A stretch of 33,193 nucleotides of DNA from Actinomycetes bacterium. GTDB lineage: Bacteria; Actinomycetota; Actinomycetes; Streptosporangiales; Streptosporangiaceae. Below, one piece after another: positions 1 to 33,193 of this stretch (its first letter is position 1; every line of letters begins with the position of its first letter). The translations under genes and the position numbers were made by a program. The notes under the pieces are model-generated. The model did not search any database, was not told the DNA's origin, and saw only the letters and a program-made list of their open reading frames with translations. The stretch spans positions 1 to 33,193 of the forward strand of contig JAJYUU010000051.1 of NCBI GenBank assembly GCA_021792405.1. Direction: 5' to 3'.

Positions 1-2
1 CA

Positions 3-140
3 CGCCTGCGGCAGCGCCGGGCGACGGCACCGGGCCAGGACAATCCGGTTTACCAGCGGGCAGCGCGGGCAGCCGAATCTCATGAGCTGACTTCCTGCGC
101 TATCGATGCCGACCCGCACACTCCCCTGTCGAGGAGGTAA
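3..140 (+). other. Possible 3' end of an upstream coding sequence
   Basis: The frame beginning at base 3 is open from the window edge to a TAA at 138-140, about 45 codons. About three quarters of its codons end in G or C. The tail reads as an ordinary hydrophilic C-terminus ending in PLSRR. The stop lies 5 bp before the GTG of the next gene, and that gene's ribosome binding site lies inside these last codons, which would fit translational coupling. A second frame ends at 87 but has poorer third-position bias. No family is recognisable, so this may be non-coding edge sequence. Confidence 0.3.
131..137 (+). promoter_or_regulatory. Ribosome binding site deciding the GTG start at 146
   Basis: GAGGAGG lies 8 nt before the GTG at 146. 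An ATG at 141 is nearer, but it is in another frame that soon stops, so the GTG is the start. Confidence 0.7.
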
Positions 141-145
141 ATGCC

Positions 146-442
146 GTGGCCGATCGGGAGGACCAGGTTCGCCTGGACGTGCAGAGCATGTCTGACGCCG
201 AAGTCATGATCTACGAGGCAATAGCGACCCTGGAGTTCTCCGGCCAGCGGCCCAGCCTGGCCAATATTGCCGACGCCACCGCTCTCTCCTCGCGGTCACT
301 GGATGAGGAACTGGCAGTGATGACGCAGCGCGGACTGCTCCGGATCACAGACGAGAAAGCCGACGACGGGCCAGCCTACGTTCCGGCGCAGCGCGGCTGG
401 AGCGCCGCCCCGGATCAGGCAGAAGGCCACCGAATGTCATGA
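146..442 (+). CDS. Small winged-helix (MarR-like) DNA-binding protein
   Basis: A 98-residue protein starting at GTG behind a strong GAGGAGG site. Residues about 15-70 look like a winged helix-turn-helix: helix SDAEVMIYEAIATLEF, then a recognition-type helix pair around PSLANIADATALSSRSLDEEL, then a wing-like segment with GLLRITDEKADDG. This is the layout of MarR/DprA-type wHTH domains that separate 'closed' and 'open' chromatin states at a promoter. There is no sensor domain, so it is probably a stand-alone DNA-binding regulator or an accessory factor. Its TGA at 440-442 overlaps the stop of the convergent aminotransferase by 6 bp. The fold assignment is inferred from helix pattern, and no named family is claimed. 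Confidence 0.65.
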   Translation: MADREDQVRLDVQSMSDAEVMIYEAIATLEFSGQRPSLANIADATALSSRSLDEELAVMTQRGLLRITDEKADDGPAYVPAQRGWSAAPDQAEGHRMS

Positions 443-1494
443 CGTGGGCGGATGCCCAGAGGAAGTCAGGGCGTCCACCGCACGATCTACGTCGGCGACG
501 CGGGTGTAGAGGTGAAAAGAGGCCCTGACGCGCCCGGCTCGCACCGCTGCGCGGACTCCTGCCCTGGCCAGCCGCTCCTCGGCGCCCGCCGCGGCTACGG
601 TGACAATCGCGCTGTCGGTGCCCGGCAATCCGAGCCCGGCGAGGAACCGGTTAGCCAGGGTCACGTTGTGGTGGTGGATCGCCTCGACGCCCACCTCGGC
701 GAGCAGTTCCAGCGCCGGCGCTGCACCCACGTACGCGAACCAGGCCGGCGAAAGGTCGAACCGGCGCGCCGACGACGCAAGCCGCAGCGGCGGCCCGTAG
801 TAGGAATCGTGCACGTCCTCGCCTGCATACCAGCCCGCGTACAGCGGGCGGAGCCGATCCCGCAGCAGCGGGGAGAGATAGCAGAAAGCGCAGCCTCTCG
901 GTGCGGCAAGCCACTTGTACGCACTGCAGGCAAGCACATCGAAACTCCCCGCCCGGGTCGGCAGCCAGCCAGCCGCCTGAGTGGCATCGACGCACACGAG
1001 GCTGCCGTGATGGCGGGCAGCGGCGACGATGTCGTCGACCGGTGCGATCTCGCCGGTAGCCGACTGCACGAGGCTGAACGTCACCAGCGTCGTCCGGGCG
1101 TCGATCGCCTCGGCCAGCTTCGCCGCGGGTACGACCTCGACGGTCACGCCGCGATCTGCGTGCACCAGCCATGGGAACAGGTTGGAGGTGAACTCGATGT
1201 CCGGGGCCAGGACGCGGGCGCCATCGGGAAGCCCGGCGGCCACCGGCGCGAGGAGCTGCGACACCTGCGCGCCGACCGCGACATCCTCGGCGGTGCGTCG
1301 ACGAGCCGGGCGAACGCCGCGCGCGCCCGCCCGGTCGAGGCGTCCCACCCTTCCCACGAGGTACGGCCGCGCCGCCAGTCAGCGAGCACGTCCTGCAGCG
1401 CCAGCCAGGCCGGTTCCGGAGGCAAGCCATAGCTTGCGGTGTTCAGCCAGCCTGGCTCCGGGTCCCACAGCTCCATTGCGTCGCGCAACTCCAT
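437..1494 (-). pseudogene. Class V aminotransferase (PLP-dependent, cysteine-desulfurase-like) with a frameshift
   Basis: Two minus-strand frames join to one class V aminotransferase of about 352 residues. The N-terminal part starts at 1494 (MELRDAMELWDPEPGWLN) and reads to LVDAP near 1291. The rest continues in another frame from AEDVAVGAQVSQLL to the stop at 437. One base is missing around 1289-1293, where 'LVDAP-AEDVAV' would otherwise read through. The second frame keeps the PLP-site features: DATQAAGWLP (Asp and Gln for the cofactor ring) and CSAYKWLAAPRG (Schiff-base lysine). Apart from the break, no stop interrupts either part, so this is either a recent pseudogene or a sequencing/assembly error. 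Such enzymes act on amino acids or sulfur transfer, but the substrate cannot be told. It converges on the wHTH gene with a 6-bp overlap. Confidence 0.8.
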
Positions 1495-1700
1495 AGCCGA
1501 CAGTGTCCCAGCTAGGTCACTGCAGGAGCGCCGTCAACTGCATACGGGCTACCTGCCGGTGCGCTGCCACGGGAACGGCGCGAGGTTGCGCTGGACGCAT
1601 CCCTCCCTGGCCGCGATCGCCATGACTTCCTGCATCAGCACTGGGGGTGGCTTTCCCATACTGCTCAGCCAGTGACGGATCGGGTTATCGTGGTGCTGAC

Positions 1701-1716
1701 CACCCGTTGTCGGGTG
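1701..1716. promoter_or_regulatory. Short inverted repeat before the P450 gene
   Basis: CACCCG and CGGGTG are separated by TTGT and lie about 26 bp before the P450 start. The site could be an operator or part of the leader. The arms are only 6 bp, so chance is a real possibility in GC-rich DNA. Confidence 0.3.
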
Positions 1717-1741
1717 ATCTGGCCCGGCCGCCGGAGAGATC

Positions 1742-2941
1742 ATGAGCCAGGACGATGCGCCAGCCCAGGACATGCTGCGCTTCGCGCGACTTCCGATGGC
1801 CGAGAATCGCACGGACGCCTACCGGATCATCCGGGCGGCTGGCGCGGTCAGCAAGAGCCCGCGCGGGTACGTGCTTAGTTCAAGCCAGTATGTCGAGTAC
1901 GCGCTGAAACATCCCGAGCTGTTCTCATCGCAGCGTGCGTTCGACCTGGTGGGCAGCCCGCTGCCGATGGTGCCCATCGCTTTCGACCCGCCCGAGCACA
2001 CCCGGTACCGGCGCATCCTGCAGCCGTTCGTCGGGCCGCGCGAGACGGCGAGCTGGCAGCCGAGGGTGGCGTCACTGGTCGGCAAGCTGATCGACTCGTT
2101 TGCCGGGTGCGGGCACTGCGACCTAGTGGCCGATCTCGCCGTTCCGCTGCCCGCCGAAGTGTTCCTCACGCTATTCGGACTGCCCATCGAGGACCGCAGC
2201 CAGCTCATAGCGTGGAAGGACGGGCTGCTCGGCAGCCCGATGCCGAGCGGCAGCCGGCCGGCAGAGGACGTTGTCCGGGTGGGCACCGAATTGTTCAGCT
2301 ATCTGGTCGGCCACATCGAGCAGCGGCGGCGGCATCCCGACGGTGCCGAGGATCTGCTCGGCCGCCTGCTGGCCGACGTCGGCGAAGACCGGCTCTCCGA
2401 CGAAGAACTGCTCGGCATGTCCTTCCTGTTCGTGCTGGCCGGGCTCGACACCGTTACTTCGGCACTGAGCACGGCGTTCGCTGCGCTGGCGATGCAGCCC
2501 CGGCTGCGGCGGCAGATCGCCGCCGACTCGTCGGTGATCCCGCACGCGGTTGAGGAACTACTGCGCATGGACGGCCCGGTCGTGTTCCTGCCTCGGGTCG
2601 CGAGCCAGGACATCGAGCTTGGCGGTCAGACCATCCCCGCGGGTTCGGAGGTCCAGGTCGCTATCGCGGTCGCGAACAGGGACCCGGCCGAGCACTCCGA
2701 CCCGGACGAGATCGACCTACGCCGGCGGGAACGGCACCTCGCGTTCGGCGGCGGGCCGCACCGTTGCCTCGGGGCCCACCTGGCCAGGATGGAGATGCGC
2801 GAGGTGCTAGCCGAGTGGCACAGGCGGATCCCCGAATATGAGCTCGCACCGGGATTCACCCCGCGGGTCGAGTGGCCGACGGGACTGGTCGGCCTCGACA
2901 CCTTGCCGCTGGTGTTCCCGCCCTGTGCCGCGGCGGCCTGA
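1742..2941 (+). CDS. Cytochrome P450 (bacterial class I type)
   Basis: A 399-residue soluble P450, the usual size for actinobacterial CYPs. Landmarks are the I-helix oxygen-activation motif A233-G-L-D-T237, the K-helix ExxR as E272-L-L-R275, and the heme loop FGGGPHRCLG with the axial thiolate at C342. The C-helix region HTRYRRILQPF is also typical. The family catalyses monooxygenation of a lipophilic or secondary-metabolite substrate, taking electrons from a ferredoxin and a ferredoxin reductase. Neither partner is encoded nearby, so it must borrow them from elsewhere. The start ATG follows GGAGAGA at about 7 nt. The next gene begins about 40 bp after the stop, suggesting cotranscription with the membrane protein and GntR regulator. 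The substrate is unknown. Confidence 0.95.
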   Translation: MSQDDAPAQDMLRFARLPMAENRTDAYRIIRAAGAVSKSPRGYVLSSSQYVEYALKHPELFSSQRAFDLVGSPLPMVPIAFDPPEHTRYRRILQPFVGPRETASWQPRVASLVGKLIDSFAGCGHCDLVADLAVPLPAEVFLTLFGLPIEDRSQLIAWKDGLLGSPMPSGSRPAEDVVRVGTELFSYLVGHIEQRRRHPDGAEDLLGRLLADVGEDRLSDEELLGMSFLFVLAGLDTVTSALSTAFAALAMQPRLRRQIAADSSVIPHAVEELLRMDGPVVFLPRVASQDIELGGQTIPAGSEVQVAIAVANRDPAEHSDPDEIDLRRRERHLAFGGGPHRCLGAHLARMEMREVLAEWHRRIPEYELAPGFTPRVEWPTGLVGLDTLPLVFPPCAAAA

Positions 2942-2979
2942 CCCGCGACATCCTGACAGCCGGCGAGCTGTCCGCGCTC

Positions 2980-3654
2980 ATGACGGACGACGAACGAGCG
3001 ACATTCTTGCTTACCGAGGCCGGACTGCCGGTCGATCCGGCCACAATGAGCATGGCGACGGACTACCTCCGCCGAACTAGGCGCGGGCGGCTTTTCGGGC
3101 TCATTAGCGGCATCGCGCTCGGCACGAGCCTGCCGGCTGCCGCAGGCCAAGCCATGCTCGCGCTGCCGCTGGTCCCCGCCGGTTACCTGCTCGGCGTTCT
3201 CGTCAGCGAGTTGCTGACCCCGCTGCCCGCCCGGAGCGCAGTCCGGAGCGCCGAGTTGCACCCGCGCCGCCGCGCCGACCTGCTGTCACATTGGGCGCGC
3301 GCCGCCTACTGGGTGCTGCTGATACCCGTGCTGGGCGCACCGCTGCTGGCGCTGATGCTGACCCTGGCCGCACTAATCCGCCGCGGTCGGCCGGGCGATA
3401 ACCCCTGGCTTTCCCGTCTAGACGACGTCACGCGGCGCATGTCTGCGCGCTCGGTCGCAGCCGGAGCGGCCGCCGTCGGCCTGACAATGCTCGCGATGAT
3501 CTGCCAGGAACTCGACCAGGTCGGTCATGCTGTGACATGCCCGGCTAGGCCGCCCTCTTTCGGCCCAGGGCCCGCTGCTTACCCGTGGGCCGCTTCGCTC
3601 GTTCCGTGGACCGGCTGGGCTGGACTGTTCCTCCTTGTCCTGCGCTCCTCGTAG
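2980..3654 (+). CDS. Hypothetical small membrane protein
   Basis: About 224 residues from the ATG at 2980 (MTDDERATFLLTEAGLPVD). The frame is open further upstream to 2872 but would then overlap the P450 gene by 70 bp, so the later ATG is preferred; its ribosome site is weak. After a charged N-terminal part come hydrophobic segments: about 45-80 (GLISGIALGTSLPAAAG and LALPLVPAGYLLGVLVSELL), 110-140 (AAYWVLLIPVLGAPLLALMLTLAALI), 165-180 and 205-222. The layout suggests four to five membrane spans with a basic loop. I recognise no family. The following GntR gene begins close to or within its end, so the two are probably cotranscribed and the regulator may control it. Confidence 0.6.
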   Translation: MTDDERATFLLTEAGLPVDPATMSMATDYLRRTRRGRLFGLISGIALGTSLPAAAGQAMLALPLVPAGYLLGVLVSELLTPLPARSAVRSAELHPRRRADLLSHWARAAYWVLLIPVLGAPLLALMLTLAALIRRGRPGDNPWLSRLDDVTRRMSARSVAAGAAAVGLTMLAMICQELDQVGHAVTCPARPPSFGPGPAAYPWAASLVPWTGWAGLFLLVLRSS

Positions 3655-3700
3655 CGGTCGCGTTTCAGTGGCGCAACGCGGTTCCGCGTGGTCGGCTCGC

Positions 3701-4084
3701 GTGATTCTCTCGGTCGACCTGAACTCGGCAGTACCGCCGTTTGAGCAGATCCGCGCGCAGATTGCACAGTTGGCTGCGGCGGGTTTGCTGTCAGCTGGGA
3801 CCCGTTTGCCGTCCATCCGGCAGCTATCCAGAGATCTCAGCCTGGCGCCGGGCACCGTTGCGAGGGCCTACCGGGAGCTTGAAGTGGCTGGTGTCATCAG
3901 TGCGCGCGGGCGACACGGCAGCTTCATCGCTGCCGGAGCCCGCAGTGCGCCAGTTGTTGAGCGCGCGCGAGCCAGCGAACTCCGGGCGGCGGCAGCCGAG
4001 TATGTGCGCCGAGCCGACCAACTCGGCGCTGAACCGGGAGAGGCCGTCCTGGTACTCAGGCAATTGCTCGGTGAGGTGACATGA
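3701..4084 (+). CDS. GntR-family transcriptional regulator, YtrA-like short type
   Basis: About 127 residues from the GTG at 3701 (ILSVDLNSAVPPFEQIRAQIAQLAAAGLL). The wHTH domain fills residues 10-75. It includes GTRLPSIRQLSRDLSLAPGTVARAYRELEVAGVISARGRHGSFIA, the classic GntR signature with the recognition helix at LAPGTVARAYREL. Only about 45 residues follow, as in the YtrA subgroup, which have short helical C-termini instead of a ligand-binding domain and often control neighbouring membrane transporters. Earlier in-frame starts exist at 3668 (GTG) and 3635 (TTG, overlapping the upstream gene). The chosen start matches where family members normally begin. Its end overlaps the convergent acetyltransferase gene by 29 bp. 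Confidence 0.85.
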   Translation: MILSVDLNSAVPPFEQIRAQIAQLAAAGLLSAGTRLPSIRQLSRDLSLAPGTVARAYRELEVAGVISARGRHGSFIAAGARSAPVVERARASELRAAAAEYVRRADQLGAEPGEAVLVLRQLLGEVT

Positions 4085-4547
4085 GCAAGCGAGCAACGCC
4101 GCGGCGACGGTGACCGGCGCCTACTGTGACGAATCCGGCCCTGGTCAGCACCTTCCGGGATGCGGCGTTCTCGCGGGTGGTGGCTGCCCGAAGCGTGCGC
4201 AGCCCGTGCCGCGCCGCCGCCAGCCTGCACAGATCCCGCACGGTCTCGGTCGCCACGCCGTGGCCGGCGGCGTGCTGCGCGACCCGGTAGCCGAGTTCCG
4301 CGGTGCCGTCCTTGAAGCGGTACAAGTTGAACCGGCCCAGGATCGAGCGGTCATCGGCGACGAGCACGTAATAGGCGCCGATCCCGGTCGCCTGCTCGGC
4401 TAGCAACTCGCAGTGCCGGTCGGCAAACTGGTCGAAGAACTCATCACCCCGGTCGGAGATCGAGGCAGCGAAGTAGGCGCGGTTCGCGAGCTCGAAGGCA
4501 AGGACCGCCGGGGCATGATCAGCACGCAACTGCTGCAGCTCGGGCAC
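4056..4547 (-). CDS. GNAT-family N-acetyltransferase (RimJ/RimL-like)
   Basis: A 163-residue protein starting at GTG, with an AGGG-type ribosome site upstream. It has the GNAT fold landmarks: strand YVLVADDRSILGRFNLYRF, the ELGYRVAQHAAGHGVATETVRDLCRLA segment that forms the acetyl-CoA pyrophosphate loop (here Q-HAAGHG-A), and the C-terminal TRENAASRKVLTRAGFVTVG typical of RimJ/RimL-type enzymes. These acetylate amino groups of proteins, antibiotics or small molecules using acetyl-CoA. The substrate cannot be inferred. The last 20 residues are arginine-rich and unlike the usual tail, which may reflect drift where the gene runs into the 3' end of the GntR gene. The genes overlap tail to tail over 4056-4084. 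Confidence 0.85.
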   Translation of the reverse strand: MPELQQLRADHAPAVLAFELANRAYFAASISDRGDEFFDQFADRHCELLAEQATGIGAYYVLVADDRSILGRFNLYRFKDGTAELGYRVAQHAAGHGVATETVRDLCRLAAARHGLRTLRAATTRENAASRKVLTRAGFVTVGAGHRRRGVARLLMSPHRAIA

Positions 4548-4804
4548 CTGCCGACCCTACCCTGATGACGCGCTGAGGCCACCTGACATAAGTGGCCACT
4601 GCTACGGCAACCTGCTCTATCGAGCACACCTCAACACACACCCTGTTACCGCGGGCGCGATGAATTCCGACTCCGCTACCGGAATGTAGTGACGAGCTCG
4701 CCGGGATATTCGGGGCGAACCGATCACGAGGGAGAACGACCGGAGCGGCCTGCGCTTGGCGTAAGTCGGCGCCTGCGGCAGGTGCTATCTGGCAAGCTGG
4801 CGCG

Positions 4805-5644
4805 GTGGCAGGCTTTGACGAGCTCGTGACCGAGGCGCTGACTGCGCCATTCTCCGGGTGGGATTTCTCCTGGCTAGATCGCCGCTCCTGGACCGAGCCG
4901 CTGCCGTGGGACTACAGCGCCCGCGTCGCCGCCCTGGCCCGCACTGCCCGGACGATGCTGGACATGGGTACCGGTGGCGGCGAGACCCTAGCCCGGCTTC
5001 CGGATCGCGCGCCACGCACGGTCGCGAGCGAGGCATGGCCGCCCAACGTACCGGTGGCAGGACGGCGCCTGCTGCCGCTCGGCATCCCTGTGATCCAGAA
5101 CGAGGCAGCAGCCGACAACATGGACCAGAACGCGGCTAGCGACGGTGGCCGCCTGCCGTTTCGTGACGGCTCGCTGGACCTGATATGCAACCGGCACGAG
5201 TCATTTCTCGCTGCCGAGGTCAGCCGCGTCCTCGCGCCGGGCGGCACCTTCGTGACCCAGCAGGTCGATTACCGCGACAACGACGACCTAGCCCAGATAC
5301 TTGGAATCGAGACGTCGGAGGAGCCGGAGAGCTGGATCGGGCTGGCCAAGCAGCAGGTCACCGAAGCGGGATTAGTGATTGAGGACGCTGTCAGGGCCGA
5401 CCAGCGAATGCGCTTCGACGATATCGCAGCCGTCGTCTTCTACCTGAAGGCCGTCAGCTGGTCAATCCCGGGGTACAGCCTCGATGAACACCGGGACCGC
5501 CTTCGTGCCCTGTACGAGGATGCCAGCGCCTGGCCGGTCACGACCTGCGGGCACCGGTTCCTGCTCGTCGCGTACAAGCCCGGCGGGACAATCACAGCTG
5601 GGGCCCAGCGTCAGATCGGCGCCATGTCGACGAAGCGGCTGTAG
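4805..5644 (+). CDS. Class I SAM-dependent methyltransferase
   Basis: A 279-residue protein starting at GTG with only a weak ribosome site. Motif I is MLDMGTGGGETLA at about residues 52-64, the SAM-binding glycine loop. Post-motif positions follow as VASEAWPPNVPVA, then LPFRDGSLDLICNRHE (motif II region) and VLAPGGTFVTQQVD (motif III). This is the Methyltransf_11/25-type layout common in small-molecule methyltransferases of actinobacteria. Leu-190 is encoded by TTA (5372-5374), a rare codon in such genomes. The last 34 bp overlap the convergent 3' end of dnaB. The substrate is unknown. Confidence 0.85.
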   Translation: MAGFDELVTEALTAPFSGWDFSWLDRRSWTEPLPWDYSARVAALARTARTMLDMGTGGGETLARLPDRAPRTVASEAWPPNVPVAGRRLLPLGIPVIQNEAAADNMDQNAASDGGRLPFRDGSLDLICNRHESFLAAEVSRVLAPGGTFVTQQVDYRDNDDLAQILGIETSEEPESWIGLAKQQVTEAGLVIEDAVRADQRMRFDDIAAVVFYLKAVSWSIPGYSLDEHRDRLRALYEDASAWPVTTCGHRFLLVAYKPGGTITAGAQRQIGAMSTKRL

Positions 5645-6963
5645 TGCCCCTGGAAGGCGACCGTCACAGTGGTCGTCGGGCCGTTCCGGTGCTTGGCCAC
5701 GATGAGATCCGCCTCACCGGCCCTGGGCGACTCCCGCTCATAGGCATCCTCGCGATGCAGCAAGATCACGACGTCCGCATCCTGCTCAATGCTGCCCGAT
5801 TCGCGAAGGTCTGCGAGCAATGGGCGTTTGTCAGTCCTCATCTCCGGGCCGCGGTTGAGCTGGGCCAGTGCAACGACGGGCACGCCAAGCTCCTTGGCCA
5901 GCAGCTTCAGCGACCGGGACAGCTCGGACACTTCCTGCTGACGGTTCTCGACGCGCTTTGGGGAACTCATCAGCTGCAGGTAGTCGATGACAACGAGACT
6001 GAGGTTATGGCGCTGCTTGAGGCGCCGGCACTTGGACCGGATCTCCATCATCGACATGTTCGGAGAGTCATCGATGTACAGCGGTGCATCGACAACCTCG
6101 CTCATCCGCCGCGCCAGCCTGGTCCAGTCATCCTCGCTGAGCTGGCCGGTGCGCATCGCCTGGAGCGGTACCCGCGCTTCGGCTGACAACAGCCGCATCG
6201 TGATCTCGTTACGGCTCATCTCCAGGCTGAACAAGACAGCGGTCAGCCCGGATTGCACCGCCGCTGCCCTAGCGATGTCGAGCGCGAGGGCCGACTTCCC
6301 CATCGCCGGGCGGGCCGCGATGACAATCATCTGCCCTGGATGCAAGCCATTGGTCAGCGCATCAAGATCAGCGAAGCCGGTCGGGACGCCGGCCAGGGTG
6401 GCGCCCCTGCTGCCGATCGCCTCGATCTCGTCCAGCGCACCCGGCATGATCTCCGCGAGCGGAAGGTAATCCTCGCTGATCCGGCGGTCGGTTACCCCGT
6501 ATATCTCTGCTTCTGCCCGGTCGACGAGCTCGTCCGCGTCGCCGTCACCGGCGTAGCCGAGCTGCACGATCCGGGTGCCAACTTCGACCAAGCGCCGCAG
6601 GATGGCGCGCTCGCGAACGATTCGCGCGTAGTAGCCGGCGTTGGCCGCAGTCGGCACGGACGCGATCAGGGTGTGAAGGTACGGCGCGCCGCCCATCCGG
6701 CCGATATCACCATTGCGAGTCAGTTCGGCCGCCACGGTCACCGCGTCGGCGGGCTCACCGCGACCGTAGAGGTCCAGGATGACGTCGTGGATGATCTGGT
6801 GCGCGGGCCGGTAGTAGTCGTGAGCCTTGATCACGTCAAGCACGTCGGCGATGGCGTCCTTCGACAGCATCATGCCGCCCAGCACGCATTGCTCGGCGGC
6901 GAGGTCGTGCGGCGGCGTCCGCTCGAATCCCTCGCCCCGCGGCGCGATCTCCGCAATGCTCAC
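5611..6963 (-). CDS. dnaB: Replicative DNA helicase DnaB
   Basis: A 450-residue hexameric helicase that unwinds DNA at the replication fork and recruits primase. The N-terminal domain begins with RTPPHDLAAEQCVLGGMMLSKDAI, the usual DnaB opening. The RecA-like motor follows: Walker A ARPAMGKSALALDIA near residue 221, Walker B-type LVVIDYLQLM, the QQEVSELSRSLKLLAKEL segment, and the C-terminal QDADVVILLHRED and KHRNGPTTTVTVAFQGHYSRF. No intein is present. The start is a GTG preceded by GGGGAGAGG at about 8 nt. The 466-bp region upstream contains DnaA-box-like sequences. The 3' end overlaps the convergent methyltransferase by 34 bp. Confidence 0.98.
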   Translation of the reverse strand: MSIAEIAPRGEGFERTPPHDLAAEQCVLGGMMLSKDAIADVLDVIKAHDYYRPAHQIIHDVILDLYGRGEPADAVTVAAELTRNGDIGRMGGAPYLHTLIASVPTAANAGYYARIVRERAILRRLVEVGTRIVQLGYAGDGDADELVDRAEAEIYGVTDRRISEDYLPLAEIMPGALDEIEAIGSRGATLAGVPTGFADLDALTNGLHPGQMIVIAARPAMGKSALALDIARAAAVQSGLTAVLFSLEMSRNEITMRLLSAEARVPLQAMRTGQLSEDDWTRLARRMSEVVDAPLYIDDSPNMSMMEIRSKCRRLKQRHNLSLVVIDYLQLMSSPKRVENRQQEVSELSRSLKLLAKELGVPVVALAQLNRGPEMRTDKRPLLADLRESGSIEQDADVVILLHREDAYERESPRAGEADLIVAKHRNGPTTTVTVAFQGHYSRFVDMAPI

Positions 6964-7127
6964 CGGGTGCCTCTCCCCTCTCAGGCCCGCCAGAACGCAC
7001 TATTGCCACACCTTTGGGTCACGCAGCAGCTGCCAATTCCGCACCGGCCGCTGCGAGGTCCCAGGCTTGTTCTATCGAACGCATCCGACAGTTTTCAGCG
7101 TGTCGCGCCGACCGTCGAGTCGTCGTG

Positions 7128-7154
7128 TGCACAGCCCTGTGGACAGGCTGTGCA
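7128..7154. repeat. Perfect 9-bp inverted repeat enclosing a DnaA-box-like core
   Basis: TGCACAGCC at 7128-7136 and GGCTGTGCA at 7146-7154 are exact reverse complements. They are separated by 9 bp, CTGTGGACA. The spacer supplies most of TGTGGACAG, which is the reverse complement of CTGTCCACA, one base from the actinobacterial DnaA-box consensus TTGTCCACA. Confidence 0.7.
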
Positions 7155-7308
7155 GACACGCCGCAGGCGCTGTGCGCAGCCTGGGGATACGGTTGTGGAA
7201 ATAGCTGAGGATTGCCGCGAATTACCGCTTGGGCCAGCGAGAACGTTCTACCCAGGCTGTGCATAGAAGATTTTTTAGCCCGCCGAGAACGGTCCCGGCC
7301 ACGCTAAG

Positions 7309-7317
7309 TTATCCACA
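7309..7317. promoter_or_regulatory. DnaA box (TTATCCACA)
   Basis: An exact match to the strong DnaA box TTATCCACA lies about 345 bp upstream of dnaB. DnaA boxes in high-GC actinobacteria are usually TTGTCCACA, so this is the A-variant. Confidence 0.6.
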
Positions 7318-7429
7318 CTAAGAATTTGACGTCCAACGTAAGCCCAGAGCCTTGCCGGACGTATCCGAGGGGCTAGCAGATCCGCCGGTTTGGCATGCGC
7401 GCTGAGCCAGGTGCATCTAGAGTTCGAGT

Positions 7430-7675
7430 ATGTGTTCGATTTCCGGACCGCGGGGGCCGGACCAGTCAGCGGCGGACATGGCGGCCGCGGTGGCTGAGGC
7501 AGTCGATGAGCTTGCAGCCGCGATCAGCACGGGCGACGACGCAACGGGCACGGAACTCGCCGCGCGGCTGGCCGGAGCATGGGAGATGATCACGGCGGCC
7601 GATCCGGTGCTAGCCGCGCGGATGGCCCGGTACTCGCCGTCCGCGGCGCGAAACAAAAAGTCGGCCGACGGCTAA
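7430..7675 (+). CDS. Small conserved-type hypothetical protein
   Basis: An 81-residue alanine-rich protein (MCSISGPRGPDQSAADM). It looks almost entirely helical: AAAVAEAVDELAAAISTGDDATGTELAARLAGAWEMITAADPVLAARMARYS could form a helical hairpin. It has no signal peptide, membrane span or known motif. Third-position G/C bias supports coding. There is no good ribosome site; the sequence just upstream is GAGTTCGAGT, so translation may be leaderless. It converges on rplI with a likely bidirectional terminator between. I do not recognise the family. Confidence 0.6.
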   Translation: MCSISGPRGPDQSAADMAAAVAEAVDELAAAISTGDDATGTELAARLAGAWEMITAADPVLAARMARYSPSAARNKKSADG

Positions 7676-7676
7676 A

Positions 7677-7714
7677 GGCCGGGGGCAGGATAGTGTCGCT
7701 CCCACCGCCCGGCC
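7677..7714. terminator. Bidirectional terminator between the small gene and rplI
   Basis: GGCCGGG at 7677-7683 pairs with CCCGGCC at 7708-7714 across a long loop. The stem sits directly after the TAA at 7675 and 19 bp beyond the rplI stop, with AAA and TT flanks. The stem is only 7 bp, so this is moderately supported. Confidence 0.45.
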
Positions 7715-7732
7715 CTTAGCCCGCACGTAACC

Positions 7733-8194
7733 TCAGCTCGCCGCTACCTCGATGTCGAGCCTGGCGCTGACGTCGGGGTGCAGGCGTACCGCGACCTGAT
7801 GGGCGCCGATGGTCTTGATCGGGTTCTTGACCTCGATCTTGCGCTTGTCGAGCTCAGGACCCCCGGCATTCCTGACCGCCTCGGCGATGTCCGCCGTTGA
7901 GATCGAGCCAAACAGGCGGCCACCGCTGCCGGCCCTCTTCTGCAGCCGTACCTTAAGGCCGCTCAGCCTGCTGGCTGCTTCCCTGGCGTCGTCCAGGCTG
8001 CGGATCTCGCGTGCTTGCCTGGCGCGCTTGATCAGATCGATCTGCTTCTCCGAGCCGCGGGTCCACGGCATGGCCAGGCTGCGCGGGACGAGGTAGTTGC
8101 GGCCATATCCGGCCTTGACCTCGACGACGTCGCCAGGCGTGCCCAGGCCGGTCACTTCCTGGGTCAAGATGAGCTTCATTGGCTTGCCGCTCAT
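7733..8194 (-). CDS. rplI: 50S ribosomal protein L9
   Basis: Up to 153 residues. The family core begins [36 protein letters not shown], the N-terminal rRNA-binding domain. The long connecting helix ([33 protein letters not shown]) and the C-terminal domain with [16 protein letters not shown] follow. The start at 8194 (MSGKP before MKLIL) is chosen because GAGGGAGG lies about 10 nt before it. Most relatives start at the internal ATG at 8179, which lacks a good site. The gene is the last of the rpsF-ssb-rpsR-rplI operon and is followed by a hairpin at 7677-7714. Confidence 0.97.
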
Positions 8195-8215
8195 GGCTTC
8201 GGTGCCTCCCTCGGG

Positions 8216-8452
8216 CTAGCGAGCCGTGCTCGTGTAGGGCAGCAGCGCCATCTCGCGCGCGTTCTTGATCGCCGTGGCGACATCGCGCTGATGCTGCGTG
8301 CAGTTGCCGGATACCCGCCGGGCACGGATCTTGCCGCGGTCGGAAATGAACTTCCGCAACAGCCCGGTGTCCTTGTAGTCCACTCTGATGACCTTTTCCT
8401 GACAGAAAAGGCAGACCTTCTTCTTCGGCTTGCGGATCGGTGGCTTGGCCAT
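8216..8452 (-). CDS. rpsR: 30S ribosomal protein S18
   Basis: A 78-residue protein that binds S6 in the small-subunit platform. It has the zinc-type N-terminus [43 protein letters not shown] CxxC pair and the downstream [24 protein letters not shown] are conserved family features. The cysteines make this the zinc-binding paralogue type. Some actinobacteria also encode a cysteine-free copy, which is not in this window. It is 21 bp before rplI and 108 bp after ssb; the ssb-rpsR gap carries two tandem hairpins. Confidence 0.97.
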
Positions 8453-8470
8453 CGTGGTGCTCCTTCGCTG

Positions 8471-8518
8471 TCCCGGCCTGCGGCCGGGAAGGTTGGCAGA
8501 GCCCCGCTTGCGGCGGGG
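8471..8518 (-). promoter_or_regulatory. Two tandem hairpins in the ssb-rpsR gap
   Basis: The first hairpin has perfect 8-bp arms, TCCCGGCC at 8471-8478 and GGCCGGGA at 8482-8489, with a 3-nt loop. The second has CCCCGC at 8502-8507 and GCGGGG at 8513-8518, with a 5-nt loop. Both fall inside the ribosomal operon, so full termination is unlikely. They may stabilise or process the message or adjust S18 output relative to SSB. Confidence 0.55.
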
Positions 8519-8560
8519 ATGGTCGGTTTCTTTTGTCTGATTCGGTTAACCGGCAGCTTG

Positions 8561-9088
8561 TCAGAAGGGGGGCTCGTCGGAGAAGCCGTTGTCGGCTGGG
8601 TCAGCTGCCCACGGGTCGTCATTGGCGCGGCCCGCGCCCCCACCATACCCGCCCTGGCCGCCTTGGCCTGACTGGCCGCCTTGGCCTGACTGGCCGCCGA
8701 AGCCACCGCCGCCGCCGGACCTGGTTGACCGGCTGACCTTGGCCGAGGCATTCCGCAAGGACGGTCCTACCTCGTCGACCTCGATCTCGTAGACGGTGCG
8801 CTTCTCGCCCTCGCGCGTCTCGTACTGACGCTGCTTCAGCCGGCCGGACACGATAACGCGCATGCCGCGCTGAAGGCTCTCCGCCACGTTCTCCGCAGCC
8901 TGCCGCCACACGTTGCAGGACAGGAACAGCGAGTCGCCGTCTTTCCACTCATTAGTGGCCCTGTCCATGAATCTGGGCGTTGAGGCTATCCGGAAAGTAG
9001 CGACTGCCTGGCCGGTGGGGGTGTAACGAAGCTCCGGATCATTGACGAGGTTGCCGATGATCGTGATGTTCGTGTCGCCTGCTGCCAT
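8561..9088 (-). CDS. ssb: Single-stranded DNA-binding protein
   Basis: A 175-residue SSB. The OB fold spans residues 1-115 and includes [34 protein letters not shown] and [26 protein letters not shown] glycine/glutamine-rich linker of near-repeats (SGQGGQ) follows, encoded by 18-bp repeats. The acidic tail ends NGFSDEPPF, the conserved tip that docks partner proteins. It coats single-stranded DNA in replication, repair and recombination. Lying between rpsF and rpsR is the usual operon placement. Confidence 0.98.
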
Positions 9089-9174
9089 CGGGGTTCTCCC
9101 GCTCGCTCGGGTCGGGTGGGTCGAGCTTGTGCTGGCGGACCGGCTGGGCCGCCGGAGCTGGCCTAACCTGCAGC

Positions 9175-9465
9175 TCAGCGCAGGTCAAGCCGGAGGATCT
9201 TAGTCCGCAGGACCGCCTCGTTGAGATTGAGCTGGCGGTCGAGTTCCTTGACGGTGTCGGGTTCGGCGGTGAGCTCGACGACGGTGTAGATGCCATCGGG
9301 CTTCTTGTCGATCTCGTAGGCAAGCCGGCGGCGACCCCAGACGTCTACCTTGCCGACGGTTCCGCCAGCTGAAGTGACTACCGTGAGGAACTGCTCGAGT
9401 GACGGCTGCACGGTGCGCTCTTCCAGCGCGGGATCGAGGATGATCATCATCTCGTACTGGCGCAT
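9175..9465 (-). CDS. rpsF: 30S ribosomal protein S6
   Basis: A 96-residue protein starting [19 protein letters not shown], the canonical S6 opening, and ending [16 protein letters not shown]. The start at 9465 is chosen by family match. Another in-frame ATG at 9477 adds four residues, but the GAGGAGG site then lies only 1 nt away, while for 9465 it is 13 nt away. S6 heterodimerises with S18, whose gene follows ssb. It heads the operon, so the promoter must lie in 9478-9726. Confidence 0.97.
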
Positions 9466-9726
9466 GGGTATCCGCATGCCTCCTCTGGACTCTGGCGGTC
9501 ACGGTATCTCCGTGACAGGAGGAGCTGCGTTCCGCCCGTCCGACGGGCCAGATCGCTGCTGCGCTGCAGCCTACCAGCCGCCCGTGACAGTTCCGGCCGC
9601 TCCCGCAATGCCGCCATCAGCGCCCGGCGGGTCGCCTCGCGCGGCCGCCCTGAGCGTTGCGGGTTCCTTTCCGGCGCTTATGGGAACAGACTGGTAGGCA
9701 GCAGATTCCCATCGGTGGGGGTAGCG

Positions 9727-10083
9727 ATGCCTGAGGCCACGAGCATGCAGAGACAGGGCGCGCAGACACAGGGTACGCAGACACAGGGTGCGCAACCAGA
9801 GACACGCGGGCTGCGACTCACCCTGAACACCGACGGTCAGCGGCACCCGAAGCTGAACGCCGCCACTGCCTTCACGTTCCTCGCGGGTATTGCCGGATTC
9901 GCCCTTGGCCTGGTGGTCAACGCGCACCTGGCAGCGAGCATCATCGGCATCCTGGCGTTCGGCGTCGGCATGGTGGCCCAGATGCTGTCCGCGACCAGGG
10001 AGCAGCGGGTCTTCATCATGGCTGGCATCATCGCCGCCGGGGTCGGCGCGGGCCTCGGCCTGGCGCACGGCGGATTCGGCTGA
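9727..10083 (+). CDS. Small two- to three-span membrane protein
   Basis: 118 residues from the ATG at 9727, preceded by GGTGGGGG. A GTG at 9715 in the same frame is less likely. Residues about 6-22 form a short repeat, TQGTQTQGAQ-like, encoded by a 15-bp tandem repeat. The rest is hydrophobic: AATAFTFLAGIAGFALGLVV, ASIIGILAFGVGMVAQML, and IMAGIIAAGVGAGLGLAHGGFG, with the loop SATREQR between. There is no signal peptide, and the function is unknown. It is divergent from the rpsF operon and ends just before the endonuclease IV relic. Confidence 0.65.
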   Translation: MPEATSMQRQGAQTQGTQTQGAQPETRGLRLTLNTDGQRHPKLNAATAFTFLAGIAGFALGLVVNAHLAASIIGILAFGVGMVAQMLSATREQRVFIMAGIIAAGVGAGLGLAHGGFG

Positions 10084-10328
10084 CACCTTCGATAGGCGGG
10101 CCGCACGCCATCGCGACCGCCGCCGACGGTACCGGAGACGTGGGCTTCTGCCTGGACACCTGTCACGCCTTCGCCTCGGGTAAGGACCTGGCCACCCTCG
10201 TGCCGGGGGTCAAGGCGATCACCGGCAGGATCGACCTGGTTCACGGCAACAAATCGCGGGACGGCTTCGGGTCCGGCCCGGACTGCCATGCCGGGATCGA
10301 GTCGGGCACGATCGACCCCGGTCTTAAC
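10084..10328 (+). pseudogene. nfo: Fragment of endonuclease IV (nfo)
   Basis: The frame from about 10095 to 10320 translates to DVGFCLDTCHAFASGKDLATLVPG, then GRIDLVHGNKSRDGFGSGPDCHAGIESGTID. This matches the central part of endonuclease IV: LDTCHAFA-G with the metal-ligand Asp and His, the LVH-ND/NKS segment, and a GS--D-H--IG-G-I block that normally carries further ligands. The usual DRH is PDCH here. Both the N-terminal half (about 150 residues) and the C-terminal third are absent, and no proper start precedes it. The frame runs on into the reverse strand of the PBP gene without further family match. This is best read as a decayed relic of an AP endonuclease gene. A full-length copy is probably elsewhere, but that is not visible. 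Confidence 0.65.
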
Positions 10329-13300
10329 TTAGGTAACCAGGCCGAGCACGGCAGCGACCCGGATATCCGCAGCCTCGGCAGCGGTCAGCACCATGCTCGG
10401 TGCCGGGGCCGTTGCCCTCCCCGGCGAACTGCGGGCAGTTGCCGGACCGAAAAGGTAACTTGCCGTAGTCGCACCCTGGCCGCACGGCGGGCCGGGCGGC
10501 GCTGACGTACAGCTTGCGCTCGGCGTCGGCGACGGCGACGGCGAGCCGCACGACGGGCCACCCGATCCCGGACAGGTGGGTGTCGGCGACGGAGAGCCTG
10601 TGCACTGGCCGAAACCGGAGCCCTGGCAGGACGGCGATGGCTGCGGGTTCCCGCACTGGTGGCTGTGCCCGGGCGGGCAGTTCTTGCACTTGTGCCCGAA
10701 CGGGCCGGGTCCCTGCTGGCATGCCTGCTTGTGCGGAGTCTGGGCAGCGACCTGGACCCACTTGGTGAAGCCGGCGTAGTTCGGCGTCGCGAAGTGCTGA
10801 ACCGGCAGGCTGCCGAACTCGGTCGTCATGAACTGATCCCAGGTAGCGGCCGGCCACGCGCCACCAAACGCTCCGCCCATCCCAAGGGTGGATGCCAGGT
10901 TATTCAGGTTCTCGCTGGAACTGTTCGTGAACAGGCCAACGGCCAGCGAGTACTGCGGGATCGCGCCGATGAACCACGCATCCTGGACTGTGTTGCCGAT
11001 GCCCAGAGTTCCGGTCTTACCGATCACCGGCCGGTTCCAGGCAGCGTTCGGCCAAGCGGTGGCGCCGGGGTAAGTCGGCTGGTTGTCGAAAGACAGCGCG
11101 TAGTCCTCATCGGCCGCCGCGGCCGGGCTCAGCACCCGCCGGATGGTCACCCTCAGCGGGATCGTCGTCGAACCGCGGGTAAGGCGGGCGATCACATGCG
11201 GGGTATGGAAGACGCCATCGTCAGCGAGCGTGGCCATCATCGACGCCTGCTCGACCGCTGTGACCGGAGACTGACCGTAGGTGATGTTGACCGCGCCTGC
11301 GTCGCTCCCGTTCGGGCCGAAAGTGTCCTGCATCGCCACGAGATCGTTGTTCACGTATTTCTCGGTACCGTTTGCCGTCAGCACAGGAGTCTGGTACGTC
11401 AGCGGCGTGGAACCCACGCCGAACGCCTGGGCCATATTGATCACGTTATACACGCCTACCCGGTGGACCAGATCGCCGAAAGCGGGGTCAGACGAGACCG
11501 CCGCCGCATCCGGCACGCTAATCGGCCCGCCGCCGGGCAGTTCGGTGTTGGATTCCCACCAGCCAAACGTGTTGGCCGGCTGGTTGCGCTGGGACAGCTT
11601 CATTGGTTCTGTCTGCGGCGGTATCCACAGCGGAGAGTAGCCGTTGAGCACGCTGGTGGACACGTTCATGCCCTCATTGACCGCTGTTGCCAGGACATAG
11701 GGCTTGAACGACGAGCCGACCGGGTGCGGGGATTCGGCCATGTCGAGATCGCAGACGCCGTTGCAGTTGCTCGCCCCGTATCCAGGGCCACCGTAGATCG
11801 CGTCGATAGCGCCGGTCTGCGGGTCTATCAGGGTGGCGCCGATGAAGTCGTACTTCGGCAGCGGTACGCCTGCGGCCCGCATCCGCCGCTTCTCCGTGTT
11901 CACGGCGCGGGCGAGGGCGTTGACCATAGATGGCTTGAAGGTGGTGATGATCCGGTACCCGCCGGTGTCGATCTGGCTGGCGGTCAGGTGATAGGTGCCC
12001 TGGAGCTCCTGCTGGACCATCTCCATGAGGTAGCCGTCGTAGCCGTTCCAGCCATTGGTCGAACCCGGCGGCACCGGCTGCACTGCCCTCGTGAAGACCT
12101 TCTCGGCCTGCGGCAGAGCGCAGTTGACGCACAGGCTATTTGCCTGTGCCTGGGTAATGGCGCCATCAATGACCATGTAGTGCAGCACGTACTGCCACCG
12201 GTATACCAGGTTCTCGAACGCGAGCCCGGAACTCGGGTAGGGGCTTTGCCCGGACGGGCTGTTCGGCATCGCCGCGAGCATCGCCGCCCTCGCGACGCTC
12301 AGGTTCGCGCCGGGCTTGGTGAGGTTGATGTTGAAGTACTGCAGCGCGCCCGCGCCGACGCCGTAGGTCGTCGGCCCGAATGGGGCCGTGTTCAGGTACT
12401 GGGTCAGCACCCACGACTTCGATTTGGTACGCGCGATCTTCATGGCCGCGATGACCTCGTCGATCTTGTAGGTGATGGACTGGCTCGCGGCAATATTGCT
12501 GAGGCTCTGATAATAGTTCTTCGCGAACTGCTCTGTGATGGTTGAGGCGCCCTGCAGGTTGCCGCTGCCGAACAGGTCGTTCAGAGCGGCCCGGATGGTG
12601 CCGGTGAACGAGATGCCGCCTTCGGTGTAGAAATGCCGGTCCTCGGCCGCCACGATTGCCTCATCCATGATCTTCGGGATCTGCTGGGTGGTGAGGATCT
12701 GGTGGCTGAAGCCGCCATTGGTGAATGTCCCGAGCAGCGTCCGGTTGCTGAAGTACACCGTCGAGGTGGCGCCGCGTAGCAGCGCGTTCTCGGCCGTGGG
12801 GAGCGGCGTGGTGGCGTACAAGATCAGGAACGCCAGCACCGGAAGCGCGATCATGGCCGCAACCGCGGCGCCGCACACGGCGAGCGCCTTCTTCCAGGTC
12901 CAGTGCCGCCACCAGCGTCCGTACAGCAGCCAGTCCGCGAACCGCTCGAGGCGGTTGCGCGGGTCCGGCCCGCGCGAACCGCCGCCACGGCCGCCGCCGC
13001 CGAACCCGTCGCCCCCGCCCGACCCATCGCGGCCGCCACGGCCAAACGACCGGCCCGTGATCTGGGAGCGCTGCCCGGCGCCGGCCAGGTCGGGCTCGGC
13101 CCGGAAGCCGTCCGCCGGGTCACGCAGCGCCGTACGGCCTCCCGCCCGCCCGGTGCCGTTGTCACCCGGACCGTATTCACCAGTGCCGTAATCACCGGGA
13201 CCATAGTCAGCGCGACCGTACTCACCAGTGCCGTAATCACCGGGACCATAGTCAGCGCGACCGTACTCACCAGTGCCGTAATCACCGGGACCGTAATCAG

Positions 13301-13694
13301 CGCGGCCCGCGGCACGGCTCCCCATTCCCAGCCGGTTCCGCAGGTCGCCGGCGCTCTGGCTCAGCCGGGCGGCCCAGTCGCCGCGACCGGCACCGGCCGC
13401 CCGGCGCGCCCCGCCTGCGTACCGGCCCGAAGCACGGCCCGGAGCACGGTCGTCGTCCAGCGGCTCGTGCCGCGAGCCCCGGCCAGCCGACGCGCTATGC
13501 CGGTACCTTGACGCCTGCTGGCGGCCACCTGGCTCTTGGCGGCCCGCGCTACGATCGTCGCGCCACAGGCCGGCGTCGTCGTCCCACGGCGTTTGCTCAC
13601 GCCCCGGCAGGCCCGCGCCGGTGCGCCAGCCCGAGCCATAACCGGCATCGTCCTGGTCCTGCCAGTACTGGCCGGACAAGTCTGGGTTACTCAC
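10329..13694 (-). CDS. Bifunctional class A penicillin-binding protein (GT51 + transpeptidase)
   Basis: A 1121-residue protein from the GTG at 13694 (SNPDLSGQYWQDQDDAGYG), which has GCGAGGA just upstream. Residues 1-260 are a disordered Gly/Arg-rich tail with three 15-residue repeats of DYGPGDYGTGEYGRA. A membrane span lies at about 265-295. The GT51 glycosyltransferase follows, with the catalytic Glu in AAEDRHFYTEGG (about 350) and GASTITEQFAKNYY. The transpeptidase has the serine in GSSFKPYVL (SxxK, about 660) and GKTGTLGIGN (KTG, about 891). It polymerises and crosslinks peptidoglycan outside the membrane. The last 160 residues are Pro/Ser-rich with about ten cysteines, which is unusual. 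A farther GTG at 13754 lies in the loop of a hairpin and is rejected. Confidence 0.9.
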   Translation of the reverse strand: MSNPDLSGQYWQDQDDAGYGSGWRTGAGLPGREQTPWDDDAGLWRDDRSAGRQEPGGRQQASRYRHSASAGRGSRHEPLDDDRAPGRASGRYAGGARRAAGAGRGDWAARLSQSAGDLRNRLGMGSRAAGRADYGPGDYGTGEYGRADYGPGDYGTGEYGRADYGPGDYGTGEYGPGDNGTGRAGGRTALRDPADGFRAEPDLAGAGQRSQITGRSFGRGGRDGSGGGDGFGGGGRGGGSRGPDPRNRLERFADWLLYGRWWRHWTWKKALAVCGAAVAAMIALPVLAFLILYATTPLPTAENALLRGATSTVYFSNRTLLGTFTNGGFSHQILTTQQIPKIMDEAIVAAEDRHFYTEGGISFTGTIRAALNDLFGSGNLQGASTITEQFAKNYYQSLSNIAASQSITYKIDEVIAAMKIARTKSKSWVLTQYLNTAPFGPTTYGVGAGALQYFNINLTKPGANLSVARAAMLAAMPNSPSGQSPYPSSGLAFENLVYRWQYVLHYMVIDGAITQAQANSLCVNCALPQAEKVFTRAVQPVPPGSTNGWNGYDGYLMEMVQQELQGTYHLTASQIDTGGYRIITTFKPSMVNALARAVNTEKRRMRAAGVPLPKYDFIGATLIDPQTGAIDAIYGGPGYGASNCNGVCDLDMAESPHPVGSSFKPYVLATAVNEGMNVSTSVLNGYSPLWIPPQTEPMKLSQRNQPANTFGWWESNTELPGGGPISVPDAAAVSSDPAFGDLVHRVGVYNVINMAQAFGVGSTPLTYQTPVLTANGTEKYVNNDLVAMQDTFGPNGSDAGAVNITYGQSPVTAVEQASMMATLADDGVFHTPHVIARLTRGSTTIPLRVTIRRVLSPAAAADEDYALSFDNQPTYPGATAWPNAAWNRPVIGKTGTLGIGNTVQDAWFIGAIPQYSLAVGLFTNSSSENLNNLASTLGMGGAFGGAWPAATWDQFMTTEFGSLPVQHFATPNYAGFTKWVQVAAQTPHKQACQQGPGPFGHKCKNCPPGHSHQCGNPQPSPSCQGSGFGQCTGSPSPTPTCPGSGGPSCGSPSPSPTPSASCTSAPPGPPCGQGATTASYLFGPATARSSPGRATAPAPSMVLTAAEAADIRVAAVLGLVT
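13179..13313 (-). repeat. 45-bp tandem repeat in the PBP N-terminal tail
   Basis: Three units of 45 bp begin at 13179, 13224 and 13269. The first two are nearly identical and the third diverges after about 33 bp. They encode 15-residue Tyr/Gly/Asp units. The near-identity at DNA level suggests recent expansion by slippage. Confidence 0.8.
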
Positions 13695-13738
13695 GCGTCC
13701 TCGCTGGTCGGTCGGGAGCGGTGGCAAGCAGCGGCTAT

Positions 13739-13766
13739 CCGCCAGGTAAGACACGTTACCTGGCGG
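13739..13766. promoter_or_regulatory. Perfect 11-bp inverted repeat upstream of the PBP gene
   Basis: CCGCCAGGTAA at 13739-13749 and TTACCTGGCGG at 13756-13766 are exact reverse complements with a 6-nt spacer. The element lies 45 bp before the PBP start and 87 bp after the DUF5318 stop. It could be an operator for a dimeric regulator, a terminator of the DUF5318 transcript, or both. It has no T-run. Confidence 0.6.
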
Positions 13767-13852
13767 TACTTACCATCCCGGCACGTATCGCGTCACGCTC
13801 GGCGACCAGCCGCGCCTGCGGCCAGCGGCCGAAGTCGCACGGACCCGACCGT

Positions 13853-14251
13853 TTACTCGCCTGCCCTGGCTCGCCGACTGCGCCGGGGAGTCGGCTCGCC
13901 CGTACCCAGGACATAGGACGACGCGAGATGGTTCCAGGCACAACTTTGGCAGACCTCGACTACATAGACCTGGAACTCCGCATATTCGGCCGCCATTTCG
14001 TCCAGTTCCGGCCCGCGCTTCACCCGGCCCTCGTAGCGCCCCAGTTCGTCGCCATAGACGTAGGTGACGTGGGTGAGCTTCGTCTTTCGGCAGATCGGGC
14101 AGGCAATGTCCGTGGCCTCGCCGTGGAACTTGGCAGCGCGCAGCAGGTAAGGGTGCGCATCGCAAACGTCAGTCACCGGCGTGCGGCCGGAGAGCACGGA
14201 GGCCAGCGTCGCCCGGCGGGCTAGCCCGTAGTCAACGACCGATCGCCTCAT
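13853..14251 (-). CDS. DUF5318 family protein
   Basis: 132 residues from the ATG at 14251 (MRRSVVDYGLARRATLASVLSGRTPVTDVCDAHPYLLRAAKFHG). It has two CxxC motifs, ACPICRK and EVCQSCAWNH, and ends with LASSYVLGTGEP. This is the pattern of DUF5318, a small zinc-ribbon-like protein conserved in actinobacteria beside the PBP gene. The four cysteines probably bind zinc. Its function is unknown. An upstream ATG at 14302 in frame would add 17 residues, but relatives start at MRR. It precedes the PBP on the same strand with a 158-bp gap. Confidence 0.85.
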   Translation of the reverse strand: MRRSVVDYGLARRATLASVLSGRTPVTDVCDAHPYLLRAAKFHGEATDIACPICRKTKLTHVTYVYGDELGRYEGRVKRGPELDEMAAEYAEFQVYVVEVCQSCAWNHLASSYVLGTGEPTPRRSRRARAGE

Positions 14252-14390
14252 GCCCGACAGGTTACGACGGAACTGCTCATCGCAGGAGACCTGACTGGTC
14301 ATCGCGTTGCGGCCGGGCCGAGATCAGAAGCCCGCAGCCGAGCCGCGGGCACCGCCCGCTTGCGTCCCGACCGCTCATTGCATATCGTTG

Positions 14391-14413
14391 CGATGTATCA
14401 ATGCGATACATCG
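14391..14413. promoter_or_regulatory. PadR-type operator palindrome
   Basis: CGATGTATC at 14391-14399 and GATACATCG at 14405-14413 are exact reverse complements with a 5-bp spacer. The ATGT...ACAT core is the pattern bound by PadR-family repressors. It lies about 73 bp upstream of the padR start, so self-control of the padR-ino1 unit is likely. Confidence 0.75.
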
Positions 14414-14485
14414 GAGCAACAGGTCCGGCTGGCGAATCGCTTGCCCTGATGCTAGCTGTGCGTGGAATGCGAGGTGCGAGCGGGT

Positions 14486-15091
14486 ATGGGAAGCCAGCGA
14501 TCTGGCGTACTTGAGCTCGCGATTCTCGGCATCCTGCACGAGACCCCGATGCACGGGTACGAGCTGCGCAAGCGGCTCAGCTCGCTGCTCGGCGCCTTCC
14601 GCGCGTTCGGTTACGGGTCTCTGTACCCGGCGCTGAAAGACCTGCTCGGCAAGGGCCTGATTGCCGAGGACTCGGCGGGCGAGCCAGGCAGGCCGGCCGA
14701 CCGGCCGCGCCGTTCCAAGATCGTCTACCGGCTCACCGCGGACGGCAAGGAGCGGCTCAACGACCTTCTCGGGCAGTCCGGCCCGGCCTCCTGGGAGGAC
14801 GAGGGCTTCGGGGTGCATTTCGCGTTCTTTGGCCTGACCCAGGCCGAGATCAGGATGCGGATACTCGAGGGGCGCCGGAGCAAGCTCGAAGAGCGGCTGG
14901 AGGGTTTCCGCGCGGCGGCGACCCGGACCCGCGAGCGGGTCGACAGCTACACGCTGGAGTTGCAGCGGCACGGTCTGGAGTCAGTGGAACGCGAAGTCCG
15001 CTGGCTGAATGAGCTGATCGCCTCGGAGCGGCAGTCGGGTTCCCAGCCCGGCGGTCCTGCCGGGGGACGTACAGGCAGCGGCGGAACGTAA
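14486..15091 (+). CDS. PadR-family transcriptional regulator
   Basis: 201 residues from the ATG at 14486, preceded by GAGGTG at about 9 nt. An upstream in-frame GTG at 14462 would add eight residues and is less likely. The N-terminal wHTH (residues 5-80) has LELAILGILHETPMHGYELRKRLSSLLGAFRAFGYGSLYPALKDLLGKGLIAED, the PadR signature. A helical C-terminal region (TQAEIRMRILEGRRSKLEERLEGFRAAATRTRERVDSY) forms the dimer arm. It is immediately upstream of ino1, as in mycobacteria where a PadR gene adjoins ino1. The likely role is repression of inositol synthesis. The palindrome at 14391-14413 is its probable site. The ligand is unknown. Confidence 0.9.
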   Translation: MGSQRSGVLELAILGILHETPMHGYELRKRLSSLLGAFRAFGYGSLYPALKDLLGKGLIAEDSAGEPGRPADRPRRSKIVYRLTADGKERLNDLLGQSGPASWEDEGFGVHFAFFGLTQAEIRMRILEGRRSKLEERLEGFRAAATRTRERVDSYTLELQRHGLESVEREVRWLNELIASERQSGSQPGGPAGGRTGSGGT

Positions 15092-15141
15092 GGGACCGGC
15101 GAGCGATCGTCGCTGCGCGGCAAAGATAAGGAGCAATCCTC

Positions 15142-16221
15142 ATGGGTTCGGTACGGGTAGCCATCGTGGGCGTCGGGAACTGCGCCAGTTCCCTCGTTCA
15201 GGGTGTTGAGTACTACAAAGACGCCGACCCGGCGAGTCGGGTACCGGGCCTGATGCACGTCCAGTTCGGTCCGTATCACGTCCGTGACATCGAGTTCGTC
15301 GCCGCGTTCGACGTCGATGCGAAGAAGGTCGGGCGGGATATCGCTGAGGCGATCGTGGCCAGCGAGAACAACACCATCAAGATCTGCGACGTGCCGCCGA
15401 CCGGGGTGGTCGTTCAGCGCGGGCCGACGATGGACGGGCTCGGCGAGTACTACCAGGAGATCATCACCGAGTCGGACGAGCAGCCGGCCGACGTGGTCCA
15501 AGTGCTCCGCGACAGCCGGGCAGACGTGCTCGTTTCCTACCTCCCGGTGGGCTCGGAGCAGGCCGATCGCTTCTACGCGCAGTGCGCCATCGACGCCGGC
15601 GTCGCGTTCGTGAACGCACTTCCGGTTTTCATCGCATCCGACCCGGAGTGGGCGGCCAGATTCACCGCTGCCGGGCTGCCGATTATCGGCGACGACATCA
15701 AGTCCCAGGTCGGCGCCACCATCACGCACCGGGTGCTGGCCAAGCTGTTCGAGGACCGCGGCGTCGAACTGCTGCGTACTTACCAGCTCAATTTCGGCGG
15801 GAACATGGACTTCATGAACATGCTGGAGCGCAAGCGCCTGCAGTCCAAGAAGATCTCTAAGACGCAGTCGGTGACCTCGCAGATTCCGCATGAGATGGCG
15901 AAGGCCGACGTCCACATCGGGCCTTCTGACCACGTGCCGTGGCTGGATGATCGGAAATGGGCCTACGTCCGGCTCGAGGGCCGTTCCTTCGGTGACACCC
16001 CGTTGAACCTGGAGTACAAGCTCGAGGTCTGGGATTCGCCGAACTCGGCTGGCGTCATCATCGACGCCGTCCGCGCCGCCAAGATCGCCAAGGACCGCGG
16101 CATCGCCGGGCCTGTCCTGTCGGCTTCCTCATATTTCATGAAGTCACCGCCCGTGCAGTACAGCGACGACGTCGCCAGGGATTCGGTGGACAAGTTCATC
16201 CGCGGCGAAGTCGAGCGCTGA
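15142..16221 (+). CDS. ino1: Inositol-3-phosphate synthase
   Basis: A 359-residue enzyme that converts glucose 6-phosphate to myo-inositol 3-phosphate with NAD, the first step to inositol lipids and mycothiol. The start ATG follows AAGGAG. The N-terminal NAD-binding fold begins [24 protein letters not shown]. Other landmarks are [51 protein letters not shown] and [15 protein letters not shown], with catalytic lysines in the following stretch. The length is that of the short actinobacterial type. It lies 50 bp after padR and is followed by a hairpin at 16230-16264. Confidence 0.97.
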
Positions 16222-16229
16222 AGCCCGCT

Positions 16230-16264
16230 GGCGGGAGCCCGGCCACCAGGCTGCGGCTCCCGCC
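16230..16264 (+). terminator. Hairpin after ino1
   Basis: GGCGGGAGCC at 16230-16239 and GGCTCCCGCC at 16255-16264 are exact reverse complements with a 15-nt loop, 9 bp after the ino1 stop. There is no U-run, as is common for actinobacterial intrinsic terminators. Confidence 0.7.
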
Positions 16265-16314
16265 GGGCCGTACCACATTGGCCGCGGCCGCGCGCGCACC
16301 CATAGGCTGGTCGA

Positions 16315-17739
16315 GTGTCGTGGCAGGAGCCGCATCCGGCAGCGCCAGTTCCAGCGCAGGAACCGCCGCCTGGCAGCCCGGGCGGGCCGGCGGCCAGGGG
16401 CTCGTTCGTGCACGACTTGCGCATTGTGTGGGCCGAGCGCGATTTCCGGCGCCTGCTGTCCACCCGGATGATCTCGCAGACCGGCGACGGCATCTTCACC
16501 GCCGGACTCGGCACCTACGTGTTCTTCAACGCCTCGACATTCCCGGACCCGCTGCGCGGGGCAGCCGCGTTCGCCGTTCTCTACGGCCCGTACTCGCTGA
16601 TCGGCCCGTTCGCGGGGGTGTTCATCGACCGGTGGTCACGGCGCCAGATCCTGACCTACTCGGCGCTGCTGAGGTCGGTCTTCGTCGCGCTGACGGCCGG
16701 GCTGATGGCGTCGGGGAACCTAGGCGTTCCGCTGTACGTGGCGGTCTTGCTGGTGCTGGGCGTGAACAGGTTCTTCCTGTCGTCGTTGTCGGCCGCGCTC
16801 CCGCACGTGGTCGCCGGGGACAAGTTGGTGATGGGCAACTCGGTGTCACCGACCGCTGGCGGGACCCTGGCTGCGATCGGCGGGATCGTCGGGCTCGGGG
16901 TGAACGCGGCGACCGGCGACACCGAGGCGGGTGCGGCCATAACGCTGCTGGTCGCCGGCGCGTGCTACGTGGCCGCCAGCCTCGTCGCCAGGACCATGCA
17001 GCGGGACCTGCTCGGCCCTGCTGGCGAGCCCAGCCAGGTAGCGGCGGGCCAGGTCCTGGCTGAACTCCGGGCGGTAGCGGCTGGCCTGGTGACGGGCGTT
17101 AGCTACATCGTCAGGCGCCGCGGGGCCGCCGCCGCACTCGGCGCGACCGGCGGCAACCGGTTCTTCTACGGGATCTTGTTCCTGATGTCGATCCTGCTGT
17201 ACCGGAACTTCTTCTATCGCGGGATCAAGCCCAGCATCGCGGAGACGCACTACGGCTACCTCATAGTGGCCGTGGCCACCGGCTACTTTTGCGCGGCCCT
17301 CGTCACACCGCCGCTGACCAGGCGACTGACAAAGCCCGCTTGCATCACCCTTATGCTGGCCGCCAGCGCGGCGGCGACCGGACTCTTCGGCGAGACCTTC
17401 GGCCAGATCCCCTACATCATCATGGGCTTCTGCCTCGGCCTGGCCGGGCAGGCCGTCGCGATCTGCGCCACCACGATCCTGCAGGAACAACTGGCGGACG
17501 ACTACCGCGGCAGGGCGTTTTCCTATTACGACATGATGTTCAACATCACTTTCGCGGCCGGCGCCCTGATCTGCGTTCCCTTCATGCCGCTCAGCGGCCG
17601 TTCGCCGATCCTCATCGCAGTGATCGCCGTCGGATACGCGCTGGTCGCGGTCGTCCACTGGACGGCCGGCCGTCACTCCGCCGGGCCTGGCGCCGGCGGC
17701 GCTATCCCCTCCGACGCGGCCCAGGTCAGCAGTTCCTGA
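16315..17739 (+). CDS. Major facilitator superfamily transporter (MFS-3 type)
   Basis: 474 residues from a GTG. A Pro-rich cytoplasmic N-terminus is followed by about 12 hydrophobic segments. Motif A appears as FAGVFIDRWSRRQILTYSALLRS, the loop between spans 2 and 3. Also seen is LLVLGVNRFFLSSLSAALPHVV, and the second half has RGRAFSYYDMMFNITFAAGALICVP. This architecture is that of enterobactin-exporter/MFS-3 drug-export-like proteins, so proton-coupled export is likely. The substrate is unknown. No regulator is adjacent, although ino1 lies upstream behind a terminator. Its last 67 bp overlap the 3' end of pcnA on the other strand. Confidence 0.9.
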   Translation: MSWQEPHPAAPVPAQEPPPGSPGGPAARGSFVHDLRIVWAERDFRRLLSTRMISQTGDGIFTAGLGTYVFFNASTFPDPLRGAAAFAVLYGPYSLIGPFAGVFIDRWSRRQILTYSALLRSVFVALTAGLMASGNLGVPLYVAVLLVLGVNRFFLSSLSAALPHVVAGDKLVMGNSVSPTAGGTLAAIGGIVGLGVNAATGDTEAGAAITLLVAGACYVAASLVARTMQRDLLGPAGEPSQVAAGQVLAELRAVAAGLVTGVSYIVRRRGAAAALGATGGNRFFYGILFLMSILLYRNFFYRGIKPSIAETHYGYLIVAVATGYFCAALVTPPLTRRLTKPACITLMLAASAAATGLFGETFGQIPYIIMGFCLGLAGQAVAICATTILQEQLADDYRGRAFSYYDMMFNITFAAGALICVPFMPLSGRSPILIAVIAVGYALVAVVHWTAGRHSAGPGAGGAIPSDAAQVSSS

Positions 17740-19163
17740 ACGGCGCGGTCCCGGCCGAGCGGCCCGGCCTCGATCCGCAGCTCCAGCAGGTGCTTATAAG
17801 CCCTGCCGACCAGCGGCCCCGGCCGGATGCCCAGGATCGCCATGATCTCGTTGCCGTCCAGGTCCGGCCGGATGCTGTCTAGCTCCTCCCGTGCGGCTAG
17901 CTCGTCGATCCGCGTTTCCAGATTGTCGTAGGCCCGGGCCAGCCGCAGTGCCTTCGCCTTGTTCCTGGTCGTGCAGTCTGCCCTGGTCAGGGCATGCAGC
18001 CGGGAGAGCAGCGGGCCGGCATCGGTGACGTACCGGCGCACCGCGGAGTCGGTCCACTCGCCGCCGCCGTACCCGTGGAACCGCAGGTGCAGCTCCACCA
18101 GGCGGCTCACGTCCGCCACGATGTCCTTCCGGTAGCGCAGCGCCGCCAGCCGCTTGCGGGCCATCTTGGCCCCGACGACCTCGTGATGGTGGAAGGCGAC
18201 CCGGCCGTCTGGGAGCCTCGAGCGGGTCCGCGGCTTGCCGATGTCGTGCAGCAGCGCCGCGAGCCGCAGCACGATGTCGGGCTGCAGGCCGTACCTGCCT
18301 TCGAGCTCGATCGCCTGGCTGAGGACGGTCAGCGAATGCTGGTACACATCCTTGTGCCTGAAGTGCTCATCCGCTTCCAGCCGCAGCGCGCTGACCTCGG
18401 GCAGCACCTGCTCGGCCACTTCCGTCTCGACCAGCAGCGCGATGCCCGCGGCCGGCCCGCCGGGCAGCGGCGACAGGAGCAGCTTGGTCAGCTCGCCTTC
18501 GATCCGCTCGGCCGAGACCTTAGGCGGCGCCAGCAGTCCGGCGAACTCGGTCATCGCCTGCCGGACCTCGGGTACGACCGTGAAACCGAGCTGGGCGGTG
18601 AACCTGGCAGCCCGCAGGATCCGCAGCGGATCGTCGGTAAACGAGGCCTTTGGCCCGCCCGGCGTTCGCAGCAGCCGGCGCCGCAAGTCCGCCAGCCCGC
18701 CGAACGGATCGACCAGCTGGTACCCCGGCAGCCGGGCCGCCATCGCGTTGACCGTGAAATCGCGCCTGGACAGATCGTCCTGCAGGGACTGGCCGTACGA
18801 CACCGCCGGCTTACGGGAGGTCCGGTCATAGCTGTCGCTGCGGTAGGTGGTGATCTCGAAGGTCGAACCGCCCTTGCGCAGCCCGACGGTGCCGAACTCG
18901 ATCCCGATGGTCCACACCTGGTCAGCCCAGTCGCGGGTGATCTCCAGGATGCGGTCGGGCGGCGCGTCAGTGGCCAGGTCCAGATCACCGGGCTCGCGGC
19001 CGAGGAAGACATCGCGAACCGACCCGCCGACCAGGGCAATCTCCTGGCCTGCCGCGGCGAACAGGGCGCCGAGTTCGCCCGCATGTGCTGAGACCGCGGC
19101 AAGCAGCGCGGCCGCGGCTTGCAGCTGGCGGTCAGTCAGCGAATCTGGATCTGGCACAGCCAT
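17673..19163 (-). CDS. pcnA: CCA tRNA nucleotidyltransferase (poly(A) polymerase family)
   Basis: 496 residues from the ATG at 19163 (MAVPDPDSLTDRQLQAAAALL). The frame is open further upstream, but that part is not family-like. It has the class II nucleotidyltransferase signature: ALVGGSVRDVFLGREPGDLDLATDA, with the two carboxylates of DLD. RRDFTVNAMA and DDPLRILRAARFTAQLGF follow. An HD domain comes next: LLHDIGKPRTRS with HHHEVVGAKM. This is the actinobacterial CCA-adding enzyme with an HD phosphohydrolase domain, which adds or repairs the 3' CCA of tRNA. It is convergent with the MFS gene (67-bp overlap) and divergent from DUF6049. Confidence 0.96.
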   Translation of the reverse strand: MAVPDPDSLTDRQLQAAAALLAAVSAHAGELGALFAAAGQEIALVGGSVRDVFLGREPGDLDLATDAPPDRILEITRDWADQVWTIGIEFGTVGLRKGGSTFEITTYRSDSYDRTSRKPAVSYGQSLQDDLSRRDFTVNAMAARLPGYQLVDPFGGLADLRRRLLRTPGGPKASFTDDPLRILRAARFTAQLGFTVVPEVRQAMTEFAGLLAPPKVSAERIEGELTKLLLSPLPGGPAAGIALLVETEVAEQVLPEVSALRLEADEHFRHKDVYQHSLTVLSQAIELEGRYGLQPDIVLRLAALLHDIGKPRTRSRLPDGRVAFHHHEVVGAKMARKRLAALRYRKDIVADVSRLVELHLRFHGYGGGEWTDSAVRRYVTDAGPLLSRLHALTRADCTTRNKAKALRLARAYDNLETRIDELAAREELDSIRPDLDGNEIMAILGIRPGPLVGRAYKHLLELRIEAGPLGRDRAVQELLTWAASEGIAPPAPGPAE

Positions 19164-19321
19164 TGAGAGTAAGTCCTGCGCGTAACCTGTCGGAAACGGG
19201 AAAGCCCGGAAGTCCGGAAGTCCGGGAGATGAGTCGCAGAATACTGCCCAGCCAGCGGGCAACGAGCATTCGCCGCGAGCGCGGCCTCCGGCACCCGCCT
19301 GCCCGCAATAGCATTCTGGGC

Positions 19322-21844
19322 ATGCCACCGACGCACGGATCCCGCGTGCATCCGGGCGTCCGGCTGACGACGGCCGGCGGCCGGATGCCCGGCCGTGAGC
19401 CTGGAAGTGTGCCCGGCCGTGTGCCCGGCGGGCGAGCCGTTGCCGATCGCGCAGGCCGTGGCGTGGCCGTCGCGCTCGTTCTCGCGGCGCTCGGGCTGCC
19501 CGGCATGCTGCTCGCGGGCCAGGCTCCGGCCGTCGCGGCGGCCAGCCAGCGGTCCGCAGCCAGCCAGCGGTCCGCAGCCAGCCAGCGGTCCGCAGCCAGC
19601 CAGGTCAGCGTCGTTATCACCGGCATGACCCCGCAGCAGGCTGCGCCGGGCGCCACGATCACCGTGACCGGGCTGATAACCAGCACGGCAAGCCAGCCGC
19701 TCAGTGGCTTGTCGGTGCAGTTGCTGGGCTCCAGCACGCCGGTCAGCCGCACCACCGAGCTGGGACCGGCGGGCAATTCGCAAGACGATCTTGCCAGTAC
19801 GCCGCTGCCCCACGGGACCTGGCAGACGACGGTGCCGCTGCGGCCAGGGGGCACGGACCGGTGGTCTGTTCAGGTGAACGCCAACTCGATCGGCATGACG
19901 AGATTCGGCGTGTACCCGCTGACCGCGCAGGTGCAGATCAGCCAGGTGCAGACCGCGCAGGCGCCGACCGGGCAGGTCCAGTTGCCGGTCGCCGCCACTA
20001 CCACGTTCCTGCCGTACGTGCCGGCCAGGAAGGGCCCGTACGGCAACTCCATCCCGGCCCGGACCCAGATCTCGTGGGTACTGCCGTTGATCGGCAAGCC
20101 GCTGCTCGGTCAGCCCTGGCAGAACTCTTGCGTGGGAGCGCGCGCTAAGGCGCTGGTCGCGAGCCTGCGCAGCAGCGGACGGCTCGGCCAGCTGGTCGCG
20201 GCCGGCCAGGATTCCGCTGCCGCCGCTGCTGTGTATTCGGCCGCGGCCGGATCCGGACGGTCACCGCGGGGCCGGGTGGTCCGATCCGAGCCGCCGCCCC
20301 AGAACCTGTCCAGGTACGACGGCGTTACCTGGGCTATCGATCCGGCCCTGCTGGCCAACGTGCGGGCCATCGCGGGCTGTCGTAGTGCGCGGCCGCGCTG
20401 GGCGAGCGCGGCTCGGGGCTGGCTCGCCAGGCTCCGGCAGGTGACCTCGGCTGAACCGGTGTTCTTCACCGCGTACGCCGACCCGGACGTGGCCGCGCTG
20501 GTAGCAAACCCCGGCCAGGCACCGGACGTGAAGCTGTCCTTTGACCTCGGCCAGCAGATCGGCCAGCAGATCCTGCGCCGGAACCCCCGGTCATCAGCGG
20601 CCGGTGCCAGCGCACCTGACCTCAGCCAGGCCGCCGGCGTCGCCTGGCCAGCAGGCGGCGTCGCCGGTTACTCGACTGTGGAGAACCTCGCCGCCCAGGA
20701 CGGCATTCGCACGCTGGTGCTGAGCCAGTCCGCGATGCCGGGCGTGACGGCCACGGCCGTTCGGGTGACGAACGGCGCAGGCGGCTACATGACCGTCCTG
20801 CTGGCCAGCGACTCGCTGACCCGGGTCCTCGCCGCCGGCGGCAGGGCACCGGACTCGGCGTTCGCGATCGCGCAGGACTTCCTGGCCCAGACCGCGCTGG
20901 ACGCTGAGCAGAACCCGGGCGCGGCCCTGATCGTGGCGCCGCCGCGGCGCTTCGACCCGGCAGGCGGGCTGACCGCGGACCTGCTCGCCGCGACCGCGGC
21001 GGCACCGTGGCTGAGCCCGGTCGGCCTGACGTCGCTGACCAGTGGCAAGCACGTCCCCGAAGTGCCGCCGAACTCGGGCTGGGCTGGCTCGCCGACCCGG
21101 ATCAGCCGGCGTGAACTGCGCAAGCTCGCCGGCGCCGACCGTAAGATCGCGCAGCTGCAAGACATGGCCGCCAGCCCGGACAACGCGCTGTCGCTGGCGG
21201 TCTCCACCGCGGAGTCATCGGCCTGGCAGGGCACTGCGAGCGGCACCGCGCTGGCCATGCTCCGGACGATCACCAGCGAGGTTGCCAGCCAAGAGCAGGG
21301 CGTGCAGATCTTCGCCGAACCCAAGGTGGTGCTCGGCGGGCTCAAGGGCAGCGTGCCAGTGTCGATCGACAACCGGCTCAGTTACCCCATCCGGGTTCGG
21401 TTGCAGCTGCAGTACAGCCATGCCACCGGCGTCAGGATCACTATGCAGCCAAGCGGCCTGGTGACGGTTCCGGCCAGCACATCGGTGGCGGTCAAGCTGA
21501 CTGTCCAGGCGACCCAGGTGGGTTCGACCGTGATCACCATCACGCCCCTGAACTCCGGCGGCCAGCCGCTGACGCTTCCGTCCCAGAGCCTGTCGATGAC
21601 CGTAGAGGCGACTCAGGTAGGCGTCCTGGTGGTGATCATCTGTGCTGCCGCCGTGGGCATCTTCCTCATCGCCTATGCCGCCCGCGTGGTGCGCCGCGGT
21701 CGCCCGTCCGCTGGCACCGACCAGTCCGCCGATCCCGGTCCCGCCGCAGATCAGGGCGGTGAGGACAGCACAAAGCCGGCAGAACCGGATACCGTCATGG
21801 CTGAACGCACGCAGCTCGGTCGAGCTAATGCGCCAGGGCCGTGA
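19322..21844 (+). CDS. DUF6049-like secreted, membrane-anchored protein
   Basis: 840 residues from the ATG at 19322 (MPPTHGSRVHPG). A later ATG at 19385 is also possible, since neither has a clear ribosome site. A signal-type segment, GVAVALVLAALGLPGMLLAGQAPAVAAA, ends about residue 70, followed by three copies of ASQRSA. The bulk is extracytoplasmic with immunoglobulin-like strands (TITVTGLITSTASQPLSGLSVQLL). A C-terminal span, GVLVVIICAAAVGIFLIAYAARVVRRGRPS, is followed by a basic cytoplasmic tail. It lies 13 bp before murJ and is probably cotranscribed. In actinobacteria this family sits before murJ and is thought to belong to cell-envelope assembly. The function is not established. Confidence 0.85.
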   Translation: MPPTHGSRVHPGVRLTTAGGRMPGREPGSVPGRVPGGRAVADRAGRGVAVALVLAALGLPGMLLAGQAPAVAAASQRSAASQRSAASQRSAASQVSVVITGMTPQQAAPGATITVTGLITSTASQPLSGLSVQLLGSSTPVSRTTELGPAGNSQDDLASTPLPHGTWQTTVPLRPGGTDRWSVQVNANSIGMTRFGVYPLTAQVQISQVQTAQAPTGQVQLPVAATTTFLPYVPARKGPYGNSIPARTQISWVLPLIGKPLLGQPWQNSCVGARAKALVASLRSSGRLGQLVAAGQDSAAAAAVYSAAAGSGRSPRGRVVRSEPPPQNLSRYDGVTWAIDPALLANVRAIAGCRSARPRWASAARGWLARLRQVTSAEPVFFTAYADPDVAALVANPGQAPDVKLSFDLGQQIGQQILRRNPRSSAAGASAPDLSQAAGVAWPAGGVAGYSTVENLAAQDGIRTLVLSQSAMPGVTATAVRVTNGAGGYMTVLLASDSLTRVLAAGGRAPDSAFAIAQDFLAQTALDAEQNPGAALIVAPPRRFDPAGGLTADLLAATAAAPWLSPVGLTSLTSGKHVPEVPPNSGWAGSPTRISRRELRKLAGADRKIAQLQDMAASPDNALSLAVSTAESSAWQGTASGTALAMLRTITSEVASQEQGVQIFAEPKVVLGGLKGSVPVSIDNRLSYPIRVRLQLQYSHATGVRITMQPSGLVTVPASTSVAVKLTVQATQVGSTVITITPLNSGGQPLTLPSQSLSMTVEATQVGVLVVIICAAAVGIFLIAYAARVVRRGRPSAGTDQSADPGPAADQGGEDSTKPAEPDTVMAERTQLGRANAPGP
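19541..19603 (+). repeat. 18-bp tandem repeat encoding ASQRSA
   Basis: Three identical 18-bp units begin at 19541, 19559 and 19577, followed by a 9-bp partial copy. They lie just after the signal-type segment of the DUF6049-like protein and encode a short polar spacer. Confidence 0.85.
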
Positions 21845-21857
21845 CGACAGGAGGCCG

Positions 21858-24209
21858 ATGACCACCGGGGTGCCCGAGCCGGACTCGTATCCGGACTCCG
21901 GCGGCCGGGGCTGGGACGTCCGGCCCGCGGTGCCGGGCTGGAGCGCAGGCCAGGATTACACAGGGCCTCTGTTCGATGACACCGGGTGGCACATCGACCT
22001 GTCCGGCGTGGACTGGGGGGACGATGCCGGACACGACCGAGCGAGCGACTGGGCTGGCGGCGCAGAGCCGACGTTCCAGTTCGAAGAGCACGACCGCTAT
22101 CGGGGAAACGGGCCAGGACCGGCAACTGTCGGCTACGACGGCGCGGCCGAGGCTGCGCCGGACAGGACCGGCAGGCCTGGCAGACGACACGCGCGCCATG
22201 CCCGGCAAGCGGACGAGACGCGAGCAGGGCCCGATTTCCGCCCGCCGCGTGCGCAGCCACCCGGCATGCGCCGGGCGGCCGGCCAGCCGCCCCCGCTGGC
22301 GCAACCCCGCCGGGTAGTCCCGCCGGACTACCGGCCACCTGGGTACGACCCGCAAGGTTACGATCCGCAGGGCTATCGCGCCCCGGATTACGCCCCTCCG
22401 GGTTACGGTCCGCCGCAGGGCTACCGGGACCCGGGCCGGCGAGCACCGGTCTACGAGGAGCCCGGCTACGACGGCGCGCGGGGCGGCACTCTCCGGCTGC
22501 CGTACCCGCCCGATGAGCGCGGCGCCCCCCGCCCGGCCCGGCGAGGGCCGACCGGACCCCTGCCACCGGGGGCGCGTCCCGGCCGGCCGGGCGGCCCCGG
22601 CCAGCCGTCCGCGGCGCCGCGCGGCGCTACCGAGGCCACGACGGCCTCGGTCGTCCGGTCCAGTGGCGTGATGGCAGTCGGTACCCTGGGCTCCAGGCTT
22701 ACCGGATTCGTCCGCACGCTGGTGCAGGCGTCCGTACTCGGCTCGCTGGGCATCGCCGCTGCCTACAACCTGTCCAACACGCTGCCCAACGTTGTCTACA
22801 ACCTGGCCCTCGGCGGCATCCTGACCAGCGTCATCGTGCCGCTGATCGTGGCCGCGAGCAGGCGGGGCGCCGACTATGGCGAGACCTACGACCAGCGGCT
22901 ATTCACGCTGATCACGTTCGCGCTAGCCGGCCTTACCTTCGTCGCCACCCTGGCTGCCGTCCCGATCGTGCAGGTCTACCGAGGCAGCGGGGTCACTGGG
23001 CCCACTCTGCACCTCACCGAGATCCTTGCCGTCTTCTTCATCCCGCAGATCTTCTTCTACGGGGTGAGCTCGCTGATCAGCGCGATACTCAACTCCCGCG
23101 GCAGTTTCGCCGCGCCGATGTGGACGCCGATCGTCAACAACGTAGTCGTGATCGCCGTGCTCGGGCTGTACGCCGCCACGGACGGCCAGAGCGGGAAGCC
23201 GCCGATCCACGGCACCGGCGTCGCGCTGCTCGGCATCGGCACCACGCTGGGCATCGTGGCGCAGACCGTGGCACTCGTGCCGGCCATGCGGCGCGTCGGC
23301 TTCCGCTGGCGTCCCCGGCTGGACTTCCGGCGGGCTGAGATAGCCGAGATCGGCCGGATGGGCGGCTGGCTGACCGGCTACATCGCGGCGACGCAGGTCG
23401 CTTACCTTGTCACCACCAAGCTGGCCGGTGACACCAGGCAGGGGACCGGGATCAACGAGTACAACTACGCCTGGCTGCTATTCCAGCTGCCCTATGCGGT
23501 CGTCGGCATCTCGGTCATCACCGCGCTGCTGCCGCGGATGAGCTCGCATGCCTCGCAGCGCCGCTTCGGGCACGTCCGCCAGGACTTCTCCACCGGGGTC
23601 AGGCTCTCCGCCACGATCGTGGTGCCGTGCTCGCTGGTGCTGGCCGCCCTCGGCCCTTCGCTGGGCGTGCTCTTGTTCGGCCGTCACGCCTACGGCCTGG
23701 CCGCCGCCAGGGAGACCGGGGTGGTGCTGGCCGTCTTCTGCCTGGGCCTGCTGCCCTACATGATCTTCCAGCTCCAGCTCCGGGTGTTCTACTCCGTGCA
23801 CGACAGCAAGACCCCCGCACTGATCGGCCTGGTGACGATGGCTGTGAACATCGTCGCGAACCTGATCGCGCTGAGCGCGCTGCCCAAATCCGCGCTCGTG
23901 GCGGGGCTCGCCGCCGGGTTCGGCCTGTCGAACGTGACCGGGCTGCTGATCGCCTGGCGGATCCTGAAACGGCGGCTGCACGGACTCGACGGGTTCCGCA
24001 TCGGCCAGTCGCTGGTGCGCATGCACGCTGCGACCCTGCCGGGAGCACTGGTGGCGGTACTGGCGGGGATGCTCGCCCAGAACGCCATCGTCGTCGTCTT
24101 CATCGGCGGTGGCCTCGCGGCCGGCCTGTACCTGCTCTTCGCCAGGGCGCTGAGGATCGAGGAGCTCTCGAACCTCACCCGGACCGTGCGGGCCAGGCTG
24201 GGCCGGTGA
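21858..24209 (+). CDS. murJ: Lipid II flippase MurJ (MviN)
   Basis: 783 residues. Residues 1-260 are a long disordered cytoplasmic extension with Tyr/Pro/Gly repeats such as GYDPQGY, GYRAPDYAPPGYG and YEEPGYDGARGG. The MurJ core follows: TASVVRSSGVMAVGTLGSRLTGFVRTLV, then about 14 spans including PNVVYNLALGGILTSVIVPL, FFIPQIFFYGVSSLISAILNSRG, and QLPYAVVGISVITALLPRMS. It flips lipid-linked peptidoglycan precursor across the membrane. The ATG at 21858 is only 3 nt after AGGAGG (21849-21854), a tight spacing. A GTG at 21870 has too long a spacing. DUF6049 stops 13 bp upstream and the pseudokinase follows, so this is an operon. Confidence 0.95.
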   Translation: MTTGVPEPDSYPDSGGRGWDVRPAVPGWSAGQDYTGPLFDDTGWHIDLSGVDWGDDAGHDRASDWAGGAEPTFQFEEHDRYRGNGPGPATVGYDGAAEAAPDRTGRPGRRHARHARQADETRAGPDFRPPRAQPPGMRRAAGQPPPLAQPRRVVPPDYRPPGYDPQGYDPQGYRAPDYAPPGYGPPQGYRDPGRRAPVYEEPGYDGARGGTLRLPYPPDERGAPRPARRGPTGPLPPGARPGRPGGPGQPSAAPRGATEATTASVVRSSGVMAVGTLGSRLTGFVRTLVQASVLGSLGIAAAYNLSNTLPNVVYNLALGGILTSVIVPLIVAASRRGADYGETYDQRLFTLITFALAGLTFVATLAAVPIVQVYRGSGVTGPTLHLTEILAVFFIPQIFFYGVSSLISAILNSRGSFAAPMWTPIVNNVVVIAVLGLYAATDGQSGKPPIHGTGVALLGIGTTLGIVAQTVALVPAMRRVGFRWRPRLDFRRAEIAEIGRMGGWLTGYIAATQVAYLVTTKLAGDTRQGTGINEYNYAWLLFQLPYAVVGISVITALLPRMSSHASQRRFGHVRQDFSTGVRLSATIVVPCSLVLAALGPSLGVLLFGRHAYGLAAARETGVVLAVFCLGLLPYMIFQLQLRVFYSVHDSKTPALIGLVTMAVNIVANLIALSALPKSALVAGLAAGFGLSNVTGLLIAWRILKRRLHGLDGFRIGQSLVRMHAATLPGALVAVLAGMLAQNAIVVVFIGGGLAAGLYLLFARALRIEELSNLTRTVRARLGR

Positions 24210-24371
24210 CGTCTTAAGTGGGTAACGGTTTGCAGCCGACTGGGGACACGAGGGTCCGCCACGGCGGACGCGGCCTAGCATGGTGTGCAGCACCACGCCT
24301 TGGCTCAGACCGTTGATGACCGACACCCCTGGGGGGAGGTTCGAGGGCTGGCGAGCCGTTGACCCGCAATC

Positions 24372-25943
24372 ATGAGCACGTTCACGTCAGAACCAGGTGT
24401 CAGACTGGGCGGCCGGTACCGGCTTGAGGACCGGCTCGCCGCGGCTGCGGGCTGGGCTGCCTGGAAGGCCATCGACGAGATCCTGGCCCGGCCAGTCAGG
24501 GTCATCACGTTCGCCGCCGGGTTCCCGCGGCTCGAGCAGACGGTGACTGCGGCCCGCGCGGCGAGCCGCTTGACTGATACCCGGCTGACACAGGTCTTCG
24601 ACGTCGAAGACGCCTGGGACCACGCCTACATCGTGCTGGAGTGGCCTTTCGGCGAGACGCTCGCCGAACTGGTGGCAGCCGGCCCGATGGAGCCAGCCAC
24701 CGGCGCGCGGATCGTGGCAGAAGCGGCGGCCGCCCTGTCCGGTGCGCACGCGGCCGGCCTGGCGCACTTGTGCCTGCGGCCGGACAGCGTCCGGTGGACG
24801 GTCGGCGGCGGCGTGAAGGTCACCGGCCTTGGCATCGATGCTGCGCTGGCCGGAGTGACGTCGGCGGACCCGGAACGTGCCGATACGCGCGGCCTCGGCG
24901 AGCTGCTGTACGCCACGTTGACCGGGTTCTGGCCAGGCCAGGACTACCCGGACCTGCCGTCCGCGCCCGAGTCAGACGGTGAGCTGCGGCGCCCGCGCCA
25001 AGTGCGGGCGGGGGTTCCGGGCATCCTCGACGACCTAGCCGCCCGGGCGCTGGCGCTACCCGGCCGGGATGGTCACGAGCCATTCACAGCGCCCGCGGAA
25101 CTTGCTGCCGCGCTCGCCGCTGCCGTCCCGCCGGTGCGGGTACCGCCAGCCGCGATCGGTCGGCGCGATCCGCGCCAGGACAGCGGCTACCGGTCAGCCG
25201 ACTGGAACAGCCAGCAGCGCGACGCTGCTCAGCGCACCGCGCCGGAGGGAGCCGGGCTCCCCCGGAGCCAGCCTGGCTACGGCCGCGAACAGGCCGGGCC
25301 AGGGGGTCGGCGCACGGCCGTCCGCGCGATCGCGGTCAGCGCGCTCGTGCTGATCGCCGCTGTCGGCGCCAGCGCGGCCGCCATCCACTTGCTGAACAAG
25401 TCGCCGTCCCGGAGCGCGAGCCATCGGCCGCACGGTCCGTCGACCCGGCGGTCAGGGCCCGTTTCCACCACCATCACCCCCCTCTGGGCGCGCGGGTTCG
25501 ACGCACTCACTCCGCCGTCGAGAGACCCCTTCGACGAGAACACCCCCCAGGCCGCCAACGTGCTGGATGGCAACCCGCAAGGCTGGCACACCCAGTACTA
25601 CTTCAGCGCGCTGTTCGGCAATCTCAAGTCCGGCACCGGCTTCATCCTGAACCTGGGCACGACGGCTAAGGTCAGTTCGGTCACGGTGACGTTCGGCTCC
25701 GCGGCTGGCGCGATCGCGGAGCTCAAGGTAGGCGACTCCGATGTCCGGAGCCCGGCCAACCTGAACTCGATGACGACGGTGGCTGGCCCAAGGCCAGTTG
25801 CGGGCACCTACACGTTCACCATCAGCAAGCCGGTGCCGGACCGGTACCTGGTGATCTGGTTTACTAAGCTGCCCCCGCTCGGCAGTCAGCCGGGCAGATT
25901 CGCAGCGAAGATCTACAAAGTGGTCATTACCGGTACAAACTGA
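24372..25943 (+). CDS. Membrane-anchored pseudokinase with an extracytoplasmic domain
   Basis: A 523-residue protein. Residues 10-260 have a protein-kinase fold lacking catalysis. The HRD loop region reads HLCLRPDSVRW where HRDLKPxNV is expected. The metal-binding DFG is replaced by VTGLGI (about 151-156), and the glycine loop is degenerate (GGRYRLEDRLAAAAGWAAW). A disordered linker is followed by a span at about 318-340 (AVSALVLIAAVGASAAAIHLL). The extracytoplasmic domain (about 375-523) has a galactose-binding-like fold: AANVLDGNPQGWHTQYYF, FGSAAGAIAELKVGD, LVIWFTKLP. In mycobacteria this pseudokinase and ectodomain are fused to MurJ (Rv3910), where the kinase part recruits FhaA. Here they are separate genes 162 bp apart. 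Most likely it controls MurJ. Confidence 0.85.
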   Translation: MSTFTSEPGVRLGGRYRLEDRLAAAAGWAAWKAIDEILARPVRVITFAAGFPRLEQTVTAARAASRLTDTRLTQVFDVEDAWDHAYIVLEWPFGETLAELVAAGPMEPATGARIVAEAAAALSGAHAAGLAHLCLRPDSVRWTVGGGVKVTGLGIDAALAGVTSADPERADTRGLGELLYATLTGFWPGQDYPDLPSAPESDGELRRPRQVRAGVPGILDDLAARALALPGRDGHEPFTAPAELAAALAAAVPPVRVPPAAIGRRDPRQDSGYRSADWNSQQRDAAQRTAPEGAGLPRSQPGYGREQAGPGGRRTAVRAIAVSALVLIAAVGASAAAIHLLNKSPSRSASHRPHGPSTRRSGPVSTTITPLWARGFDALTPPSRDPFDENTPQAANVLDGNPQGWHTQYYFSALFGNLKSGTGFILNLGTTAKVSSVTVTFGSAAGAIAELKVGDSDVRSPANLNSMTTVAGPRPVAGTYTFTISKPVPDRYLVIWFTKLPPLGSQPGRFAAKIYKVVITGTN

Positions 25944-26135
25944 GCGCTCTATCTGCGGGGCCTCTCCCGTACCGGGACTGCCCTCCGAGTCATTATCATG
26001 GGCCACAGGGGCGTGTCCGGCCGCAGCTCAGATGTTTCCTTCCCGGCACTTGGTGCCGCGCTACGGTGAGCGTCGAGAGCGCAGTGCAGCGCTCCGCGCG
26101 CTGCCGGGCACAGGCCACCAGCACGGTGCGTGCCG

Positions 26136-26906
26136 ATGGCGGGGGGAGGGGCAACGGAACCCGATAAGGCATCCAGCAGCTTCTCCCTGCCTGAGCCGCG
26201 GAAGCCGGGTGATGTGCGACGGCCCACGCATCGTGACGACGCTTCGGCGTCCGACGCCGAGCTGCTGCAACGTCACGTGGAGGGCGATCCAGCCGCGTTC
26301 GGGCTGCTCTTCGAGCGGCATCGCGACCGGCTGTGGGCAGTGGCCATTCGCACTCTGGGCGATCCGGAGGAAGCCGCTGACGCTCTGCAGGATGCGATGA
26401 TCGCGGCGTTCCGGCGGGCCGCGAGCTTCCGCGGCGATTCGGCGGTGACTACCTGGCTGCACAGGATCGTGGTGAATGCGGCGCTTGACCGCATTCGCCG
26501 CCGTGCGGCCCGGCCGACGACCGCCGGCCAGGACGACGAGGCACTCGACGCGCTTGCAGTAGCCGGTGGTCAGCCGCTGTCCGACCCGTCTGGCGCCACG
26601 GATACCGCGCTGGACATCATGGCAGCGCTCCGCCAGCTTGTTCCTGACCAGCGGGCGGCGCTCGTCCTGGTCGATATGCTCGGCTACTCGATTGCAGATG
26701 CTGCGGAAGTGCTGGGCGTGTCCGAAGGCACGGTCAAGAGCCGCGCCGCCCGCGGACGCGCGCGCCTTCTGCCCAGGCTCGCGCACCTGCGGCCGGGCGG
26801 GGCGCCTGACGGGACACCGGCCGGGACGGCTGGCAAGGACGGCGGGAACCGGACAGACGCTCCGCACGTCCAACCTACGCGGGAGGGGGGTGATGAGAGG
26901 CTGTGA
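26136..26906 (+). CDS. sigM: ECF sigma factor, SigM-like
   Basis: 256 residues from the ATG at 26136; a GTG at 26130 is possible and no ribosome site is clear. The N-terminal 45 residues are a polar extension. Region 2 is DAELLQRHVEGDPAAFGLLFERHRDRLWAVAIRTLGDPEEAADALQDAMIAAFRRAASFRGDSAVTTWLHRIVVNAALDRIRRR. Region 4 is LRQLVPDQRAALVLVDMLGYSIADAAEVLGVSEGTVKSRAARGRARL. The C-terminus (about 30 residues) is polar. The start of the anti-sigma gene overlaps its stop (GTGA). By position beside murJ and trxBA it matches SigM of mycobacteria and streptomycetes, which controls envelope or oxidative-stress genes. The specific regulon cannot be seen. Confidence 0.93.
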   Translation: MAGGGATEPDKASSSFSLPEPRKPGDVRRPTHRDDASASDAELLQRHVEGDPAAFGLLFERHRDRLWAVAIRTLGDPEEAADALQDAMIAAFRRAASFRGDSAVTTWLHRIVVNAALDRIRRRAARPTTAGQDDEALDALAVAGGQPLSDPSGATDTALDIMAALRQLVPDQRAALVLVDMLGYSIADAAEVLGVSEGTVKSRAARGRARLLPRLAHLRPGGAPDGTPAGTAGKDGGNRTDAPHVQPTREGGDERL

Positions 26907-27892
26907 AGCGACACGCCACCCTTGAAGAGGTAGCCAGGCTCAGCGCCGGCGACCTGCGGGGCAGGAAGGCCGCCGCAGTCGGGCGCCACGTTGCCGAATG
27001 CACAGGGTGCGGCCACCTGGCAGATCAGCTCTCGGGAGTTTCGGCGCTGCTCGCCGGCGCCTCATTCCCGGAAATGCCGGCCAGTCTGTCCAACCGCATC
27101 GACACCGCTCTCGCCGCCGAGGCGGCTAAGCGGGTCGCCGCGGAGCCGACTGCCGAGGCCGGCCGCAGGGACTTGCCGACCCGGTCCGGTGCGCGTGGTC
27201 GTGGCTGGCGATCGGCTCCGAGGACCAGGACCGGCGGCGGCACTGGCTGGCGACTGCATGGTCCTGCCTTGCGGGTACTGGCTACTGCTGGCGCGATCAT
27301 TCTGATCGGAGCAGGCGGCTACGAGATGGCCAGCCACATGGGGGGCTCCCCAAGTGGACCAGCCGCCGCTCCTACCGCCTCCGCGCATGCGCCGGCAGCG
27401 GCCCGTGGCAACCAGGTCGCCGCCGGACCGCAGGTCACCTACCAGCAGAACGGCTCGGCCGAGACCATACGGACAGTTTCGTCCGACACCAACTTCCACG
27501 CTGCGACGCTTGCCGATCAGGCCGCGGCGGCGGTCACGGAAGCCAAGAAGGACGGCATCCAGGCGAGCCGGGCGGCCGGCTCTCACAGGCTGTCCGCCCC
27601 GGCCGCCTCGGCATCAGCAGGGACCGGTCAGCTGAGCACTGGTGCCCCTAACGCGGCCAACTCGCAGTCGCAGCTAGCCGGCTGCCTCAGCAGGCTGGTT
27701 CCGTCCGGCCAGGTGGTCCTGCTCGTGGAGCGCGCTAGGTACGAGGACGCCAGGGCCACGATCATCGTCGCGGTTCCGGCCTGGGCACGCGACACCGTCC
27801 CGCCGCAAGACGCCCAGGTCTGGGCGGTCGGCGACGCTTGCTCGGCGGCCAATGGGGACGTGCTCAATCATGTTAGAGTCGCTCGCCTTTAG
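26903..27892 (+). CDS. Zinc-type anti-sigma factor
   Basis: 329 residues. The GTG at 26903 overlaps the sigma stop TGA at 26904-26906, so translation is coupled. The N-terminal HATLEEVARLSAGDLRGRKAAAVGRHVAECTGCG contains the ZAS motif H29-V-A-E-C33-T-G-C36 that binds zinc and the sigma factor. After a linker rich in Arg comes one span, about 124-140 (LRVLATAGAIILIGAGGYEM). The C-terminal extracytoplasmic part (about 180 residues) is Ala/Ser-rich and ends QLAGCLSRLVPSGQVVLLVERARYEDARATIIVAVPAWARDTVPPQDAQVWAVGDACSAANGDVLNHVRVARL. Two cysteines there could form a disulfide. It holds the ECF factor inactive until the envelope is stressed. It is followed by the SigR-type promoter of trxB. Confidence 0.9.
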   Translation: MKRHATLEEVARLSAGDLRGRKAAAVGRHVAECTGCGHLADQLSGVSALLAGASFPEMPASLSNRIDTALAAEAAKRVAAEPTAEAGRRDLPTRSGARGRGWRSAPRTRTGGGTGWRLHGPALRVLATAGAIILIGAGGYEMASHMGGSPSGPAAAPTASAHAPAAARGNQVAAGPQVTYQQNGSAETIRTVSSDTNFHAATLADQAAAAVTEAKKDGIQASRAAGSHRLSAPAASASAGTGQLSTGAPNAANSQSQLAGCLSRLVPSGQVVLLVERARYEDARATIIVAVPAWARDTVPPQDAQVWAVGDACSAANGDVLNHVRVARL

Positions 27893-27905
27893 GCATGTCC
27901 TGCCG

Positions 27906-27932
27906 GGGAATCTCCACGACCGGCTGGTGGTT
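27906..27932 (+). promoter_or_regulatory. SigR/SigH-type promoter of trxB
   Basis: GGGAAT at 27906-27911 and GTT at 27930-27932 are separated by 18 bp. This is an exact match to the oxidative-stress ECF (SigR/SigH) consensus GGGAAT-N18-GTT, known for trxBA in Streptomyces. Transcription would start near 27940, about 25 nt before the GTG of trxB. Confidence 0.85.
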
Positions 27933-27964
27933 ATGCCGGTGCACTCAAGAGGGGCAGGACAACA

Positions 27965-28897
27965 GTGACCGACGTTCGGGATGTAATCGTCATCGGCTCC
28001 GGGCCGGCCGGCTACACCGCGGCCCTGTACGCCGCACGGGCAAGGCTCAGCCCGCTAGTGTTCGAAGGCTCGGTTACCTCCGGCGGCGCTCTGATGAATA
28101 CCACGGATGTCGAGAACTTCCCCGGCTTTCCGGATGGCGTGCTCGGGCCGGACCTGATGGACCAGCTTCGCAAGCAAGCCGAGCGATTCGGCGCCGAACT
28201 GCGCGCCGAGGACGTATCCGAGGTGGATCTGCTGGCGACGCCCAAGCTGATCAAGGCTGGCGAGGATACCTACCTGGCCAGGACAGTGATCATCGCGACG
28301 GGATCGGGGTACCGCGAACTCGGCGTGCCCGGCGAGAAGCGGCTTTCCGGCCACGGCGTGTCCTGGTGCGCTACCTGTGATGGCTTCTTCTTCCGCGAGC
28401 AGGATATCGCCGTGATCGGCGGCGGTGACACCGCCATGGAGGAAGCTACGTTCCTCACCAGGTTCGCCCGCAGTGTGACGATCGTGCACCGGCGTGACAC
28501 CCTGCGCGCGTCGAAGATCATGCAGGACCGTGCGATGGCCAACCCGAAGATCCGGTTCGCCTGGGATAGCGAGGTGACGGAAGTTCTCGGCGACGATCGC
28601 GTGACCGGATTGCGGCTGCAGAATGTCAAGACCGGGGCGGCCAGTACGCTCGAGGTGTCCGGGATGTTCGTGGCCATCGGTCATGATCCGCGCAGCGAAC
28701 TGTTCGCTGGCCAGCTTCCCACTGATACCGACGGCTACCTGCTGGTAGACCATCCGTACACGCGCACCGCTGTCGACGGCGTGTTCGCGGCGGGCGATGT
28801 CGTCGACCGGACATACCGCCAGGCGGTGACGGCAGCGGGCACCGGCTGCTCGGCCGCGATTGACGCTGAGCGTTGGCTGGCCGACCACGAGGCGTAA
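27965..28897 (+). CDS. trxB: Thioredoxin reductase
   Basis: A 310-residue flavoprotein from a GTG preceded by GAGGGGCAGG. It has FAD-binding [16 protein letters not shown], the redox pair C135-A-T-C138 (CATCDGFFF), NADPH-binding [17 protein letters not shown] and the FAD-binding [20 protein letters not shown]. It passes electrons from NADPH to thioredoxin. It is 82 bp before trxA and cotranscribed. A SigR-type promoter lies upstream, which fits induction by disulfide stress. Confidence 0.97.
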
Positions 28898-28978
28898 ATG
28901 ACGCTGCGCCGAGCAGACGGCAGGCGGCAGTACCGAACAAACGGCAGTACACCGAACAAACGAAGGGAAGTCCTGGAC

Positions 28979-29302
28979 GTGGGCGCAACCAAGGCAGTGA
29001 CCGACGCGACCTTTGAGGCCGAGGTGCTCAAGGCGACCAAGCCGGTCATCGTTGACTACTGGGCCGAGTGGTGCGGGCCGTGCCGCCAGGTCGCCCCGGT
29101 GCTGGAGGAGATCGCCAAGGAGCACGGCGAGAAGATCGACGTCGTGAAGCTCAACGTCGACGAGAACCCAGTCGTTGCCCAGCGCTACGGGATCATGAAC
29201 ATTCCGACGATGAGCGTCTTCAAGGACGGGCAGGTCGTCAAGGAGATCGTCGGCGCACGACCGAAGTCCGCGCTGCTGCGCGACCTCGCCGAGTTCATCT
29301 GA
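28979..29302 (+). CDS. trxA: Thioredoxin
   Basis: 107 residues from the GTG at 28979 ([34 protein letters not shown]), behind GAAGGGAAG. An ATG at 28898 directly after the trxB stop would add a non-homologous 27-residue leader and is rejected. The active site is W-C32-G-P-C35. The cis-proline is in [14 protein letters not shown]. It reduces disulfides in cytoplasmic proteins and is the substrate of TrxB. A 12-bp hairpin follows 7 bp after the stop. Confidence 0.97.
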
Positions 29303-29308
29303 CTCAGC

Positions 29309-29336
29309 TCACAGGGCCGGCGGGCCGGCCCTGTGA
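29309..29336 (+). terminator. trxA terminator
   Basis: TCACAGGGCCGG at 29309-29320 and CCGGCCCTGTGA at 29325-29336 are exact reverse complements, with one extra C-G pair closing a 2-nt loop. It lies 7 bp after the trxA stop. No U-run is present. Confidence 0.8.
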
Positions 29337-29363
29337 CGCCCGGCCGGCGCGTGCAGGCCGGGC

Positions 29364-29421
29364 GGGCCGTACCACGACCGGGGCCGTACCACGACCGGGG
29401 CCGTACCACGACCGGGGCCGT
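29364..29421. repeat. 17-bp tandem repeat after trxA
   Basis: Three identical units of GGGCCGTACCACGACCG begin at 29364, 29381 and 29398, followed by a partial copy (GGGCCGT) to 29421. It lies in the trxA-GNAT gap and encodes nothing. The related sequence GGGCCGTACCAC also occurs at 16265-16276 after ino1. Confidence 0.85.
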
Positions 29422-29474
29422 CCGCCGCACGTGGGGCGTGCGATAGCTCCCGTCGTTTGCGGCCAATGTGGCGC

Positions 29475-30092
29475 TCAGGCGAGCCGTAGCGAGCGTTCCG
29501 GGGACATGGAACCGAGAAGCCGCTCCAGGGCGACTTCCACGTCCTCGCGCCACGACAGCGCGGTCTTGAGTTCCAGGCGGAGTCGCGGGTACCTGGGGTG
29601 GGGCCGGACTGTCTTGAAGCCAACCGACAGCAGGAAGTCGACGGGCACGACGCACGTGGGCTGAGTCCACTGGTTGTCACCGAAAGCCTCGATCGCCTTG
29701 ATGCCACGGCGGGTGAGGTCCTTCGCGAGTCCTTGCACCAGCATGCGGCCCAGGCCACCGCCGGCGAACTCCGACATCACGTTCGCCGTCATCAGCAGTA
29801 CCGCGTCGGCACTCACCGGGCTGGTGGGAAAGGCTACCGAGCGGGGCGCATAGGCCGGCGGCGCGTAGGTCAGGTAACCGGCCGGGACCCCGTCCACGTA
29901 CACGATCTTGCCGCAACTGCCCCATTCGAGTAGTACCGAGGAGATCCAGGCTTCCTTCTCGAGCGCCGGGTCTCCGACCTCGATCGCACGGGCCTGGCTG
30001 ACGGGATCGAGCTCCCAGAACACGCAACGGCGGCACTTTGGTGGGAGGTCGTCAAGATTGTCCAGCGTGATACTCGCGAGTCGGCGCGACAC
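29475..30092 (-). CDS. GNAT-type acetyltransferase beside trxA and parB
   Basis: 205 residues starting at GTG (SRRLASITLDNLDDLPPKCRRCVFWELDP). The CRRC pair near residues 20-23 is characteristic of this actinobacterial GNAT subgroup found in the trx-par region. The acetyltransferase fold includes KIVYVDGVPAGYLTYAPP, SADAVLLMTANVMSEFAGGGLGRMLVQGLAKDLTRRGIKAIEAFG (the acetyl-CoA loop GGGLGRML), and FLLSVGFKTVRPHPRYPRLRLELK. The substrate is unknown. It lies on the minus strand facing the trxA terminator and separated from the aldolase by 217 bp. Confidence 0.85.
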   Translation of the reverse strand: MSRRLASITLDNLDDLPPKCRRCVFWELDPVSQARAIEVGDPALEKEAWISSVLLEWGSCGKIVYVDGVPAGYLTYAPPAYAPRSVAFPTSPVSADAVLLMTANVMSEFAGGGLGRMLVQGLAKDLTRRGIKAIEAFGDNQWTQPTCVVPVDFLLSVGFKTVRPHPRYPRLRLELKTALSWREDVEVALERLLGSMSPERSLRLA

Positions 30093-30309
30093 CTGCTACC
30101 CCTGCCGGTCGAAAGGCCGTGATAAAGCCGAAGCTAACTGGCCCTATAGCCGGGCAACTGCTTCCGCAGCTCCCATTCCTCACGGTCATCGTACCCACCG
30201 GCTGCCTGGCTGACCCGCTATACCGGGCTTCTTGGGCGTTCGGTTACTGGCCAAATACGTGCGGCGGACGGTCCAGATACATGCGGTTGACGCTAGGGTC
30301 TAGCGCGGC

Positions 30310-31365
30310 TCAGGGCTGAGGTTTCACGTGAAACAAACTCGCCTCGACGGATGCCGTCAGCCGGTCAATGTCCTCCGCGGATGTATCGAAAGCTGTCATC
30401 CACCGGACGACGCAGGTCCCGTCGTCATTGCGTGACCATACATGGACGTTGAAGTCCTGCTCCAGCTTCAGCGCGACTCTCCCGTCAAGCGTGGTGAATA
30501 CGCCGTTGGATTGAACGGGGTAGGACAGCCGAACTCCCGGCAGGCCGGCAAGCGCGCCGCCCAGCCGGGCCGCCATCTCGTTCGCGTGGCTGGCTGCGCT
30601 GAGCCACAGCCCGTCCTGTAGTAGCGCCACCGCTTGCGCTCCGAGGAACCGCATCTTCGAGGCGAGCTGCATCTGCTGTTTCCGGTGATACTGAGCGCCG
30701 TCAGCTAGTCGCTCGTTCATCACGAGCACAGCCTCGACGCCGAGCGCGCCGTTCTTTGTGCCGCCGAAGCTCAGCACGTCCGCGCACGCTGCGATGTCAG
30801 CTAGCGAGCAGCCGAGGTAGGCCGCGGCGTTTGCGATCCGGGCTCCGTCGAGGTAGATCAGTAGGCCGTGCTCGTGCCCGAAGGCCCGGAGTTCGCGCAA
30901 CTCATCCAGCGAGTAGCAAGTTCCGAGTTCGGTTGCCTGAGCGAGCTGGATCACCCGCGGTTGTACCCGGTGCTCGTCTCCGCGGCCAGTCAGCTTGCTC
31001 GCAACGAGCCGGGGACTCAGCTTGCCGTCCGGAGTCGGCACCGAGAGCAGCTTGCAGCCGAGCACGCGTTCGGCTGCTCCGCACTCGTCAACGTTCAGGT
31101 GAGAAGAGTCAGCGCAGATCACTGCCTCGAAAGGGCGGACCATCAGGCTCAGGCCGAGGATGTTCGCCGCTGTCCCGGTGAAGACCAGGTGGGCGCTGTG
31201 CGCTCCACTCAGCTCGCACAGGCGGGTTAGCGCGGTCCGCGTGACATCGTCGTCGCCGTACGCCCGGGCATCGCCGTCATTGGCCGCGATGATCGCCGCC
31301 ATTACGGCCGGGTGCACGCCTGCATGGTTGTCGCTGCCGAAGCTCTTGCCCGATATGTTCGCCAC
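30310..31365 (-). CDS. ltaE: Low-specificity L-threonine aldolase
   Basis: 351 residues from a GTG (ANISGKSFGSDNHAGVHPAVM). It is a PLP enzyme of fold type I that splits L-threonine or L-allo-threonine to glycine and acetaldehyde. The start GSDNHAGVHPAVM is the family N-terminus. LVFTGTAANILGL contacts the cofactor, YLDGARIANAAAYLG carries the Asp-Arg pair, and SFGGTKNGALG has the Schiff-base lysine. Its last codons (SLFHVKPQP) are written by a parS site at 30320-30335. Confidence 0.93.
   Translation of the reverse strand: MANISGKSFGSDNHAGVHPAVMAAIIAANDGDARAYGDDDVTRTALTRLCELSGAHSAHLVFTGTAANILGLSLMVRPFEAVICADSSHLNVDECGAAERVLGCKLLSVPTPDGKLSPRLVASKLTGRGDEHRVQPRVIQLAQATELGTCYSLDELRELRAFGHEHGLLIYLDGARIANAAAYLGCSLADIAACADVLSFGGTKNGALGVEAVLVMNERLADGAQYHRKQQMQLASKMRFLGAQAVALLQDGLWLSAASHANEMAARLGGALAGLPGVRLSYPVQSNGVFTTLDGRVALKLEQDFNVHVWSRNDDGTCVVRWMTAFDTSAEDIDRLTASVEASLFHVKPQP
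30320..30335. promoter_or_regulatory. parS: parS centromere site
   Basis: GTTTCACGTGAAAC at 30321-30334 is the exact 14-bp parS core. The flanks give 15 of 16 bases of the TGTTTCACGTGAAACA consensus. It lies inside the 3' end of the threonine aldolase gene, about 1.15 kb from parB. ParB loads here and spreads to organise the origin region. Confidence 0.95.
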
Positions 31366-31448
31366 GACATCGAAGCGTAACCAGGTCCGCCACCGCTATC
31401 GGAGTCCGGACCGGTTCGTCTCACCAGCGAGTGGTGTCCCTTGACGGC

Positions 31449-31490
31449 TAGCTCGCCGTGACGGCGGCGCGGCGCGGTCACGGCGAGCTA
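31449..31490. terminator. Perfect 14-bp inverted repeat over the parB stop
   Basis: TAGCTCGCCGTGAC at 31449-31462 and GTCACGGCGAGCTA at 31477-31490 are exact reverse complements with a 14-bp GC-rich loop. The parB stop TGA (31478-31480) falls in one arm. A strong hairpin would end parB transcription before the aldolase. There is no U-run. Confidence 0.75.
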
Positions 31491-32458
31491 ACGTCGCGGC
31501 GAGCTTCCCTGTGGGCCGGAGCCAGGTCCGGCGAGATGCTGCGGACTATTCGCTCAAGGTCATCGAGCGAGGCGAATTCGACGACGATCTTGCCCTTGCG
31601 CTGGCCAAGCTCGACCTTCACCCGGGTCTCGAAGACGTCGGACAGCCTGTCTGCCAGGTCTTTCAGGCCGGGAGCGACCGGAACCTTGGCGCCCGGCGCT
31701 CGCGGGGTTTTGGCGGGCCGGACGCCAATGGCGACGAGTTCCTCGGTTGCCCGCACCGACAGGCCTTCGGCCACGATTCGGTGGGCCAACTGCTCCTGCG
31801 CTACCGGATCCTCGACGCCTAGCAGCGCACGTGCGTGCCCAGCGGTCAGGACGCCTGCCGCAACGCGCTTCTGAACCGCCGGCGGCAAGTGCAACAGCCG
31901 GATTGTGTTGGAAATGTGCGGTCGCGAGCGGCCCACGCGACGCGCTAGCTCCTCATGAGTCGCCGCGAAGTCGTCCAGGAGCTGTTGATAAGCCGCTGCC
32001 TCTTCGAGCGGATTCAACTGCTCGCGGTGCAGGTTCTCCATCAAGGCTTCGCGGAGCATGTCATCGTCTGAGGTCTCGCGCACGATCGCTGGGATTACGT
32101 CGATCCCGGCGAGCTGGCAAGCCCGCCAGCGGCGTTCCCCCATGATCAGCTCGTACCGGCCGGACGAGGTCCGGCGCACCACGACAGGCTGCAGCAACCC
32201 GACTGCCTCAATGGACGCGGCGAGCTCGGCCAGCGAGTCCTCATCGAACACCTGCCGCGGCTGCCGCGGATTGGCCGCGATCGCGCTCACGGCCACTTCC
32301 TCCAGGTAAGCGCCGGGGATACCGACCGCTGGCTCGCCGTCCTCCGCTGGCCGCGCCGCCCACTGGTTCACCCCACCTGGCACCGAGACCGAAGCGGGCG
32401 GACCGGTCGGGATCAGCGCTCCCAGGCCCTTGCCGAGCCCGCGCTTTGGTTGCGGCAT
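31478..32458 (-). CDS. parB: Chromosome-partitioning protein ParB
   Basis: 326 residues from the ATG at 32458 ([19 protein letters not shown]), preceded by GAGGAGAGAG. An upstream in-frame ATG at 32566 is rejected because the family starts here. The ParB/Srx CTPase domain includes [45 protein letters not shown] and [22 protein letters not shown] (GxRR and ENxxR boxes). The HTH is [29 protein letters not shown] and recognises parS. It acts as a CTP-gated clamp that spreads from parS. Normally parA is immediately upstream. Here the parB upstream region holds a 341-bp gap and then a divergent HNH-type gene. Confidence 0.97.
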
Positions 32459-32799
32459 CCTGACTCTCTCCTCGCCGTACGGTCGCCAGGTCAGTGGCTT
32501 ACCCACGTTGCCATGGCAGCGTGACATCGCACTGCCCATACTGCCAGCAACCCGACTAGCTGCCACACGATCCCCGAGCGGTTCCCAGGCAATCTGGCGC
32601 TCGGCCGAGTCTGTTTCGCTGGCGAGCGATCACTGCGGGAGCGCGCCGACCGTGCCTCTGCCGACCGAGACGAGCACAAACTGGTGGCAGTACAGTCGAA
32701 TGATCAGTCGATTGGCGTGTGCTGCCAGAGCTAGAATCGAATACATAAACGGACGCGAACGCGCAGCCGGCTTGTCGTGGCGGCGGAGGGAGGGCGGCG
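32459..32799. promoter_or_regulatory. parB / HNH-gene divergent intergenic region
   Basis: These 341 bp separate the divergent parB and HNH-type genes. No plausible parA coding segment is visible in any frame. The right part has an A/T-rich stretch (TAGAAT at 32732-32737 and ATACAT near 32741) that may be a promoter for the HNH-type gene. A 6-bp inverted repeat, TCGATT at 32708-32713 and AATCGA at 32735-32740, spans it. The exact promoters are not clear. Confidence 0.5.
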
Positions 32800-33193
32800 A
32801 TGACGGATCCGGGCTGGGACATTCCCGGCGTTCCGCGTGAGTCCCCTCCTGATGGTGGCGCGCCTGCGGCGGACGGTTCGGTGCTGTCGGCTGGCGCTTC
32901 GCCGGCCGCGTCGTCGCCGTCTGCCGCCGGTTCGCCGCAGCGGGGGCGCGGGCCGGGACGGAGGGCGCGGGCGGGGAGCGTGTCGGCGTCTGCTGGGTTG
33001 TCGGCGGGCGCGTTCGCCGGGTTAGCGGATGCCGGTCCGGGTGCTGATCGGCATTCCGGCTCGTTCGTCGGCGCCGCGCCTGACCCGGCCAGCGTTCGGG
33101 TGACCGATCCGGCGCAGGCGCTGGCGTACCTGACCGCGGGACTGGAGTTCCTGGCCCATGCGGATCCGGCGGGGTGGAGTGAGGGGGAGCAGG
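32800..33193 (+). CDS. DUF222/HNH endonuclease-like (13E12 type) protein, partial
   Basis: The N-terminal 131 residues from the ATG at 32800, preceded by GGAGGGAGGG; the gene runs off the window. Residues 1-90 are a Ser/Ala/Gly/Arg-rich low-complexity region (MTDPGWDIPGVPRESPPDGG). The segment LAYLTAGLEFLAHADPAGWSEGEQ resembles the start of the DUF222 domain of the 13E12-repeat family, whose members carry a C-terminal HNH nuclease and occur in many copies in some actinobacterial genomes. The HNH part is not in the window, so the family call is inference. Confidence 0.55.
   Translation, partial: MTDPGWDIPGVPRESPPDGGAPAADGSVLSAGASPAASSPSAAGSPQRGRGPGRRARAGSVSASAGLSAGAFAGLADAGPGADRHSGSFVGAAPDPASVRVTDPAQALAYLTAGLEFLAHADPAGWSEGEQ

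Follow-up and report, generated by a model that had tools for sequence, protein, structure and literature searches.

The closest described counterpart of the locus analyzed here is the par locus of Mycobacterium. As far as the excerpt of PMC2346475 extends, it comprises rsmG (gidB), parA and parB, identical genes in the same order and on the same strand as in our case, and it shares with our locus a ParA with a long N-terminal extension (putative here) and a parS core in the parA region. The same excerpt describes an operon of the two par genes in M. bovis BCG and M. smegmatis, with promoters also found upstream of each gene. The other counterpart is the REP13E12 family of M. tuberculosis, which the excerpts of PMC10589994 and PMC13061034 describe, under the names used there, as DUF222 followed by a C-terminal HNH domain, present in several similar, dispersed copies with signs of exchange. 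In the excerpted text of PMC10589994, REP13E12/HNH/DUF222 sequences are counted among repetitive elements.

The window that we analyzed is a stretch of 33,193 nucleotides and represents the entire contig C31 of a draft genome of 314 contigs (G000). Unlike the mycobacterial locus as excerpted in PMC2346475, parA and parB are separated here by about 2.1 kb containing an antisense DUF222/HNH gene, and one parS core is situated beyond parB on its 3' side; in mycobacteria the parS cores are given as upstream of parB. Unlike the M. tuberculosis REP13E12 copies, as far as they are covered by the excerpts of PMC10589994 and PMC13061034, this copy sits between parA and parB. We regard the HNH-split parAB as an infrequent but well-supported form of a familiar locus, brought about by a repeat gene of an already described kind. 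The split seems to be of long standing and to be tolerated, and its importance is probably modest. No such parA-parB split was described in those titles and abstracts that were listed for open-access papers on 13E12/DUF222/HNH or on parA/parB organization.

The complete parB open reading frame occupies positions 31478 to 32464 of the window on the minus strand and encodes 328 amino acids. Its product matched the Pfam profiles ParB_N, HTH_ParB and ParB_C over their cut-offs, corresponding to the N-terminal, helix-turn-helix (HTH) and C-terminal dimerization domains of chromosomal ParABS, and also TIGR00180 (parB_part) over its cut-off. A longer frame is possible from a GTG at 32566; we took the ATG at 32464 as the start because it is common to the relatives. 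What sets the locus apart from a standard ParABS system, in which parA directly precedes parB in one operon, is the intervening HNH gene. By pattern search we located a perfect 14-bp parS core, GTTTCACGTGAAAC, at positions 30321 to 30334 (the reversed-pattern control gave 0), and a second perfect core in the 5' part of the parA frame on another contig (C290:1480-1493). Exactly two perfect 14-bp cores were present in each of the assemblies of G000 and the congeneric genome G004. In G004 both are on the par contig, 4.0 kb apart and flanking this region; those of G000 are divided between C31 and C290, which speaks for the joining of these two contigs. Compared with the 16-bp consensus, the same two G000 sites differ at 1 and 2 positions, and G000 has a further site, with 2 mismatches to the 16-bp form, on contig C303. 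The ParB proteins of G000 and G004 are 94% identical, and the dN/dS ratios between the two genomes (0.22 for parB and 0.09 for the parA core) are those by which we judge that both genes are evolving under purifying selection.

Divergent from parB, the 5' part of the HNH gene (131 amino acids) starts with an ATG at 32800 and runs on the plus strand to 33193, where it is cut by the contig end. Taken alone, this fragment gave no Pfam match at an E value of 0.01. It does, however, share 71% identity with residues 1 to 133 of a full-length paralogue on contig C197 of G004, which matches both DUF222 and HNH over their cut-offs, so that the original prediction of a 13E12-type (DUF222/HNH) gene was correct. 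Neither domain itself falls inside the window. The DUF222 domain is expected in an unassembled part of the gene, and the HNH domain was recognized by Pfam over its cut-off in the presumed 3' part, at C290:3-392 of G000, where the frame is open from base 3. A search of the full-length G004 relative against PADLOC returned no match at an E value of 0.001, and against NCBIfam it returned only a sub-threshold match to IscB (19 bits versus a cut-off of 175).

The right end of the window is an assembly break, at which C31 stops. Contig C290 of G000 carries the 3' part of an HNH gene at its start, followed by parA and rsmG, both on the minus strand. A profile search of G000 with the ParA ATPase family PF13614 gave 7 matches, among them this parA next to the HNH end on C290. 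This ParA has rsmG next to it and is 98% identical to the ParA adjoining parB in G004. We rejected another ParA-like gene as the missing parA (C274:11901-12431, on a contig starting in a DUF222 gene), because the HNH copy of C274 pairs by its flanks with contig C270 of G004 and not with the par locus. Across C31 and C290 we infer the order parB (minus), HNH gene (plus), parA (minus), rsmG (minus), with a parA-parB distance of about 2.1 kb and an HNH gene of about 1.69 kb, of which the middle 0.9 kb is deduced from relatives. Two full-length G004 copies size the unassembled piece at 900 to 903 bp; the join between C31 and C290 has no read-through in G000, these roughly 900 bp being absent from the assembly, and the par-locus copy could be interrupted mid-gene within them. 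The absence of parA next to parB, as originally noted, is true of the window but is due in part to where the contig stops, as parA follows just after the HNH gene on C290. Across the inferred join, the rightward extension that had been proposed leads to the 3' end of an HNH gene and then to parA and rsmG.

The same arrangement is found in G004, also a draft, whose record DAHVAR010000206.1 is metagenome-assembled: rsmG, parA, an opposite-strand HNH piece and parB are all on one contig. The HNH gene of G004 is a frameshifted remnant of about 0.4 kb at the same site as in G000. Its 5' portion is gone and the remaining frame is broken by frame changes, whereas both assembled ends of the gene are open in G000. 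The parA and parB genes of G004 remain open, with a gap of 923 bp between them. Identity between G004 and the C290 side is 87 to 90%, through the spacer and the 3' end of the HNH gene, and between G004 and the window side it is 81 to 85%, up to just within the repeat unit. Since the remnant occupies the same site, the insertion would predate the split of the G000 and G004 species. This sister pair, with a gene open at both assembled ends in one member and a remnant in the other, represents a datable insertion of a 13E12-type gene.

We surveyed the parA-parB junction in relatives. Among 60 genomes searched (G000 included), parB was matched in 57, and the loci of the 56 other than G000 were fetched. 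From another collection we added the best 80 of 564 named loci, giving 136 loci, 125 of them distinct. A same-strand parA upstream of parB with a gap of 300 bp or less was found in 111 of the 125 distinct loci, or in 112 when L049 is counted, in which the end of parA lies at the contig start, 21 bp before parB. Gaps exceeding 300 bp occurred in nine loci: G004 with its HNH remnant, L127 with a methyltransferase-like frame, and seven others (L056, L067, L082, L100, L101, L109 and L123) in which no HNH match was found. In L110 and L112 parA is convergent with parB. The script reported no parA in three loci, namely, L049, L061 (from G010, where parA is actually convergent) and L052, which is uninformative as its sequence ends 111 bp upstream of parB. 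Separately, we observed that the gaps in L067, L123, L056 and L082 are approximately 0.5 to 0.8 kb.

Among these loci, G000 and G004 were the only ones in which an HNH gene separated the two par genes. Nine congeneric genomes, including G000, were available, with parB detectable in eight; in the six besides G000 and G004 the parA-parB gaps are 21 to 207 bp, leaving these junctions without an HNH gene. It is because relatives show such empty sites that we favor an insertion over another rearrangement. Although parA does lie beyond the HNH gene here, this is not how relatives at large are arranged, so that the proposed split is not refuted on this count.

Based on the order on C290, the single contig of G004 and the 112 of 125 loci with adjacent genes, the suggestion that parAB was split by an inserted HNH gene is supported. 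We consider it highly probable that, in the ancestor shared by G000 and G004, a dispersed 13E12-type gene was inserted antisense between parA and parB, moving the two genes about 2.1 kb apart in G000. ParABS would have stayed in use, given the constraint on parA and parB and the parS sites next to the locus, and parB would have been transcribed on its own. The HNH copy of G000 would later have exchanged sequence with other copies by gene conversion, and that of G004 would have decayed to a remnant while parA and parB stayed separated.

An alternative is that a wider rearrangement, rather than the insertion of a single gene, opened the gap and happened to bring the HNH gene with it. Rearranged loci with convergent parB and parA do exist in related genomes (L110, L112 and G010), and no target-site duplication was established. 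The repeat unit extends from approximately position 32768, where the boundary is clear, or 32705 as judged by eye, to about the HNH stop codon, where the copies stop matching. By blastn boundaries, its part upstream of the gene comprises positions 32705 to 32799 (plus strand), of which 32768 to 32799 are clearly common to other copies. A weaker shared stretch, TAGAATCGAAT/TATAATCGAAT, at 32732-32742, was noted in a by-eye comparison and is a candidate promoter of the HNH gene. With exact matches only, the longest terminal inverted repeat was 7 bp, and 216 of 300 shuffles contained one of that length. Nor could we establish a target-site duplication at the par-locus HNH gene, for which the original prediction had proposed to look: the best direct repeat on both flanks, the 9-bp CGCGCAGCC, was reached in 23 of 300 shuffles and is suggestive at most, and its occurrence on the parA side lies some 50 bp beyond the HNH stop codon, outside the sequence that matches other copies. 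A cruder comparison of the flanks gave five shared 8-mers (three separate matches, including GCTGGCAGT) against a shuffle mean of 0.9, given without a spread. The flanks share slightly more than average shuffles do, and we build no claim on this. Against a wider rearrangement, the order and orientation of parA and parB are the usual ones in both G000 and G004, with rsmG before parA and the HNH gene as the sole extra, and the homology to other HNH copies starts and stops near the gene. We therefore regard this alternative as improbable and retain the insertion of a single gene.

A second alternative is an assembly artefact, in which HNH repeats made a false join and parB truly adjoins parA. The contig breaks do fall within the repeat: C31 and C4 stop at the identical base of copies that are about 96% identical, this base being the last of C4 (blastn), and C31 breaks off at this point because both contigs end inside near-identical repeat copies. 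However, C31 contains the parB-HNH junction and C290 the HNH-parA junction, and a single contig of G004 has matches to the two. The order on that contig argues strongly against an artefact, and this independent assembly also speaks against a join error; we consider an artefact very improbable. That the HNH gene was co-opted as a divergent regulator or antisense partner in the control of parB or of segregation, and was kept for that function, would fit its two open assembled ends in G000, the HNH domain recognized at one of them and its orientation (divergent from parB and convergent with parA), but this is scarcely credible given that in the sister species the gene has decayed, with both par genes still open, and that the six other parB-bearing congeners have no HNH gene there.

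The inserted HNH gene is one of several dispersed copies in G000. We obtained six DUF222 matches in this genome and six matches to the full-length G004 protein, some of which are, in either search, halves of one gene. When the half-copies were paired by their flanks, C4 (5') and C274 (3') of G000 corresponded to C270 of G004, and C75 (3') corresponded to C197 of G004; this assignment of the related half-copies to other loci is a further point in favor of the C31-C290 join. For C75, no 5' half turned up in the G000 assembly. A DUF222 gene on C298, cut at the contig start, was set aside, as it has no DNA match to the par-locus repeat unit. Over the 5' part, the par-locus copy and C4 share 96.7% identity, against 88.0% between C4 and its orthologue in G004, C270; the 5' flanks of C4 and C270 are 95.0% identical over 522 bp. 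Over the 3' part, the par-locus copy and C75 share 99.0% identity, against 92.1% between C75 and its orthologue in G004, C197. Since paralogues are closer to each other than orthologues, gene conversion between copies in the G000 lineage is suggested, as judged on short stretches of about 300 and 425 bp. As a counterpoint, the 3' part of the par-locus copy is 94.8% identical to C270 of G004, about equal to its 94.1% identity to C274 of G000. Its identity to the same-site G004 remnant is 87.4%, a value that is low partly through the decay of the remnant. The simplest reading of these comparisons would be sequence exchange among the HNH copies in the G000 lineage. In M. tuberculosis, gene conversion among REP13E12 loci is reported in the excerpt of the preprint PMC13061034.

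The insertion bears on the expression of parB. Between parB and the divergent HNH gene is an intergenic region at positions 32465 to 32799; the non-coding stretch originally described is thus present but measures 335 bp and not 341 bp. On the window side, query bases 1-325 match G004 at 81%. With the insert between the two genes, parB is probably transcribed from the roughly 0.3 kb left before it. By alignment we identified a block, GTTGCTGGCA(G/A)TATG(G/A)GCA, at positions 32532 to 32551 on the minus strand, which begins matching 67 bp upstream of the parB ATG and which we propose as a candidate regulatory or promoter element of parB. The block is common to four of the eight congeneric genomes with parB (G000, G004, G003 and G001), and was not seen in G002, G006, G007 and G008, whose parA-parB gaps are 21 to 67 bp. 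Since G003 and G001 have unsplit loci, a promoter of parB itself could be older than the insertion, and its transcription may proceed via this preexisting block. A scan of positions 32440-32830 for sigma-70 consensus promoters and terminators returned none; for sigma-70 it was uninformative, as it was nearly blank in shuffles too. That parB has a promoter of its own is plausible and seems likely. As parA and parB are neighbors in nearly all loci examined, this natural split offers a test of the need for their co-transcription.

How the HNH gene spread is a matter of conjecture. The most likely agent may be the nuclease itself, acting as a selfish, homing-like element. Homing HNH endonuclease genes resemble the gene described here in their HNH nuclease domain and in being gene-sized units without obvious transposon ends; DUF222 is not known as a homing-enzyme domain. 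We offer as a tentative and rather unlikely proposal that DUF222/HNH genes are homing-like, selfish genes copied by double-strand-break repair, that one of them landed between parA and parB, and that the insert was tolerated because parB had long had its own promoter. If true, a long-standing parB promoter would also explain the splits by inversion and by a methyltransferase gene in relatives.

In L110:4174-6011 (Trebonia sp.), L112:5001-6863 and L218:14-2248 (G010), where parB and parA are convergent, a frame resembling by eye the lyase of the window precedes parB, and an inversion seems to have split the operon differently in these genomes. In L127:3579-4586, from a Nocardiopsaceae metagenome-assembled genome, the methyltransferase-like frame between parA and parB is on the opposite strand and matches PF05175 over its cut-off. 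The DUF222/HNH protein is patchily distributed, with a match at an E value of 1e-30 in 10 of 37 genomes. At the same threshold G010 has 24 matches, several of them at contig ends or fragmented, followed by genomes with 9, 7 and 6, and may possibly show a burst of DUF222/HNH copies.
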